Assembly: GCF_014395225.1 (NCBI RefSeq)
Contig: NZ_CP060723.1
Coordinates: 6,262,001 to 6,326,000, forward strand
Direction of reading: 5' to 3'
Length of the DNA: 64,000 nucleotides
Origin: Pedobacter roseus
Lineage (GTDB): Bacteria > Bacteroidota > Bacteroidia > Sphingobacteriales > Sphingobacteriaceae
Shown here: positions 1-64,000 of the stretch, piece after piece
Layout of the letters: each line of letters opens with the position of its first letter
Numbering within the stretch: the stretch's first letter is position 1
Made by a program: the position numbers and the translations under genes
The notes under the pieces: model-generated
What the model was told of the DNA's origin: nothing
What the model saw: only the letters and a program-made list of their open reading frames with translations
Database searches by the model: none

Positions 1-2196
1 GTAATCAAAATCAGCGATAAAGATAATAACGTAGCGCACTTTAGTAAGTTTTTGATGTGCCCAACCACGGGTATTTCTTATGACGAGCCTCAACCCAATA
101 GTTTTTCGTTCAACTCGCCTTATGGCGCCTGCGAACGTTGTGATGGTTTGGGTTATATTTTTGTAGTCGATAAAGAATCGGTTATTCCGAATCCAAAACT
201 GAGCATTTTAAATGGCGGTTTAGCCCCATTGGGCGAATACCGCGATATCTGGATGTTCCAGGTGTTAAAAGCTTTGGCTAAAAAATACAGTTTCTCGCTT
301 TCTACACCCATCGAAAAATTAAGCGATGAAGTCATCAATATCATTTTAAACGGTTCGCCTGATCTGATCAAGGTTGAGGTAGAATACAATAAATGGAACG
401 TTCAGAATTATAACATCACTTTCGATGGTATTATTAAAATGCTTGAAGAGCAGAACGAAAAAAGAAGCGAGTCAGCATCCGACGATATGGACGAGTTCAG
501 GAAACTGAAAACCTGTCCGGAGTGCCATGGTGCCCGTTTGAAAAAAGAAAGTCTGCATTTTAAAGTTGATGGCAAAAACATTTTCGAACTTTCATCGATG
601 GATATCAACAACCTTCATCAATGGTTCGAAAAAGTTGATGAACGTTTGTCCGACCGTCAGAATATTATTGCCAAAGAAATTTTAAAAGAGATTAAAGCCA
701 GGATCGGTTTTTTAACAGATGTAGGTTTAACTTATTTAACTTTAGATCGTACTGCCCGCACACTTTCGGGTGGCGAGGCGCAACGTATCCGTTTGGCCAC
801 ACAGATTGGTTCGCAGCTGATGAACGTAATGTACATCCTCGATGAGCCAAGTATTGGTTTGCACCAGCGTGATAACGAACGTTTGATCAATGCACTTAAA
901 AATCTCCGTGATCTGGGAAACACCGTTTTGGTGGTAGAACATGATAAGGATATGATTTTGGAGGCCGATTGGGTAATTGATGTTGGTCCTGGCGCTGGTA
1001 TTCATGGAGGTACTGTAGTGGCCGAAGGAACCGCTGCGCAGATCCTGAAATCGAATACCTTAACCGCCGATTATTTGAATGGCAAAAGGCAGATTGAAAC
1101 ACCAAACGTCCGCAGAAAGGGCAATGGGCATAAATTGTCGCTGCTTAAAGCCACCGGACATAACTTAAAAGAGGTTTCAGTAGACTTTCCTTTGGGTAAA
1201 TTTATTGCCGTAACCGGAGTTTCAGGTAGTGGTAAATCGAGTTTAATTACCGAAACTTTATACCCGATTTTAAACCATCATTTCTTCAGGGCCAAAAAAA
1301 CACCTTTACCTTACGAGAAAATCAATGGTTTAAAAGAAATTGATAAGGTGATCGAGATTGATCAGGCGCCGATTGGCAGAACGCCACGTTCTAATCCTTC
1401 TACCTATACCGGTGTTTTCTCTGATATCAGGAATCTGTTTGTTCAGTTGCCCGAAGCGAAAATCCGCGGCTACAAACCCGGCCGTTTCTCTTTCAATGTT
1501 AAAGGCGGGCGTTGCGAAACCTGTCAGGGAGCAGGTTTAAAGGTGATCGAAATGAACTTTTTGCCTGATGTGCAGGTGCCTTGCGAAGAATGTGGCGGAA
1601 GAAGATACAACAGGGAAACTTTAGAAGTACGTTTCCGTGGAAAATCGATTAGTGATGTATTGGATATGAGTATTGAAGATGCCTGTACTTTCTTCGAAAA
1701 TATTCCGATCATCTACAGAAAAATCAAAACTTTAAAAGATGTAGGTTTAGGTTATATTACTTTAGGTCAATCGTCGGTAACTTTATCAGGAGGGGAGGCG
1801 CAGCGTGTAAAACTGGCTACCGAACTTTCTAAAAAAGATACTGGAAAGACCTTTTATATTTTAGATGAGCCTACCACAGGACTTCACTTCGAAGATATTA
1901 ACGTGCTTTTGGGCGTATTGCAGGAGCTGGTTGATAAAGGAAATACCATTTTGGTGATTGAACATAATTTAGACGTGGTTAAGGTTGCCGATTGGGTGAT
2001 TGATTTAGGAGAAGAAGGCGGTGCTGGTGGCGGAAGGATTTTATTTGAGGGTACACCTGAAGGTTTGATCCAGAACCCAATTAGTTTAACCGGAAAGTTT
2101 TTGAAAAAGGAAATGGAATGGAATCCACAGTCCGAAGTCGGAAGTCCGGAGCCCAAAGTCAAAACTCCGAAGAAAAGTAAAGCTGAAAAGAAATAG
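1..2196 (+). CDS. uvrA: UvrA, excinuclease ABC subunit A (5' end outside window)
   Basis: Damage-recognition ATPase of nucleotide excision repair; acts as a dimer with UvrB in the cytoplasm. The reading frame is open from base 1, so this is the C-terminal ~731 residues of a protein usually ~940 long. Visible in order: first zinc-module region (CPTTG ... CERCDGLG), a TCPECHGARL block, ABC signature LSGGEAQR with Walker B ILDEPSIGLH, second Walker A GVSGSGKSS, a CETCQGAG ... CEECGG zinc finger, second LSGGEAQR and ILDEPTTGLH. In the first zinc module the second Cys of CxxC is Thr. A Lys/Pro-rich tail follows residue ~705 and is encoded by repeat-like DNA (2129-2170). Confidence 0.97.
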   Translation, partial: VIKISDKDNNVAHFSKFLMCPTTGISYDEPQPNSFSFNSPYGACERCDGLGYIFVVDKESVIPNPKLSILNGGLAPLGEYRDIWMFQVLKALAKKYSFSLSTPIEKLSDEVINIILNGSPDLIKVEVEYNKWNVQNYNITFDGIIKMLEEQNEKRSESASDDMDEFRKLKTCPECHGARLKKESLHFKVDGKNIFELSSMDINNLHQWFEKVDERLSDRQNIIAKEILKEIKARIGFLTDVGLTYLTLDRTARTLSGGEAQRIRLATQIGSQLMNVMYILDEPSIGLHQRDNERLINALKNLRDLGNTVLVVEHDKDMILEADWVIDVGPGAGIHGGTVVAEGTAAQILKSNTLTADYLNGKRQIETPNVRRKGNGHKLSLLKATGHNLKEVSVDFPLGKFIAVTGVSGSGKSSLITETLYPILNHHFFRAKKTPLPYEKINGLKEIDKVIEIDQAPIGRTPRSNPSTYTGVFSDIRNLFVQLPEAKIRGYKPGRFSFNVKGGRCETCQGAGLKVIEMNFLPDVQVPCEECGGRRYNRETLEVRFRGKSISDVLDMSIEDACTFFENIPIIYRKIKTLKDVGLGYITLGQSSVTLSGGEAQRVKLATELSKKDTGKTFYILDEPTTGLHFEDINVLLGVLQELVDKGNTILVIEHNLDVVKVADWVIDLGEEGGAGGGRILFEGTPEGLIQNPISLTGKFLKKEMEWNPQSEVGSPEPKVKTPKKSKAEKK
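2129..2170. repeat. AGTC-type degenerate short repeat inside the uvrA 3' end
   Basis: A run of units like agtccgaagtcggaagtcc. The same degenerate pattern occurs in intergenic DNA near 19066-19096, 50809-50855 and 58117-58172. Here it is translated as part of the UvrA tail. Confidence 0.6.
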
Positions 2197-2208
2197 GCTG
2201 CGGAGAAT

Positions 2209-2292
2209 CGTCGTTCCCAACCCGATAGCTATCGGGTTGATTGGGAATCTTAATGCAAGCGCTTCAAGATTCCCATCTGCGTGGGAATGACG
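2209..2292. repeat. Dispersed GGGAATGACG palindromic repeat, copy A
   Basis: Imperfect inverted repeat beginning cgtcgttccc and ending gggaatgacg, with inner hairpins (cccgatagctatcggg). It makes up most of the gap between uvrA and the TatD gene. Related copies lie at 3264-3332 and 44464-44582. No gene is seen in 2197-2460. Confidence 0.75.
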
Positions 2293-2460
2293 ATTAATCT
2301 AATGGAATCTGTTAATGGTAGTCTATCGAAGAACCTGTTTAAACTTATGTGTTTCGACGAGCTCAACCTTACTTATCAAATTGAAATTAACTTTGAAAAT
2401 ACACTTAACAAACTCCTAACCCGTCATCCATTTTACATCACCCATTTTACATTATAAAAC

Positions 2461-3228
2461 ATGATCTTCACCGATACCCATACCCATCTATATTACGAAC
2501 AGGATGCCGAAAAACAGGCGCAGCTAATGGAACGTTGTTTTGAAAGCGATGTGAACCGTTTGTTTTTGCCCAATGTTGACGTGAAATCGATCGCGATGAT
2601 TGATGACCTGGTGGCTAAATACCCTGAAAACTGTTTTGCAATGGCCGGCCTGCATCCCTGTGATGTAAAAGAAGATTACCTTGCGCTGTTAGATGAAATT
2701 TATAAAAGTATTGCTAGTCGGAAAATTTATGCCATTGGCGAAATCGGGATCGATTTATATTGGGATAAAAGCACTTTAGCTATCCAGCAAGATGCCTTTC
2801 GCAAGCAGATTGCCTGGGCAAAGGAGTTGGGGTTGCCGATTGTAATCCATTGCAGAGAAGCTTTTGATGAAGTTTTTGAAGTATTGGAAAGTGAACGTGA
2901 TGAAAAATTGCGTGGTATATTCCATTGTTTCACTGGAAATTTGGCTCAGGCAAAACAGGCTATTTACCTTAATTTTTATTTAGGCATTGGTGGTGTGGTC
3001 ACGTATAAAAAAGCGGGTTTGGATCTGGTATTGGCAGATATTCCTTTAACTAATCTGGTTTTAGAAACCGATTCTCCCTACCTGGCACCAGTTCCTTTCC
3101 GTGGTAAACCTAACGAAAGCAGTTACCTGGTTTATATCGCGCAAAAATTGGCTGATATTTATGGCGTTTCTATTGAAGAAATAGCAGATGTAACCACAGA
3201 AAATTCGAAGAAAATATTCGGGATTTAA
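2461..3228 (+). CDS. TatD family metal-dependent deoxyribonuclease
   Basis: 255 aa, the usual TatD length. The metal ligands of the family are present: H7 and H9 in DTHTH, E94 in GEIGID, H130 in VIHCRE, H155 in FHCFTG and D204 in ETDSPYLAP. Family members are cytoplasmic 3'-5' exonucleases/DNases implicated in DNA repair and turnover. The ATG at 2461 directly precedes the first conserved motif, so the start is secure. It follows uvrA on the same strand after a 264-bp repeat-filled gap, so co-transcription is doubtful. Confidence 0.92.
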   Translation: MIFTDTHTHLYYEQDAEKQAQLMERCFESDVNRLFLPNVDVKSIAMIDDLVAKYPENCFAMAGLHPCDVKEDYLALLDEIYKSIASRKIYAIGEIGIDLYWDKSTLAIQQDAFRKQIAWAKELGLPIVIHCREAFDEVFEVLESERDEKLRGIFHCFTGNLAQAKQAIYLNFYLGIGGVVTYKKAGLDLVLADIPLTNLVLETDSPYLAPVPFRGKPNESSYLVYIAQKLADIYGVSIEEIADVTTENSKKIFGI

Positions 3229-3263
3229 ATGTTATTATTCTTACGCGACAAATTTTAGCGGTT

Positions 3264-3332
3264 CGTCATTCCCAACTTGATTGGGAATCGTAATGCAATA
3301 GCTTTAAGATTCCCGCATGTGCGGGAATGACG
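3264..3332. repeat. Dispersed GGGAATGACG palindromic repeat, copy B
   Basis: Begins cgtcattccc and ends gggaatgacg with a gcatgtgc core. Same family as 2209-2292. A second fragment, ggatcccgaaacaagttc with aggatgacg (about 3360-3386), follows. The 326-bp gap to the asparaginase gene otherwise holds only promoter-like AT-rich DNA. Confidence 0.75.
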
Positions 3333-3406
3333 TTTAAGTTTTAGATTCTCTTTCTTGCTGGATCCCGAAACAAGTTCAGGATGACGACAATATTGTATTT
3401 CTTTTA

Positions 3407-3433
3407 TTGTCAAATTGACAAAATTTATCTTTG
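3407..3433 (+). promoter_or_regulatory. Candidate Bacteroidota promoter upstream of ansA
   Basis: TTG at 3407-3409, 16-bp spacer, TATCTTTG at 3426-3433. The spacer is slightly short for the phylum consensus and the start codon is 122 bp away. A second TTTCTTTG nearer the gene (about 3520-3530) could serve instead. Confidence 0.4.
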
Positions 3434-3554
3434 TAAATTATTGAATTAATAATATTGTTATTGATTTTAGCTTTTTTATTGCTAATTTAAAAATATCACC
3501 CAATCATTTGTAAATTTTTAGTTTCTTTGCGCTGAGCAACCTTCACTAAACCAA

Positions 3555-4574
3555 ATGACCAAAATACTTATAATTTATACCGGTGGTACCATTGGTATGA
3601 TTAACGATCCTACAAACGGGATGTTGATTCCGTTTGATTTCCAGCAGATAAAAGAAAACGTTCCGGAACTGGGCCGTTTAGATTACCACTTAGATGTACA
3701 CTCTTTCAATCCGGTGTTGGATTCATCAAACATGGATCCTGAAATATGGAAAACATTGGCCGAACTCGTTTATAATAAATACGATCAGTACGATGGTTTT
3801 GTAATCCTGCACGGATCTGATACGATGGCTTTTACCGCTTCGGCACTGAGTTTTATGCTCGAAAATCTCGATAAACCTGTTGTTTTAACAGGATCGCAAT
3901 TGCCGATAGGAGAAATCAGGACTGATGCCAAAGAAAATTTAATTACTGCGTTAGAAATTGCCGCAACTAAAGAAGATGGCAAAGCACTATTCCCGGAGGT
4001 TTGCATTTATTTTGATGCACAATTGTTTAGGGGCAACCGCTCTATTAAATACAATAGCGAGAAGTTTGAAGCTTTCCGCTCGCCAAATTACCCCGTACTT
4101 GCAGAGGCTGGAGTACATTTACAGTTTCACAGAAATTATATTTTAAAAGCTACCGGCGGTGAGTTAAAATTACATACCAATTTTAATTCGAATATTGGTG
4201 TGCTTAAATTATATCCGGGAATCACCCCGCAGGCTGTTCAGGCCATCACCGATTCTAAGGTCGATGCCATTATTTTAGAAACCTTTGGTTCAGGCAACAC
4301 CTCCACCGCACAATGGTTTTTAGATAGTTTACGCCAGGCCATTTTAAATGGAAAAATCATTATCGATATCTCTCAGTGTAAAAAAGGCTCAGTACAGCTT
4401 GGTCGCTACGAAACCAGTAGGGAGTTGTTAAAAATGGGCATAGTAAGCGGCTACGATTTAACTTTCGAAGCTACGGTAACCAAACTGATGTTCGTAATGG
4501 GCTTGGGTTTATCAGTTGAAGAAAGCCGTAAATTGATGGATGAATCGTTGCGGGGAGAGCTAACAAAGGATTAA
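3555..4574 (+). CDS. ansA: Type I (cytoplasmic) L-asparaginase
   Basis: 339 aa, matching cytoplasmic asparaginase I, which hydrolyses L-asparagine to aspartate and ammonia. The N-terminal motif IIYTGGTIGM carries the nucleophilic Thr (T12), and HGSDTMAFTAS at 86-96 supplies the second Thr and Asp (D89, T90). No signal peptide, which fits type I and not the periplasmic type II enzyme. Monocistronic: repeat-rich gaps lie on both sides. Confidence 0.95.
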   Translation: MTKILIIYTGGTIGMINDPTNGMLIPFDFQQIKENVPELGRLDYHLDVHSFNPVLDSSNMDPEIWKTLAELVYNKYDQYDGFVILHGSDTMAFTASALSFMLENLDKPVVLTGSQLPIGEIRTDAKENLITALEIAATKEDGKALFPEVCIYFDAQLFRGNRSIKYNSEKFEAFRSPNYPVLAEAGVHLQFHRNYILKATGGELKLHTNFNSNIGVLKLYPGITPQAVQAITDSKVDAIILETFGSGNTSTAQWFLDSLRQAILNGKIIIDISQCKKGSVQLGRYETSRELLKMGIVSGYDLTFEATVTKLMFVMGLGLSVEESRKLMDESLRGELTKD

Positions 4575-5084
4575 TGTTTCCAGCGTTTATAATATTTTTT
4601 TTAAGGAAATGAGCAGTTCCACTCTTTTGGAGGTTTTCAGTCCCGCTCACGCTTCTGCCGATGAAGAATCGGCATCTCGCTTCGATCGGGTTTAGAGACA
4701 AAGGATAAGTACAATTGGCTAAACCTAGCAAAGTGCAGTATTTGGCGTGATGTAAGGAACAGGCCTTTCAGTTATAAACCTGACAGTAGCGGCAGCTCCC
4801 GATTTTTTTATCAGGACTAAAGCGAATGGCAGGGCTTCACTGGCCAAGAACAACAAAACGTTCGTTTTCAAATAAAAAGGATTAAGATTTAGCATTACTA
4901 AATTTAATATCTAGATAAGCTGTATCATGTACTACAATAAGTAAAACTTCTGCAATTATGACTAACATCATTTCGGTTATAAGTATTTAGCCCTATTTTT
5001 GCTATGGAAGGATATATGGCGAAAGGTTTAAGGCGTAAGGTTATATCTTGATACTCACTTCTCCATACTTGATACTTATTAAAC
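4575..5084. other. 510-bp intergenic region with repeat debris
   Basis: No convincing gene. It contains fragments of dispersed elements: a tgccgatgaagaatcggca hairpin near 4657-4675, atcgggtttag at about 4686-4696 (resembling the right flank of the IS110 insertions), and aatggcagggc near 4827. A putative regulatory stretch lies just before 5085. Short open frames here lack coding character. Confidence 0.6.
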
Positions 5085-6500
5085 ATGAAAATAGAACAGA
5101 TATATACAGGTTGCCTGGCAGAAGCCGCTTATTACATCGAAAGTAATGGCGAGGCTGCAATTATTGATCCTTTAAGAGAAGTTGCGACGTATTTAAAGAA
5201 AGCAGAAAAAGCAGGTGCCACCATTAAATATATTTTTGAAACGCATTTTCATGCCGATTTTGTTTCTGGTCACGTAGATCTTGCAGAAAAATCGGGTGCC
5301 GAAATTATATACGGACCAACCGCAAAAACCGAATTTAAATCGCATATCGCCAAAGATGGTGAGCAATTCAAAATTGGAAACTTAACCATAACAGCATTAC
5401 ATACCCCTGGGCATACTTTAGAATCGACCACTTATCTGTTAACTGATGAAAACGGTAAAGACCATTGCATTTTTAGCGGTGATACCTTATTTATCGGAGA
5501 TGTAGGTCGTCCGGATTTAGCCCAAAAAGGTCATTTAACGATGGATGATTTGGCCGGAATGCTTTACGATTCGTTAAATGAAAAGATAAAACCTTTAGCA
5601 GATGATGTAATCGTATATCCGGCACATGGTGCTGGTTCTGCCTGTGGCAAAAGCATGAGTAAAGAAACTTTCGATACCTTAGGCCATCAGAAACAGGTTA
5701 ATTATGCTTTAAAAGCAGAAACAAAAGAACAGTTTATTGCTGAAGTAACAGATGGCATTATGCCACCACCACAATATTTTGCTAAAAATGCTGCTATTAA
5801 TAAAGGTGGTGTAGAAAGTATTGATGATGTTTACGAGAAGGGTTTAAATGCCTTAACCCCTCAACAATTTGAGGATCTGGCGAACCAAACGGGAGCAATT
5901 ATGCTCGATACGCGCGATCCGCAGGTTTTTGCAAAAGGTTTTATCCCAAACTCGATTAATATTGGTTTAAACGGACAGTTTGCGCCATGGGTTGGCGCCT
6001 TAATTACCGATTTACAACAACCGATTTTATTGATTACCGACCAGGGCAAGGAAGAAGAAACGATTACCCGCTTAACTCGCGTAGGTTACGATAGTACCAT
6101 TGGTTATTTGGATGGTGGTTTCGAAAACTGGACTGCTACAGGTAAAGAAATCGATACCATTGAATCAATTTCGGCCGAAGCTTTTGAGCAAGCTGCATCA
6201 AATGGAGAAATTACGGCGCTTGATGTGCGTAAACCAGGTGAATATGAATCAGAACATTTAGAATTTACGCTGAGCCGCCCTTTAGATTTTATTAACGACT
6301 GGACTACCGAAATTAATACAAAATCTACTTATTATATCCATTGTGCAGGTGGTTATCGCTCTATGATTGCGGCTTCCATTCTAAAATCGCGTGGGGTAGA
6401 AAATGTAATTGATGTAGCTGGTGGTTATGGTGCAATAAAAAATACCGGTTTAAAAAGAACCGATTTCGCCTGCCCAAGTAAAGCAATGAAAGTATCATAA
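5085..6500 (+). CDS. MBL-fold hydrolase fused to two rhodanese domains (persulfide dioxygenase-like)
   Basis: 471 aa. N-terminal metallo-beta-lactamase domain with H54, H56, D58 and H63 (THFHADFVSGH), HTPGHT, SGDTLFIGDVGRPD and YPAHGAGS, the pattern of ETHE1/BlrA-like persulfide dioxygenases. Two rhodanese-like domains follow. The first (about 265-355) reads ITDQGKEEE where a catalytic Cys would sit, so it is probably inactive. The second (about 365-465) keeps the Cys loop HCAGGYRS. Family role: oxidation or transfer of persulfide sulfur in the cytoplasm. The next gene, 77 bp downstream on the same strand, is a YpdA-type reductase, so a thiol/persulfide unit is likely. Confidence 0.9.
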   Translation: MKIEQIYTGCLAEAAYYIESNGEAAIIDPLREVATYLKKAEKAGATIKYIFETHFHADFVSGHVDLAEKSGAEIIYGPTAKTEFKSHIAKDGEQFKIGNLTITALHTPGHTLESTTYLLTDENGKDHCIFSGDTLFIGDVGRPDLAQKGHLTMDDLAGMLYDSLNEKIKPLADDVIVYPAHGAGSACGKSMSKETFDTLGHQKQVNYALKAETKEQFIAEVTDGIMPPPQYFAKNAAINKGGVESIDDVYEKGLNALTPQQFEDLANQTGAIMLDTRDPQVFAKGFIPNSINIGLNGQFAPWVGALITDLQQPILLITDQGKEEETITRLTRVGYDSTIGYLDGGFENWTATGKEIDTIESISAEAFEQAASNGEITALDVRKPGEYESEHLEFTLSRPLDFINDWTTEINTKSTYYIHCAGGYRSMIAASILKSRGVENVIDVAGGYGAIKNTGLKRTDFACPSKAMKVS

Positions 6501-6577
6501 CTCGTCATTGCGGGAGAAACGACAACCTGCCCCGACTTTTCGGGGAATCAATCTTACAGCGAAATAAAAATACCTGA

Positions 6578-7546
6578 ATGTCAGACAATCAAAATCATTA
6601 CGACGTATTAATTATAGGTGCGGGCCCGATAGGGATGGCCTGTGCAATTGAAGCCCAAAAAGCAAACTTAAGCTATGTTATTATAGAAAAAGGTGCTTTG
6701 GTGAATAGCTTGTTCAACTATCCGGTATTTATGACATTCTTTTCTACTTCTCAAAAATTAGAGATAGGAGGCGTGCCTTTTGTAACCATCAGCCCCAAGC
6801 CGAACCGTAACGAAGCTGTAGAATATTATCGCCGTGTTGCCGAAAAATTCGATTTAAACATCCATCTTTTCGAAAGGGTAAAGCAAGTGGTTAAGAATGA
6901 TAACAATCTTTTCGAAATCAAGACTTCAAAAACTGATTATACGGCTGGCAATGTGATTGTGGCTACGGGATTTTACGATGTACCTTTATTGATGAATGTG
7001 CCGGGTGAAGATTTGCCAAAAGTGACACATTATTACAAGGATCCACATTTATATGCCTTCCAAAATGTGGTTGTTGTTGGTGCCAATAACTCGGGCGTGG
7101 ATGCCGCTTTAGAAACCTACCGCAAGGGTGCAAAGGTAACCATGGTGGTGAGGAGTGGTGAACTTGGTCCGCATGTTAAATATTGGGTTCGCCCCGATAT
7201 ACAGAACAGGATTAAAGAAGGTGAAGTTACTGCCCTTTTCGATTCTGAACTTGTTGAAATAAGGGAAGGTGAAGTGGATATTAAAACCCCGGAAGGGATA
7301 AAAACCATTCCAAATGATTTTGTAATTGCCATGACGGGCTATCAGCCAGATTTTTCGATGTTAAGAAAATTCGGAATCGATCTGCCCGAAACACTTTGCC
7401 CGGCCTATAACGAAGAAACCATGGAAACCAACGTAAAAGGTTTATACCTGGCTGGTGTAGTTTGCGGTGGATTAGATACCCACAAACTATTTATTGAAAA
7501 CTCGAGGGTACATGCGGAGATGATCGTAAAGAATATTTTGGGCTAG
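6578..7546 (+). CDS. ypdA: YpdA family bacillithiol disulfide reductase (putative)
   Basis: 322-aa flavoprotein of the thioredoxin-reductase-like fold. FAD-binding GAGPIGMACA at 14-23, NADPH-binding VVVGANNSGVDAALE near 165-180, and C-terminal GLYLAGVVCGG. YpdA enzymes reduce bacillithiol disulfide using NADPH, and the SLFNYPVFMTFFST block is typical of them. There is no CxxC redox pair as in thioredoxin reductase. It lies downstream of the MBL/rhodanese gene; a bacilliredoxin is encoded at 43811. Function is assigned by family resemblance. Confidence 0.88.
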   Translation: MSDNQNHYDVLIIGAGPIGMACAIEAQKANLSYVIIEKGALVNSLFNYPVFMTFFSTSQKLEIGGVPFVTISPKPNRNEAVEYYRRVAEKFDLNIHLFERVKQVVKNDNNLFEIKTSKTDYTAGNVIVATGFYDVPLLMNVPGEDLPKVTHYYKDPHLYAFQNVVVVGANNSGVDAALETYRKGAKVTMVVRSGELGPHVKYWVRPDIQNRIKEGEVTALFDSELVEIREGEVDIKTPEGIKTIPNDFVIAMTGYQPDFSMLRKFGIDLPETLCPAYNEETMETNVKGLYLAGVVCGGLDTHKLFIENSRVHAEMIVKNILG

Positions 7547-7601
7547 TGTCTTACGAAGTTTAACCAGGGGATTATCGATCGAATAACTTCGTAAGCCTGT
7601 A

Positions 7602-8108
7602 CTAAATTTCTGAAATCATTTTCTTCGATTTTCCCCATTTATAAGCTACGGATAACATCATGGTTACCACTGCGATCTGCAGTATGATTACAGCTTTAGA
7701 TACGATTGTTAAAATAATGAAGTTTTGTTTGAATTGATCGATTTTGGGTTGTATCGACAGTGGGGGATAAACCGTCCAGCCGTTAATATTGTGATATGGA
7801 TTAAAAAATGGTAAAAGCTGAACAGCCAATGATGCAAGAATGATTAAAATAAATCCTAAAAAGAAAATAAATGAGCGTTGAATTTTTCTACAAAATGAAT
7901 ATTTAAGCTCCTTAAAATAGTAAAGAAAAAATGAAATAATGGTAAAAAAGGATATCCATGCATGTTCTGCTTTAACAACGAAATAAGTGTCATGAAGATT
8001 AATATCCAGGCCAGAATTTCCCAGTAGTATGATGAACATATAATATGATACTACTGCACAGCCCAAAAACCATGCTATTTCAATTAATAAAGGTTTGAGA
8101 TTTTTCAT
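7602..8108 (-). CDS. Small membrane protein with an HDTYFVV motif, function unknown
   Basis: 168 aa with about four hydrophobic segments (near 10-30, 50-66, 75-95 and 130-155). Residues 39-49 read HDTYFVVKAEH, closely resembling the HDTYFVVAHFH segment of haem-copper oxidase subunit I, but the protein is far too short to be an oxidase and lacks the rest of the family. It is the last gene of a minus-strand group (9976 to 7602). I do not recognise a function. The coding call rests on length, codon use and clear membrane segments. Confidence 0.75.
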   Translation of the reverse strand: MKNLKPLLIEIAWFLGCAVVSYYMFIILLGNSGLDINLHDTYFVVKAEHAWISFFTIISFFLYYFKELKYSFCRKIQRSFIFFLGFILIILASLAVQLLPFFNPYHNINGWTVYPPLSIQPKIDQFKQNFIILTIVSKAVIILQIAVVTMMLSVAYKWGKSKKMISEI

Positions 8109-8126
8109 TGGTTTGAGGGAGAAAGT

Positions 8127-8423
8127 TTAGATGATGTTTAAAACTAGTAAAAGTATTGTGAATCCTAATAAATGTGGGGCAAATAACCACCAGTTTTTTG
8201 TTCTAATGCTTTTATAGAGATTGAATAAAATTAATATAAAACTTATTGGTACCAGTAGCAATATAGATATAACATCAAGGCTTGGTGTACAGGTACCTGA
8301 ACGAAAATACCTTATGCAGATTAATATCGAACAGATTACAAAAATATAGTAAAGGATACGGAAAAGTATTTCTTTTTTCGATATTAATCCGATGCCCCGG
8401 CAAAGCCATCTTTTATGGTTAAT
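8127..8423 (-). CDS. Small three-helix membrane ORF without an obvious start codon
   Basis: An open frame of 98 codons ending in TAA at 8129-8127. It translates to three strong hydrophobic stretches (ILFRILYYIFVICSILICI; VISILLLVPISFILILFNLY; WWLFAPHLLGFTILLLV) split by charged loops, as expected for a membrane protein. No ATG, GTG or TTG occurs before the first helix. The frame overlaps the 3' end of the upstream gene (stop at 8384). An ATG in the neighbouring frame at about 8412 (MALPGHRI) could be joined by one frameshift. It may be a decayed gene, use a rare start, or be coupled to the upstream gene. It fills an otherwise unexplained 275-bp gap. Confidence 0.5.
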   Translation of the reverse strand: MNHKRWLCRGIGLISKKEILFRILYYIFVICSILICIRYFRSGTCTPSLDVISILLLVPISFILILFNLYKSIRTKNWWLFAPHLLGFTILLLVLNII

Positions 8424-8968
8424 CTAGTAATCCATATTAGCGATTTATTTGGGTTAAACTCTATTTTATCAATTTTACCACCGCACCGCACAAAAGAATT
8501 ACCAAAAGAAGCCGGATTAACTGGCTTTTTAAAAATGATATTTTCGAAACATAAAATATAGGTTCCCTCTTTATTGGTTGCGGTGATAAAGGCGTCTTTT
8601 GCTAATTTAGCATCGGAAAATTTAACCGCATTTAATGCCCCTTCTTTTTGTGTAACCGGATGGGAAGAAAATAAGATTTTATGTCCTTTGTATTTGCTTA
8701 TAGCTTTTTCCAATTGTTCAAAAGTCATTAAGCGCTGGGTTACCATACCTGACGCCGACAAAATATTAGCATATAAAACTATTGCCCTATAATCTGAGGT
8801 ATCCTTTTCTGATGATGACAAAAGATCAGATGAAATTCTATAGGCATTTTTCCAATCTTCTGCCTGTAGGTAGGGGATTAGCTTTTTAAAATCATTATAA
8901 CTTACTGTTTGCGCCTGGCTTTTGATAAAACAGAATAAGATAAGAAGGAGTGAGAGCCATTTTTTCAT
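8384..8968 (-). CDS. Secreted protein of unknown function
   Basis: 194 aa with a clear signal peptide (KKWLSLLLILFCFIKSQAQ, cleavage after AQA/Q at about residue 20). The mature part has a helical first half (YNDFKKLIPYLQAEDWKNAY) resembling a TPR-like solenoid and a beta-rich second half. I do not recognise the family. It starts 6 bp after the hydrolase gene 8975-9976 on the same strand, so the two are almost certainly co-transcribed. Confidence 0.7.
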   Translation of the reverse strand: MKKWLSLLLILFCFIKSQAQTVSYNDFKKLIPYLQAEDWKNAYRISSDLLSSSEKDTSDYRAIVLYANILSASGMVTQRLMTFEQLEKAISKYKGHKILFSSHPVTQKEGALNAVKFSDAKLAKDAFITATNKEGTYILCFENIIFKKPVNPASFGNSFVRCGGKIDKIEFNPNKSLIWITRLTIKDGFAGASD

Positions 8969-8974
8969 TTTGAT

Positions 8975-9976
8975 TTATTTAGAAGTTTCTAAAGATATTT
9001 TTAGGATATTCTTTATATATAGATTTATTGCCTTTTCTACACCCGGCAAATCTTTCGAAGTAATATAAGAACCCATTACATGGTTACCTGCATTGGGTAT
9101 GGCTACTTTTTGTTTTAAGTTATTTGGCGTACCCAGTTCATCATACATTTTCAGCATGGCATCTACCCGGACTACAGGATCTTGCTCGAGCTCATTCTTA
9201 TAGTAATAAAGTAGTAATACAGGTTGTTTTACTTTTTTAAAGGTCGGTTTGAGCATGCTACTTTCTATAAATTCTTCCAGTTCTACCAACGATTCTAGCC
9301 GGTAATTGGTGTACCAGTATTTTTTGTATTCGTCGGTGCGGTCATCTACTTTACGTTCGTCGCCTCCCACTACTTTACGGGCAATCTGTAAGCCCCACGG
9401 GTTGTTTAAAAGCCATGCATTTTTATCGTTAATGGCCACATTTGGCGACATTAAAATCAAACTGTTAATTTCCGGGTAGGTTGCCGCTAATTTTAGAGCC
9501 ACCGTTCCTCCGGTAGAAGTACCTACTAAAATTACCTTTTTGCCCAGTTTTTTGCCAATGGCATAAGCCTGTTTACTGGTTTCCCAAAGGCGGTCGGCCG
9601 TAAAATATTGCATGGGTGCCAGGGTATCAATACCGTGATCGGCCAAACGCGCGAGGTATAAATTGGCATGTAATTGCTTAGCTAAATCTAAATGTACCGG
9701 GTTGCCTTCTGTTTTTGATGCCGAAAAACCATGTAAATACACAATGGCATATTCAGTTTGCTGGTGGAGGCTATCGGCCCATACAATTTCGGCTTCGTTG
9801 CCGGGTTTTATTTTATGCATGGATTCGATACTGGCTACATAGCTGTCAAGGTCTTCCAGATCGGGCACTTTGGTCAGCTCCTCACTAAATACTGGCTTTT
9901 TGGGTTTTGGTCCTAACAAATAACCAGCAATAATGAATGCCGAAAGGCCAATAATTACTTTGTAGCGTTTTTTCAT
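8975..9976 (-). CDS. Membrane-anchored alpha/beta hydrolase
   Basis: 333 aa. A single N-terminal hydrophobic segment (about 7-22) acts as uncleaved signal anchor, placing the domain in the periplasm. Alpha/beta-hydrolase features: oxyanion motif YLHGFSAS at 80-87, nucleophile elbow VGTSTGG with S154, an acid candidate in ELEQDPVVR, and a catalytic His in AGNHVMGS. Substrate unknown; resembles carboxylesterase/lysophospholipase-type hydrolases. First gene of the minus-strand group that runs to 7602. Confidence 0.85.
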   Translation of the reverse strand: MKKRYKVIIGLSAFIIAGYLLGPKPKKPVFSEELTKVPDLEDLDSYVASIESMHKIKPGNEAEIVWADSLHQQTEYAIVYLHGFSASKTEGNPVHLDLAKQLHANLYLARLADHGIDTLAPMQYFTADRLWETSKQAYAIGKKLGKKVILVGTSTGGTVALKLAATYPEINSLILMSPNVAINDKNAWLLNNPWGLQIARKVVGGDERKVDDRTDEYKKYWYTNYRLESLVELEEFIESSMLKPTFKKVKQPVLLLYYYKNELEQDPVVRVDAMLKMYDELGTPNNLKQKVAIPNAGNHVMGSYITSKDLPGVEKAINLYIKNILKISLETSK

Positions 9977-10243
9977 GCCATTAAATATTGGTTTAAATGT
10001 AAAATTTGAATTTAAATAAAGCTAATTTTTAGGGGAATTAATTCTCGCTTTGAGGGGTGCTCTTTACCTGCACTGCCCCATCATGTTAAACCTAATAGCG
10101 CCAAATAGCCCACAGCCCGAAGCATGAGGGCGAGGACTATGGGCAATAGCAGGAGCAAAGATGTTAAAGATTGCTATCCTTTGCTTTTCAAATCCTTAAT
10201 AATAAGATTGCAGATTACCTTTTTATGGGAAATTAGCTTAAGT

Positions 10244-10251
10244 TTGCAATC
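10244..10251 (+). promoter_or_regulatory. Candidate -7 element (TAAGTTTG) for the polyprenyl synthase
   Basis: Matches TAnnTTTG and sits just upstream of the ATG at 10268, supporting that start over the one at 10124. No well-spaced TTG box was seen. Confidence 0.4.
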
Positions 10252-10267
10252 AAAATTTTTCGACTTA

Positions 10268-11239
10268 ATGCCGGGAATCGAACAGATAAAAACACCTATA
10301 GCTGCTGACATTAAAGCGTTTGAAAAAACCTTTAAGGAATCGATGCATAGCGACGCACCGTTGCTGGATAGGATTACCCATTATATTGTAAAGCAAAAAG
10401 GCAAACAAATGCGGCCGATGTTCGTGTTTTTTGCAGCTAAATTGTGCGGTGGAATTACCGAATCAACCCACCGTGGGGCCGCCCTGGTGGAGCTTTTACA
10501 TACGGCTACTTTGGTACACGATGATGTGGTGGATAACGCTTATGAGCGCCGTGGCTTTTTCTCTATCAATGCTTTATGGAAAAATAAAATTGCGGTTTTG
10601 GTTGGCGATTACCTGCTGGCCAAGGGATTGCTGCTTTCGGTAAACAATAACGAGCATCGTTTGTTACAGATTGTATCAGAAGCGGTGAAACAGATGAGTG
10701 AAGGAGAGCTGCTGCAGGTAGAAAAGGTACGGAGAATGGATATATCGGAAGATTTGTATTTTGATGTGATCCGCCAGAAAACGGCTTCGTTAATTGCCTC
10801 CTGCTGTGCTGCGGGTGCTGCTTCGGCTGGTGCTGATGATGCTACGATAGAAAAAATGCGTTTGTTTGGAGAAAAAGTGGGGATTGCCTTTCAGATTAAA
10901 GATGATACCTTCGATTTTGGAACCGATGATGTTGGCAAACCTTTGGGCATAGATATTAAAGAAAAGAAAGTAACCTTGCCTTTAATTTATGCCTTAAATA
11001 AAGCGGAGAAAACAGAACGTAAAAAAATGATCAACCTGGTGAAAAACCATCAGGACGATCCGGTTAAAATACAACAGATTATTGATTTTGTAAATGCCCA
11101 CCAAGGTGTGTATTATGCCAATGAGAAAATGTTGGAGTATCAGAATGAAGCATTTAATATTCTGCACAGTTTTGATGCAGGTGAAGCCAGAACAGGTTTA
11201 GAACAGCTTGTACTGTATACCACTGAACGTAAAAAATAA
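10268..11239 (+). CDS. Long-chain trans-polyprenyl diphosphate synthase
   Basis: 323 aa from the ATG at 10268; an upstream in-frame ATG at 10124 would add 48 residues that match nothing and would span the promoter. First aspartate motif HDDVVD (D85, D86, D89) and second KDDTFDF (D212, D213, D216) chain isopentenyl diphosphate onto an allylic primer. Most likely makes the menaquinone side chain (octaprenyl/heptaprenyl type). The stop codon overlaps the next ATG by 1 base (TAATG), indicating translational coupling with the TerC gene. A TAAGTTTG element lies about 25 bp before the start. Confidence 0.92.
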   Translation: MPGIEQIKTPIAADIKAFEKTFKESMHSDAPLLDRITHYIVKQKGKQMRPMFVFFAAKLCGGITESTHRGAALVELLHTATLVHDDVVDNAYERRGFFSINALWKNKIAVLVGDYLLAKGLLLSVNNNEHRLLQIVSEAVKQMSEGELLQVEKVRRMDISEDLYFDVIRQKTASLIASCCAAGAASAGADDATIEKMRLFGEKVGIAFQIKDDTFDFGTDDVGKPLGIDIKEKKVTLPLIYALNKAEKTERKKMINLVKNHQDDPVKIQQIIDFVNAHQGVYYANEKMLEYQNEAFNILHSFDAGEARTGLEQLVLYTTERKK

Positions 11240-12294
11240 TGGGTAACGAATTACTTTTTAGCTTAGGTTTTCTTCTTTTTATTGTACTGATTCTTGCTTT
11301 AGACCTAGGTCTTTTTAGCAGGAAAGAGCATGTAGTGAGTTTAAAACAAGCAGGGATAATGAGTTTGATTATGGTTGCCCTGGCCATCGGCTTTTATTTT
11401 ATCTTACTAACTGAGGGACATCAACTGCACGGAATTAAGGATTTTGCCCACCTGCAAGAGATTGTAACCAAACACCAGCATCATATAAAATTAATTCCCG
11501 GCGATTTTGAAGGGAGTTTGGCGGTTTATAAGCAAAATCTCGGACTGGAGTTTTTAACGGGTTACGTAATTGAGTATGCACTTTCGGTAGATAATATCTT
11601 TGTTATTGTACTCATTTTCTCTGCATTTGCGGTCGAAGAAAAATATTATCACCGCGTATTGTTCTGGGGGATATTGGGTGCCATCATTATGCGTTTCATC
11701 TTCATTTTTGTGGGCGCGGCACTGATTACCAAATTTGCCTGGATACTTTATGTTTTTGGTGCTTTCCTGGTGTTTACTGGCGTGAAGATGTTTTTCAGCA
11801 AGGAGGAAGATGATAAGATTGATCCCGAAAATCACCCTGTGGTGAAATGGGCATCGAAAATATTTTCTATTCATCCAAAATACGAGGGTAAAAACTTCTT
11901 TGTTAAAATAGACCATAAAACATTTGTTACACCATTATTTTTAGTGTTGCTGATTGTAGAGTTTACCGATCTGCTGTTTGCGGTCGATTCTATTCCAGCT
12001 ATTTTTGCCGTAACCAAAGATCCTTACATTGTATTTTTCTCTAACATTTTCGCCATCATGGGCTTGCGGTCTATGTTCTTTTTATTGGTAAATATTATTC
12101 ACAAATTCCATTATCTAAAAACAGGTTTGGCATTTTTACTGGCTTTTATAGGAGTGAAAATGTTAGGGCATACTTATCTGGAAAAATGGGGATTTACCAC
12201 TGAGCATTCATTAATTGTGATTCTAAGCATCCTGGTGATCAGTATTGTAGCCTCGTTAGTTTTTCCGAAGAAAAAGGCACATGTAAAACCTTAG
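11239..12294 (+). CDS. TerC family integral membrane protein
   Basis: 351 aa, about nine hydrophobic segments. Carries the TerC/Alx hallmarks: EYALSVDNIFVIVLIFSAF and the second-half EFTDLLFAVDSIPAIFAVT, whose Asp residues lie inside the membrane. Family members are implicated in manganese/metal efflux and tellurite resistance. No yybP-ykoY-like leader is visible and the start overlaps the stop of the polyprenyl synthase. Specific substrate is not determined by sequence. Confidence 0.92.
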   Translation: MGNELLFSLGFLLFIVLILALDLGLFSRKEHVVSLKQAGIMSLIMVALAIGFYFILLTEGHQLHGIKDFAHLQEIVTKHQHHIKLIPGDFEGSLAVYKQNLGLEFLTGYVIEYALSVDNIFVIVLIFSAFAVEEKYYHRVLFWGILGAIIMRFIFIFVGAALITKFAWILYVFGAFLVFTGVKMFFSKEEDDKIDPENHPVVKWASKIFSIHPKYEGKNFFVKIDHKTFVTPLFLVLLIVEFTDLLFAVDSIPAIFAVTKDPYIVFFSNIFAIMGLRSMFFLLVNIIHKFHYLKTGLAFLLAFIGVKMLGHTYLEKWGFTTEHSLIVILSILVISIVASLVFPKKKAHVKP

Positions 12295-12385
12295 TTTATG
12301 TTTGTCATTCTGAGGGATAATTTATTGTATAAAAGTCAATATGAATGGACAGATGGATAAAGAAGCTGAATGGTCTCGAAGTTTC

Positions 12386-12480
12386 GTCATTTCGACCGCA
12401 GTGGAGAAATCTTTTAAATCTGATTTCAATAACTTGGTACAAAGATCTCTCCACTTCGCGTTGCTCCGGTCGAGATGACG
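12386..12480. repeat. Dispersed GTCAT...ATGAC imperfect inverted repeat, copy 1
   Basis: Starts cgtcatttcgaccgcagtgg and ends ggtcgagatgacg; the arms pair imperfectly around agatttaaagatct-like centres. A related copy is at 63608-63691. The 398-bp gap 12295-12692 holds this repeat, a third-family copy at 12557-12582 and the promoter region of the next gene. An upstream in-frame extension to 12567 is not credible coding sequence. Confidence 0.75.
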
Positions 12481-12556
12481 GCCAGTCTATTGGAATCTGT
12501 TAATGCTACCACAGCGAAGAATCTCTTGCTACTACAGGAAAGCGTTTCATAGGTTG

Positions 12557-12582
12557 CAGATGCTTCGTGCCTCAGCATGACA
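12557..12582. repeat. 26-bp repeat (cagatgcttcgtgcctcag...), single arm
   Basis: Differs at one base from the right arm of the perfect inverted repeat at 30046-30071; another degenerate copy is at 26660-26685. Confidence 0.7.
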
Positions 12583-12692
12583 GCATATTTAGAGTTGGTA
12601 CGAGAAAGAAATGTTCGCGCCAAAGCAAAATAAACGTTACAGCTCTCAATCTCTACCGAAAATTTGTACTTTCAGCAGATAAACTAAACCTA

Positions 12693-14141
12693 ATGAAATA
12701 CCTTTTCTCTACCGCCCTTCTTTGCACCACTTTATTTGCCAATGCACAGGATAAATTCGGAGATGTTTTTGCCAAAATCAATACCGATGTACAGCAAAAC
12801 TCAAAAGCTTACCAAACCCTTAAATACGAAACCGAAACCATCGGTCACCGTTTAACAGGCTCTGCAAATGGGGCAAAGGCTGAGCAATATGCTTTCGATT
12901 TATTAAAATCTTATGGTTGCGAGGTAAAATTTCAACCTTTTGAAGTAGAAAGCTGGGCCCGGAAAACCATCAGTGTAGAAATTGGTGCTGATAAAAATAG
13001 CCTTGTTAAAATGAAAGCCGTTACGCTGGCGCATTCGCCGGTAAGTGCCGATATTACAGGTGAAATTGCAGATGCTGGTAACGGGTTGGAAGCAGATTAT
13101 CAGGCCAGCCCGGAAAAGTTTAAAGGTAAAATTGCTTTGATTTATCTGGGTGTATTACCAGGCTCTCCGGCAGGAACAAAATCTTTGCACCGCTCAGAAA
13201 AAACTGCTATTGCCACAAAATATGGAGCCATTGGTGTAATCATTATTAATACGGTAAAGGATGGTGTGCTTTTAACAGGAACGGCATCAGTAACGGGTAA
13301 ATTAATTCCAATCCCTGCAGTTTGTATTGGTTTGGAGGATGGAACGGCTCTGAAAGAGAAAATTAAATCGCAGCCACAAACAGCGCATATCGCCATGACG
13401 AATTTCTCTGGTTTGATCAAAGCCCGAAACGTAGTCGCTACTTTTAAGGGAACAGAATTACCAAAAGATAAAATTGTTGTCGGCGGACATTTAGACAGCT
13501 GGGATTTAGCTACTGGCGCTATTGATAATGGAATCGGTTCTTTCGCCATTATGGATATGGCACGGACGTTTAAAAAGTTGAATTTAAAAAGCAAACGTAC
13601 AGTAGAATTTGTTTTGTTTATGGGTGAGGAGCAAGGTTTGTTGGGTTCTAAAGCTTATATCGACCAGACTAAACAAGACGGAACCTTGAACCAGGTAAAG
13701 TTTATGTTAAACTACGACATGACCAATGATCCGAAAGGTTTTTCTACTTCACGTGCTGAAATGAAGGAGCTTTTTACATCCTGGGGAGCTGATATTGTAA
13801 AGATTGATACCGGATTTAAAAACCTGTTTAATGCTGGTGCAGGTTTGCACAGCGATCACCAGCCGTTTATGTTAGCGGGTATTCCCACGGGTGGTGGTTT
13901 CGGTGGTAAATTGCCAAATAATTCCGGACCCTTTTACCATTCTGATGGTGATAGTTTTAAACTGGTTGATGAACAACAGTTAAAAAATACGGTGCGCTAC
14001 AGTGCCATGTTAACTTATGCATTAGCCAATACACCAAAAATTCCGGTAGGTGTTCAAGGTGAAGAAGAGTTAAGGGTTTTCTTAGAGTCGCAGAATTTAA
14101 AAGAAGCTTTAACTATTGCAGGTGAGTGGAGGTGGAAGTAA
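12693..14141 (+). CDS. Secreted M28 family zinc aminopeptidase with PA domain
   Basis: 482 aa from the ATG at 12693, which begins a good signal peptide (KYLFSTALLCTTLFANAQ); the longer frame from 12567 would bury it. A protease-associated domain (about 115-235) is inserted before the catalytic part. Zinc-site residues of M28: H266 and D268 (GGHLDSWD), bridging D278, catalytic E312/E313 (MGEEQG), D342 and H416 (FYHSDGD). Expected to release N-terminal amino acids or process peptides in the periplasm or outside. A second M28/PA enzyme is encoded at 53449. Confidence 0.9.
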   Translation: MKYLFSTALLCTTLFANAQDKFGDVFAKINTDVQQNSKAYQTLKYETETIGHRLTGSANGAKAEQYAFDLLKSYGCEVKFQPFEVESWARKTISVEIGADKNSLVKMKAVTLAHSPVSADITGEIADAGNGLEADYQASPEKFKGKIALIYLGVLPGSPAGTKSLHRSEKTAIATKYGAIGVIIINTVKDGVLLTGTASVTGKLIPIPAVCIGLEDGTALKEKIKSQPQTAHIAMTNFSGLIKARNVVATFKGTELPKDKIVVGGHLDSWDLATGAIDNGIGSFAIMDMARTFKKLNLKSKRTVEFVLFMGEEQGLLGSKAYIDQTKQDGTLNQVKFMLNYDMTNDPKGFSTSRAEMKELFTSWGADIVKIDTGFKNLFNAGAGLHSDHQPFMLAGIPTGGGFGGKLPNNSGPFYHSDGDSFKLVDEQQLKNTVRYSAMLTYALANTPKIPVGVQGEEELRVFLESQNLKEALTIAGEWRWK

Positions 14142-14314
14142 CCTTTGGGTTGATTACATCGATTTAGAGATTGCCCCGATTCATTGTGGATAAACCCTTT
14201 TTTTCTGCCGTAATGCAGGAGTTTTATTTACGATGAGCGCATTTTGGTACAGAGATTAACTTAATGTTAATTGATATATTTTTTTACAATTGGTGTTAAG
14301 CTTGTACTTTGTTT

Positions 14315-14344
14315 TTGACTATGTGGTTGGATATCATATATTTG
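14315..14344 (+). promoter_or_regulatory. Promoter TTG-N19-TATATTTG for the M23-bactofilin operon
   Basis: TTG at 14315-14317, 19-bp spacer, TATATTTG at 14337-14344, 31 bp before the ATG at 14376. A very good match to the Bacteroidota housekeeping consensus. Confidence 0.7.
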
Positions 14345-14375
14345 TTTTCGTGCCAAACAGAAAAACAGTGTCAAA

Positions 14376-15212
14376 ATGAACAGAAAACGGAATAAAACAA
14401 CCGTAATTTTTGTAAGTAAAAATCAAAATTCGAGCAAGCCCATTCAGGTTCCAACAGCTTACGTGGTCCATTGGAAAAAATATATTTTAGGCATCCTCGG
14501 GTTATTTTTAATCCTTGTGGGCAGTATATTTTACCTCATCCGAAGTAATGCCAATACCGAACTGACAAAGAATAAACTTCAGGCTGCGCTTCTAAAAAGT
14601 AAAGGCCAGTTATCGGTTATTGATACCTCCTCGCTTAAAAAACATTATCAATCGATAGATAAGAAATTACTAACGATTAATAAATACCTTAAAGCGCGTG
14701 GACTAAAGCCGATTTTAACAGGCAATGAAGGTGGAGAACAAAGTGATGATGTTTTATCGAATGAAGAAATCAGCGAATTTTACGATAACTACCTGAGTAA
14801 AATTACTTACAATGTAGCTTATACCCCAATGGGTTACCCGCATTTAGGTACCATTACATCCGGTTTTGGTCATAGAGAAAACCCTTTTACCGGAGAAAAT
14901 GTAGAAACCCATAAAGGGTTGGATATCAGGGCCAATTATGGCGATCCGGTTAAATGTACGGCAAATGGTAAAGTGATTTTTGCGGGTAAACGCGGTGCCT
15001 ATGGCAACTGTATCATACTAAAACATGGCAATGGCTTTGAAACTTATTATGGCCACCTTTCTAAAATTTTGGTTGAAGAAGGCGAAAATGTTATTGCCGG
15101 TAATAATATTGGCAAAGTAGGCTCAACCGGGCGTTCAACGGGCCCACATTTACATTATGAAGTACACCAAAACGGTAAAGTTATCAATCCAAGATCCTTT
15201 TTAACCTTGTAG
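14376..15212 (+). CDS. Membrane-anchored M23 (LytM) peptidoglycan endopeptidase
   Basis: 278 aa: short cytoplasmic N-terminus, one transmembrane helix (about 36-55), a helical linker (60-140) and a C-terminal LytM domain (150-275). Zinc/catalytic residues are all present: H179 and D183 (THKGLD), H227 (YYGHLS), H258 and H260 (PHLHYE), so the enzyme should be active. It cleaves peptide cross-links in peptidoglycan. It sits 2 bp upstream of a bactofilin gene, a pairing known from curved or stalked bacteria where the cytoskeletal bactofilin positions the hydrolase. Confidence 0.92.
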   Translation: MNRKRNKTTVIFVSKNQNSSKPIQVPTAYVVHWKKYILGILGLFLILVGSIFYLIRSNANTELTKNKLQAALLKSKGQLSVIDTSSLKKHYQSIDKKLLTINKYLKARGLKPILTGNEGGEQSDDVLSNEEISEFYDNYLSKITYNVAYTPMGYPHLGTITSGFGHRENPFTGENVETHKGLDIRANYGDPVKCTANGKVIFAGKRGAYGNCIILKHGNGFETYYGHLSKILVEEGENVIAGNNIGKVGSTGRSTGPHLHYEVHQNGKVINPRSFLTL

Positions 15213-15214
15213 AC

Positions 15215-15604
15215 ATGTTCAAGAAAAACAACCAGATAAAAGACCTCAATCAGCAAGAAATTTCTACAATTATAGGCCTTGGTTTTACCATTACCGGCGA
15301 ATTAAAAGGAAAAGCAGTAATCAGGATAGATGGAACGGTAATCGGTAATGTAAATGTTGAAGGTGGTATTGTTTTAGGTGAAAAAGGAATGATAAAAGGC
15401 GACATCCAAACCGATTCTGCCATTATTTATGGTAGGGTTAACGGAAATGTAAAAGCACTGAACCTTGAAATAAAAAAAACAGGCAAGGTTAACGGCGACA
15501 TTAAAACAGAAGCCATTGAAATTGAGATGGGTGCACAGTATAACGGTAAACTCGAAATGCACCAATCTGGTAAAACTGAGGAAAAAGTAGCAGTGAAAGC
15601 TTAA
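15215..15604 (+). CDS. Bactofilin (polymer-forming cytoskeletal protein)
   Basis: 129 aa with the glycine-rich beta-helix repeats of bactofilins (GELKGKAVIRIDGTVIGNV, GEKGMIKGDIQTDSAIIYG, KKTGKVNGDIKTEAIEIE) flanked by short disordered ends. Bactofilins self-assemble into membrane-associated filaments without nucleotides. Nearly overlaps the M23 peptidase gene (2-bp gap), so both belong to one transcript and probably one cell-shape module. Confidence 0.94.
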   Translation: MFKKNNQIKDLNQQEISTIIGLGFTITGELKGKAVIRIDGTVIGNVNVEGGIVLGEKGMIKGDIQTDSAIIYGRVNGNVKALNLEIKKTGKVNGDIKTEAIEIEMGAQYNGKLEMHQSGKTEEKVAVKA

Positions 15605-15644
15605 GTATATCTACTGGTTGATGTCTCACCATCCAACACCATCA

Positions 15645-16073
15645 CTACCCGCTAATATAGCTTTCCAACTGCGAAATGGTCTGTTTTTGGTCGGCAATAA
15701 TAAATTTTACCACATCACCGATTGATACCATACCTTTTACTTCACCGCTTTCTACAATCGGTAAATGGCGGATGTGTTTATCCGTCATCAGTTCCATACA
15801 ATGATCAATACTGTCGCTAAATTTGATGGTAATAGGATTGGCTGTCATCGCTTCTTTGATTAAGGTATCTTTTGATGATTTCCCTTGCAGGATGATTTTT
15901 CGGGCATAATCGCGTTCGGTGAAAATGCCCCGAAGCTGCCCATCTTCCATCACCAATACGGCACTGATATTTTTTTCTGTCATTACTTTTAAGGCATCCA
16001 GAACAGAAATATTTTCAGATACGGAGATAATGATAGCCTGTTTGGTATCAAGTAAGTGTTTTACGCTTTTCAT
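15645..16073 (-). CDS. CBS-domain pair protein
   Basis: 142 aa made only of two CBS motifs (about 8-62 and 73-128; GIFTERDYARKI and GMVSIGDVVKFI end the two halves). Stand-alone CBS pairs bind adenine nucleotides and act as energy sensors; some are signal-transduction proteins of unknown partner. Transcribed against the M23-bactofilin operon, whose end is 40 bp away. No partner domain is fused. Confidence 0.88.
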   Translation of the reverse strand: MKSVKHLLDTKQAIIISVSENISVLDALKVMTEKNISAVLVMEDGQLRGIFTERDYARKIILQGKSSKDTLIKEAMTANPITIKFSDSIDHCMELMTDKHIRHLPIVESGEVKGMVSIGDVVKFIIADQKQTISQLESYISG

Positions 16074-16150
16074 AATTGTTAATTTGGTTATAACAATTTA
16101 AGAAATAATTAGCTGTAAATCAAAGTTTTATTTTGTGTTTTGAAGTTTTA

Positions 16151-16202
16151 AAAGAAGTCAAGTTTTTAATGTGCACCTTGCCATGTCAAACTTGACTTCT
16201 TT
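16151..16202. repeat. 15-bp perfect inverted repeat between the CBS gene and IS copy 1
   Basis: AAAGAAGTCAAGTTT at 16151-16165 is exactly complementary to 16188-16202 with a 22-nt loop. It lies 78 bp upstream of the CBS gene start and 29 bp outside the IS end. No strong T-run follows either arm, so a regulatory hairpin or repeat remnant is as likely as a terminator. Confidence 0.5.
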
Positions 16203-16276
16203 GGAAGCCATACCGCAGCACCTGATTAATCTAAACCTGTATTCTATGGTTAATCCAAGCAATTTCTTATTTTTTT

Positions 16277-17284
16277 TTATGCGACCAATTGATAGTCTTT
16301 TACATATGGCCTGTCATTCGCTACAGCCGAGAATGCCCTACTGACAAGCTTATTTCTAAGTACATTCAAGATTGATGAATGATGTTTCCCTTCTTTTATT
16401 TTTCTATCATAATATCTCTTAAATTCATTGTCTTTTTTAATGGTGTTCAATGCGCACATTGTCAATAAGGTTTTGATCCGTTTATTGGCCAGGTGACTGA
16501 CCTTGGGTTTTGTGTTAAGGGTTGTTCCCGATTTTTTACCAAAAGGGGCCAGGCCGCAGTAACAAGCAAACTTTCTTGGGTTATCAAATAGGGAAAACCC
16601 TTGGGTAAGAACCACAATGAACATTGCGGTCTGTGGTCCGATACAATATACTGAGTTGACGAGTCTATATTGTTTTTCCAATAAGGCATCCTCCTTTACA
16701 TAACACAAAAGTTTTTCCTCTAACAAACTTATCTTATTATCATATTCGTTGATTAATGCCTTTCTGATTTGCAGGGTGAACTTAGCAGATTCCCTGTCAA
16801 ATTCCTCAAGCTCTCCACAAACATTCTTCAGTGCGGTCTGTTGCTTTACCAGCTGTCTCCTGCATGATAATAGGTATTTGATCTTGCTTATCGTCTTGCT
16901 GGGCATACTAAATAAAAAGGCTTTCCGCCTATGGATAAAACCATATTCTGCTATAGCTGCAGCATCTGCCTTGTCTGACTTACCTCTTTTGAGCCCCAGG
17001 GACCGCTTTAATCTGAGCGCATTCTCAACCCAGAGGTTTCCACCCTGATCACTAAAAAAAGTACACGCAGGAAGTGCATAGATTCCAGTATCTTCTGCGC
17101 AAAAGAACATATCTGATATGGACAGTTTGGTAAGATGATGGATCCAGGTAATCATCTCTGTATAGCCAGCATCACTGTTGGCAAAAGTGCCATGGAAACA
17201 TTCATCGGGATCCTCAGCAAGAAAAAAGACTACATCTGTTTTCAGTTTTGAAATGTCGATGCCTGCAAATAATTTGTAATTCAT
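16277..17284 (-). CDS. IS110 family transposase (copy 1)
   Basis: 335 aa. N-terminal RuvC-like DEDD domain: D10 (FAGIDISK), E64 (CAEDTG), D104 and D107 (SDKADA). Central coiled coil about 130-200. C-terminal transposase_20 domain with CIGPQTA, CGLAPFGKKSG and KVSHLANKR; S263 is my tentative match to the catalytic Ser. Encodes the recombinase that, with a bridge RNA, inserts the circular element. Protein identical to copy 2, so the duplication is recent and the gene is intact. Confidence 0.95.
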   Translation of the reverse strand: MNYKLFAGIDISKLKTDVVFFLAEDPDECFHGTFANSDAGYTEMITWIHHLTKLSISDMFFCAEDTGIYALPACTFFSDQGGNLWVENALRLKRSLGLKRGKSDKADAAAIAEYGFIHRRKAFLFSMPSKTISKIKYLLSCRRQLVKQQTALKNVCGELEEFDRESAKFTLQIRKALINEYDNKISLLEEKLLCYVKEDALLEKQYRLVNSVYCIGPQTAMFIVVLTQGFSLFDNPRKFACYCGLAPFGKKSGTTLNTKPKVSHLANKRIKTLLTMCALNTIKKDNEFKRYYDRKIKEGKHHSSILNVLRNKLVSRAFSAVANDRPYVKDYQLVA

Positions 17285-17386
17285 AAATTTGGTTATCTTA
17301 AGTTGAGATTAAACCTTCATGTTGAATAAAACTAAATCCCTTAATGGTCCTGCCAGACTAAAATTCTATATGGTTCTTGTTCAACA

Positions 17387-17454
17387 AACGGCAGTGCTCT
17401 AATACAGGTTTTAGATCTTTAATCTAGACAGAGTAATAGTGCAGCACTGCCGTT
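17387..17454 (-). ncRNA. Candidate bridge-RNA loop in IS copy 1
   Basis: Mirror of 30170-30237 in copy 2: a 12-bp perfect stem (AACGGCAGTGCT / AGCACTGCCGTT) closing a 44-nt loop, located in the non-coding end upstream of the transposase. Confidence 0.5.
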
Positions 17455-17512
17455 AAGGTTTTATATATTCAAAGTTCATATATTTTTAAGTACTCACAAA
17501 CCTAAGGGACAG

Positions 17513-17691
17513 GAATGGCAGCCTCCGATTCTTCATCGGAGCTATAATGTATGGCAGGGCCGAAGCTGATCTAAGAACTACAGGACTTGCTTTCCAAAAA
17601 AAAATAAATAAGATATGAAGTTTTCGAACTTGGTTATAAGAAATCGCATCACTATTTTACAATCCTCAAACCAGCTTGCTCTTTTAATTAT
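17513..17691. other. Repeat-derived flank between IS copy 1 and the ahcY promoter
   Basis: Contains ctccgattcttcatcggag (a hairpin) and atggcagggc, which recur in other gaps. No coding frame. This repeat is what IS copy 1 appears to have inserted into. Confidence 0.5.
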
Positions 17692-17722
17692 TTGGCTTTC
17701 ACAAAGGGATGCCGTAACTTTG
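17692..17722 (+). promoter_or_regulatory. Promoter TTG-N20-TAACTTTG for ahcY
   Basis: TTG at 17692-17694, 20-bp spacer, TAACTTTG at 17715-17722, 25 bp before the ATG at 17747. Excellent consensus match. Confidence 0.75.
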
Positions 17723-17746
17723 CATCACATTTAAAAACAAATAATT

Positions 17747-19063
17747 ATGTCATCAGTAGAGACAACTTACATTCCTTACAAAGTTAAGGACATTTCACTG
17801 GCAGAATGGGGCCGTAAAGAAATCGAATTAGCCGAAGCAGAGATGCCAGGTTTAATGAGTTTACGTAAAGAATTCGGTCCAACACAACCATTAAAAGGTG
17901 CGCGCATTGCAGGCTGTCTGCACATGACCATCCAAACGGCTGTATTAATCGAAACACTAGTGGCCCTCGGTGCTGAAGTTACCTGGTCATCTTGCAATAT
18001 TTTCTCAACACAAGACCACGCTGCTGCTGCAATCGCTGCTGCGGGTATTCAGGTTTATGCCTGGAAAGGTTTAAATGAAGAAGAATTCGACTGGTGTATA
18101 GAGCAAACTTTACACTTTGGTCCGGAGCAACAACCATTAAACATGATTTTGGACGATGGCGGCGATTTAACCAATATGGTTTTTGATAAATATCCTGAGC
18201 TGATTGCAGCAATTAAAGGTTTATCAGAAGAAACTACTACTGGTGTTCACCGTTTATACGAAAGAATGAAAAACGGAACATTGCACTTACCTGCAATTAA
18301 CGTTAACGATTCAGTTACCAAATCTAAATTCGATAACAAATACGGTTGCCGCGAATCATTGGTTGATGCGATCCGTCGTGCTACCGATGTAATGATGGCT
18401 GGTAAAGTGGCTGTTGTTTGTGGTTATGGCGATGTGGGTAAAGGTTCTGCAGAATCTTTAAGCTCACAGGGTGTACGTGTTATTGTAACTGAAATTGACC
18501 CAATCTGTGCTTTACAGGCTGCAATGGAAGGTTATGAAGTTAAAAAATTAGCTACTGCCATTACAGAAGCTGATATCGTGGTAACTACTACAGGTAACTG
18601 TGATATCGTTCGCGAGCAACACTTCAGGGCATTAAAAGATAAAGCGATTGTTTGTAACATCGGTCACTTCGATAACGAAATCGATATGGCCTGGTTAAAC
18701 GGTGCTTATGGCGATACCAAAGTGGAAATTAAACCTCAGGTTGATAAATATACCATTGATGGTAAAGATGTAATTATCCTGGCTGAAGGTCGTTTAGTTA
18801 ACTTAGGTTGTGCAACTGGTCACCCAAGTTTTGTAATGAGTAATTCATTTACCAACCAAACTTTGGCTCAATTAGAGCTTTGGACTAACACTGGTGCTTA
18901 CGAAAACAAAGTTTATACTTTACCTAAGCATTTAGATGAAAAAGTAGCACGTTTACACTTAGAAAAAATCGGTGTAGAGTTAGATGTTTTAGATCAACAC
19001 CAGGCTGATTATATCGGCGTACCGGTAGAAGGTCCTTTCAAAGCAGATACATACAGGTATTAG
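17747..19063 (+). CDS. ahcY: Adenosylhomocysteinase (SAH hydrolase)
   Basis: 438 aa, complete. Splits S-adenosylhomocysteine reversibly into adenosine and homocysteine, closing the methyl cycle in the cytoplasm. Conserved blocks: [30 protein letters not shown], the NAD-binding [23 protein letters not shown] and the C-terminal KADTYRY with the Lys/Tyr that reach the partner subunit's NAD. Own promoter and own terminator (19106-19136), so monocistronic. Confidence 0.98.
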
Positions 19064-19105
19064 TCCTGAGTCTTCAGTCGAGAGTCTGGAGTCGATTTTA
19101 TGAAG

Positions 19106-19136
19106 AGGGATGTGCAGATTTGCATATCCCTTTTTT
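19106..19136 (+). terminator. Rho-independent terminator after ahcY
   Basis: Stem AGGGATGTGCA / TGCATATCCCT with a gatt loop (one G-U pair) followed by six Ts. Confidence 0.8.
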
Positions 19137-19341
19137 ATTCCCCTCTCCCAGAGGGGTGTCCGCAGGACGGGGTGTCTGTATGTGTTTTTTGAAAACGTTG
19201 GTTCCTGTTCTCTTCGGGTGCTTCAGCCCTGCTGTCCACTTTATCCCGAGGAAGAATCGGGATGTTCGTTTCCATCAGGTTTATTTACAGCGGGTTGTAG
19301 TCCTTTTGCTATTGAAAACTTACATTTGAAAAAAAATCTTA

Positions 19342-20220
19342 ATGAAATATTTACTCTCTATATTAATTTTGTTATCGGGTTTTGTTGCACATGCACAGGT
19401 TAAAGTAGAAAATGATCAGCTTTTTGGAAAAGACTGTTTTTACATGCAAAGCTTACCAACAGAAGTTAAAATTAAGGGTATATTATTTTTGGTTCCCGGC
19501 TTTTTAGAGTCTCCAACCGCCGTTATGGCCCAATCATCCATTGTACAAGAAGCAAGTAAGAATGGATTAGCTGTTATAATGGTTAATCTTACACCCAATA
19601 ATGAAAGTTTTCCAATCGACAAAAAATCTATTCATACATTAGGTAATATGATTGACGATTTTTATCACAAGAATAAAATTTCATTAGATTTAGACCTTTA
19701 TCTTGGTGGATTTTCTATCGGGGGTACAACAGTATTAAAGTTTTATGCCGAAAAGTATAAAACATTAAAAATAAGTAAGGTTTTTGCCATTGATCCTCCT
19801 TTGGATATGGTTAGGTTAAGAAAATCATTATTAAAAGGGCGGGAAAAAAGTTTTGTAGCTAAATTAGATACCTTAAATACTGAGCATAAAACACAAGAAG
19901 AAAGTTTAAAAGAGCAATCGGTTTACAATCCGGATTATACCAACTTAAGCATGCTACCCGATTATCGATTAACTGCCTTAAGAATTTACAGCGAGCCCGA
20001 TATTTTGTGGTGGATTAATAACAGAAGCATGGATTTGTCGGATATGAATGTAACAGATTGCGCAGGATATATCAATAAATTAAAACAAAAGTCAGAAGAA
20101 AATAAGGTAGAACTCATTTTAACTAAAGATAGGGGAATAAGAAATAATACACAAAAGCATCCGCATTCCTGGAGTATCGCAGAACCAACCGATTTAATCG
20201 CCTGGTTGTTGGCAAAATAA
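19342..20220 (+). CDS. Secreted alpha/beta-hydrolase-like protein
   Basis: 292 aa with a signal peptide (KYLLSILILLSGFVAHAQ). Hydrolase-like features: LFLVPGFLESP near 48-58 and the nucleophile elbow GGFSIGGTT (Ser near 134). A C-terminal His in KHPHSWS could complete a triad. I know no specific substrate. An upstream open frame 19110-19403 overlapping its start is not coding. The gap 19064-19341 holds the ahcY terminator and repeat debris. Confidence 0.7.
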   Translation: MKYLLSILILLSGFVAHAQVKVENDQLFGKDCFYMQSLPTEVKIKGILFLVPGFLESPTAVMAQSSIVQEASKNGLAVIMVNLTPNNESFPIDKKSIHTLGNMIDDFYHKNKISLDLDLYLGGFSIGGTTVLKFYAEKYKTLKISKVFAIDPPLDMVRLRKSLLKGREKSFVAKLDTLNTEHKTQEESLKEQSVYNPDYTNLSMLPDYRLTALRIYSEPDILWWINNRSMDLSDMNVTDCAGYINKLKQKSEENKVELILTKDRGIRNNTQKHPHSWSIAEPTDLIAWLLAK

Positions 20221-20249
20221 GTTAATTTTGAATAAAGATTTAGAAAATT

Positions 20250-20591
20250 ATGAAAAGTATTATATTAACATGCTGTATCGGTTTTTTTGCATTTATGGCT
20301 CAGGCCCAAACCACACCTCAAAAAACTGCAGCAGCAAAAGTAATTACCAAACAGGTAGTAGACATTGCCTGTGGCGAATGCCAGTTTAAAATGAAAGGTA
20401 AAGATTGTGAGCTAGCAGTGAAGATAGACGGCAAACCCTATTTCGTTGATGGTAAAGGCATTGATGATTTCGGTGATGCACATGGCGAACATGGTTTTTG
20501 CAATGCCGTGAGTAAAGCAGAAGTTACCGGCGAAATTGTAAACAACCGATTTAAAGCAAAAGAAATAAAGTTATTGCCGGTTAAAAAGTAG
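20250..20591 (+). CDS. Small secreted Cys-rich protein (DUF6370-like)
   Basis: 113 aa with a signal peptide ending in MAQAQ. The mature domain carries four cysteines: the pair in IACGECQFKM, one in GKDCELAV and one in HGFCNAVS, spaced as in DUF6370-type periplasmic proteins of Bacteroidota (family named from memory). It could form disulfides or bind a metal; no enzymatic motif is visible. Lies 29 bp after the hydrolase-like gene and is probably co-transcribed. Confidence 0.7.
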   Translation: MKSIILTCCIGFFAFMAQAQTTPQKTAAAKVITKQVVDIACGECQFKMKGKDCELAVKIDGKPYFVDGKGIDDFGDAHGEHGFCNAVSKAEVTGEIVNNRFKAKEIKLLPVKK

Positions 20592-20718
20592 TTTTGCCGC
20601 AAAAAAACGCAAAGCTTTTCGCAAAGATGCGCTAAGGTTGATTAAAGAAATATCTGAACCCAGCTTTGTGCGCTCTGCATTTTTCTCTGTGTTCTTTTAG
20701 GTTAAAAATGAGATAAAT

Positions 20719-21699
20719 TTATTCAAATTCTTTTTCTAAACCCTGCCTTAAATCAAAAAGCAGCCATTGTTTATTTTTCACATCAGCTTGTTTCGTTTTT
20801 AGCAACTGTATAAAATCTTTCACCCCAATTTCTTCATTTCCATTTCCATGGATCAGTACAATGCTGCCCGCGTTTGGTTGCTGTCCTTTGGCCAACCAGG
20901 CATCACTTCCAACGGGGATTAATCCATAAGCTTCGATTTTTTCAACAATTGCTTTATCTGATACCAATCCCGGGAAACGGAAAAATACCGAAGGGGTTAA
21001 ACCGTTTTTAAGCATCAGTTTTTCGTTTTCCAATACTTCTATATCTAAGTTGGTTCCCGGAGCCAACAGGAAATTTTCAGCCAAAGGCAGTTTATTTACT
21101 TCGTGGTTGTAAGTATGGTTTACCCAGGTAATATTCAGTTCCTTTTTCTCCACTAAACTTTTTAACCAGTTCAGGTCATCCGGGTGTTTTAACATCCATT
21201 TACCCGAAACGGAAACTGCTAATGGGGCGGGCTGCTCTGTCTTTTTAAATTCATCAAAAACCGATTGGAAAATAATCCGGTCTAAAGCCTTATGCGATGG
21301 ACAAAGATCGATGGTCAGCGTAATGCCTTTTTCATTAGGGATGGCGTGGTCGATCCCTGCGTTTTGCAACTGCAGATCTTTAGCAGCTGCGGCTTCGATT
21401 GATTTTATATAAGCTGTGTTTTTAAAAATCGCTAATACATTCTGAAACTGCAAACTGCTGGTGGTATAATTACTGGCCAGATCTACTTTAGTATCTAAAG
21501 TTTCGGGATTAACCAGCAATAAATATTTTTGGTTATTTGCAGAAAAACTTCTGAGCGCAATCAACTTCTCATTATTACCTGTTGCCAGGGCAAAACTTAC
21601 CTTATAGCGTTTAATATCTTCAAAATTTTGTGCTAAAATTTTAATACAAAAAAAGCAGCTATAAAAAACAATGAGGAGCAGACGTTTAGATAATTTCAT
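20719..21699 (-). CDS. Secreted NodB-type polysaccharide deacetylase-like protein
   Basis: 326 aa, signal peptide at 1-23. The C-terminal half carries NodB motifs: TIDLCPSH in place of TFDDGP (first Asp kept, second metal-binding Asp replaced by Leu), NHTYNHE (H-x3-H), FFRFPG (RxPxG) and VLIHGN. The N-terminal ~100 residues are a separate unassigned domain. Family members remove acetyl groups from cell-wall or exopolysaccharides; metal binding here may be altered. Divergent from the 40-aa ORF at 21760. Confidence 0.8.
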   Translation of the reverse strand: MKLSKRLLLIVFYSCFFCIKILAQNFEDIKRYKVSFALATGNNEKLIALRSFSANNQKYLLLVNPETLDTKVDLASNYTTSSLQFQNVLAIFKNTAYIKSIEAAAAKDLQLQNAGIDHAIPNEKGITLTIDLCPSHKALDRIIFQSVFDEFKKTEQPAPLAVSVSGKWMLKHPDDLNWLKSLVEKKELNITWVNHTYNHEVNKLPLAENFLLAPGTNLDIEVLENEKLMLKNGLTPSVFFRFPGLVSDKAIVEKIEAYGLIPVGSDAWLAKGQQPNAGSIVLIHGNGNEEIGVKDFIQLLKTKQADVKNKQWLLFDLRQGLEKEFE

Positions 21700-21759
21700 A
21701 TTTCCTTATTTAAAATCTTTCTAATTTAGCGCAAATCCGTTATCTTTACAAGCATCGCC

Positions 21760-21882
21760 ATGAACAAAGAAAAAGTAAAATTATGGTTTAAGCGGGTAGG
21801 GCTGGTAGGGTTTTTATTCTTCCTGATTAAAGGATTAATATGGCTTGTTGTGATATATTTTGTCGGCAAAAACGTTTCTTAA
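21760..21882 (+). CDS. Small single-pass membrane protein, 40 aa
   Basis: ATG at 21760, TAA at 21880-21882. Basic N-terminus (NKEKVKLWFKRVG) then a single hydrophobic helix (LVGFLFFLIKGLIWLVVIYF) and a short polar end. A TATCTTTA element (about 21740-21747) just upstream matches the -7 box of the phylum with one change. Too short for family assignment; the membrane topology and promoter make it a likely real gene. Confidence 0.6.
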   Translation: MNKEKVKLWFKRVGLVGFLFFLIKGLIWLVVIYFVGKNVS

Positions 21883-21994
21883 CTAGTTGATGTGTTCATT
21901 GGTCATTAGTTCATTGGGCCGTGCAAATTGCAAAAATGCGGTGTTAATTAGTTGGTTTTTTCTTAATGTCCTTAATCCCTTAATGGTTAATTGC

Positions 21995-22375
21995 CTACCT
22001 GAAAGTAAACAACATATTTGCCAGAAAATTCCATACAAATACAATTACAATAGCAAAAAACTTCGCTACATAAAAGTTTGTCCCGTTTTTCCTTTGGTGG
22101 AAAAGATAAATGATAAAGGTATTTAAACCCAAGCCTATTAAACTTACCACTAAAAACTTACTGAATTCAGTTGCCCAATGAGTATTGGTACTCTCAAATG
22201 TCCATACCCGGTTAATGAGGTAATTATTGGTTACAGCAAGGGTAAATCCAATGGCGTTAGCAATATATTTATTGATTTTGATTTTCTCTTTGCACAGCCA
22301 GGTCGCCCCAAAATCGATTGCCATGCCGAGAAAACCTGTTAATCCAAATTTTAAAATGCGGAAAAATAAATCCAT
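21995..22375 (-). CDS. GtrA family membrane protein
   Basis: 126 aa, four transmembrane segments, with the GtrA signature start (RILKFGLTGFLGMAIDFGATW) and NNYLINRVWTF. GtrA proteins are thought to flip or help move polyprenyl-phosphate-linked sugars across the inner membrane. Its start is 1 bp from the stop of the GT39-type transferase upstream on the same strand, so the two form an operon for sugar addition outside the cytoplasm. Confidence 0.92.
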   Translation of the reverse strand: MDLFFRILKFGLTGFLGMAIDFGATWLCKEKIKINKYIANAIGFTLAVTNNYLINRVWTFESTNTHWATEFSKFLVVSLIGLGLNTFIIYLFHQRKNGTNFYVAKFFAIVIVFVWNFLANMLFTFR

Positions 22376-22376
22376 G

Positions 22377-24017
22377 CTAATGTATTTTAACCAAATAAAA
22401 ATGTTCTAAAACCTGCGGGCGTGTTTTGGCATTGATGAATTTACCTGTTAATTTGGTAATGTGGTAATATTCAAATGATTTTAACACTTCGGCGTGGTAT
22501 TCGGTTTTTAATCTTTCGAGTTCTGATTCCGGGGTGTAAATCACAAGATCTTTTTCATCTTTAGATTTATTCAGCTCCTCGTAACTCCAAAAGTATTTCG
22601 GTTCTCCATTGGCATAAAAATCGAACGAATAAGCATCAGGATGCATCAATACAGAAGCCTTTGCATCTGGATAATTTTCTTTTAACCATTTACCAGCCTG
22701 CATGCCCGATTCGTATTTCAAAACCGATGGATAGAAAAAAGCAGAAAGAAAAATCATTAAGCCAACCGAAATCATACTACTTCTTGCCAGCAGATTTTCA
22801 GTTTTTAATCCTTTGAAAATTAAAAAGGATACGGTCAGTAAAATAACTAAAACAGCAATTGCTATATAATTATTTGTAAAACCAAAAAAGACAGCAATAG
22901 CAGATAGAATCAAAACAATTAAAACTGCCAGTACATTTTGAACGGTAAAAAATACTTTTAAACTTTTTCCCTCCAGTTTCTGTAAGTACAAAGCCGTAAT
23001 GATAGCAAACTGTGGCAAAATGATTAAAATATAATGCGGCAACTGGAATTTAGAAAGTGAAAACAATAGAAAGGTAATTGCTGCACTCGTCCAGATCATG
23101 ATGCTTTCTGCTGGTAAATCAACCCGGTTTTTCTTTTTGAAAAGATTAACCACCGCAGTATAAAAAAGTATCGACCAGGGTAGAAAGGCCCAAAGGGTAG
23201 TGTGTAAAAAGAATGAAAAATCGCCTTTGCCTTTTATTGGTCCGTTATTAAAAAACCGGCCAAACTGGCTGTCCCAAAAGAAAAATTTTAAACCCGAAAC
23301 ACCCGTTTTTCCAAAAACTACCTTCTCCGGGTGTAAATCGAACTGAATATATAGAGTATAGAGTTCTGGAATAATAAAAACAAAAATCAATGCAATGGCA
23401 ATCCACCATTTTGGCTTTAATAGCTGTTTAAACTGTTTGGTTAATAACCAGTAAATGATAAAACCACCAAAAACGGGGATCAGCACAAATATGCCTTTAA
23501 TCATAATCGCACAGGCAGCAAAAAACGATCCGGCAACAATATGCCAGAAAGGACTTTGATGTGCTTTGTAATAATGATAAATGGCGGCCAGCGTAAATGT
23601 GGTAATATAAACCTCGGCACGTACATCAAAAGTTGAAATAAGGATATGCAGCGAACTTAAAAAAATCAGGGCGCTAATCAATCCTGTTTTTTCATTGTAA
23701 ATGTCTTTTGTCAGTTTGTAAAGGTACCATGCACCCAATAACCCAAATAAAAAGGAAGGAAGTTTATAAGCAAAAGCCGTAATCCCGAAAATTTTAAATG
23801 AGGCAGCGGCCAGCCCAAAAGTTAAGTGTGGTTTGTCTAACCAATCTGCACCTCTAACATAAATATTGATCCAATCATTACGCAACACCATATTTTTAGC
23901 TATGGATGCATAAAGTGCAGAATCGGGTTCCATTACCCCACCAAAAAGTGCCAATATACTCACTAAAGCAATCAGGGCAATTAAAATTTTATATAGGGAG
24001 GTGTCTTTCAAGTTCAT
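22377..24017 (-). CDS. GT39/ArnT-like polyprenyl-phosphate sugar transferase
   Basis: 546 aa, about eleven to twelve membrane spans followed by a C-terminal periplasmic domain (~430-546). The first periplasmic loop carries EPDSALYASIAKNM and DWLDKPHLTFGL, matching the catalytic Asp/Glu and WxxKPP-like motif of PMT/ArnT glycosyltransferases (GT39/GT83). Transfers a sugar from undecaprenyl phosphate to lipid A, protein or another acceptor; acceptor unknown. First gene of a two-gene operon with gtrA. Confidence 0.88.
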   Translation of the reverse strand: MNLKDTSLYKILIALIALVSILALFGGVMEPDSALYASIAKNMVLRNDWINIYVRGADWLDKPHLTFGLAAASFKIFGITAFAYKLPSFLFGLLGAWYLYKLTKDIYNEKTGLISALIFLSSLHILISTFDVRAEVYITTFTLAAIYHYYKAHQSPFWHIVAGSFFAACAIMIKGIFVLIPVFGGFIIYWLLTKQFKQLLKPKWWIAIALIFVFIIPELYTLYIQFDLHPEKVVFGKTGVSGLKFFFWDSQFGRFFNNGPIKGKGDFSFFLHTTLWAFLPWSILFYTAVVNLFKKKNRVDLPAESIMIWTSAAITFLLFSLSKFQLPHYILIILPQFAIITALYLQKLEGKSLKVFFTVQNVLAVLIVLILSAIAVFFGFTNNYIAIAVLVILLTVSFLIFKGLKTENLLARSSMISVGLMIFLSAFFYPSVLKYESGMQAGKWLKENYPDAKASVLMHPDAYSFDFYANGEPKYFWSYEELNKSKDEKDLVIYTPESELERLKTEYHAEVLKSFEYYHITKLTGKFINAKTRPQVLEHFYLVKIH

Positions 24018-24088
24018 TTACAGGAAGCAAATATGAGCAAAAAAAAGTCAAATTTTTTTAAGGTTTAAGATTAACAGGGGCAAAGCCT

Positions 24089-24096
24089 TATCTTTG
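24089..24096 (+). promoter_or_regulatory. -7 element TATCTTTG directly before pdxJ
   Basis: TATCTTTG ends 4 bp before the ATG at 24101, so transcription should begin at or beside the start codon, implying a leaderless or near-leaderless mRNA. Confidence 0.6.
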
Positions 24097-24100
24097 CTTT

Positions 24101-24817
24101 ATGACAAAGTTATCGGTTAACATCAATAAAATTGCTACGCTCCGCAACAGCCGCGGGGGTAATAATCCTGATTTAGTTAAAGTTGCATTAGATTGCGAAC
24201 GTTTCGGCGCGCAGGGAATTACGGTACACCCACGCCCTGATGAACGCCATATCCGTTACCAGGATGTGTACGATTTAAAAGCCGTTATTGCTACAGAGTT
24301 TAATATTGAAGGAAATTGTAAAGAAGATAAATTTGTTGATCTGGTTTTGGCCAACAAACCTGCCCAGGTTACTTTGGTACCCGATGCCGAAGGTCAGATT
24401 ACCTCTAACCATGGCTGGGATACCATCAAACATAAAGATTACCTGAAAGAAATGGTGAGTGTTTTCCAGAAAGAGGGTATCCGTGTTTCTATTTTTGTTG
24501 ATCCGGTTGTAGAAATGGTTGAAGGCGCAGCTGAAACCGGAACAGATCGTATCGAGTTATATACAGAGGCCTATGCGCATAATTATTTTGCCGATCGGGA
24601 AAAAGCAATTGTTAATTATATCGCGGCTGCCCATCATGCCAATACTCTAGGTTTGGGCATTAATGCCGGCCATGATCTGGATCTGCACAACCTGCATTAT
24701 TTTGCACAAAGCATCCCGGGTTTATTGGAAGTTTCTATCGGTCATGCTTTAATTAGCGACGCACTTTATTTAGGTTTAGAAACTACCGTTCAGAAATATT
24801 TACAACAATTGGCTTAA
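24101..24817 (+). CDS. pdxJ: Pyridoxine 5'-phosphate synthase
   Basis: 238 aa. Joins 1-deoxy-D-xylulose 5-phosphate and 3-amino-2-oxopropyl phosphate to make pyridoxine 5'-phosphate (DXP-dependent vitamin B6 route). Family blocks: [44 protein letters not shown] and [13 protein letters not shown]. Cytoplasmic octamer. Followed 46 bp later by an EamA transporter gene on the same strand. Confidence 0.97.
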
Positions 24818-24863
24818 CTAAGTTAGGCCAGTGTTGATACCCGATACTAACATATAATTTATA

Positions 24864-25754
24864 ATGTTAAAAGGAATTCTCCTTGTTTTTTTTGGTGCCT
24901 GCAGTTTTGGTATCCTCTCTACTTTTGTTAAACTCGCTTATCACGAAGGTTATACTTTAGGTGATGTTACCGGGGCCCAGGCTTTCTTCGGAGCCGTAAT
25001 TTTATGGGTGTTATTTTTCTTCCAAAGTAGAACAACGGCTTACAAAGCTAAAGCGGTTCCTGCTAAAACGCCCTGGTGGAAAATGGTAATCGCAGGAACC
25101 TGTACAGGTTTGGTGAGTATCTTTTACTATCAATGCGTAAAATTGGTGCCTAATTCGGTTGCCATTATTTTATTAATGCAGTTTATATGGATGAGTATCT
25201 TAATGGAATACCTCATTTTTAAAAAGAAACCTACCGTCTTACAGTTAGCGGCTATTTTATTGGTTTTAGGAGGTACTGTATTGGCCAGCGGAATGGTAGA
25301 AACCAGCATTGGAAGTATGGATTTAAAAGGCATTGGTTTCGGCTTGCTGGCTGCACTGTGTTATGCAGGCTTTTTACTATTGAGCGGTAGGATAGGAAAT
25401 GAATATGCTCCGCTAAAGAAAAGTGCCCTGATGATAACCGGTGCCTGTATATTAATCTTCATCATCTTCCCGCCAACATTTTTATTTAATGGTGCTTTGG
25501 GAGGAAGTTTATTAAAATGGGGTTTAATTATTTCTGTTTTTGGTACCGTAATACCGCCATTATTTTATGCCGAAGGCGTGCCGAGAATTGGTACGGCCAT
25601 TAGTTCCATTTTAAGCGCGGCAGAATTACCAGTTGCGGTAATGATGGCAGGGTTTGTACTGCAAGAGCAGGTTTCATTTTTGAGGTGGGTTGGAGTTGTG
25701 GTAATTTTATCGGCGATGGTTTTGCCGAATTTAAAATATCTAAAAAAGAAATAA
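24864..25754 (+). CDS. EamA/DMT-superfamily transporter
   Basis: 296 aa with ten hydrophobic segments in two EamA halves (about 1-140 and 150-290). DMT members export or import amino acids and metabolites; nothing here fixes the substrate. Possibly co-transcribed with pdxJ. Confidence 0.88.
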   Translation: MLKGILLVFFGACSFGILSTFVKLAYHEGYTLGDVTGAQAFFGAVILWVLFFFQSRTTAYKAKAVPAKTPWWKMVIAGTCTGLVSIFYYQCVKLVPNSVAIILLMQFIWMSILMEYLIFKKKPTVLQLAAILLVLGGTVLASGMVETSIGSMDLKGIGFGLLAALCYAGFLLLSGRIGNEYAPLKKSALMITGACILIFIIFPPTFLFNGALGGSLLKWGLIISVFGTVIPPLFYAEGVPRIGTAISSILSAAELPVAVMMAGFVLQEQVSFLRWVGVVVILSAMVLPNLKYLKKK

Positions 25755-25946
25755 TCTCATTTTTACCACAAAGTACACAGAGTGAAGGCACAGAGGGCAA
25801 AAAGCAGGGCTGTTATTTCTAACAATTAAGGATGTAGGATGCCTGAAGTCTCTGTTCTCTCTGTGAAAACTTAGTGTGCTCTGTGGTTTATATTGGTAGC
25901 ATATCAAAAAAATAAATATCTTTAAAAAAGCATAGAGCATATACAC

Positions 25947-26510
25947 ATGAAAAAACTTCCTATTTATATTTTATCCTTTATTATCATTGGTTTAGCCGCG
26001 TGTAAAACCAAAACCACCATCAATCAGGATGAAGCCGCTGAAGTGATTACCAGTTATCTGAAAGCCAATCCGGAATATAAAACCACCAGGTTTAAGTTTG
26101 GCGAGATGAAATTCAACAGTACAAACGATATGTTCGAACTGGGGAAGTATAAATCTTTGGCCAGTAAAGGTTTGGTTACCTTAAGCTTAAAAGAAGCTAA
26201 AAAGAAATTCCTTTCGAAAGATAGCAGTTTTGTTTATCAGATTACCTTAACCGATAAAGCAAGTCCATTGGTGTTGAAACAGGATGGCGACAGGGCCACG
26301 GTAAAAGTGGTAGAATATGTGCTGTCAGACGAAAAACCAGTTGATTTTGCACAAGTAAACTCAAGCACTGCAAAAGTTACGGTATCCTTAAAAATGAATA
26401 CTACCGATTTCGAACCTTTTGATAAAGAAGCTAATAAAAACAGTAATTTCATTACTAAAACTTATAAATTAAAGTTGAGTAAAGATGAAGGTTGGAAAGT
26501 GCAGAAGTAA
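25947..26510 (+). CDS. Lipoprotein of unknown function
   Basis: 187 aa; type II signal peptide with lipobox LAAC (Cys at 19). The mature part is a mixed alpha/beta domain starting NQDEAAEVITSYLKANPEY, with no recognisable catalytic motif. Preceded by a repeat-like stretch (ccacaaagtacacagagtg, 25755-25900). Probably outer-membrane or periplasm-facing. Confidence 0.75.
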   Translation: MKKLPIYILSFIIIGLAACKTKTTINQDEAAEVITSYLKANPEYKTTRFKFGEMKFNSTNDMFELGKYKSLASKGLVTLSLKEAKKKFLSKDSSFVYQITLTDKASPLVLKQDGDRATVKVVEYVLSDEKPVDFAQVNSSTAKVTVSLKMNTTDFEPFDKEANKNSNFITKTYKLKLSKDEGWKVQK

Positions 26511-26659
26511 GGGGGAGGACTAAAGCGGAAAGACCAAAGACCAAAGACCAAAGCTGAAAGCCCGAATTAATAGTTGGTGCTCCTATTGCATCCTGCAATC
26601 TCTGTTTCTTGCATTTTCTTCATTTTTAAACCCGACAGCAGTGGAAATCCTTTTTGCTG

Positions 26660-26685
26660 CAGAAGCTCCGTGCCTCAGCATGACA
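26660..26685. repeat. 26-bp repeat relative (cagaagctccgtgcctcag...)
   Basis: Degenerate copy of the arm of the inverted repeat at 30008-30071. Confidence 0.6.
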
Positions 26686-26892
26686 GGATCGCAAAAAGAT
26701 TGAAACGAATGGCGGGAACAAACTTAAATTTTAGCACAGCCACTGCTTTCCAAATAATCAAAATATTGGCTCAAAATTGAACAAACGTTTGTCTTGATTG
26801 CAAGCCGATAATCTACCTTTTTTGTCGCTTTTAAGTATAAATAAGACGCCTTTTTTACACTGATTGATAGTGAAATACAGCTTCATTTTTGC

Positions 26893-26900
26893 TACCTTTG
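26893..26900 (+). promoter_or_regulatory. -7 element TACCTTTG before gcvP
   Basis: TACCTTTG 25 bp upstream of the ATG. The nearest TTG (26864) is 26 bp away, longer than usual, so the -33 box is uncertain. Confidence 0.5.
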
Positions 26901-26925
26901 CACGCAAATTTATTATTCATACCGC

Positions 26926-29802
26926 ATGAGCTTAAATATCCACTACAAGGAAGATTTTCAAAATCGTCATATTGCGCCAAATGAGGCAGATACAGCCGAA
27001 ATGTTGCAAACTGTTGGCGTAAATTCTATTGATGAGCTGATTGAACAAACTGTTCCGGCGGCAATTAGGTTAAAACAGCCTTTAAATTTGCCTGCTGCGA
27101 AATCAGAAACTGAATATCTTGGTGCTTTAAAACAAACTTCATTGTTAAATAAAGTTTTCAAAAGCTTTATCGGTCAGGGTTATTATGATACCATTACCCC
27201 GGGTGTAATTTTACGTAACGTATTCGAAAATCCAGGATGGTACACACAATATACGCCATACCAGGCAGAAATTGCACAGGGCCGTTTACAGGCTTTATTA
27301 AATTTCCAAACCATGGTTATAGATTTAACCGGGATGGAAATTGCCAATGCATCTTTATTGGATGAAGGTACTGCTGCTGCTGAGGCCATGTTTATGCAAT
27401 ACAGCTTGCGTAAAAACCAGGCAGCTAAAAAATTCTTCGTTTCGGAACTTGTTTTTCCTCAAACGATCGATATTTTAAAAACACGCGCCAATCCTTACGG
27501 CATTGAACTGGTTATCGGAAGTCATTTAGATTTCGTTGCTACTGAAGAATTTTTTGGTGCAATTGTTCAGTACCCTGCAGGAAACGGTGAAGTTTTCGAT
27601 TATAAAAACTTTGCAGCTGAATTACACAGCAAAAATATTAAATTAACGGTAGCTGCCGATATTTTAAGCTTAACCTTATTAATGCCTCCGGGTGAGTGGG
27701 GAGCTGATGTGGTAGTAGGTACTACACAGCGCCTGGGTATACCAATGGGTTTTGGTGGACCGCATGCTGCATTTTTTGCGACTAAAGAAGAATATAAACG
27801 TAACATCCCTGGCCGTATAATCGGTGTAACCATCGATAGTCATGGCGATTACGCTTTACGTATGGCTTTGCAAACCCGCGAGCAACACATTCGTAGAGAT
27901 AAGGCAACTTCAAATATATGTACTGCGCAGGCATTGCTAGCTATTATGGCTGGTTTCTACGCTGCTTACCACGGTCCGAAAGGATTAAAAGCCATTGCAG
28001 AACGTACACACGGTTTGGCCATCAGTTTAGCCTCTACTTTAAAAGGTTTAGGTTTTGAACAGTTAAACTCAGCTTATTTTGACACCATTCGTTTCGATTT
28101 AGGTGATTTAAAAGGCGGTATCCATTCTGGATGTATCGATAACGAAATCAACTTAAACTATGTTGGTAACGTAGCCACCATTTCGTTCGACGAAACCAGC
28201 ACTTTCGAAGATGTAGCTTTAATTGCTAAAATCTTTGCAAAGGTTAAAGCCATTGCTGCCGATCAGGTTGAGGTGGTAGAAAATGTAGAAACCGTTATTC
28301 CAGCCGCTTTACAACGTACTACGGCTTATTTAACCCACCCAATTTTTAACTCGCACCACTCAGAACATGAGATGTTGCGTTATATCAAGTCATTAGAAGC
28401 AAAAGATTTATCGCTTTGCCACTCAATGATTGCTTTGGGTAGCTGTACCATGAAATTAAATGCTACCGCAGAAATGATTCCGGTTACCTGGTCTCACTTT
28501 GGCCGTGTGCATCCATTTGCCCCTGCCGATCAGGTATTGGGTTACTATTCGGTTTTCAACGAATTGGATAAATGGTTAAGTGAAATTACCGGTTTTGCGG
28601 CAATGAGCTTACAGCCAAACGCTGGTGCTCAGGGCGAATATGCAGGTTTAATGGTTATCCGTGCTTATCACCACGATAGAGGCGATTTTCACCGTAACGT
28701 AGCATTAATTCCAGCTTCGGCACACGGAACCAACCCTGCTTCTGCGGCAATGGCCGACATGAAAATTGTAGTGGTTAAATCTTTAGAAAACGGTAACATC
28801 GATGTTGAAGATTTAAAAGCGAAAGCAGAATTACATAAAGATAATTTATCGTGTTTAATGGTAACTTATCCATCTACACACGGGGTGTTCGAAGAAAGCA
28901 TTATCGAAATCTGCGAAACCATCCACGCTAACGGCGGACAGGTTTATATGGATGGTGCCAACATGAACGCACAGGTTGGTTTAACAAGCCCAGCCAATAT
29001 CGGCGCCGATGTTTGTCACTTAAACTTACACAAAACTTTCTGTATCCCTCACGGTGGAGGAGGTCCTGGTATGGGTCCAATTGGTGTGGCGAAACACCTG
29101 GTTCCTTATCTTCCAGGTCATGCTGTGGTTGATATCGACAAAGGAAAATCTATTTCTGCAGTTTCATCTGCACCATGGGGTTCGGCTTCGATCTTAATCA
29201 TCTCTCATGCTTATATTGCGATGATGGGTGCTAATGGTTTAACCAATGCCACTAAATATGCGATTTTAAACGCAAACTACATGAAAGCGCGTTTAGAGCA
29301 ACACTATCCGGTACTTTATTCAGGCGCTCAGGGACGTTGTGCTCACGAGATGATTTTAGATTGCCGTTCGTTCAAAGCTTTCGGAATTGAAGTAACTGAT
29401 ATTGCAAAACGTTTAATGGATTACGGTTTCCACGCACCAACAGTATCATTCCCGGTTGCGGGTACCTTAATGGTTGAGCCTACAGAATCAGAGCCTAAAC
29501 ATGAGTTAGATCGTTTCTGTGATGCACTAATCGCCATTAAAAACGAAATTACTTCGGTAGAAAACGGAACTTTAGATAAAACAGATAATCCTTTAAAAAA
29601 TGCACCTCATACGGTTTCGGTTATTACCGCTAACGAATGGGATCATGCTTATAGCCGTCAAACTGCTGCGTTCCCACTTCCTTATGTGTTAGAGCGTAAG
29701 TTCTGGCCTTCAGTTGGGCGTGTTAACGATAGCCATGGTGATAGGGCATTAATCTGCGCTTGTCCGCCGATTGAGAGTTACTTAGAAGAGATCGTTCCTT
29801 AA
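26926..29802 (+). CDS. gcvP: Glycine dehydrogenase (decarboxylating), P-protein
   Basis: 958 aa, the single-chain (fused) form. PLP enzyme of the glycine cleavage system: decarboxylates glycine and passes the aminomethyl group to lipoyl-GcvH. The PLP-binding Lys lies in [19 protein letters not shown]-terminal half has the inactive PLP-like fold, the C-terminal half the active one. No gcvT or gcvH is adjacent. Strong terminator downstream. Confidence 0.98.
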
Positions 29803-29867
29803 GGTTGAGGGTAGAAAGGATGAGGGTTTAAGGTTTTTCTTTCCATCGCCTTAGTCCAAATGCCTAG

Positions 29868-29885
29868 GTTCGTGTCCTCACGAAC
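29868..29885. terminator. Small hairpin after gcvP
   Basis: GTTCGTG / CACGAAC with a 4-nt loop just before the main terminator; may be an accessory hairpin. Confidence 0.35.
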
Positions 29886-29891
29886 ATATTG

Positions 29892-29940
29892 ATCTGCAAG
29901 TTTTATGGATTCATACCATAAAGCTTGCAGATTTTTTTTT
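29892..29940 (+). terminator. Rho-independent terminator of gcvP
   Basis: 17-bp stem ATCTGCAAGTTTTATGG / CCATAAAGCTTGCAGAT (one G-U pair) with an attcata loop, followed by nine Ts. Confidence 0.85.
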
Positions 29941-30007
29941 GGAAATGAATACCAGTTTTCCATCGGATGTTGCAGCCCTGCCATTCGCTTCAATCTTTTT
30001 GTGGTAC

Positions 30008-30071
30008 TGTCATGCTGAGGTACGAAGCATCTGCATGCTATGAAACAGATGCTTCGTACCTCAGCATGACA
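30008..30071. repeat. Perfect 26-bp inverted repeat with a 12-nt loop
   Basis: Left arm 30008-30033 and right arm 30046-30071 are exact reverse complements. Single arms recur at 12557-12582 and 26660-26685, so this is a dispersed element. Lies 41 bp outside IS copy 2. Confidence 0.8.
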
Positions 30072-30169
30072 TAGTATTCAAGGTTGCTGCAAACAAAAAG
30101 GATTTTCGCTGCTGTCCCTTAGGTTTGTGAGTACTTAAAAATATATGAACTTTGAATATATAAAACCTT

Positions 30170-30237
30170 AACGGCAGTGCTGCACTATTACTCTGTCTAG
30201 ATTAAAGATCTAAAACCTGTATTAGAGCACTGCCGTT
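30170..30237 (+). ncRNA. Candidate IS110 bridge-RNA target loop
   Basis: Within the 228-bp non-coding end upstream of the transposase. Perfect 12-bp stem (30170-30181 with 30226-30237) encloses a 44-nt loop. The loop holds CTGTC (30193-30197), identical to the bases just left of the insertion, and CTAAAACCTGTATT (30210-30223), nearly complementary to the right side AATACAGGTTTAG. One guide matching the top strand and one complementary to it is the arrangement known for IS621 bridge RNA. The exact RNA ends are not determinable here. Confidence 0.5.
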
Positions 30238-30339
30238 TGTTGAACAAGAACCATATAGAATTTTAGTCTGGCAGGACCATTAAGGGATTTAGTTTTATTC
30301 AACATGAAGGTTTAATCTCAACTTAAGATAACCAAATTT

Positions 30340-31347
30340 ATGAATTACAAATTATTTGCAGGCATCGACATTTCAAAACTGAAAACAGATGTAGTCTTTT
30401 TTCTTGCTGAGGATCCCGATGAATGTTTCCATGGCACTTTTGCCAACAGTGATGCTGGCTATACAGAGATGATTACCTGGATCCATCATCTTACCAAACT
30501 GTCCATATCAGATATGTTCTTTTGCGCAGAAGATACTGGAATCTATGCACTTCCTGCGTGTACTTTTTTTAGTGATCAGGGTGGAAACCTCTGGGTTGAG
30601 AATGCGCTCAGATTAAAGCGGTCCCTGGGGCTCAAAAGAGGTAAGTCAGACAAGGCAGATGCTGCAGCTATAGCAGAATATGGTTTTATCCATAGGCGGA
30701 AAGCCTTTTTATTTAGTATGCCCAGCAAGACGATAAGCAAGATCAAATACCTATTATCATGCAGGAGACAGCTGGTAAAGCAACAGACCGCACTGAAGAA
30801 TGTTTGTGGAGAGCTTGAGGAATTTGACAGGGAATCTGCTAAGTTCACCCTGCAAATCAGAAAGGCATTAATCAACGAATATGATAATAAGATAAGTTTG
30901 TTAGAGGAAAAACTTTTGTGTTATGTAAAGGAGGATGCCTTATTGGAAAAACAATATAGACTCGTCAACTCAGTATATTGTATCGGACCACAGACCGCAA
31001 TGTTCATTGTGGTTCTTACCCAAGGGTTTTCCCTATTTGATAACCCAAGAAAGTTTGCTTGTTACTGCGGCCTGGCCCCTTTTGGTAAAAAATCGGGAAC
31101 AACCCTTAACACAAAACCCAAGGTCAGTCACCTGGCCAATAAACGGATCAAAACCTTATTGACAATGTGCGCATTGAACACCATTAAAAAAGACAATGAA
31201 TTTAAGAGATATTATGATAGAAAAATAAAAGAAGGGAAACATCATTCATCAATCTTGAATGTACTTAGAAATAAGCTTGTCAGTAGGGCATTCTCGGCTG
31301 TAGCGAATGACAGGCCATATGTAAAAGACTATCAATTGGTCGCATAA
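30340..31347 (+). CDS. IS110 family transposase (copy 2)
   Basis: 335 aa, identical to the copy at 16277-17284, with the same DEDD residues (D10, E64, D104, D107) and C-terminal KVSHLANKR. Intact, so potentially active. It ends 46 bp before the element edge and is convergent with the lipoprotein gene at 31443. Confidence 0.95.
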   Translation: MNYKLFAGIDISKLKTDVVFFLAEDPDECFHGTFANSDAGYTEMITWIHHLTKLSISDMFFCAEDTGIYALPACTFFSDQGGNLWVENALRLKRSLGLKRGKSDKADAAAIAEYGFIHRRKAFLFSMPSKTISKIKYLLSCRRQLVKQQTALKNVCGELEEFDRESAKFTLQIRKALINEYDNKISLLEEKLLCYVKEDALLEKQYRLVNSVYCIGPQTAMFIVVLTQGFSLFDNPRKFACYCGLAPFGKKSGTTLNTKPKVSHLANKRIKTLLTMCALNTIKKDNEFKRYYDRKIKEGKHHSSILNVLRNKLVSRAFSAVANDRPYVKDYQLVA

Positions 31348-31442
31348 AAAAAAATAAGAAATTGCTTGGATTAACCATAGAATACAGGTTTAGGGAGGAG
31401 GGGCTGGGGGGGTAAAGGTATTTAACTAAGCTGTTGCTTTAT

Positions 31443-32195
31443 CTATAATTTAGCTGCTTTTGATCCCATTTCATCAGCTGCTTTTTCTAAGCTGGTATTA
31501 TCATTAACACTGGTGTTGGATTTTAATTGTGCTGTTGCTTTAACCCTGCCTTGTTTTTGTTCTACAACATGCCATGCCTCATGCGGTAAATGTTCTTTCT
31601 GGTTTGGAACTATGTGAATATTCATGCCCTGTGCGTATGCCGAAGCCGCCAATTGTGCCGGTTTATCAGAATTGAAATGAACACGAACATCGTCCATCGA
31701 ATGGCCCGAAAGGGCTTCAATTCCATTTTTTAAATTATCAGGTAAATCTTTTGATGAGCCTTCAGAATTAACATTATAACCTAATATTTTAATTTGGTTA
31801 TTTTCTGCTGTCAGGGTAATGGTTTCTTTCGATTGGAATTTTGTTCTTTCAACGATATAATAAAGTACATAGTTGGCTGAAGCATTGGAGCCTTTTACCA
31901 CTTTGGATTCCCAGTGATCTAATTTTTCACTTTTTATTTCACCAAGTTTATTTGCAGTGGCAATTAAAAATTCGTTCAGCTTTTCAGGTTTGGTAACAGC
32001 TGTAAACCGTGGACTAAAAAATGAATTTAGTTTGTCAAATTCTTTTTTCTCCAGCAATTTGTAAAACTCATCCGTTACTTTTTCAGCATCTTTTTTATCT
32101 TCTTCGCGGTTTAGATAAGTGCTGTTAAAGTTGCAGCTGGTTAAGGCAAACAATAAGCATAATAGGTATAAGGTAGCGTAAGTTTTATTTTTCAT
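31443..32195 (-). CDS. Lipoprotein with C-terminal DUF4157-like (eCIS core) HExxH domain
   Basis: 250 aa. Lipobox LTSC puts lipidation at C21. Residues ~30-140 look like a DUF4019/NTF2-like small domain (VTDEFYKLLEKKEFDKLNSFF). Residues ~150-250 match the DUF4157 pattern: LPDNLKNGIEALSGHSMDDVR, then HIVPNQ, zinc motif HEAWH (H205, E206, H209) and a downstream Glu in SLEKAADEMG (E237). DUF4157 is usually found in proteins linked to contractile injection systems or toxins; no such genes are nearby. A cell-surface or periplasmic metallopeptidase is a reasonable inference; the substrate is unknown. Confidence 0.75.
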   Translation of the reverse strand: MKNKTYATLYLLCLLFALTSCNFNSTYLNREEDKKDAEKVTDEFYKLLEKKEFDKLNSFFSPRFTAVTKPEKLNEFLIATANKLGEIKSEKLDHWESKVVKGSNASANYVLYYIVERTKFQSKETITLTAENNQIKILGYNVNSEGSSKDLPDNLKNGIEALSGHSMDDVRVHFNSDKPAQLAASAYAQGMNIHIVPNQKEHLPHEAWHVVEQKQGRVKATAQLKSNTSVNDNTSLEKAADEMGSKAAKL

Positions 32196-32497
32196 AAATG
32201 CATTTAGATTTTATTTTTTAAATATAATATTATTTATTCCACCAATAAGTAGAACTAAACTAAGAATTAAAAATATTGATTATTCGCATGTACAGGTTGT
32301 GGCACAGAAACCTTTCGCCTTTAAACCTTCCACCCTCTACCTTTTTTCCATCCAAACAAATTAAACCTTAACATAATCCTGCAGTCAATAGAATGATTTT
32401 AAATAAATCCGATTATTTTTGAAAAAACTTAACATAGGTCAACAACAAGAGATTGGTAGTTCATCTATATTTGTATCAAATTTTAAAAAACCAGAAA
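32196..32497. other. Divergent intergenic region, AT-rich
   Basis: Contains the promoter area of the minus-strand lipoprotein and the TATATTTG element of the YceI gene. No ORF of interest; the 32453 start of the longer YceI frame lies inside it. Confidence 0.6.
32466..32473 (+). promoter_or_regulatory. -7 element TATATTTG before the YceI gene
   Basis: Lies 24 bp before the ATG at 32498 and downstream of the alternative start at 32453, so the longer protein is unlikely. Confidence 0.5.
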
Positions 32498-33085
32498 ATG
32501 AAATTAAAAATTAGCTCAATTTTTTTATTAGTGGCAGTAGTAGCATTGTCAGCTTTTAAAAACCCAACCAAACCAGTAACTTATACTGTAGATGCAGCAA
32601 AATCGACCATCACCTGGATTGGTAAAAAAGTAACAGGTTCTCATAACGGAACAGTGGCTTTACAATCAGGTACCTTAGCCGTTAACGGTAAAAGTGTAAC
32701 TGGTGGTACTTTTGTAATCGATATGGCTTCAATTAAAGATGCTGATGGCAGCGCGAAATTAGAAGGTCACTTAAAAGCGGACGATTTCTTCGGTACAGCT
32801 AAATTCCCAACTTCAACTTTCGTAATTACTAAAGTTGCGGGTTCAGGTGCTAACGTAACGGTAACAGGTAATTTAACCATCAAAGGTATCACTAAACCAC
32901 TAAGCTTCCCTGCAACTGTAACTGTTAATGCAGATGGAACAGCTTCAGCTTTAGCTGGTAAAATCGTTGTTGACAGAACTAAATATGACATCAAATACGG
33001 TTCGAAATCATTCTTCGATAGCATTGGCGACAAAGCAATTGATGATAACTTCGAATTAGCTGTTAAATTGGTAGCTAAGAAATAA
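32498..33085 (+). CDS. YceI family periplasmic lipocalin-like protein
   Basis: 195 aa from the ATG at 32498, which opens a signal peptide (KLKISSIFLLVAVVALSAF). YceI beta-barrel signature: YTVDAAKSTITWIGKKVTGSH, then GHLKADDFFGTAKFPTSTF and GNLTIKGITKPLSFPATV. Members bind isoprenoid or amphiphilic ligands in a lipocalin-like fold and are often stress-induced. Ends with a strong terminator. Confidence 0.92.
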   Translation: MKLKISSIFLLVAVVALSAFKNPTKPVTYTVDAAKSTITWIGKKVTGSHNGTVALQSGTLAVNGKSVTGGTFVIDMASIKDADGSAKLEGHLKADDFFGTAKFPTSTFVITKVAGSGANVTVTGNLTIKGITKPLSFPATVTVNADGTASALAGKIVVDRTKYDIKYGSKSFFDSIGDKAIDDNFELAVKLVAKK

Positions 33086-33107
33086 TTATTTCCGTCTCGG
33101 AAAATGA

Positions 33108-33140
33108 AAGCCCCGGCATTTGTCGAGGCTTTTTTGTTTT
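33108..33140 (+). terminator. Rho-independent terminator after yceI
   Basis: AAGCCCCGGCA / TGTCGAGGCTT stem (one mismatch, one G-U) followed by a T-rich run. Confidence 0.75.
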
Positions 33141-33334
33141 AACCGCAAAGAGGGCTAAGTTTAACGCGAAGGGGCACTAAGTTATGTCAGTCTGAGCGAA
33201 GTCGAAGACTAACCACCGAGAACACCGAGTTTTGCACAGAGAGGCAAAGAGTTTTTAAGAATTTTGGATAGCACCCAACTCTGTGTACTTCGCGCCTTTT
33301 CTCTGTGAGCTTTGTGGTAAAAAAGCGAGTAGAG

Positions 33335-34102
33335 TTACCTAATCTTAAACCCGCCCTCAACAGCATCCACAAAACCAGTTGCAGCACTTTTGCCATGGTA
33401 GAATAAACATTCCCAGTTTTCTTCTGCAGCTCTTTTTCCAAATTCTTTTCTTAATTCCATTGCCTTGCGACCGTCGAAATCATATTTTGCAATAAAATTT
33501 TTAACTAGTTCTTCAGGCTCAGGCAAAACATCGCCACCAAAAAATACCTTTTGATTGCCTTCGGTTAAAAGAAAAACCTGGTGGTTAGGGCAGTGTGCGC
33601 CAGTAAATTCGTAAGCAATGGTTTCATCCAATGCACCATCTCCCTCAACAAACTTCAACTGCGCATTTCGCTGCACAAAATCGAAAATATCGGTATGGTA
33701 AGACGAGGAAGTGCTGCTAAAAGCGGTTTCCCATTCGCCACGGTTAATTACATATTCTGCATCAGGGAAACTCAATTCAACTTTATCGTTGCCTTGTTTA
33801 TGGATCATACCGCCGGAGTGGTCGTAATGTAAATGCGACATTAAAACTTTGGTTACGTCAGTTGGATCGAAACCTGCATTGCGGATATTTTTATGTAAAA
33901 TCAGTTCGCCGTGGTCATCACTAAAACCTAAACCCGTATCAAAAAGCACGAGGTCGTTTTTCAGCTCCACCAAAAAAGGCTGAACATTGATGAATAATGA
34001 AGCAGGTCTGTCTTTAAAACTATGTATGGCTGGGTCGAAAGGCACAAATTTCTTTGATGCATCAACAGAATAGGTTCCTTCGAATAGGGTGTGAACTTGC
34101 AA
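33335..34102 (-). CDS. Metallo-beta-lactamase-fold hydrolase
   Basis: 255 aa, single MBL domain. Zinc ligands H90, H92, D94, H95 (SHLHYDHSGG), further His in GAHCPNHQV, Asp in FFGGDVLPE and a C-terminal FYHGKSAA. Resembles quorum-quenching lactonase/glyoxalase-II-like hydrolases; substrate unassigned. No signal peptide, so cytoplasmic. Own promoter: TACCTTTG on the minus strand at 34133-34126. Confidence 0.85.
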   Translation of the reverse strand: MQVHTLFEGTYSVDASKKFVPFDPAIHSFKDRPASLFINVQPFLVELKNDLVLFDTGLGFSDDHGELILHKNIRNAGFDPTDVTKVLMSHLHYDHSGGMIHKQGNDKVELSFPDAEYVINRGEWETAFSSTSSSYHTDIFDFVQRNAQLKFVEGDGALDETIAYEFTGAHCPNHQVFLLTEGNQKVFFGGDVLPEPEELVKNFIAKYDFDGRKAMELRKEFGKRAAEENWECLFYHGKSAATGFVDAVEGGFKIR

Positions 34103-34125
34103 AATGTTATTTTTTAATGTTTATA

Positions 34126-34133
34126 CAAAGGTA
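34126..34133 (-). promoter_or_regulatory. -7 element TACCTTTG (minus strand) for the MBL hydrolase
   Basis: Consensus TAnnTTTG, 24 bp upstream of the start at 34102. Confidence 0.45.
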
Positions 34134-34214
34134 ACAATCTAAACATTAGTATTTGTTTCGGTAAAAGCTTGGATACTTCCTTTTTTTGTAAAATATGATG
34201 CTTAAATTTCAGGC

Positions 34215-35540
34215 ATGAATCTTCGAATCTTAATTTTTCTGCTGGCTTGCAGCCTTTCCATACAGTTAAAAGCACAACAAAAGCCAAACGTAATAATTGT
34301 ATTGGCCGATGATATGGGTTATGCCGATATTTCATGTTATGGAAGTCCGCTGATAAAAACACCTTTCTTAGATGGAATGGCCGCGAAAGGAGTAAAAGCA
34401 ACAAACTTTGTAACTACCTCGCCAACCTGTACACCATCAAGGGCATCATTGCTAACCGGCAGGTATTGCAGCAGGATGGATCTGCCATGGCCAATAGGCC
34501 CGGGCGACAAACGTGGCATACCTGAAGATGAGGTTACCATTGCACAGATGCTTAAACAATCGGGTTATGCTACCGCTTTGGTGGGCAAATGGCATTTGGG
34601 CGATCATGGCGTTTCATTGCCCAATAAAAAAGGATTTGATGAGTTTTACGGTCTTTTATACAGTCATGATTATAGGGCACCTTATGTAAAAACAGATACC
34701 ACGATCAAGATTTTCAGAAATACAAAACCAGAGATTTATAAACCACACGATAGTATTTTAACGAGTTCTTATACCCGCGAGTCGATTAAATTCATTAAAA
34801 AAAGTGCAGCAGAAAAGAAACCGTTTTTTCTTTACCTGGCGCAGAATATGCCGCATTTACCTGTGGCATTTGCCGCTCAAAAAAGCAGAAAAACACCTTC
34901 GGCAGGAGGCGAATTGGGTGATGTAATTGAAGATATGGATGCAGCTTTAGCCGCAATCTGGAAACAGGTAGTCGCTTCCGGACAAGCTGATAATACCATT
35001 TTTATCTTCACCAGCGATAATGGCCCGTGGATTAATGCGCCACAACGGATGTATGATGATGGCTTTACCAAATTTTACCACGTAGGTTCTGCCGGGATTT
35101 TTAGGGGTTCGAAAGGTATCTCTTACGAAGGTGGTCACCGTGTTCCGTTTATCGTATATTGGAAAGGCCATACCCTTAACAATACCCAGTTAACCAAACC
35201 CATTTCTAATCTGGATGTTTTTCCTACGCTGGCTGAGTGGACCAAAAGCAAACTACCTCAAAGAGTGTATGACGGTGAATCTGTTTCGGGATTACTTACC
35301 AACAAAGCTTATAGTAAAACACATCGCCCAATCTACTACCATAATTATGTTTTAGAAGGAGTGAAAGATGGTGACTGGAAACTCAGGATTACCAAAAAGG
35401 ATGATAAAGAACTTACTGAACTGTACAATTTATCCTGGGATCCGGCTGAGCGTGTAAATTTAATTGATGATGCCAAATATGCAGATCAGAAAGCACATTT
35501 AATGAAACTTTATGCGGCATATCCTGGAAATTCAAAGTAA
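34215..35540 (+). CDS. Secreted sulfatase (arylsulfatase type)
   Basis: 441 aa with a signal peptide (to about AQ at 21). Formylglycine motif CTPSR at 72-76 (Cys72 is the residue oxidised to formylglycine), metal ligands D32/D33 (LADDMGYAD), K in VGKWHLGDH and FTSDNG. Hydrolyses sulfate esters, probably of polysaccharides or glycosaminoglycans. No maturase or glycan-utilisation genes lie alongside. Confidence 0.92.
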
Positions 35541-35643
35541 AACCTAACTTTTTGTTATTAAGGCGGTTGTTTGTCAGCTCACTAGAGATTGCCTCCATCA
35601 TATCCAATTAAAATGTATATTTACTGTTCGGAGACAGAATAAA

Positions 35644-37344
35644 ATGGAAAAAAGATGGGTGCTGGCATCGGATTGTAATGATGGCACAGTAACAAAAATA
35701 GCAGAACAGCTCAACATAGACCGCTCATTGGCACAAATACTGGTGCAGCGGAATATTTGTGATTTCGATCAGGCAAAAGATTTCTTCAGGCCAGACCTCG
35801 ATCATCTTCACGATCCTTTTTTAATGAAGGATATGGATGTTGCTATTGCCCGTATCGAAACTGCATTAGCTACCCACGAAAAAATATTGATCTATGGCGA
35901 TTACGATGTAGATGGCACAACTTCTGTTGCACTGGCTTTCAGTTTCTTTTCACAGCTCACTAAAAACATCGAATATTATATTCCCGATCGCTATCTGGAA
36001 GGTTATGGCATTTCTACCGCGGGGATTGATTATGCAAATGAAAATGGATTTTCATTAATCATTGCCTTAGATTGTGGGATAAAATCGATTGATAAAATTG
36101 ATTACGCCAACACTTTGGGTGTTGATTTCATCATCTGCGACCACCATTTACCCGGAGATGAATTGCCTCAGGCCATTGCGGTTTTAGACCCTAAACGTGC
36201 TGATTGCCCATATCCTTTTAAAGAATTGGCCGGCTGCGGTATTGGGTTTAAGCTGGCGCAGGCTTATGCGCAAAAACATCAGCTTCCTAAAGAAACTTAC
36301 CTGCAATATTTAGATTTGGTAATGGTGAGCATCGCTGCCGATATTGTACCAGTAGTAGGCGAAAACAGGATTTTGGCTTATTATGGGCTGAAAAAATTAA
36401 ATTCCAATCCTTGTGAGGGCTTGAGGGCTTTAATGGAAGTTTCGGGCAAAACCGAAAATTACAGTATTACCGATGTGGTTTTTACATTAGGTCCGCGGAT
36501 TAATGCCGCTGGCAGGATAGACCACGCCAAACATGCCGTTGCCATGCTGCTTTGCCAGGTGGATAGTAACTCATTGGAGCAAAGCGAACTCATCAACCTT
36601 AAAAATACCGAACGAAAAACTTACGATCAGGACATTACCCGCGAAGCCTTGGCACTAATTGGCGAAAGTGAAATCCTCATCAACAGGAAAACCACCGTAG
36701 TGTTTAACGAGAGCTGGCATAAGGGAGTAATCGGGATAGTGGCTTCGCGTTTAACCGAAAAATATTACCGCCCAACAATCGTACTCACTAAATCTAATGG
36801 TCATGTAGCCGGTTCCTGCCGCTCGGTGGTGGGTTTTGATTTATATGAAGCTTTAAGTGGATGCGCGCATTTATTGGATCAATATGGCGGGCATAAATTT
36901 GCTGCCGGCTTAACCATGCAAGAGCATAACATTGATGCTTTTTCAGATAAATTTGAAGAAATTGTATCTGCAAGCATTACAGAAGAACTGCTTACCCCAA
37001 TGATCAGGATCGATGCCGAAATTGAACTGGCACAAATAGACGGTAAGTTTTATAGGGTTTTATCACAGATGGGACCATTCGGACCAGAAAATATGTCGCC
37101 GATTTTTGTGACACATAATGTATACCTGGCACAACATGCCATGGCTGTTGGCCAAAATCATTTAAAAATTAATATAAAACAACAAAATTCGCCTATTTTT
37201 GAAGGCATTGCATTCGGATTGGCAGAATTTCAAAATCTTTTACAACCAAAGGTGCCGTTTTCCGTTTGTTATACGTTAGAAGAAAACGTATGGCGTGATA
37301 AAAAACGCTTGCAATTAAATATTAAAGGAATAAAAGTTAATTAA
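35644..37344 (+). CDS. recJ: Single-stranded-DNA exonuclease RecJ
   Basis: 566 aa. DHH/DHHA1 5'-3' exonuclease. Manganese-site motifs: GDYDVDG (D86, D88, D90), ALDCG, CDHHLPG (D166, H167, H168), plus the C-terminal DHHA1 block with GSCRS and GGHKFAAG. Acts in recombination repair and mismatch repair in the cytoplasm. Followed 60 bp later by lptB on the same strand, with a palindrome between. Confidence 0.96.
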
Positions 37345-37357
37345 ATAAACTAAATCC

Positions 37358-37390
37358 AAACCTCGTAGGTTTTCGAAACCTACGAGGTTT
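37358..37390. repeat. Perfect 15-bp palindromic hairpin between recJ and lptB
   Basis: AAACCTCGTAGGTTT and its exact complement around a tcg loop, 13 bp before the lptB ATG. No T-run, so an intergenic repeat or mRNA hairpin and not a classical terminator. Confidence 0.7.
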
Positions 37391-37403
37391 AGTATTAAGA
37401 TAT

Positions 37404-38144
37404 ATGATACTAAAAGCCGAAAATCTGGTTAAAAAATACAAACAGCGCACTGTTGTAAACAACGTTTCCTTTAACGTAAGTCAAGGGGAAATTGTTGGGC
37501 TTTTAGGCCCGAACGGTGCAGGAAAAACAACTTCCTTTTACATGATCGTAGGTTTGATCAAACCAAATGAAGGCCGTATTTTTTTAGAGGAAGAAGACAT
37601 TACCGAAGATCCGATGTACCGCAGAGCGCAAAAAGGAATCGGTTATTTAGCCCAGGAAGCGTCTGTTTTTAGAAAACTTACTGTAGAAGATAATATCCTG
37701 GCCATTTTGGAGATGAGCAAATTGACTAAGGAAGAACAACGTGATAAACTCGAAGAGCTGATCAACGAGTTTAGTTTACACAAAGTGCGTAAAAACCGTG
37801 GCGATTTATTATCAGGTGGTGAGCGCCGCCGTACCGAAATTGCCCGTGCTTTAGCGGCCAACCCTAATTTCATTTTATTGGATGAACCTTTTGCAGGTGT
37901 GGATCCGATTGCCGTAGAAGAAATTCAAAGTATTGTAGCCAAATTAAAACATAAAAATATCGGTATTTTAATTACCGACCACAACGTACAGGAAACACTG
38001 TCGATTACCGATAGGGCATACCTGCTTTTTGAAGGTAAAATTTTAGAACAGGGCGTTCCGGAAGTGCTAGCTGAAAATGAAATGGTGAGAAAAGTTTACC
38101 TGGGATCGAATTTCGTGTTGAAACGTAAGAAATTCGATGTTTAA
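37404..38144 (+). CDS. lptB: LPS export ABC transporter ATP-binding protein
   Basis: 246 aa. Walker A GPNGAGKT at 35-42, signature [16 protein letters not shown], Walker [14 protein letters not shown]. The -GVDP- and [12 protein letters not shown] segments are typical of LptB, the cytoplasmic ATPase that drives lipopolysaccharide extraction by LptFG. Partner genes are not adjacent. Confidence 0.95.
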
Positions 38145-38314
38145 GTAACAATAAGCAAACAAAATTTAACTTGGTGTGTTGCCTAATCGCGACGTTAAAC
38201 CAAAAGCTATAAAATTATTTACTGTGTATAAAAATCTGTGTGTATCCTCGTTAAACCAAGGGCAGATGTGAAAATCTGTGGCAAAATGATGCCCGTTAAT
38301 TTTAACATTTAAAG

Positions 38315-39832
38315 ATGGCATTTGTAAATTCAATTTTTACCTGGTTAATGAAAAAGCGGATCCACCAGATCGAGCTTTTTATGAAATATCCCTACGACGT
38401 TCAGGAAGAATGGTTTCATACTTTGATCGATAGTGCAGAAAATACTGAATGGGGAAGGCATTACGATTATAAATCGATTTTAACCCAACAGCAATACCAG
38501 GAACGCGTTCCCATTCAAAATTACGATACCTTAAAGCCTTATATTGAGCGCATGCTCAATGGCGAACAGAATATTCTTTGGCCGTCTGATATCAAATGGT
38601 TTGCAAAATCATCGGGTACCACCAGCGATAGAAGTAAGTTTATCCCGGTTTCTCCAGAATCATTAGAGGAATGCCATTTTAAAGGTGGTAAGGATATGCT
38701 TTCCATCTATTGCAACAATCGGCCCGATAACCAGATGTTTACCGGAAAAGGTTTGGTTTTAGGTGGCAGCCATCAGGTAAACCAATTAAATGAAGATTGT
38801 TTTTATGGCGATTTATCGGCTGTGCTGATCAAAAACCTTCCAATATGGGCCGAATATTACCGTACGCCTGATATGTCTATTGCTTTGATGGATAATTACG
38901 AAATCAAGATGGATCGAATGGCCGAAGCCACCATCAATGAAAACGTAACCAGTATCTCAGGAGTACCCACGTGGACCATCGTACTGGCAAAAAAAGTGCT
39001 CGAACTTACCGGGAAACGGAATTTACTGGAGGTTTGGCCAAACCTCGAACTTTATATCCATGGTGCAGTAAATTTTGCCCCTTATCGCGAGCAGTTTAAG
39101 CAACTGATCCCATCCGATGACATGTATTATCTCGAAACTTACAATGCATCCGAAGGATTTTTTGGTATTCAGGATCAGGATAATTCAGAAGAAATGTTGC
39201 TGATGCTTGATTACGGTATCTTCTATGAATTTGTTCCGATGGAAAATATAGGAGATGAAAATCCTAAAGCTTTATTGCTTGGCGAGGTAGAACTGCATAA
39301 AAACTATGCTATTGTGATTTCGACCAATGGTGGTTTATGGCGCTACATGATCGGCGATACCATTCAGTTTACCTCACTTTCTCCTTATCGCATCAAAATT
39401 ACCGGGCGGACCAAACATTTTATCAATGCTTTTGGTGAAGAAGTGATTATTGACAATGCAGAACAGGCCTTAACCAAAGCCTGTCTGGAAACTGGTGCGG
39501 AAATAAAAGATTACACCGCCGGACCCATCTATTTTAAAGGAGAAAAAGCCGGAGGGCATGAGTGGATCATCGAATTTGATAAACAGCCTAATGATTTTGA
39601 AAAGTTTATAGATATCATGGATGGCACATTGCGGGAAGTTAACTCTGATTACGATGCTAAACGCTTTAAAGATATGGCGCTGGCCCGTCCTAAGGTACAC
39701 AATGCTCCTGAAAATACTTTTTACAACTGGTTAAAGGCAAAAGATAAACTAGGCGGACAGCATAAAGTGCCACGCCTGGCCAATGAGCGTAAATATGTTG
39801 ATGATATTCTGGAAATGATGAAATCATCTTAA
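38315..39832 (+). CDS. GH3 auxin-responsive promoter family protein (bacterial GH3-like)
   Basis: 505 aa. Member of the firefly-luciferase-type adenylating superfamily: KSSGTTSDRSKFIPV is the phosphate-binding loop, with YNASEGFFG and GRTKHFINAFGEEV further on. Plant homologues link amino acids to hormones; the role of bacterial versions is unsettled, so only amide/acyl-adenylate chemistry can be inferred. Its 170-bp upstream gap after lptB holds no ORF. Confidence 0.88.
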   Translation: MAFVNSIFTWLMKKRIHQIELFMKYPYDVQEEWFHTLIDSAENTEWGRHYDYKSILTQQQYQERVPIQNYDTLKPYIERMLNGEQNILWPSDIKWFAKSSGTTSDRSKFIPVSPESLEECHFKGGKDMLSIYCNNRPDNQMFTGKGLVLGGSHQVNQLNEDCFYGDLSAVLIKNLPIWAEYYRTPDMSIALMDNYEIKMDRMAEATINENVTSISGVPTWTIVLAKKVLELTGKRNLLEVWPNLELYIHGAVNFAPYREQFKQLIPSDDMYYLETYNASEGFFGIQDQDNSEEMLLMLDYGIFYEFVPMENIGDENPKALLLGEVELHKNYAIVISTNGGLWRYMIGDTIQFTSLSPYRIKITGRTKHFINAFGEEVIIDNAEQALTKACLETGAEIKDYTAGPIYFKGEKAGGHEWIIEFDKQPNDFEKFIDIMDGTLREVNSDYDAKRFKDMALARPKVHNAPENTFYNWLKAKDKLGGQHKVPRLANERKYVDDILEMMKSS

Positions 39833-39872
39833 AATATTATTGATTATATTTGTTTAGTTCACAATTAAGAAT

Positions 39873-40088
39873 ATGGAAGCTACAGGAAAATTGACGAATG
39901 TTCAGCTTGAGCTATTAAAATTATTTCAATATAATTTACCTGATGCTCAGTTGAATGATATTAAAGAAATATTGGCAAAATACTTTGCAAAATTGGCGTC
40001 TGATGAAATGGATAAACTCTGGGATGAAAACAATTGGAATGAAAGTACAATTGAGTCTTGGAAGAGCGAACACCTAAGGAAAAAGTAG
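39873..40088 (+). CDS. Small antitoxin-like protein upstream of a PIN toxin
   Basis: 71 aa, mostly helical and acidic/basic mixed (AKYFAKLASDEMDKLWDENNW). Its stop precedes the start of the PIN gene by 5 bp. Position and size suggest the antitoxin of the pair; no named domain was recognised with confidence. Confidence 0.7.
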   Translation: MEATGKLTNVQLELLKLFQYNLPDAQLNDIKEILAKYFAKLASDEMDKLWDENNWNESTIESWKSEHLRKK

Positions 40089-40093
40089 CATTA

Positions 40094-40501
40094 ATGAAAG
40101 TTGTACTTGATACGAATGTACTTCTTATTTCAATTCCTAAAAAATCAAAATATAGGTCAATCTTCGATGCACTAATTAATGGGCATTTCCAGGCTGTAAT
40201 TAGTAACGATATTTTATCTGAATATGTCGAAATTATAGAACAAAAGACAACTTTCCTAATTGCAAGTAGCATCGCTGAATTATTGCTACATCTTAAAAAT
40301 GTAGAAAAGGTTGATATTTATTTTGAATGGAAACTAATTTTATCTGATTTAGATGATAATAAATACGTTGATGCATACGTGTGCGGTAATGCTGATTATA
40401 TCATAACTAATGATCATCATTTTAAAATCTTGAAACAAATAGAATTTCCTAAAGTTAATATTCTAACAATTGATGAGTTTTTAACAACGATCGAAAAATA
40501 A
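40094..40501 (+). CDS. PIN-domain toxin (putative toxin-antitoxin nuclease)
   Basis: 135 aa from the ATG at 40094, which begins the canonical VVLDTNVLL (D6). The longer frame to 40058 overlaps the antitoxin and is not credible. Acidic residues that would coordinate metal: D6, an Asp/Glu in the middle, and DAYVCGNADYIITND near the C-terminus. PIN toxins cleave RNA. Co-transcribed with the gene at 39873. Confidence 0.88.
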   Translation: MKVVLDTNVLLISIPKKSKYRSIFDALINGHFQAVISNDILSEYVEIIEQKTTFLIASSIAELLLHLKNVEKVDIYFEWKLILSDLDDNKYVDAYVCGNADYIITNDHHFKILKQIEFPKVNILTIDEFLTTIEK

Positions 40502-40513
40502 TGCTACTCAAAC

Positions 40514-40921
40514 ATGAAAAATATACTCTTCTTTATTTTTATTCTGGGATTATCAATAAATCATTCAAAAGCCCAGGTAAAAGAAATCTATAAAGCACAG
40601 ATTGCGTATAAAATTGTAGAAACTTCTCCGCGTTGTAAACAACTTACCAAAGGACTTTACGAAAGGGTAGTGAAAAATGGCGGTACCTCTTACGGTGTTA
40701 TGCTCGAGAGCAGCCCTAACCCTAAAACCGATCCATCACAGGAATACTCCAAAACCTATAATTTTAACCTGCACGAAAGTTACCCGGATAGGATGCCTGT
40801 TATCGCTAGGTTTGTGTTCGATCCCAAGAAACAGCAGCTTTACGAAGATAATGTGGTAAATGCACAATTGGTTGCCATAGCCTTCGATAAAAAATTACTC
40901 GCGCTATTCAATAAAAAATAA
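40514..40921 (+). CDS. Secreted hypothetical protein
   Basis: 135 aa with a signal peptide (KNILFFIFILGLSINHSKAQ). The mature domain has no motif I recognise (KQLTKGLYERVVKNGG, SYPDRMPVIARFVFD). Start lies 12 bp after the PIN toxin stop; the stop abuts the next ATG. Confidence 0.65.
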   Translation: MKNILFFIFILGLSINHSKAQVKEIYKAQIAYKIVETSPRCKQLTKGLYERVVKNGGTSYGVMLESSPNPKTDPSQEYSKTYNFNLHESYPDRMPVIARFVFDPKKQQLYEDNVVNAQLVAIAFDKKLLALFNKK

Positions 40922-41548
40922 ATGAAAAGCATCAGCTATAAACAGGTGGCCTGGCTATTGTTTTTTACGTACTTTTTTATGCTGATGGTGCAGCTTACTT
41001 TGCGTTATGTCCCGCTGAGCAGTGAAGTATCCTTTCTGCAGATCAAGCAGACCGAAGTATCCGGAATAAAAGCCTACCTGCCCATATTTTATGTGCATGT
41101 ATACAGTGCTATATTTGTGTTATTAGCTGGTTTTACACAGTTTAATGCCAGAATTTTAACTAACTATCCTAAAATACACAAATCTTTAGGCTATTTGTAT
41201 GTGAGCTTTGTGTTAGTGTTTGCCTCACCATCCGGTATTTTTATTGGTTGGTTTGCAAATGGAGGCTTAATAGCAAAAACCTCATTTATAATTTTGGGTA
41301 TTTTATGGTTCTGGTTTACCTTAAAAGCCACCTTATTGATCCTGAAAAGAAAAATAACTGCTCATAAAAAGTTTATGTACCGCAGTTTTGCCCTGGCAGC
41401 TTCGGCCATCACTTTAAGGCTATGGAAAGTTATTTTAGTATATTTATTCCACCCGGCGCCGATGGATGTGTATCAGATTATTGCCTGGCTGGGCTGGATA
41501 CCCAATTTGTTGATTGCCGAGTGGCTGATCAAAAAGAAGATTGTTTGA
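40922..41548 (+). CDS. DUF2306-type integral membrane protein
   Basis: 208 aa, about six membrane spans. The pattern VHVYSAIFVLLAGFTQF and HKSLGYLYVSFVLVFASPSG matches DUF2306 membrane proteins. Function unknown. ATG directly follows the preceding stop. Confidence 0.78.
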   Translation: MKSISYKQVAWLLFFTYFFMLMVQLTLRYVPLSSEVSFLQIKQTEVSGIKAYLPIFYVHVYSAIFVLLAGFTQFNARILTNYPKIHKSLGYLYVSFVLVFASPSGIFIGWFANGGLIAKTSFIILGILWFWFTLKATLLILKRKITAHKKFMYRSFALAASAITLRLWKVILVYLFHPAPMDVYQIIAWLGWIPNLLIAEWLIKKKIV

Positions 41549-41571
41549 CCTATAAAAACAAATAAAACACT

Positions 41572-42456
41572 ATGAAAAAAATCTTATTACTCGCTCTGAT
41601 CCCTTTTTTGATGCTCTCATGCAGAGACACGAAAAAGAAAGATAATGTAAAATCCACAGCAGTTGCTCAGCCAGAAATCCACAAAGAACTGTACGGTTTT
41701 TGGGTTGGTGATTTTTACACAACAGATGAATTAGAGTACGAAGGAGATATGTCGGATGCTGTTAAAAAACTGAATATCAACATCAAAAAAATCACTAAAG
41801 ATACGGTAATTGCACAAAGCGTAGTTTCTGGTAACAGCCGTCCGCTATTGGGTAAATTATCTGAAGACGGAAGTAAAATCACTTTGGTTTTAGATGAGCC
41901 AGGCACCGAAAAATACGATGGAAAATTTGAAATCACACTGGTTGGCGATACCTTAATAGGAAAATGGAATGCCTACAAAAAAGAACTTAAATGGCCTGAA
42001 AAAGAATTTAAATTACTCAAAAAGAACTTTGAATATAATGCAAACCTGATGCTGCCATCAGAATCGAGTTATGTAGACTGGAGTGATCACAAGATGGTAA
42101 AAAGAGTGGATACTTTAGAGGATGGTACAGTTGATTCCCTTGAGGCCAATCCTTTTTATAGAAGTGCATCCGAACAGATTTTTAAATTAAACGCATCAAC
42201 CAACGTACTAAAAGAAGAGGATGTAAAGAATTTAAGAAAACTCGATCTGCAGATTATCAAAAATACCATTTTTGCCAGACATGGTTATGCTTTTAAAAAG
42301 CAGACCTTTAGAAATTTTTTCGATCCGGTAGAATGGTATGTTCCTGTAAAAAACAACGTTGATAATGATCTAACGGCTGTTGAAAACAAAAATATTAAGT
42401 TATTAGACCGCTTTACAAAATACGCTGAAGATAATTATGATGCTTTTGGCCGTTAA
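41572..42456 (+). CDS. Lipoprotein with C-terminal YARHG domain
   Basis: 294 aa. Lipobox LMLSC gives lipidated C17. An N-terminal ~130 residues of beta-rich domain (GFWVGDFYTTDELEYEG, GDTLIGKWNAYKKE) precede a YARHG-like domain near 225-290 (KNTIFARHGYAFKKQTFR, then EWYVPV). YARHG is an extracellular domain of uncertain function. Part of a same-strand run 40514-43713. Confidence 0.82.
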   Translation: MKKILLLALIPFLMLSCRDTKKKDNVKSTAVAQPEIHKELYGFWVGDFYTTDELEYEGDMSDAVKKLNINIKKITKDTVIAQSVVSGNSRPLLGKLSEDGSKITLVLDEPGTEKYDGKFEITLVGDTLIGKWNAYKKELKWPEKEFKLLKKNFEYNANLMLPSESSYVDWSDHKMVKRVDTLEDGTVDSLEANPFYRSASEQIFKLNASTNVLKEEDVKNLRKLDLQIIKNTIFARHGYAFKKQTFRNFFDPVEWYVPVKNNVDNDLTAVENKNIKLLDRFTKYAEDNYDAFGR

Positions 42457-42474
42457 TTTGTAATATAATTAACT

Positions 42475-42909
42475 ATGAAATTGAACAGGGAAAAAATATT
42501 AGGTTTCTTTAAAAAATCCGAAAGCAAGGCTTCGGTGATTCTAAGTAATAAAACCAAAGCCAATAAAACTATAAAAGATGCTTTAGGCAAGGCCGTCACC
42601 AATAAAGGTGATCTGGAAGGCGTTTGGTCTAAACTGGTTCTGCTTTTCGCTGTATCAAAGGATTATGTAAATGGCGACTACAATGAAATCCCCAAAAGAT
42701 CAATCATTGCCATTTTGGGAGGATTAATATACTTTTTGTCGCCGATAGATGTGATTCCGGATTTTGTACCTGTGCTGGGGTTTGTTGATGATATTTATAT
42801 CTTAAACCTGGTTTATAGACAGGTAGTTAAAGATCTTGAAAAATATAAAGCCTGGAAAGATGCCCAGGGGAAATTTATCGGTGATATTAATGGTTCAACA
42901 GCAACATAG
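42475..42909 (+). CDS. YkvA-type DUF1232 membrane protein
   Basis: 144 aa. DUF1232 core LGGLIYFLSPIDVIPDFVPVL with following FVDDIYIL. Short membrane-associated protein; function unknown. The next gene overlaps its 3' end. Confidence 0.85.
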   Translation: MKLNREKILGFFKKSESKASVILSNKTKANKTIKDALGKAVTNKGDLEGVWSKLVLLFAVSKDYVNGDYNEIPKRSIIAILGGLIYFLSPIDVIPDFVPVLGFVDDIYILNLVYRQVVKDLEKYKAWKDAQGKFIGDINGSTAT

Positions 42910-43210
42910 TTTTCTCGATTGGTTGGGAAATCACCTTTTTAGCTGTCCTTTTAAAGCGAATTTTGGGATAGATTGTCCAGGTTGTGGCTTACAGCGTTCG
43001 GTTTTAGCCTTATTTAGAGGAGATCTGATTGCTTCTTTTAAATTTTATCCCGCAACAATCCCACTCCTTTTTGTGGTTTTGTTTACCATTGTTCACCTCA
43101 AAGTAGATTTTAAGTTTGGGGCACAGCTCATTAAAATCGTTTTTGCAGGTGTTGCAGTAATTATCTTAATCAATTACATTTACAAAATATATACTCACCA
43201 ATTGATCTAA
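42890..43210 (+). CDS. DUF2752 membrane protein
   Basis: 106 aa from the ATG at 42890; the longer frame from 42836 overlaps the upstream gene by 74 bp. Signature CPFKANFGIDCPGCGLQRS with Cys/Gly pattern of DUF2752, then two hydrophobic helices. Overlaps the YkvA-like gene by 20 bp, so translation is coupled. Confidence 0.82.
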   Translation: MVQQQHSFLDWLGNHLFSCPFKANFGIDCPGCGLQRSVLALFRGDLIASFKFYPATIPLLFVVLFTIVHLKVDFKFGAQLIKIVFAGVAVIILINYIYKIYTHQLI

Positions 43211-43218
43211 ATATACCG

Positions 43219-43713
43219 ATGTCAGAAGAACAAGGAAATCCCGAAGAAAATAAACCCATTGATCTTTCAAAGAATCAAAATCCCGAACCAGCACCTTTTC
43301 AGCCACTTGATCAGGGACCTGCAACGCCACCACCTTTCCAGCAACCGCCGCCATTTCAGCAGCCGCCGCCGTTTGGTCAGTTTGGAGGAGGTTTTGGTCA
43401 GCAAAACTTACCTAATGCAACAGCTTCACTTGTAATGGGGATTTTGGCCATTCCCGCTTGTTGCTTTTATGGCATATTTGGTTTGATTTTCGGTGTAATT
43501 GCCTGGATATTGGGCGCAGGTGATATGAAAAAGTATCAGTTAAATCCCAGTTTATATACCGAATCATCTTTTAAAAATGCGAAGGCAGGTAAAATCTGCG
43601 GAATGATTGCGACCATTTTAAGTTTATTATTTATTGTTGTTGTTGTACTTATTATTGCAGGCGCAATAGCTAACCCTCAGATGTTTGACAACTTTATAAA
43701 AGGTATGAAGTAG
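43219..43713 (+). CDS. CCC-motif / DUF4190-like membrane protein
   Basis: 164 aa. Disordered, Pro/Gln-rich N-terminus (repeats of PPPFQQ, about 30-55) then two membrane helices with a conserved IPACCFYGIFG Cys-Cys. Typical of Bacteroidota inner-membrane proteins of unknown function. Last gene of the run; terminator hairpin follows. Confidence 0.75.
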   Translation: MSEEQGNPEENKPIDLSKNQNPEPAPFQPLDQGPATPPPFQQPPPFQQPPPFGQFGGGFGQQNLPNATASLVMGILAIPACCFYGIFGLIFGVIAWILGAGDMKKYQLNPSLYTESSFKNAKAGKICGMIATILSLLFIVVVVLIIAGAIANPQMFDNFIKGMK

Positions 43714-43738
43714 TGAATTAATTTTACCTTAAAAATAT

Positions 43739-43767
43739 AAATCGAATGGTGCATGCCATTCGATTTT
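43739..43767. terminator. Hairpin terminator after 43713, bidirectional-looking
   Basis: AAATCGAATGG / CCATTCGATTT stem around tgcatg, followed by TTTCTTATTTTTG; overlaps the promoter zone of the next gene. Confidence 0.6.
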
Positions 43768-43769
43768 CT

Positions 43770-43777
43770 TATTTTTG
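43770..43777 (+). promoter_or_regulatory. Candidate -7 element TATTTTTG for the bacilliredoxin
   Basis: 33 bp upstream of the ATG at 43811; no TTG box at the usual spacing. Confidence 0.35.
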
Positions 43778-43810
43778 TACCATTGAAATTGTAAATAAAA
43801 AATTAAGATA

Positions 43811-44221
43811 ATGTATCCAGAATATTTAGTAGAACCAATGCGTAAGGAATTAACTAACGTTGGTTTTCAAGAATTAAAAAACGCAGCAGACGTAGATCAA
43901 GCCATTAAAGGCGAAGGTACAGTGTTGGTAGTGGTGAACTCTGTTTGTGGTTGCGCGGCAGCAAATGCACGCCCGGCAGCCAGAGCAGCAGCAGCACACG
44001 AAAAACATCCTGATAAACTGGTTACCGTTTTTGCAGGTATGGAAAAAGAAGCAGTAGATCAGGCCAGGAACTACATGATGCCTTTCCCTCCATCTTCGCC
44101 GGCAATGGCATTATTTAAAGATGGTAAATTGGTACACATGATTGAGCGTCACCAGATTGAAGGTCGTCCGGCACAAATGATTGCTGATAACCTGATTGGT
44201 GCTTTTGAGCAATATTGCTAA
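43811..44221 (+). CDS. BrxA/BrxB family bacilliredoxin
   Basis: 136 aa. Thioredoxin-like fold with the CGC motif (C46, C48) in VVNSVCGCAAANARPAA, the hallmark of the YphP/YqiW family that removes bacillithiol from mixed disulfides. Cytoplasmic. Matches the YpdA-type reductase at 6578, which would recycle the oxidised thiol. Own promoter and terminator. Confidence 0.92.
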   Translation: MYPEYLVEPMRKELTNVGFQELKNAADVDQAIKGEGTVLVVVNSVCGCAAANARPAARAAAAHEKHPDKLVTVFAGMEKEAVDQARNYMMPFPPSSPAMALFKDGKLVHMIERHQIEGRPAQMIADNLIGAFEQYC

Positions 44222-44278
44222 AGATTGATTGTACAGATTGAGGGATTACATCAATAGGTGATTCTTAAAATTATATTG

Positions 44279-44310
44279 AAAAGGTGAGTGGAAACATTCG
44301 CCTTTTTGCG
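44279..44310 (+). terminator. Terminator after the bacilliredoxin gene
   Basis: 12-bp stem AAAAGGTGAGTG / CATTCGCCTTTT with a gaaa tetraloop and trailing Ts. Confidence 0.75.
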
Positions 44311-44463
44311 TTTTTAGAGTTGCTAAACTAACTGGTTTATTTTTGCCACGGAAGCACAGAAACACGGAGTATTAATCGTTATGCCATCCTGAGGGATAAT
44401 AATTTTCATAAAAATCAATATAAATGACAGGTTTTTTTGGCAAAATGATAGGCTGCGTGAGAT

Positions 44464-44582
44464 CGGCATTCCCCACTCGATTGGGAACCACGGAGTGCTC
44501 ATAGATACCTTTGAAACAAGGTAAGCTTATGAATAATCGTAATGCAATAAGCTTTAATATTCCCGCCTACGCGGGAATGACG
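44464..44582. repeat. Dispersed GGGAATGACG repeat, copy C, with an insertion
   Basis: Begins cggcattccc, ends gggaatgacg, and is interrupted by about 50 bp (ggagtgctcatagatacctt...). Fills most of the 402-bp gap 44222-44623, together with the ccacggaagcacagaaacac-type repeat near 44346. Confidence 0.65.
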
Positions 44583-44623
44583 ATCAATCTTAGGATGACG
44601 ACTCCTTCTTTAATCTGTTTTTA

Positions 44624-45415
44624 CTAAAAATCCTTATTCAGCAATTTCTCCAATTCCCCGAAAGAAACATTCATCCTTACACGACCTTGCTTTGCATAAG
44701 AGATTTCTCCTGTTTCTTCTGAAATAATTACCGCAACAGCATCTGTGGTTTCAGAAACACCAATCCCGGCACGGTGCCTTAAACCAAATTGCGATGGCAA
44801 CTGGTCGTTATCTGTTAAGGGTAAAATACAACTGGCACTTTTAATTTTATTTTCAGAAATCACCACGGCACCATCATGCAGCGGACTGTTTTTCTGGAAG
44901 ATACTTTCCAATAAACGTTTTGATATTTTGGCATCCACAATCTCACAGCTATTAGCGAAAAACTGTTCGTCGTAAAATTTAACAAATACCATTAAAGCAC
45001 CCGTACGTGTTTTTTTCATGGTTTTACAGGCATCAATAATGGGTTTTATCCTGGTTAAATTATTTCTTTCTATCTCTTTTCTGCCAAATAAATAACCCCA
45101 CCAGGCTTTGTTTTTCTGTAAAAAGGCATTTTTTCCGATCAGTAAAAGGAAACGCCTGATCTCCGGGTGGAAAATTACAATCAGGGCTATAATCCCCACA
45201 CTCATAAACTTGTCTATGATTGCGGTTAGCAGTTCCATGTGTAAAGCCTTTACTATCCAGTAAAAAACTGTAATAATAAACATCCCTACAAGCAGGTTAA
45301 CGGCTAGCGTATTGCGGATTAGGGTATAAACGTAGTAAATTAATAAGGCCACCAGAATGATATCAACGATATCAGTTGGCGATACTTTAAGGAAGTCAAA
45401 ATCAAAACCTTTCAT
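44624..45415 (-). CDS. cdaA: Diadenylate cyclase CdaA (c-di-AMP synthase)
   Basis: 263 aa. Three N-terminal membrane helices (about 15-30, 38-55, 70-85) and a DisA_N cyclase domain with DGAVVI (D181-A183) and RHRAGIG (R213-R215). Condenses two ATP to c-di-AMP, a regulator of osmotic balance and envelope homeostasis. Downstream of folP on the same strand; the two are separated here by a broken four-helix-bundle gene. Confidence 0.95.
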   Translation of the reverse strand: MKGFDFDFLKVSPTDIVDIILVALLIYYVYTLIRNTLAVNLLVGMFIITVFYWIVKALHMELLTAIIDKFMSVGIIALIVIFHPEIRRFLLLIGKNAFLQKNKAWWGYLFGRKEIERNNLTRIKPIIDACKTMKKTRTGALMVFVKFYDEQFFANSCEIVDAKISKRLLESIFQKNSPLHDGAVVISENKIKSASCILPLTDNDQLPSQFGLRHRAGIGVSETTDAVAVIISEETGEISYAKQGRVRMNVSFGELEKLLNKDF

Positions 45416-45456
45416 TTAGTGGCAAGATAGCAAAACGGATTTCAGTATACAAGATA

Positions 45457-45542
45457 GGTTAATTGTTTAAAACGGTTAATCGGTTAATTGTTTGGGGTTG
45501 TGGGTTAATTGTTTAAAATGGTTAATCGGTTAATTGTTTGGG
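45457..45542. repeat. Tandem 46-bp-period direct repeat between cdaA and the four-helix gene
   Basis: Two copies starting at 45457 and 45503, each GGTTAATTGTTTAAA-N2-GGTTAAT followed by cggttaattgtttggg. An inverted relative is at 46062-46085. Confidence 0.7.
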
Positions 45543-45552
45543 TGCATAAGAA

Positions 45553-45918
45553 TTAACTCTTTAATATCGATCTGCGTAATGCATTTAGCTTGTTTGTTAA
45601 TTCATCTAGTTTTAACCTGAATGAAATATATTCTTCTTCATTGATATACTCTAAATCGTATGCTCCGATAATGTGATTAATGGTTTCTATCGCGCTTGAA
45701 TAAGACATGGATATAAAGTGTGCTTTGTCTTTGGAAGTAATTCTCGCTGAACCTTCTGCCAAACAATCCCCAATGCTGCTGGATGATCTTTTAATCTGAC
45801 TGGTTAAGCCAAATGTTTCATCTTTTGGGAATTTTCTCGTCAAGTTGTAAATGTCTTTTCTAAACATTCTGGCTTTTTGCTAGGTTTCTAATTTTTCAAA
45901 GGAATATACATGCATCAT
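45553..45918 (-). pseudogene. Four-helix bundle (S23/IVP-like) gene interrupted by an amber codon
   Basis: Read through, the frame from the ATG at 45918 gives 121 aa starting MMHVYSFEKLET then stop TAG (codon 13, 45882-45880), then QKARMFRKDIYNLTRKFPKDE. That whole N-terminus fits the family pattern with a Trp (LETWQKAR) where the TAG stands, so a TGG to TAG change is likely. The shorter ORF from an internal ATG at 45867 lacks the first helix start. Family relatives are rRNA intervening-sequence-associated proteins. Confidence 0.75.
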
Positions 45919-46061
45919 AATTAAATTTTAGGTTTTAATCATTAGATGTAAGCCGAGAATAGGAATATTTGAGATGAATTTAAGTCATTAATTGTAAATG
46001 ACCAATTAATTTCTAGATTATGAATGTTCAATTAATTTAACCTAATAACCATTTCTTGTCA

Positions 46062-46085
46062 GTTAACCGATTTAAACAATTAACC
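46062..46085. repeat. Inverted copy of the 45457/45503 repeat
   Basis: GTTAACCGATTTAAACAATTAACC; its reverse complement matches the left copies at 21 of 24 positions. It abuts the folP stop codon. Confidence 0.6.
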
Positions 46086-46087
46086 AG

Positions 46088-46942
46088 TTAACCTCTCAAT
46101 CTTTCCACCAACCTCACGCACTCCACCGCTTCCTTCACATCATGCACCCTTAAAATTCCGGCTCCTTTTTGCAGCGCAAGGGTATTAAGTACCGTGGTTC
46201 CGTTCAGCGCTTCCGCAGCTGTAGTGCCAAGTGTTTTATAAATCATTCCCTTACGCGAGAAACCGACCAAAACAGGCAGCTTGAATATTTTAAAGGCCTC
46301 CAGCTGGTTGAGCAGTTCGTAATTATGCTCCGTTGTTTTTCCGAAACCAAAACCTGGGTCAATAACAATGTCGTGAACGTGCAGGGCCTTAAGTGCGGCA
46401 ATTTTTTTTGTCAGGTAATCAATAACCTCTAAAAGCACATTATTGTAAATGGGGTTTTGCTGCATGTTTTGTGGGGTACCCTGCATGTGCATGATCATAT
46501 AAGGAACCTGCAGTTTGGCTACGGTTTCGAACATCTTCTCGTCCATATCGCCACTGGCAATATCATTAATGATGTGCGCACCTGCTAAAATGGTTTCTTC
46601 GGCCACTTTCGCCTTAAAGGTATCGATGGAAATTACTGCTTCCGGAAATTCCTTTGTTAAAACTTCAACCACGGGAACCAAACGGTCTATTTCTTCACTT
46701 GAAGAAATGTCTTTAGCGCCGGGCCTTGATGAATAACCGCCAATATCGATAAAAGTAGCCCCCTCCTTTAAAAACTGGGCGGCTTTGGTTAGGGCTTCGT
46801 CTGTCGTTTTCGTTCGGCTGTTACTGTAAAAAGAATCGGGGGTAATGTTTAAAATTCCCATCACTTTTGGCGTGCTTAAATCGATAAGTCTGCCTTTTAT
46901 ATTTAAGCTTTGTTTGGGCTCAAAAAAGTTTTTTTCTGCCAT
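46088..46942 (-). CDS. folP: Dihydropteroate synthase
   Basis: 284 aa. Joins p-aminobenzoate to 6-hydroxymethyl-dihydropterin pyrophosphate in folate synthesis; the target of sulfonamides. Blocks: VMGILNITPDSFYSNSR, TFIDIGGYSSRPGA, ISIDTFKAKVA, IINDIASG, DPGFGFGKT, VGFSRKGMI and LRVHDVKEA. Divergent from the DUF1599 gene. -7 element TATTTTTG on the minus strand at 47015-47008. Confidence 0.97.
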   Translation of the reverse strand: MAEKNFFEPKQSLNIKGRLIDLSTPKVMGILNITPDSFYSNSRTKTTDEALTKAAQFLKEGATFIDIGGYSSRPGAKDISSSEEIDRLVPVVEVLTKEFPEAVISIDTFKAKVAEETILAGAHIINDIASGDMDEKMFETVAKLQVPYMIMHMQGTPQNMQQNPIYNNVLLEVIDYLTKKIAALKALHVHDIVIDPGFGFGKTTEHNYELLNQLEAFKIFKLPVLVGFSRKGMIYKTLGTTAAEALNGTTVLNTLALQKGAGILRVHDVKEAVECVRLVERLRG

Positions 46943-46960
46943 AATAAACCCTTTCGGGAT

Positions 46961-46989
46961 TTGGGTTTCGCTTTAAAAATGTATCTTTA
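46961..46989 (+). promoter_or_regulatory. Promoter TTG-N18-TATCTTTA for the DUF1599 gene
   Basis: TTG at 46961-46963, 18-bp spacer, TATCTTTA at 46982-46989; 46 bp before the TTG start codon at 47036. Confidence 0.55.
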
Positions 46990-47007
46990 GCTTTTGTTTT
47001 TTCATGA

Positions 47008-47015
47008 CAAAAATA
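47008..47015 (-). promoter_or_regulatory. -7 element TATTTTTG (minus strand) before folP
   Basis: Consensus TAnnTTTG on the minus strand; start codon at 46942. Confidence 0.35.
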
Positions 47016-47035
47016 CACTAAAAACTAAATAATTA

Positions 47036-47587
47036 TTGGCTTTGGCACAAACAAATACCTCTATAGAATTTGATGAAGTGATTGCGGTTTGCAGATCATT
47101 ATTTTTAAAAAAGACTAAAGATTACGGCACTGCATGGCGGATTTTAAGACCGAGTTCGATCACCGATCAGATTTTTATCAAAGCACAGCGCATCCGTACA
47201 CTGGAAGAGAAAAAAGTAAGCAAGGTGGGAGAGGGTGTTGTATCTGAATACATTGGCATTGTAAACTACTGTGTGATTGCGATGATGCAGCTCGAACTGA
47301 AAGAAAGCGACCCCAACGAAATGCCTTATGCAGAGGTTGAAAAACTGTTTGAAGGCAAAATAACCGAAACCAAAGATTTAATGTTTGCCAAAAATCATGA
47401 TTATGGCGAAGCCTGGCGCGATATGCGCATCAGCTCGTTAACCGATCTGATTTTGATGAAGATTTTTAGGGTGAAACAGATTGAAGATAATGAAGGACAA
47501 ACCCTGGCTTCTGAAGGCGTAAAAGCGAATTATCAGGACATGCTGAATTATTCGGTTTTTGCTTTGATTAAGTTAGGCGTTAAATAA
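47036..47587 (+). CDS. DUF1599 protein (two internal repeats)
   Basis: 183 aa. Two similar halves: KTKDYGTAWRILRPSSITDQ with IKAQRIRTLE, and KNHDYGEAWRDMRISSLTDL with MKIFRVKQIE, i.e. a duplicated ~80-residue unit typical of DUF1599. Function unknown. Initiates with TTG (47036 or 47042); the next in-frame ATG is far inside the conserved region. Confidence 0.88.
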   Translation: MALAQTNTSIEFDEVIAVCRSLFLKKTKDYGTAWRILRPSSITDQIFIKAQRIRTLEEKKVSKVGEGVVSEYIGIVNYCVIAMMQLELKESDPNEMPYAEVEKLFEGKITETKDLMFAKNHDYGEAWRDMRISSLTDLILMKIFRVKQIEDNEGQTLASEGVKANYQDMLNYSVFALIKLGVK

Positions 47588-47628
47588 AAATGAAATTGCC
47601 CAATCACCATTAGAAAACAAATATACCG

Positions 47629-48780
47629 ATGCAAAATGTACTTTTAAGATTCTCCAGATTTTTTGTTGGTGCCTTATTCATATTTTCAGGATTGATCAAA
47701 GCGAACGATCCGCTTGGTTTTGGTTATAAGCTGCAGGAATATTTTGAAGTTTTCCACATGAACTTCCTCAGCGGTATAGCCACAGGTATCGCCATTTTGC
47801 TGTGTACTTTGGAAATTGTGCTGGGTGCATTATTGTTATTGGGTTTCTGGAGTAAAAAAGTTGCCTGGGGATTATTGTTGCTGATTATCTTTTTTACGCT
47901 GTTAACATTTATTTCTGCCGCATTTAAAGTGGTTACCAGCTGCGGTTGTTTTGGTGATGCTATTCCGCTTACGCCTTGGCAATCGTTCAGTAAAGACCTG
48001 ATCTTGTTGGCACTGATAATCGTGATTTTCTTAAAGAAAGAACTGATTCAGCCCTTGTTTAAAAAAGAAAGCACGCAAAGAAATATCGCCATAGCAGTTA
48101 CTGCTGTTTCTTTAGGTTTTGGCTTGTACACCTACAATGTGCTGCCGATTATCGATTTCTTGCCTTATAAAGTGGGTGCACACCTTCCATCATTAATGGT
48201 GATTCCTCCGGGAGAAAAGCCTGATGAATTTGAAATCATGTACCACCTCAAGAACAAGAAAACCAATGAGGAGAAGGACATGAGTGATAAGGATTACCTG
48301 AAAACGGAAATCTGGAAAGATAATAACTGGGAAATTGTTGGCGAACCAATCAAAAAACTGATCAAAAAAGGATTTGAACCTAAAATAAAAGACCTAAATA
48401 TTACCGACGCTTCCGGTACAGATTATACTAAAGAACTGATCGAAAACCCCTACTACAACCTGATTTTTGTGGCCTACGATCTTCACAGTGCAAATGAAGC
48501 AGCTATTGGTAAATTAAATGCATTAGCCTTAAATGCTACACAGCAGTTTAATATCCGTACGGTATTGCTTACTTCCAATTCCGCTCAGGATGCTCAGGCT
48601 TTTATCAAAAAGAACAACCTGTTTTCTGAAGTATTTTATGCAGATGCGGTGCCTTTAAAAAGTATGGTCAGGGCTAATCCCGGTGTTTTGCTGTTGAAGA
48701 ATGGTGTGGTGATTAATAAATGGCATTTTCATAATGTTCCAACTTTTGATCAGTTAAGCAGAAAATATTTCGATAAATAG
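47629..48780 (+). CDS. DoxX-like membrane protein with C-terminal soluble domain
   Basis: 383 aa. Four membrane helices in the first ~150 residues with DoxX features (FFVGALFIFSGLIKANDPLG, CGCFGDAIPLTPWQSF), then a thioredoxin-like/soluble domain. Bacteroidota versions (BT_3928-like) are linked to redox or envelope functions. Sits between DUF1599 and the ABC permease, 41 bp after the former. Confidence 0.82.
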   Translation: MQNVLLRFSRFFVGALFIFSGLIKANDPLGFGYKLQEYFEVFHMNFLSGIATGIAILLCTLEIVLGALLLLGFWSKKVAWGLLLLIIFFTLLTFISAAFKVVTSCGCFGDAIPLTPWQSFSKDLILLALIIVIFLKKELIQPLFKKESTQRNIAIAVTAVSLGFGLYTYNVLPIIDFLPYKVGAHLPSLMVIPPGEKPDEFEIMYHLKNKKTNEEKDMSDKDYLKTEIWKDNNWEIVGEPIKKLIKKGFEPKIKDLNITDASGTDYTKELIENPYYNLIFVAYDLHSANEAAIGKLNALALNATQQFNIRTVLLTSNSAQDAQAFIKKNNLFSEVFYADAVPLKSMVRANPGVLLLKNGVVINKWHFHNVPTFDQLSRKYFDK

Positions 48781-48781
48781 C

Positions 48782-49837
48782 ATGATCGGATACGCAATAA
48801 AGAAACTGATGTATGGACTACTGGTAATGGGTGGTGTGATATTGGTTGTTTTTGTGCTGTTCAATATTTTGCCCGGCGATCCGGCTCGGATGACGATGGG
48901 GCAGCGGGCAGATGTACAATCGCTCGAGGCCGTTCGTAAAGAATTTGGTTTAGATCGCTCCAAGCCTGTTCAGTTTATTTTATATATCAACGATTTATCG
49001 CCAATCAGTATCCTGGATAACGATAGCACCAGTCAGCAGAAATACCATTATGCAAAACTGATCGATTTTGATAAAAAAGTGCTGGCGCTGAAATGGCCAT
49101 ATCTACGCAGTTCATACCAAACCAAACGCGATGTTACCGCAATCCTTTCCGAAACGGTACCAAACACCTTTATCCTGGCGCTAACTGCAATGATTTTTGC
49201 CACTATTATTGGTGTATTTTTAGGTGTTTTATCGGCGGTTTACAAAGATTCATGGATTGATAAATCAGCCAACGCATTTGCCATTTTAGGGATATCTGCA
49301 CCTTCTTTTTTTGCAGGAATTATTATTGCCTGGCTCTTCGGATTTGTGCTGAGCAACTACACCGGTTTAAAAATGAGTGGTAGTTTATATTCTTATGATC
49401 CATTTAATGGTGAAGTATTGACTCTGAGAAATTTGTGGTTGCCGATGATTACCCTGGGTTTAAGGCCCCTGGCCATTATTGTACAACTTACCAGAAGCGC
49501 CATGTTAGACGTGCTGGCACAGGATTACATCAGGACTGCACGCGCTAAAGGATTAAGCAGAAATGCCATTATTTATAAACATGCGTTAAAAAATGCCATG
49601 AACCCGGTAATTACAGCCATCTCGGGATGGTTCGCCTCTCTATTGGCAGGTTCCTTTTTTGTAGAATATATTTTTGGTTATAATGGCTTAGGAAGAACAA
49701 CAGTAACGGCCTTAGAAATGTCTGATTTTCCGGTAGTGATGGGATCTATTCTTTTTATTGCTTTCGTATTTGTGGTGATCAATATCCTGGTTGATATTTT
49801 ATATGCTTATGTCGATCCCAGGGTTAAATTAAGTTAA
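48782..49837 (+). CDS. ABC transporter permease, DppB/OppB type
   Basis: 351 aa, six membrane spans. N-terminal leader of the peptide/nickel-permease type (VFVLFNILPGDPARM) and the coupling-helix EAA motif (ARAKGLSRNAIIYKHALKN). Would bind a cytoplasmic ATPase, but no ATPase, binding protein or second permease is adjacent. Substrate likely a peptide. Confidence 0.88.
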   Translation: MIGYAIKKLMYGLLVMGGVILVVFVLFNILPGDPARMTMGQRADVQSLEAVRKEFGLDRSKPVQFILYINDLSPISILDNDSTSQQKYHYAKLIDFDKKVLALKWPYLRSSYQTKRDVTAILSETVPNTFILALTAMIFATIIGVFLGVLSAVYKDSWIDKSANAFAILGISAPSFFAGIIIAWLFGFVLSNYTGLKMSGSLYSYDPFNGEVLTLRNLWLPMITLGLRPLAIIVQLTRSAMLDVLAQDYIRTARAKGLSRNAIIYKHALKNAMNPVITAISGWFASLLAGSFFVEYIFGYNGLGRTTVTALEMSDFPVVMGSILFIAFVFVVINILVDILYAYVDPRVKLS

Positions 49838-49840
49838 ACG

Positions 49841-50287
49841 ATGCAGGAAGAAGAAATCATCAATTATACCGAGCTTGCCGATGGCCGGATTATCGAAATG
49901 TTTAAACTGGCAACAATTGAATTGCCTGATGCAGAACGCTTATTTAGTCATGTGCTTAATGCACAGCATATATGGGCGCAACGGATTTCGGGCAAAAAGC
50001 CGCTTTATGGTGTTTGGGATATCCACCCAGAAGAAAATTTTGAAAGTCTTTCTAAAGATAATTTTAAACTGCTCAGGGCAGCATTGAATAATCATCCTTT
50101 AGATAAACGTATTTTATATACTAATACAAGAGGCGATCAATATGAAAACAGCATAGATGAAATTTTATTTCATTTATTTAATCATTCTACTTATCATCGC
50201 GGACAGGTTGTAACTTTATTAAAAAAGGCAGGATTTACGCCTCCTGTAACCGATTATATTATGTTAAAACGCGACCGTATGTTATAG
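49841..50287 (+). CDS. DinB family protein
   Basis: 148 aa, four-helix bundle. Three metal-binding His: one near residue 36-42 (HVLNAQHIWAQR), and FNHSTYHRGQVVTLLKKAG with the HxxxH-like pair. DinB-like proteins bind nickel/zinc and some act as thiol-dependent transferases (bacillithiol S-transferase relatives). Assignment to such a role is only suggestive. Confidence 0.8.
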   Translation: MQEEEIINYTELADGRIIEMFKLATIELPDAERLFSHVLNAQHIWAQRISGKKPLYGVWDIHPEENFESLSKDNFKLLRAALNNHPLDKRILYTNTRGDQYENSIDEILFHLFNHSTYHRGQVVTLLKKAGFTPPVTDYIMLKRDRML

Positions 50288-50307
50288 GTCGGCTATAAGA
50301 ACTTCAG

Positions 50308-50811
50308 ATGAAAATTTTCCTTATCGGATATATGGGCTGCGGCAAAAGCACCAAAGCAAAACAATTGGCACACCGTTTAGATTGCCCGGTGATAGATCTT
50401 GATGCTGAAATCGTTGCAAAAACAGGTAAAACCATTGCCGAATATTTTGCAGAATTTGGAGAAAGCGGGTTTAGAGATTATGAAAGCGAAATGCTTAAAA
50501 CATACGATTACCCTGAAACTTGTGTGGTGGCTACCGGAGGTGGATTGCCATGTTTTTTCGATAATATGGAATGGATGAATGCGCATGGCGAAACGGTATA
50601 TCTGCAAATGGAACCTGCTGCTTTGGTTTCACGTTTACATAACCGTCAAAAGCGCCCGTTGATTAAAGATTTGGATGATGAACAACTCCTGGTATTCATT
50701 AAAGAAAAACTTCAGGAACGAGATCCTTTTTACACAAAAGCGAAAATAATTGTGGATGCATTTGATCTGGATGGAGAAAAGCTGGAGGAAGCGCTTAAGG
50801 GAAGTCGTTAG
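50308..50811 (+). CDS. aroK: Shikimate kinase
   Basis: 167 aa. Phosphorylates shikimate at O3 in the aromatic amino-acid pathway. Walker A GYMGCGKST at 7-15, DLDAEI, GESGFRDYE, CVVATGGGLPCF and NRQKRPLI (lid). The distinct Asp in LDCPVIDLDAEIV follows the family. Short repeat-like AGTC DNA follows. Confidence 0.95.
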   Translation: MKIFLIGYMGCGKSTKAKQLAHRLDCPVIDLDAEIVAKTGKTIAEYFAEFGESGFRDYESEMLKTYDYPETCVVATGGGLPCFFDNMEWMNAHGETVYLQMEPAALVSRLHNRQKRPLIKDLDDEQLLVFIKEKLQERDPFYTKAKIIVDAFDLDGEKLEEALKGSR

Positions 50812-50855
50812 TCTACAGTCCCTAGTCCGGAGCCTTCAGTCTGTAGTCGATTAAT
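50809..50855. repeat. AGTC-type degenerate short repeat
   Basis: agtcgttagtctacagtccctagtccggagcc-like units, same family as inside the uvrA 3' end. Located just after the shikimate kinase gene. Confidence 0.5.
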
Positions 50856-50930
50856 CGCTTAAAGCAATGCTGCCATAGGTCATGAGCTATCAACAATGAA
50901 CCAGTAAACTATTGACCAACGAACCAATGA

Positions 50931-52418
50931 CTATTGAACAACTGAATTAATATCATCATCAATTATCTTAGCGGACAATAACGCAAGTGGAATTCCACCA
51001 CCCGGATGTACACTTCCACCGCAGAAGTATAAATTCTTAACTTTTGAACTGAAATTAGAGTGTCGTAAAAAGGCAGAAAACTGATTGTTTGAGCTATTAC
51101 CATACAGAGAACCCTGATAGGACCCCGTTTTGCTTTCTATGGTTCTTGGATCAAGGATCTGTTCGCAAATAATATCCTTTTCAATATTCCTGTTTAAAAT
51201 TCGGCTAACCTTTTTAATAATATTCACTTTCGCTTCCTTAATCAATTGATCCCAATTTTGCCCGTTATTGGCCGGTACATTAATCATTACAAACCAGTTT
51301 TCTCCATCTGCTGGGGCATCGCCTCTGATGTGTTTAGCACTGATATTGATGTAAACAGTAGGATCGTCGCAAATGGTTTTATCTTTCCAGATGGCATTAA
51401 ATTCCTTTTGATAATCTTCAGTATAGAAAATATTGTGTAAACCTAAGTCACTGTAATTCCCATCCATACCCCAGTAAAAAATTAACGCCGAACTGCTGCG
51501 CTCCTGATTTAATAGTTTTTTAGGTTCGGGTATGGCTTTAAGCAGGTTTTTATAAGTAAACCAGATGTCGAGGTTAGAAATCACAACATCTGCTTTGCAG
51601 GTTTTATCGTTAACTTTTACCCCACTTATTTTAGGTTTGCTTTCACTGGTGTATAAAATATCTTCTACTTTCTGGTTATAATGAAACCTGATGCCCAGTT
51701 CTTCAGCGAGTTTAACTAAAGCCTTAACAATACCGTACATTCCATCTTTTGGGATAAAAGCGCCAAAATGATATTCAAAATGTGGAATTACATTCAATGT
51801 AGCTGGTGCCTGATAGGGGTTTGATCCATTATAAGTGGCATAACGGTTAAAAAGCTGCGTAATCCGCTCATCTTTAAAAAATGATTGGTTAGCTCTGGCC
51901 TGTGTTCTGAAGGCATCAATCTGGCCAAAACGGAATATTGATTTTAAGGTATCCCAATGCAGGTAACTTTTAAGTTTATGCAAACTCCTTTCTAAGAAAA
52001 CACGATGAGTAACCTCGTAAATTGTCTCGCTTTTTTTAAAATATCGCTGGACTTCTGCTGCGGTTGAATTGGTTTTCTCTTCTATTTCCTTGGCAAATTT
52101 ATTAAGGTCGGAGGTAGCGTTTAATCTTAAACCATCTTCGTAAAAGTAACGGCAAACTTCTTTTAATTTAATGTATTTGAAATAGTCTTCGGGATTTTTA
52201 CCCGCTAGTTTAAAAAGTTCGTCTACATATTGCGGCATGGTAAACAGGCTTGGGCCGGCATCAAACCTGAAACCATTCATTTTTATTTCACCCAGTTTGC
52301 CCCCGGGTTTTGAGTTGGCTTCAAAAACATCAACATCATAACCTTTTATAGAGAGGCGAATGGCAGATGCAATTCCCGCAATTCCGGCACCGATAACTAT
52401 GGCTTTTGGTTTAGGCAT
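50931..52418 (-). CDS. CrtI-family carotenoid desaturase
   Basis: 495 aa flavoprotein. Dinucleotide-binding GAGIAGIASAIRLSIKGYDV followed by FEANSKPGGKLG; C-terminal GGSVHPGGGIPLALLSAK, the CrtI/CrtD C-terminal signature. Introduces double bonds in phytoene or hydroxycarotenoids at the membrane. Whether CrtI, CrtD or CrtN-like cannot be settled by eye. No crtB is adjacent. Divergent from the RhuM-Fic gene at 40 bp. Confidence 0.9.
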   Translation of the reverse strand: MPKPKAIVIGAGIAGIASAIRLSIKGYDVDVFEANSKPGGKLGEIKMNGFRFDAGPSLFTMPQYVDELFKLAGKNPEDYFKYIKLKEVCRYFYEDGLRLNATSDLNKFAKEIEEKTNSTAAEVQRYFKKSETIYEVTHRVFLERSLHKLKSYLHWDTLKSIFRFGQIDAFRTQARANQSFFKDERITQLFNRYATYNGSNPYQAPATLNVIPHFEYHFGAFIPKDGMYGIVKALVKLAEELGIRFHYNQKVEDILYTSESKPKISGVKVNDKTCKADVVISNLDIWFTYKNLLKAIPEPKKLLNQERSSSALIFYWGMDGNYSDLGLHNIFYTEDYQKEFNAIWKDKTICDDPTVYINISAKHIRGDAPADGENWFVMINVPANNGQNWDQLIKEAKVNIIKKVSRILNRNIEKDIICEQILDPRTIESKTGSYQGSLYGNSSNNQFSAFLRHSNFSSKVKNLYFCGGSVHPGGGIPLALLSAKIIDDDINSVVQ

Positions 52419-52457
52419 AATGCGAAAATAGAATAAATATTTTACTAACTTAAGGCA

Positions 52458-53447
52458 ATGACTAAGGATGAAATTATAATTTATAAAAATGAAGAGGGGT
52501 TGCCTGTTATAGAAGTGGCAATTAGGAATGAAACTCTTTGGTTAACCCAGAAACAGATTGCTGATATTTTTGGTACTCAGGTTCCTGCGATTAATAAACA
52601 CATCAAGAATATATATCAAGATAAAGAGCTGGATAAAACAACTATTTCCAAAATGGAAATAGTTCGTGTTGAAGGTGTAAGAAATGTGAAAAGAACAGTT
52701 GATATTTATAGTCTTGATATGGTATTATCGATAGGTTATAGGGTAAATTCAATTAAAGCAACGCAATTCAGGATATGGGCCAACCAGATTTTAAAAGATT
52801 ATTTAATAAATGGGTATGCCTTAAATCATAAAAAATTACAGGAACAGACCCAGCAACTCATAGAATTAAAGCAGGCGATTAAGTTGGTTGGTGCTGTTCA
52901 AAATAGCCACTTGCTTAATAATGATGAGCTAAAAGATACTTTTAAAATTCTTACAGATTATGTTTATGCTTTAGATGTACTTGATCGTTACGACCATCAG
53001 CAGCTGGAAAATGAAGTTTCTGGTCATAGAGGCGATTTCAAAATAGATTACGATTCTGCACTTGAAGCCATAGATGATTTGAGGGTGAAATTTGGAGGAA
53101 GCAAACTCTTTGGAAATGAAAAAGACCAATCATTTAAAAGTTCATTGTATACCATTTATCAAACATTTGATGGAGAAGAGCTTTATCCGAGTATGGAAGA
53201 AAAAGCGGCCAATCTATTATATTTCGTGGTAAAAAACCATTCATTTTCGGATGGGAATAAACGGATTGCTGCCTTTTTGTTTGTTTGGTTTCTCGATAAA
53301 AATAAAATGCTCTATCGCGAAGATGGTACAAAAAGAATTGCCGATAATGCATTAGTTGCCCTTACCTTACTTATAGCAGAGAGCGATCCCAAAGAAAAAG
53401 AAATGATGGTTAAAGTAGTTATTAATTTAATTAACTATAAAAATTAA
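52458..53447 (+). CDS. RhuM-like / Fic (Doc-type) fusion protein
   Basis: 329 aa. N-terminal domain (1-125) is RhuM-like with WLTQKQIADIFGTQVPAI (wHTH-like start) and RVEGVRNVKR. A coiled linker (125-150) joins a C-terminal Fic domain with catalytic loop HSFSDGNKR at 261-269, Doc-like (HxFxDGNKR). Fic proteins AMPylate or phosphorylate targets; Doc-type ones phosphorylate EF-Tu. No separate antitoxin gene is adjacent. Likely accessory gene inserted by the carotenoid gene. Confidence 0.88.
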   Translation: MTKDEIIIYKNEEGLPVIEVAIRNETLWLTQKQIADIFGTQVPAINKHIKNIYQDKELDKTTISKMEIVRVEGVRNVKRTVDIYSLDMVLSIGYRVNSIKATQFRIWANQILKDYLINGYALNHKKLQEQTQQLIELKQAIKLVGAVQNSHLLNNDELKDTFKILTDYVYALDVLDRYDHQQLENEVSGHRGDFKIDYDSALEAIDDLRVKFGGSKLFGNEKDQSFKSSLYTIYQTFDGEELYPSMEEKAANLLYFVVKNHSFSDGNKRIAAFLFVWFLDKNKMLYREDGTKRIADNALVALTLLIAESDPKEKEMMVKVVINLINYKN

Positions 53448-53448
53448 C

Positions 53449-55152
53449 CTACTTCAACTCCTCTAAGTACACTTTTGTTTGTTTTTCGATCTCGTTGGTC
53501 GCAAATTTAATGGCCGAACCTACTTTTGTGGTTTCTGCTTTTACCGGCATTTTATTAATGGTTGCCAGTGCATCCACATACCACTTGCACCAAACCCCGA
53601 TAATATGCTTCTCTTCATTTGCCGCTTTTCCATCAGCAATTGCTTTCTTGCTGAGCTCAAATTCAGTTTTTAGGCGTGTCAAAGCATCTGCTTTAACTTG
53701 CGAAATAGTAGCTATAGCCGTGTTTTCATCGGCAGAAATTAAAGTATAAGCTGCAGTTAAACCACTTATACCAACGTTTTTCATTTCAGTTGGCGAAACT
53801 TTGTCGATCCTATCGTTATCAGTATGGTAAAATACATCCGTGAAGTGCCACATCAGTAATCCCGGGATCTTATTTTGTAAAAATGGGGTATGATCACTGC
53901 CGCCTTCAAAAGGATTATAGTTAACCGTCCAATTGGCAAATTTTCCCTGTGCTTTACAGATATCGAAAATAAAATCATTAAAATAATGTGGAAAAAGATC
54001 TTTCTCGCCAACATCACCGGCGCCCCATTCGGTGTGTTTATCTGTTCCCCTGGTCCAGATGGCAGATGGATCAGGCATCTTTTCAATCAGAAAAGAACCT
54101 CCTGTCTTTTTGGTGTCTTCGCCAACCATATCCAAACTCATTCCCCACATAATGCCCTTTGCACGGGTAGTATCTTCGGTAATATAACGCCTGGTTGATA
54201 CGATCTCGTCACCCCATAAAAAGGTTAAAGTGCGCTTCGGATTGATTTTTTTTGCCTGGTATAGTTCAGCGGTTAACCTCGCCATTTCTGTCAGCGTTCC
54301 TACGCCGCTCGCGTTATCATTCGCTCCAGGCTCCTGTACATGCGCACTGAATACAAAACGTTCAGTAGGATTTACACTGCCCCTCACATTGGCTATAATA
54401 GTTAATTCTTCTGAAGGATATATTTTGGTCTGGATATTTACTTTCAGTTTCGTATCACCTTTTAAACAGGCTGCCTTTAGTTTTTCTTTAGCTGCATAAG
54501 ATAGGAGCAGCGTCCATACTTCGCTATTGGCTTTCATGCTGCCGAACTGGATAGAAGTTTGATGAATTTCTGGCTGGGTGTACTTCGGCATCGAATAACC
54601 TAAAACACCAATGGCGCCGGCTTTCATTGCGATTTGAAGTAAACGTGATGGATTATTTTCTGAAAACAGGATTTTTCCTTTTAAATCCATCTTTTCTATT
54701 TCCGATGGAACTATTTTTTCGATGTAAACCACATTGGCCGAAACGCCATCGGCAGGAGTTGATCCGCAGTAGATGGGAATCATGTTGCGGTTGGTTTTGT
54801 ATGAAATAAGTGGCTGTGCCTCACCAATGATATCAATATTGGCATCAACAGGCTCCCATGTATTGTTTTTCATCGCTCTTTTTTCGATACGATAAGTTAA
54901 CGGGGCTTCGGTTTCATTTTGCTTCTGCTCTACAAATCCAGCTTTTTTAAGGATGTTTTCTACATAATGAATGCTGGCATTAAAACCCGTATTGCCGGGC
55001 ACGCGGAAGTACTTTTCTACAAAAGCGGTGGTTTCATAAGCATTTTTTTCGTTAAAACCGGCCCTTGTCAATTTGAAATAATCGTCTGTTGGGTTTTGTG
55101 CGTAACCCGACAGTCCCGCAAAAAGCAGTACAAAAAGTATCTTCGTTTTCAT
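53449..55152 (-). CDS. Secreted M28 family peptidase with PA domain
   Basis: 567 aa, signal peptide to about AQ at 19. PA-like insert (near 120-250) then M28: FSAHVQEPGANDNASG (His and Asp ligands), LWGDEIVSTRR (Glu/Asp region), MSLDMVGED, GGSDHTPFLQ and MWHFTDVFYHTDND (second His). Related to but distinct from the 12693 enzyme. Its start is 46 bp from the DoxX gene at 55198, also minus strand. Confidence 0.9.
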   Translation of the reverse strand: MKTKILFVLLFAGLSGYAQNPTDDYFKLTRAGFNEKNAYETTAFVEKYFRVPGNTGFNASIHYVENILKKAGFVEQKQNETEAPLTYRIEKRAMKNNTWEPVDANIDIIGEAQPLISYKTNRNMIPIYCGSTPADGVSANVVYIEKIVPSEIEKMDLKGKILFSENNPSRLLQIAMKAGAIGVLGYSMPKYTQPEIHQTSIQFGSMKANSEVWTLLLSYAAKEKLKAACLKGDTKLKVNIQTKIYPSEELTIIANVRGSVNPTERFVFSAHVQEPGANDNASGVGTLTEMARLTAELYQAKKINPKRTLTFLWGDEIVSTRRYITEDTTRAKGIMWGMSLDMVGEDTKKTGGSFLIEKMPDPSAIWTRGTDKHTEWGAGDVGEKDLFPHYFNDFIFDICKAQGKFANWTVNYNPFEGGSDHTPFLQNKIPGLLMWHFTDVFYHTDNDRIDKVSPTEMKNVGISGLTAAYTLISADENTAIATISQVKADALTRLKTEFELSKKAIADGKAANEEKHIIGVWCKWYVDALATINKMPVKAETTKVGSAIKFATNEIEKQTKVYLEELK

Positions 55153-55197
55153 GATTCATCTATAAAAACGAAAGATACTAAGAATATTTAATGTTGG

Positions 55198-55656
55198 TTA
55201 AGCGTACCGCTTACCTGTTTTGTTTTTTAATCCTTCATCAACTGATAACGGACCAGAACCCACCACCCAAAACATAATGAGCAGGAATAACACCAGCACC
55301 GAAAACCATAATTCCGAATTTGGCGTAGAGAAACCCGGGGTAAGGTTAATGAAAAACACGGCAAATAGCAAGATCGGGATCTGGATGACGACGGCAAAGC
55401 GGGTAACCAGGCCTAGCGTGATCAAAATACCGCCAACCAAATGTGCAAACGCAACAACGTGAATGGCTACGCTGATCAGTACGCCTGAAAAACCAAATAC
55501 ATTGTTTTGTGTGATCATATTTTGGAGTACGGATGTGTCGCTAATAAAAGAAACACCTTTTCCAAAAATGATCAGGCCAAGGATAATGCGCAGATAATCC
55601 AGCCATTTTGAGTGATGAACATCTCCCCAATGTTCAATTTTACGGATAACGTTCAT
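55198..55656 (-). CDS. DoxX family membrane protein
   Basis: 152 aa, four predicted helices with the DoxX pattern (RIILGLIIFGKGVSFISD, AHLVGGILITLGLVTR). Likely inner-membrane protein linked to quinone/thiol redox. Upstream of the M28 peptidase gene on the same strand (46-bp gap), possibly one transcript. Confidence 0.85.
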   Translation of the reverse strand: MNVIRKIEHWGDVHHSKWLDYLRIILGLIIFGKGVSFISDTSVLQNMITQNNVFGFSGVLISVAIHVVAFAHLVGGILITLGLVTRFAVVIQIPILLFAVFFINLTPGFSTPNSELWFSVLVLFLLIMFWVVGSGPLSVDEGLKNKTGKRYA

Positions 55657-55871
55657 AATGAACCTCCATTTTTTATGTGAATGATATATTAAGTTACGGA
55701 TTTATAATCGCTTATCAAATAGATTGCTGAAAATCAGTGGGATTGAACGCAGAATTCAAAATAATGAATGCATTTAACCATTTGATGTAAAATTAACATA
55801 AAATTAATTTATACCATTTCGGTTTTCGGTATGAATTTTGTATTATTGCTTAAATAGATAGGTTTTTTATC

Positions 55872-55982
55872 ATGAGCAAAGAAATATTAGAGTTTTCTGT
55901 ACAGGTAGATGAAAAATTTGACCTAAAATTTAACTGGTTAGATGGCTTCTGGGGAGCTGCATTTAAATTTTTTGGAAAATAA
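55872..55982 (+). CDS. Possible 36-aa peptide
   Basis: ATG at 55872, TAA at 55980-55982. N-terminus charged/polar (SKEILEFSVQVDEKFDLKFN), C-terminus aromatic and Gly-rich (WLDGFWGAAFKFFGK). About 220 bp into a 521-bp gap. Too short to assign; the compact start, aromatic tail and lack of any other feature nearby make it a candidate small protein or peptide precursor. Confidence 0.4.
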   Translation: MSKEILEFSVQVDEKFDLKFNWLDGFWGAAFKFFGK

Positions 55983-56162
55983 TTTTTAGAATTTAAATTT
56001 TTATACCGGACAATCTTTGTTCGAACGAGATTCTATTGTCTAATTTTTCTATTCAGGTTTAACCCTCTGCCTTTCTACCCTCTACCTTCAGCCTCATTCA
56101 GACAAATTATTTGTATTCATTCTGACCTTAGCTTTCTACTTTAGTCTTTCAGCCTTTTGCCT

Positions 56163-56170
56163 TATCTTTG
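56163..56170 (+). promoter_or_regulatory. -7 element TATCTTTG before rlmD
   Basis: Sits 8 bp before the ATG at 56178 and inside the region a longer ORF (TTG at 56157) would translate, so the ATG is the start and the leader is very short. Confidence 0.5.
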
Positions 56171-56177
56171 CAAAATA

Positions 56178-57587
56178 ATGAGTAGAAGAAAACCCGGTAC
56201 GGTAACAATAGTTCCAAACGTACAAATAATCGATATTGCTGAAGAAGGAAAAGGTGTTGGCAAGGCCGACGAATTGGTCATTTTTGTTGACAAAGCCGTT
56301 CCTGGCGACGTAGTAGATGTGCGTTTGACCAAAAAGAAAAAGAATTTTGCTGAGGCAATCATCGAGCAACTGCACGAAAAATCAGCATTGCGCACCGATC
56401 CTTTTTGTCCTCATTTCGGAACTTGTGGTGGTTGCAAATGGCAGCACATGGGCTACGATGCTCAATTGAAGTTTAAGCAGAAAAATGTGGAGGCCGCTTT
56501 ACAGCGTTTGGGTAAAATAGATACTTCAGGTACTGAACCGATTTTAGGTTCTGCAAAAAACAGGTATTATCGCAATAAGCTCGAATTTACATTTTCGAAC
56601 AAACGTTGGTTGGAAAAAACCGATGTAGAACGTGATGAAGATTTTGATATGAACGCTTTGGGTTTTCACGTACCCCTGCGTTTCGATAAGATTTTAGATA
56701 TCGAACATTGCTATCTTCAGGATGAGCCTTCTAATTCGATCAGAAATGCAGTGCGTAAATATGCATTAGAGAACGATCTGTCGTTTTACGATCTCCGCAA
56801 CCACGAAGGTGTTTTACGTAATCTGATTATCCGAACTTCTACCACTGGCGAAGTAATGGTGGCAGTGGTATTCGCTTATCCGGAGCAGGCACAGGTTGAT
56901 GGTTTGATGAATTTCCTTAAAGCCGAATTCCCTCAGATTACTTCTTTATTATACATCGTTAACCAAAAGAAAAATGATACCATTTTTGATCAGGATGTAG
57001 TATTATTCTCTGGCCGCGATCATATTTTTGAAGAAATGGACGGTATCCGCTTTAAAATTGGGGTGAAATCTTTTTACCAGACCAATTCTGAACAGGCCTT
57101 CGAACTATATAAAATTACAAGGGATTTCGCTGGTTTTAAAGGCGATGAACTGGTTTATGATTTATATACTGGTGCTGGCACTATTGCAAATTTTATTGCA
57201 AAAAATGTGAAACAGGTGGTAGGGGTAGAGTATGTACCAACCGCAATTGATGATGCAAAATTTAACTCCGAATTAAATGGGATTGACAACACGATCTTTT
57301 ATGCCGGAGATATGAAAGATATCCTCACATCAGAATTTATTCTGGCACATGGAAAACCTGATGTGGTCATTACCGATCCGCCACGCGCAGGGATGCATGC
57401 TGATGTGGTGCAGCGCTTGCTGGAAATGGAATCGGAAAAAATTGTTTATGTAAGTTGTAATGCTGCTACACAGGCACGTGATTTAGAACTGTTAAAAGAA
57501 AAATACGATGTTGTGCGCATTAAACCGGTTGATATGTTTCCGCACACACAGCATGTAGAAAATGTGGTATTGTTAAAGTTAAAATAA
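56178..57587 (+). CDS. rlmD: 23S rRNA (uracil-C5) methyltransferase, RlmD type
   Basis: 469 aa from the ATG at 56178. TRAM domain (about 10-65) then an iron-sulfur region with C77, C83, C86 (CPHFGTCGGC) and a further Cys in IEHCYLQ. SAM-binding YDLYTGAGTIANF, DPPRAG and catalytic VYVSCNAATQARD. Uses SAM to methylate uridine in rRNA; the exact site (1939 or another) is not fixed by sequence. Confidence 0.93.
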   Translation: MSRRKPGTVTIVPNVQIIDIAEEGKGVGKADELVIFVDKAVPGDVVDVRLTKKKKNFAEAIIEQLHEKSALRTDPFCPHFGTCGGCKWQHMGYDAQLKFKQKNVEAALQRLGKIDTSGTEPILGSAKNRYYRNKLEFTFSNKRWLEKTDVERDEDFDMNALGFHVPLRFDKILDIEHCYLQDEPSNSIRNAVRKYALENDLSFYDLRNHEGVLRNLIIRTSTTGEVMVAVVFAYPEQAQVDGLMNFLKAEFPQITSLLYIVNQKKNDTIFDQDVVLFSGRDHIFEEMDGIRFKIGVKSFYQTNSEQAFELYKITRDFAGFKGDELVYDLYTGAGTIANFIAKNVKQVVGVEYVPTAIDDAKFNSELNGIDNTIFYAGDMKDILTSEFILAHGKPDVVITDPPRAGMHADVVQRLLEMESEKIVYVSCNAATQARDLELLKEKYDVVRIKPVDMFPHTQHVENVVLLKLK

Positions 57588-57695
57588 CAATAATTGATTG
57601 AATGAGAGGAATTGATTGAGAGAATGATTGAATTAGAGAATGGGCTAACTGTTTATAAACATTCATTCATTCAAAATTCAATAATTTAATTAGGT

Positions 57696-58109
57696 ATGGA
57701 TAGAGAAGAATTATTACACGCAACACCGGAAGATAGCGGAGAACCGCAAAAAAAACAGGAAAGTCCGCTGGTAAGTTTAGAGAAAGACCTGGAGTTTTAT
57801 GCTGACGCGATCAAAGAAGTATCGATCGAAATTATGGTTGAGGGCATTTCTGCTCACCCGATTTTTATTGCACACCAGCATGAAGTAAATATTGGAGAAC
57901 TGATTTTAAACAAAGAAGAACTCAATACCGATTGGACAATACAAGCTTCTACCTTAGAAGAATTTGTAGAAAAAGGAATTATCAGTAAAGAAAGAAAAGA
58001 GCCATTTTTAAAGGTTTATAAAAAACCTGAAGATTTTATGTGCGTTTTTGTAGTTGTTCCCGAAGGTGCAAACTTTATTTACTATCCATATAAAAAAGGT
58101 AGAAGGTAG
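57696..58109 (+). CDS. Hypothetical protein, 137 aa, downstream of rlmD
   Basis: Soluble, acidic N-terminus (DREELLHATPEDSGEP) then alpha/beta part (ADAIKEVSIEIMVEGISAHP, MCVFVVVPEGANFIYYP). No family recognised. Follows rlmD by 108 bp with repeat-like gattgaatgaga DNA between. Ends before an AGTC-type repeat. Confidence 0.65.
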   Translation: MDREELLHATPEDSGEPQKKQESPLVSLEKDLEFYADAIKEVSIEIMVEGISAHPIFIAHQHEVNIGELILNKEELNTDWTIQASTLEEFVEKGIISKERKEPFLKVYKKPEDFMCVFVVVPEGANFIYYPYKKGRR

Positions 58110-58116
58110 GTTTTTA

Positions 58117-58172
58117 GTCCTTAGTCCACAGATCTTAGTCTGAAGTCGGAAAGTCAGAGGTCGGAAGACTGT
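58117..58172. repeat. AGTC-type degenerate short repeat
   Basis: agtccttagtccacag ... agtctgaagtcggaaagtc units; same family as 2129-2170. Confidence 0.5.
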
Positions 58173-58215
58173 GCGTATAAAGTACCATCTGTAAAAATCC
58201 TTTTATAAAAGACAA

Positions 58216-58241
58216 CGCCGCTTTGCATCCACAAAGCGGCG
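58216..58241 (-). terminator. Terminator of the GIN-domain gene
   Basis: CGCCGCTTTG / CAAAGCGGCG stem with a 6-nt loop. On the minus strand it is followed by TTGTCTTTT. Confidence 0.75.
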
Positions 58242-58266
58242 AGTTATCATTAACTAAACTAAAGTC

Positions 58267-58971
58267 TTAATTTACATGGTGTACATCCCCGCTTTTAGAG
58301 TTGGATGTTTTTTTAAGAGAAGCATTTCCTTTATAGCTCACGTCGCCACCACCACTTGCCGCTGCTTCCAGGCCTTTATTTACATGTACATTTACATCAG
58401 AACCACCGGAAGCCTGCACCTTTGCATATTCTGTAATCAGTTCGTAAGCATCAATATCGCTACCACCGCTCGATTGAATGGTCATATTTTCAGCTTTACC
58501 TTTTAAATCGAGGTCGCTGCCACCGCTTGACTGGATGGATAAATCATTACAAACCACCGTTAATTTTAAGTCGGAACCGCCAGAAGAACGGATGGCAAGC
58601 TTATCGGTTTTAATCTGGTTTTGGGTAAAAACATCCGATCCGCCTGATGCAGCAAGGGCATTCAATGTTTTAAAATTTACATAAGCTTTAATCACACGGT
58701 TTTTAAACATACCGCTCCATTTAATGCCGTCTCTGAATTTGATGTTTACGTTGTTGCCGTTTTGCTCAACAATTATATCTTTCATGGTTTCTGCATCCGA
58801 TTTGATGCTCACACTCTCACTGTTGCCCTGGGTGAGGTATAAATCTATTCCGCTACTCACACCAATACTGCTGAAATTTTTCACCGGGAAATTTTTTGTT
58901 TCCTGTGCTTTAGCCATGTAGCTGGTAACCACTATAAATAAAATGGCGGATGATTTAATAAGGATTTTCAT
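58267..58971 (-). CDS. Head GIN (DUF2807) domain secreted protein
   Basis: 234 aa, signal peptide to about AQ at 23. DUF2807 domain, here with a run of SSGGSDL/SSGGSDI repeats (about 130-200) that should form a beta-helix-like solenoid with stacked Gly/Ser turns. Typical of Bacteroidota outer-membrane-facing proteins; function unknown. Own terminator at 58216. Confidence 0.85.
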   Translation of the reverse strand: MKILIKSSAILFIVVTSYMAKAQETKNFPVKNFSSIGVSSGIDLYLTQGNSESVSIKSDAETMKDIIVEQNGNNVNIKFRDGIKWSGMFKNRVIKAYVNFKTLNALAASGGSDVFTQNQIKTDKLAIRSSGGSDLKLTVVCNDLSIQSSGGSDLDLKGKAENMTIQSSGGSDIDAYELITEYAKVQASGGSDVNVHVNKGLEAAASGGGDVSYKGNASLKKTSNSKSGDVHHVN

Positions 58972-59166
58972 AATTCTATTTCGTTAAATGATTGTGAAAC
59001 TATCTTTTCGCGCATGTTATGCGGAATGATGTTTCGTGATTTTGTGTTTTGGTTATTCATTAGACGCATCTCTGCTTGAAACGTTGCAAACAATCGAAAT
59101 TATTTTTCAAATAGTTTGAATTTCATCCTTAAAATCGTTCTTTTTGTATTCAATCCTTTTTATACA

Positions 59167-59673
59167 ATGGCATCGCAATTACTTATTCTTAACAAGAAAC
59201 AGATTCAGCAGAAAATAGACCGCATCGCTTATCAGATTTTGGAAGATAACCTGAATGAGAAAGAGATTGTATTGGCCGGTATCTGGGATCGTGGCTACAA
59301 ATTAGCACTAAGATTAGAAAAAGTGCTAAAAAAAATCTCTGGCTTCAAATTAACATTGCTGCGCATTGATCTGCAAAAGGAAAGCAGCAAATTGATTGCT
59401 TCAACTGATCTGGATGAAAGCCACTGGAAAAATAAAGTAGTCATTATTGTTGATGATGTGCTGAACAGTGGTAAAACTTTGGCTTATGGTTTGGGCGTTT
59501 TCTTAAATACCCCACATAAAAAAATCCGTACTGTGGTACTGGTAGACCGTAGTCATAAAATTTTTCCTATCGCAACCGATTTTGTTGGTCTTGAACTGGC
59601 AACTATTTTAAAAGAGCATGTAGATGTGGTAATGGATGTGGAAGGCGAGGAAGATCGGGTTTATTTGAGCTAG
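59167..59673 (+). CDS. Phosphoribosyltransferase-fold protein
   Basis: 168 aa from the ATG at 59167; the in-frame ATG at 59116 would add a hydrophobic stretch absent from the family. PRPP loop VVIIVDDVLNSGKTLAYG and AGIWDRGYKLALRL. Resembles PyrR/hypoxanthine-type PRTases but the substrate is not clear. Followed by a 152-bp gap then the carotenoid tailoring group. Confidence 0.85.
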   Translation: MASQLLILNKKQIQQKIDRIAYQILEDNLNEKEIVLAGIWDRGYKLALRLEKVLKKISGFKLTLLRIDLQKESSKLIASTDLDESHWKNKVVIIVDDVLNSGKTLAYGLGVFLNTPHKKIRTVVLVDRSHKIFPIATDFVGLELATILKEHVDVVMDVEGEEDRVYLS

Positions 59674-59825
59674 TGCCGGATATAAAATGGAAGAGGTAAG
59701 ATGGATGAGGGGATAATGATGGACAATCGTCCTTGTTTGTAAAGAAGATGTGTGAGAATAGCGATTTCATCGCTGATTAACTGTGAAAATTTGCAATTCA
59801 CCTCAATTTTTTGCAATTTCCCAAC

Positions 59826-60449
59826 ATGTATCATCCCAGAAAAAATAATCTGATTTTCAACTTTTTCTCCTGGTACATTCAATTTATCATCAAAAAAGAC
59901 TTTGCGGCATTTCAGTTTGATCAAATGGAGGTTAAACCGGACGCCTCTATTTTGGTTTTGGCCAATCATTTCAGCTGGTGGGATGGCTTTTTTCTTTTCT
60001 ATATCAACAAAAAAATATTTAAAAAGCAATTTCATGTTTTAGTAAACGCCGAAAATTATAATAAAGTAAGCTTTTTAAAATACCTGGGTGCTTTTGCGGC
60101 TGAAAATAGAGGAAAAGATGTACTTACTACGCTTGATTATGCCGGAAAACTATTAGATGACCCTGCTAATCTTGTACTTGTGTTTCCTCAGGGCAAGCTG
60201 TATTCAAACCATGTAAAAAATATCAGTTTTGAAAAAGGAGTAATGCAAATGATCAATGCAAGTCAGAAAAAGATTAACATCATCTTTGCGGCCACTTTTA
60301 TAGATTATTTTGCAAAGAGGAAGCCATCGTCCTATACTTATCTGCAACATTGGGAAAATGAAGAATACGTGAGCCTTCAATTGTTAAAAAGTGCCTATAA
60401 TAAACATTACGATCAATCGGCTGTTAAACAAAATCAGATTATTGAATGA
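59826..60449 (+). CDS. Lysophospholipid/glycerol acyltransferase-like (PlsC-type) protein
   Basis: 207 aa from ATG 59826. NHX4D motif NHFSWWD (H48, D53) and the FPQGKLYS block identify a PlsC-like acyltransferase. Overlaps the next gene by 4 bp (ATGA). In green sulfur and related bacteria a similar acyltransferase (CruD) acylates a carotenoid glycoside; given the GT2 and CruF genes that follow, that role is plausible but unproven. Confidence 0.82.
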   Translation: MYHPRKNNLIFNFFSWYIQFIIKKDFAAFQFDQMEVKPDASILVLANHFSWWDGFFLFYINKKIFKKQFHVLVNAENYNKVSFLKYLGAFAAENRGKDVLTTLDYAGKLLDDPANLVLVFPQGKLYSNHVKNISFEKGVMQMINASQKKINIIFAATFIDYFAKRKPSSYTYLQHWENEEYVSLQLLKSAYNKHYDQSAVKQNQIIE

Positions 60450-61543
60450 CAATTTTTATTTACGCAGTTTTAATTTTTCTGGTCATTCGGTTTTCGGTTA
60501 CCGTTTTCAATTTCCTTTCCAATCCGAAATTGCCGCGGGTGATTAAACATTATCAGGATAAAATTTCCATCTTAATCCCTGCAAGAAATGAGGAAGGTAA
60601 TATCTTAGAATTGCTCGTATCTATAAAAAATCAGGATTATACTAACTATGAGGTTATTGTTTTAAACGATAACAGCACCGATAATACTTTTGCGATAGTT
60701 GAGGAATTTTGCCTTATTAACCCCCAGTTTAAAGTGGTAAATGGAAAAGAACTTCCACCAGACTGGCTAGGTAAAAATTATGCTTGCCATCAACTCAGCG
60801 AATTGGCTTCAGGTAAATACCTGTTATTTATAGATGCAGATGAGTCTATACAAAGAGGGTTGATCAACAGTTTAATTACCCGCATGGAAATTGGAAACCT
60901 GGCTTTGCTGAGTGTTTTTACTAACCAAACGATGAAGACGATAGGGGAAAGGTTAACAGTGCCTTTAATGCATTTTATTCTTTTGAACTTATTGCCCTTA
61001 CGTTTAGTAAAACTTTCAAAAAATCCGGCATTTGCTGCAGCTAGCGGACAGTGTATGTTTTTTAATGCCAATCAATACCGAGAAAACCAGTGGCACGAGA
61101 AGGTTAAACGCCAGGTTGTGGAGGATGTGGAAATTATGAAACTGGTAAAACAGGAAAAATTAAATGCCGAAGCGCTTTTGGCCAACGGACTGATCTATTG
61201 CAGGATGTATAACAATTTGGGCGAAAGCTTAAATGGCTTTGGTAAAAATTTACTTGCAGGTTTTGGTAATAACATCATAATATTATTACTTTACCAGCTT
61301 TTGGTAACCGTAGGGCCGGTAATTTTAATCTTAAACTTTAACATTGCTTTACTTGTATTACCATTAACTTTAATAGTGTTAAGTAGAATCATGATCTCTT
61401 ATTTATCGGGGCAAAATGTTTTGATAAATCTGATCTTACATCCATTTCAGATGTTATTCTTCTTAATTATTTCAATCATCTCTATAACAAAGCATATTTT
61501 TAAAACAGGCACATGGAAGGGCAGAACGATCAAAACGATTTAA
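60446..61543 (+). CDS. Family 2 glycosyltransferase
   Basis: 365 aa. GT2 domain with ISILIPARNEEGN, VLNDNSTDNT, LFIDADE and a C-terminal pair of membrane helices (about 270-350). Overlaps the acyltransferase by 4 bp and the CruF gene by 31 bp, so the three are translated as a unit. A carotenoid or glycolipid acceptor is inferred from context. Confidence 0.87.
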   Translation: MTIFIYAVLIFLVIRFSVTVFNFLSNPKLPRVIKHYQDKISILIPARNEEGNILELLVSIKNQDYTNYEVIVLNDNSTDNTFAIVEEFCLINPQFKVVNGKELPPDWLGKNYACHQLSELASGKYLLFIDADESIQRGLINSLITRMEIGNLALLSVFTNQTMKTIGERLTVPLMHFILLNLLPLRLVKLSKNPAFAAASGQCMFFNANQYRENQWHEKVKRQVVEDVEIMKLVKQEKLNAEALLANGLIYCRMYNNLGESLNGFGKNLLAGFGNNIIILLLYQLLVTVGPVILILNFNIALLVLPLTLIVLSRIMISYLSGQNVLINLILHPFQMLFFLIISIISITKHIFKTGTWKGRTIKTI

Positions 61544-62187
61544 AGGTTAAAAAGATTGCAGTTGCAGTCATCGTCGTTTTTCATTTGGTTGGCTTGCTTG
61601 GCTTTTTAATTCCCGCTGCGCAGCCTTACTTTATCAAACTGGTTCCTTTTCATTTGTTATTGATGTTTGCTATCATTGTTTTCGCTTATAATGCAGATGT
61701 TAAACGGTTGTTGTTATTTGTATGCGGCGTTTTTCTTTGTGGTTTTTTGGTAGAAGTATTGGGGGTAAGCACTGGTAAAATATTTGGCAGTTATTATTAT
61801 GGCAATACTTTAGGATATAAAATAGCTGCGGTTCCATTACTTATGGGCGTAAACTGGGTAATCCTGATTTTTAGTGTGGGGCAGATGCTTAAAAGTATGA
61901 AAATCAGAAACAGCATTTTGGCATCCCTTATCGGCGCTGTTATTCTTGTTGGTTTTGATTTCTTTTTAGAACCCGTAGCCATGAAATTTGATTACTGGCA
62001 TTGGGACTGGCACCAAATCCCTGTTCAAAATTATGTAGCCTGGTTTATTGTTTCGGTAATCTTATTGAAGTTTTATTACGCCTTAGACTTAAAACAGCAG
62101 AAATATATCGGCATAGCCATGTTTGCTTCTCAATTAATCTTTTTTGTTGTCTTGTACATGACAACCGGAACAAATATTTTTGCTTAA
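61513..62187 (+). CDS. cruF: CruF-like carotenoid biosynthesis membrane protein
   Basis: 224 aa, about seven membrane spans, DUF422/CruF. Motifs FLVEVLGVSTGKIFGSYYYG, PLLMGVNWVILIFSVGQ and FDFFLEPVAMKFDYWHWD. CruF hydrates the 1',2' end of acyclic carotenoids. Last gene of the acyltransferase-GT2-CruF set, 33 bp before a toxin-antitoxin pair. Confidence 0.9.
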   Translation: MEGQNDQNDLKVKKIAVAVIVVFHLVGLLGFLIPAAQPYFIKLVPFHLLLMFAIIVFAYNADVKRLLLFVCGVFLCGFLVEVLGVSTGKIFGSYYYGNTLGYKIAAVPLLMGVNWVILIFSVGQMLKSMKIRNSILASLIGAVILVGFDFFLEPVAMKFDYWHWDWHQIPVQNYVAWFIVSVILLKFYYALDLKQQKYIGIAMFASQLIFFVVLYMTTGTNIFA

Positions 62188-62219
62188 TTTTGTGGCGTTA
62201 TTTTAATTAACTTTATAAC

Positions 62220-62426
62220 ATGGAAACACTAATCGTACAGCCTAAAACTAAAAAACAACTTTTGGCAGTTGAGGCCGTGTTACAAGCATTGAATGTAACT
62301 TTTAAAAAAGAAAAAAGCTACAGTCCGGCATTTATAGATGAAATAGCTAAAGGGGAAGAAGATATAAAAAATGGACGCCTAACGAGGATTAAGGATGTTC
62401 AGAATATATGGGAAAGTATTTTGTAG
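62220..62426 (+). CDS. Antitoxin of a YoeB/RelE-type pair (DUF2683-like)
   Basis: 68 aa. Short N-terminal TLIVQPKTKKQLLAVEAVLQ strand-helix followed by an acidic tail (AKGEEDIKNGRLTRIKDVQN) that would bind the toxin. Overlaps the toxin gene by 19 bp, the usual coupling. Position between CruF and ispH looks like an insertion. Confidence 0.82.
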   Translation: METLIVQPKTKKQLLAVEAVLQALNVTFKKEKSYSPAFIDEIAKGEEDIKNGRLTRIKDVQNIWESIL

Positions 62427-62689
62427 ATATTACTGATCAGGCTAAACAACAGTTGGCCGCCATTCTTAAATCTGGAGATCAGGCTTCCATAAAAAAACTC
62501 CAACAAATTTTTATCGAATTAAGTGTTCACCCAGCATCAGGCGTAGGTAAGCCTGAAAAATTAAAATTTGAATTTTCAGGCTATTGGTCGAGACAAATAA
62601 ATAAAAAAGATAGGTTAGTCTATAGGATCGATGAAGAGATTATTACAGTATTTGTAATTTCTGCAAAGGGACATTATGGCGATAAATAA
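62408..62689 (+). CDS. Txe/YoeB family ribosome-dependent mRNA endonuclease toxin
   Basis: 93 aa. Family blocks HPASGVGKPEKLKFEFSGYW, SRQINKKDRLVYRID and the C-terminal SAKGHYGDK with the His/Tyr at the active site. Cleaves mRNA in the ribosome A site. The start overlaps the antitoxin. Confidence 0.88.
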   Translation: MGKYFVDITDQAKQQLAAILKSGDQASIKKLQQIFIELSVHPASGVGKPEKLKFEFSGYWSRQINKKDRLVYRIDEEIITVFVISAKGHYGDK

Positions 62690-62705
62690 CTAATCCTAAA
62701 TACAA

Positions 62706-63557
62706 ATGAGCAATTTAAACTTACAGGTTAACATCGATAAATCATCAGGCTTCTGCTTTGGTGTAGTGTATGCCATAGAAATGGCCGAAGATATTTTGGA
62801 TAACGAAGGTTATTTATACTGCCTTGGCGATATCGTTCATAATGATGAAGAAGTAGAACGTTTAACCAACCGCGGATTAAAAATCATCGATCATGAAGTT
62901 TTAAAAAACTTAAGGGATGAAAAGGTTTTGATCAGAGCGCATGGCGAGGCTCCTTCAACTTATCAATTGGCATTAGAGAATAACCTTACCCTGATTGACG
63001 CTTCTTGTCCGGTGGTATTGAAATTACAGAACAGGATTAAAAATTCCCATGATGATGATGAGCAGGTGCTTATTTTTGGGAAACATGGTCACGCTGAAGT
63101 TATTGGTCTCCAAGGGCAAACAGATGGCAAGGCAATCGTTTTTCAGGATTTAGCTGAGTTAGATAACGTTGAGCTTCCTGCTAAGTTTACATTATATAGT
63201 CAAACCACTAAAAGCACCGAGAAATTCTACCACATTAAAGATGAATTATTGAGCCGTGGTTACGAAGTGAAAGCGAATGATACGATCTGCAGGCAAGTAT
63301 CAAACCGTTACGAAGAACTCGAAGATTTTGTAGGGCATTATGATAAAATCGTTTTCGTTTCGGGCAAAAAGTCATCTAATGGAAAGGTACTTTACGATGT
63401 TTGTAAAAAGCATAACGATAACTCTTACTTTGTTTCTAACGTAGAGGAATTAGACCAAACCTGGTTTAACGAAAATGATAAAGTAGGTATCTGTGGGGCC
63501 ACTTCTACACCAATGTGGTTAATGGAGAAGGTAAAAGCTGCTTTAGAACAGTATTAG
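62706..63557 (+). CDS. ispH: 4-Hydroxy-3-methylbut-2-enyl diphosphate reductase
   Basis: 283 aa. Last step of the MEP pathway, giving IPP and DMAPP via a [4Fe-4S] cluster held by C17 (SGFCFGV), C101 (DASCPVV) and C195 (DTICRQVSNR). Also HGHAEVIGLQGQ and SGKKSSNGKVL. Supplies the isoprenoid units used by the carotenoid genes around it. Clean gap of 16 bp after the toxin gene. Confidence 0.96.
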   Translation: MSNLNLQVNIDKSSGFCFGVVYAIEMAEDILDNEGYLYCLGDIVHNDEEVERLTNRGLKIIDHEVLKNLRDEKVLIRAHGEAPSTYQLALENNLTLIDASCPVVLKLQNRIKNSHDDDEQVLIFGKHGHAEVIGLQGQTDGKAIVFQDLAELDNVELPAKFTLYSQTTKSTEKFYHIKDELLSRGYEVKANDTICRQVSNRYEELEDFVGHYDKIVFVSGKKSSNGKVLYDVCKKHNDNSYFVSNVEELDQTWFNENDKVGICGATSTPMWLMEKVKAALEQY

Positions 63558-63607
63558 ATTGTAAGAAGATCTGAATAAGTATTAATGATAGATTTATACA
63601 GTAGAAT

Positions 63608-63691
63608 CGTCATCTCGACTGGAACGCAGTGGAATGGAGAGATCTGCTTTGATGGATCTCTCGACTTCGTTGCACTTCGCTCGAGATGACG
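63608..63691. repeat. Dispersed GTCAT...ATGAC imperfect inverted repeat, copy 2
   Basis: Starts cgtcatctcgactgg and ends cgctcgagatgacg; relative of 12386-12480, with gagagatc inner arms. Occupies the gap between ispH and the next gene. Confidence 0.75.
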
Positions 63692-63711
63692 GGCATATAT
63701 ATTAATGTAAA

Positions 63712-64000
63712 TTGAAAAAGATAAGCCCACATATCGGAATTCTGGTTGCGTTGATCGTAATTACCTGTTGGTTTACTTCCCTCTTTTTCCTGTTAAACTG
63801 GCATTTTAACTGGAACAATCCTTTGGTTTATCTGATGGTTTTTGTTCAGATGCATCTCTACACCGGTTTGTTCATCACAGCGCACGATGCCATGCACGGA
63901 ACCATATCAACCAATCAAAAGGCAAATAATTTTATAGGTTACCTTGTTGTTTTTCTCTACGCAGGTTTTTTCTATAACCGCTTATTTACTAAGCACCACC
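63712..64000 (+). CDS. CrtW-like beta-carotene ketolase / fatty-acid desaturase (3' end outside window)
   Basis: First 96 codons, starting with TTG at 63712 (the only start in frame before the conserved part; a stop lies just upstream). Di-iron histidine motif HDAMHG (H58, H62) and KHH at the right edge match CrtW-type carotenoid ketolases of the membrane desaturase superfamily. Would add keto groups to carotenoids. Whether ketolase or hydroxylase cannot be decided without the rest. Confidence 0.8.
   Translation, partial: MKKISPHIGILVALIVITCWFTSLFFLLNWHFNWNNPLVYLMVFVQMHLYTGLFITAHDAMHGTISTNQKANNFIGYLVVFLYAGFFYNRLFTKHH

What the first reader, a model, noticed from the sequence alone, without database searches (positions are those of the whole stretch)
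30112..30339. IS110 non-coding end carries a bridge-RNA-like loop that appears to spell out the target
A 12-bp perfect stem (30170-30181 with 30226-30237) closes a 44-nt loop holding CTGTC, same as the left flank of both copies, and CTAAAACCTGTATT, near-complementary to the right junction. One same-sense and one antisense guide is the arrangement established for IS621 bridge RNA, and the long non-coding end lies upstream of the transposase as in that group.
Basis: partly seen in the sequence, partly recalled or inferred. Interest (0 to 1): 0.65.

Follow-up and report, generated by a model that had tools for sequence, protein, structure and literature searches.

The report
Bridge RNA of a Pedobacter IS110
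A jumping gene in a Pedobacter-type bacterium carries, ahead of its enzyme gene, a predicted small RNA whose loops spell out both the place it inserts into and its own ends, much like the known IS621 'bridge RNA', with an unusual twist at the crossover point.

Summary
The element (30117-31385; four near-identical copies in the genome) is an IS110-group insertion sequence. The CTGTC match alone is chance-level; the 11-nt antisense match is not, and comparison settles it. In related Bacteroidota elements, 20 distinct left guides (72 insertions) and 18 distinct right guides (60 insertions) match their own sites far better than other elements' sites (0 of 10,000 permutations each). The target is the end of a repeated palindromic element: 12 empty sites read CTGTC-N-GGTTTAG. 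The circular form would assemble a Bacteroidota-type promoter. One correction: of the 'antisense guide', only AAACCT reads the target; GTATT reads the element's own right end. One new point: in 25 of 56 insertions donor and target cores differ in the first base; there the right target guide pairs with the donor base (25 of 25), never the target base, and the right donor guide matches the target base in 18 of 25, the donor base in 5. That extends IS621's 'handshake' into the core. No RNA or activity was measured.

The parts
30117..31385 (+). IS110-group element, 1269 bp (RD start to donor core)
   Evidence: Ends fixed by aligning four genome copies, 12 empty sites and nine copies of a relative; coordinates checked.
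30340..31347 (+). DEDD/serine recombinase, 335 aa
   Evidence: PF01548 and PF02371; aligns with ISCro4 (E 3.2e-18) and IS621 (E 4.2e-16) of solved structures. D10, E64, D104, D107 and S252 align with chain residues that correspond to IS621 D11, E60, D102, D105 and S241 if the chain carries two extra N-terminal residues (my inference).
30134..30305 (+). predicted bridge RNA (start inferred from the -7 motif; end not mapped)
   Evidence: Minimum-energy fold is 5' hairpin + target-binding loop + donor-binding loop, z -3.29; the centroid lacks the 5' hairpin. Model R1 built from it and relatives finds it in 56 of 399 family genomes.
30170..30237 (+). target-binding loop; stem 30170-30181/30226-30237, inner hairpin 30198-30202/30208-30212
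   Evidence: Paired changes on both sides at 4 of 12 stem pairs in six close relatives and 9 of 12 in eleven.
30189..30197 (+). left target guide TACTCTGTC (last two = target core TC)
   Evidence: Ends in CTGTC like the left flank of all four copies; guide-target test across relatives.
30213..30218 (+). right target guide AAACCT, antisense to target AGGTTT
   Evidence: 6 of 6 at all four copies; guide-target test across relatives.
30219..30223 (+). core guide GT and handshake ATT: complementary to donor AAT-AC, not to target CTG-TC
30239..30303 (+). donor-binding loop (stem GTTGAA/TTCAAC and inner pairs)
   Evidence: Pairs invariant in six close relatives, so no covariation there; in eleven relatives 8 of 11 stem pairs and 3 of 3 inner pairs show changes on both sides.
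30255..30261 (+). left donor guide ATAGAAT, same sense as the right end of the element
   Evidence: Equals LD 31377-31383; not significant in this element alone: 469 of 2000 shuffled loops match as long a stretch.
30281..30289 (+). right donor guide TAAGG, core guide GA (pairs with target core TC), handshake TT
   Evidence: Antisense to RD CCTTA at 30117-30121; not significant alone (189 of 2000 shuffles); core and handshake test across relatives.
30108..30116 (+). left target GCTGCTG and target core TC
31386..31393 (+). right target AGGTTTAG
   Evidence: Shared with 12 empty sites CTGTC-N-GGTTTAG.
30117..30123 (+). right donor (RD) CCTTAGG
31377..31385 (+). left donor (LD) ATAGAAT and donor core AC
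31365..31368 (+). -33-like half (CTTG) of the promoter formed in the circle
30120..30127 (+). -7-like half (TAGGTTTG) of that promoter
   Evidence: YTTG-N20-TAnnTTTG across the joined ends in 17 of 22 distinct junctions.
16239..17507 (-). second copy, identical over 1269 bp; left flank ATTCCTGTC, right flank AGGTTTAG

Best explanation
The left non-coding end of this IS110-group element encodes a bridge RNA. After excision the joined right and left ends form a promoter that transcribes it. Its first loop pairs with both strands of the target (left guide same sense, right guide antisense), its second loop pairs likewise with the element's own joined ends, and the DEDD/serine recombinase exchanges strands just after a C. 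Insertion falls at the end of a repeated palindromic element, CTGTC|(A/G/T)GGTTTAG. Shown by sequence: ends, target, loops, guide-target co-change, stem covariation. Inferred: transcription, binding, strand cleavage and order of events, taken over from IS621.
For: Recombinase family and catalytic residues. Four copies and 12 empty sites fix the ends; a pattern allowing 1-4 nt between CTGTC and GGTTTAG found 12 sites, each with exactly one base, reversed control 0. Stem covariation: 22 of 33 pairs with two-sided changes against 10.7 shuffled, 0 of 500; slid versions at most 12. Guides against own sites: left 4.72 of 7 against 1.91 for others' sites, right 4.59 of 6 against 1.46, 0 of 10,000 permutations each. 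Within clades single-base co-changes: right guide TATGAAAT with ATTTC (5 of 5) and TATGAGAT with ATCTC (12 of 12). Promoter motif across the circle junction in 17 of 22 distinct junctions, with -33 in place before the integrated left end in only 2 of those 17. Model R1 hits 56 of 399 family genomes, 10 of 25 genera, and 12 of 15 further named or pooled loci at E below 1e-8, including Phocaeicola and Parabacteroides.
Against: No RNA or recombination data. In the window element alone CTGTC and both donor-guide matches are within chance. The left guide of the closest family matches poorly beyond CTGTC: own score 2.9 of 7, rank 4 of 20. L165 (1 of 7, rank 11) and L147/L148 (1.5 of 7, rank 14) fail the left test, the latter through a one-base slip of the alignment. 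The permutation test ignores relatedness. The shared C at the junctions was built into how single-copy ends were located. Five of 22 junctions lack the -7 motif (TAGATTAG), and the motif alone is unspecific (2 in the window, 1.2 expected).
Confidence: 0.93

Rival explanations
1. The loop is a cis-acting DNA or RNA regulatory hairpin (attenuator or protein-binding site) and resemblance to the flanks is inherited coincidence.
For: Stem conserved; in the window element alone three of four guide matches are within chance.
Against: Guides change with targets in many elements; conserved stem encloses variable loop segments; fixed one-base spacing at 12 empty sites.
Confidence: 0.04
2. Target choice is made by the protein reading the repeat, and the RNA only serves the donor side or expression.
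For: All copies of the window family sit in one kind of repeat, so protein recognition would look the same there.
Against: Elements with related recombinases use unrelated targets that match their own loops, e.g. TGTCATTTC and GTCAAGGCC groups.
Confidence: 0.03
3. Decayed, inactive bridge RNA element.
For: Some relatives are broken: stops inside the frame in two and contig-end fragments in others.
Against: Four near-identical copies with open frames and identical non-coding ends point to recent movement.
Confidence: 0.1

Closest known systems
IS621 bridge RNA (IS110 group; PMC11208160, PMC11208158)
   Same: Recombinase domains; RNA in the left end; 5' hairpin, target loop then donor loop; same-sense left and antisense right guides; strand break just after the core assumed; promoter made at the circle junction; palindromic repeats as targets; handshake positions.
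   Different: Core ends in C, not T; first core base often differs between donor and target; handshake reaches into the core; promoter of the Bacteroidota type instead of sigma-70.
ISEc21 and IS1111 seekRNAs (PMC11187229; listing, abstract and passages seen)
   Same: Non-coding region sets the target; IS110 type has it upstream.
   Different: IS1111 members have it downstream with subterminal inverted repeats; the RNAs named there are shorter (74 nt for ISEc21).
ISCro4 (PDB 9t56)
   Same: Best sequence match among solved structures.
   Different: Paper not seen; guides not compared.

Membership tests
[quoted passage not shown]
IS110 family, IS110 group | Long non-coding end upstream of the recombinase gene (IS1111: downstream) | tested here: met
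   223 nt from the left end to the start codon, 38 nt from the stop codon to the right end, by the ends.
IS621-type bridge RNA | RNA with two loops, each with a same-sense left and an antisense right guide for target and donor | tested here: met
   Target loop. Donor loop: structure; donor guides match but were partly used to locate the right ends, so only multi-copy groups are independent.
IS621-type bridge RNA | Same core dinucleotide (CT) in donor and target, paired by all four guides | tested here: not met
   Core ends in C; first base differs in 25 of 56 insertions. This concerns IS621 relatives, not the whole IS110 family.
IS621-type bridge RNA | Handshake pairs: position 7 of donor with target loop and of target with donor loop | tested here: met
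   51 of 51 (own DNA 0 of 51) and 50 of 51 with wobble (41 Watson-Crick; own DNA 5 of 51 with wobble); 5 of 56 insertions left out by hand.
IS621-type bridge RNA | Promoter rebuilt at the circle junction | tested here: met
   As a sequence motif only.
IS621-type bridge RNA | RNA is transcribed, binds the recombinase and is needed for recombination | not testable with these tools
   Needs experiment.
IS1111 group | Non-coding region downstream, subterminal inverted repeats of 7-17 bp | tested here: inconclusive
   Downstream region not met (38 nt); inverted repeats not tested.

The most novel reading that the evidence does not exclude
In this Bacteroidota clade donor and target need share only one core base. 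The 3' guide of each loop is written for the product, not the substrate: it pairs with the partner DNA at positions 7 and 8, so substrates are mismatched there until strands exchange and matched afterwards, which could drive recombination forward and let target cores drift freely.
Probability: 0.65. Interest if true: 0.5.

Novelty: new variant of a known kind. Interest (0 to 1): 0.4.

Why it matters
It adds a Bacteroidota branch of RNA-guided recombinases with natural target retuning visible across related species. The split core is a natural experiment that IS621, with the same core on both sides, cannot offer: it tells which guide position reads which DNA molecule during strand exchange, and it predicts how to choose guides when donor and target cores differ.

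Tried and rejected
Alignment used a wrongly oriented locus and was discarded. Rfam at gathering scores gave nothing at the element. An early reading with core 'CN' and donor 'CC' (notes) was dropped for core xC once the G121 and G368 groups were compared. The idea that tandem target loops in some relatives give two targets found no support: in G368-type elements the two loops share the left guide and differ in the right one (GAAGC against GGGCC), and of 16 matches to their right end in 12 of 149 genomes, 12 continue GGG and none GAAG (the pattern misses ends with T at its last place, and not all matches were shown to have two loops). My closing note says 11 of 11; the recount is 12 of 16. Eight more distant loci were not counted in the tests: left ends were located in too few; the right-guide core agreed with the right end in five of six with a candidate end, and L177 disagreed (GC against AC, a possible wobble).

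Rows dropped: of 80 loci scanned L095 gave no match at the cut-off; of 79, 7 had no left end and 19 no usable right end (16 none, 3 with a mismatch). L142's left end was mis-set and moved by hand; the L147/L148 core was shifted by one by hand; L135, L140, L147, L148 and L165 were left out by hand.

Full report
What was checked. The stem, loop and both loop segments are at the stated places. The element lies in a 6.33-Mb single-contig genome that holds four copies. Their non-coding ends are identical; the copies differ at three bases and one A-run length. The two window copies are identical over 1269 bp.

Ends and target. All four copies begin after CTGTC and end before AGGTTTA. Twelve empty sites in the same genome read CTGTC-N-GGTTTAG (N = G 6, A 5, T 1), with 0 for the reversed pattern. 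By eye all 12 and the occupied sites are ends of one kind of interspersed repeat with an inner palindrome. A search with one copy gave 38 matches, with 40 of 68 candidates scored. In nine copies of a relative the base after C at the right junction is G six times and A three times, so that base comes from the target and the exchange falls after C.

RNA. The whole end folded together does not form the second loop, because its right donor guide pairs with the element's own start. In eleven relatives 22 of 33 pairs change on both sides against 10.7 in shuffles (0 of 500), and slid versions reach at most 12. One measure, further pair types, is not unusual (51 of 500). In the six closest, two-sided changes are 5 against 3.0 (42 of 500) and the second loop's stem does not vary. 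I drew the structure from these sequences, which favours it over slid versions.

Guides against sites. Guides were read by alignment position and ends were found without using the target guides. Left guides: 20 distinct, 72 insertions, 4.72 of 7 own against 1.91 others. Right guides: 18 distinct, 60 insertions, 4.59 of 6 against 1.46. No permutation of 10,000 reached either. Examples: TGTCATTTC, GTCAAGGCC, GTCAAGGGC and TGTCATTGC next to the same letters in the flank; right guides AAACCT and AAACCC with AGGTTT and GGGTTT. One relative (G081, nine copies, and L067) with a CCT guide sits at AGG four times and GGG six times, where G-U pairing would do.

Core and handshake. Of 56 insertions with both ends, the left guide's core equals the left junction in 53 and the right guide's core equals the right junction in 56. 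Donor and target cores differ in 25; there the left guide follows the target in 23, the right guide the donor in 25 and the target in none. The right donor guide equals the target core in 18 and the donor core in 5. The five against are the four G368/G382 insertions and L135, whose left end is one base ambiguous. At position 7, over 51 insertions in 14 guide sets, the target loop pairs with the donor in 51 (target 0) and the donor loop with the target in 41, or 50 with G-U pairs (donor 1, or 5). At position 8 the donor loop pairs with the target in 45 (48 with G-U) and with the donor in 30 (31). Donor cores fall in few lineages (AC or TC), so the right-guide agreement reflects few independent events; the donor loop changing with the target is the stronger part. 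IS621 work reported such pairs at position 7 and showed that pairing with the own DNA blocks exchange (PMC11208158, section 11 read; other passages). I saw no statement on differing cores in the parts read or the listings; that is not proof of absence, since preprints and most subscription papers are not held.

Promoter. Joining the element's ends gives YTTG-N20-TAnnTTTG in 17 of 22 distinct junctions (one of the 17, L142, with a left end mis-set at that step); the integrated left end has a TTG at similar spacing in 2 of 17. The consensus TTTG/TAnnTTTG is cited in PMC7366714 (passages), which also notes that the -33 motif was not found in Flavobacterium johnsoniae. IS621 likewise makes a promoter at its circle junction (PMC11208160 section 5).

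Verdict. A bridge RNA element of the IS110 group, new to this host, with a split core. Mechanism beyond sequence is inferred from IS621.

Noticed in passing
L139 344-450 with 458-605; also L140, L141, L152, L153, L093, L080, L081: Second target-loop match upstream of the first inside or next to the left end. In G368/G382 elements the two loops share the left guide and differ in the right guide. L095 seems to have two loops as well (by eye).
   Followed up: partly
window 30005-30072: Near-perfect hairpin (tgtcatgctgaggtacgaagcatctg...) inserted inside the repeat that the element targets; similar pieces elsewhere in the genome.
   Followed up: no
window 4775-4836 and 19225-19283: Two more copies of the interspersed palindromic repeat.
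   Followed up: no
window 26624-26723: Flavo-1 RNA upstream of the large frame 26926-29802, which looks like glycine dehydrogenase (gcvP) by recall; not searched.
   Followed up: no
L135 and L140, left junction: One extra C at the left junction compared with sister copies, perhaps slippage at the exchange point.
   Followed up: no
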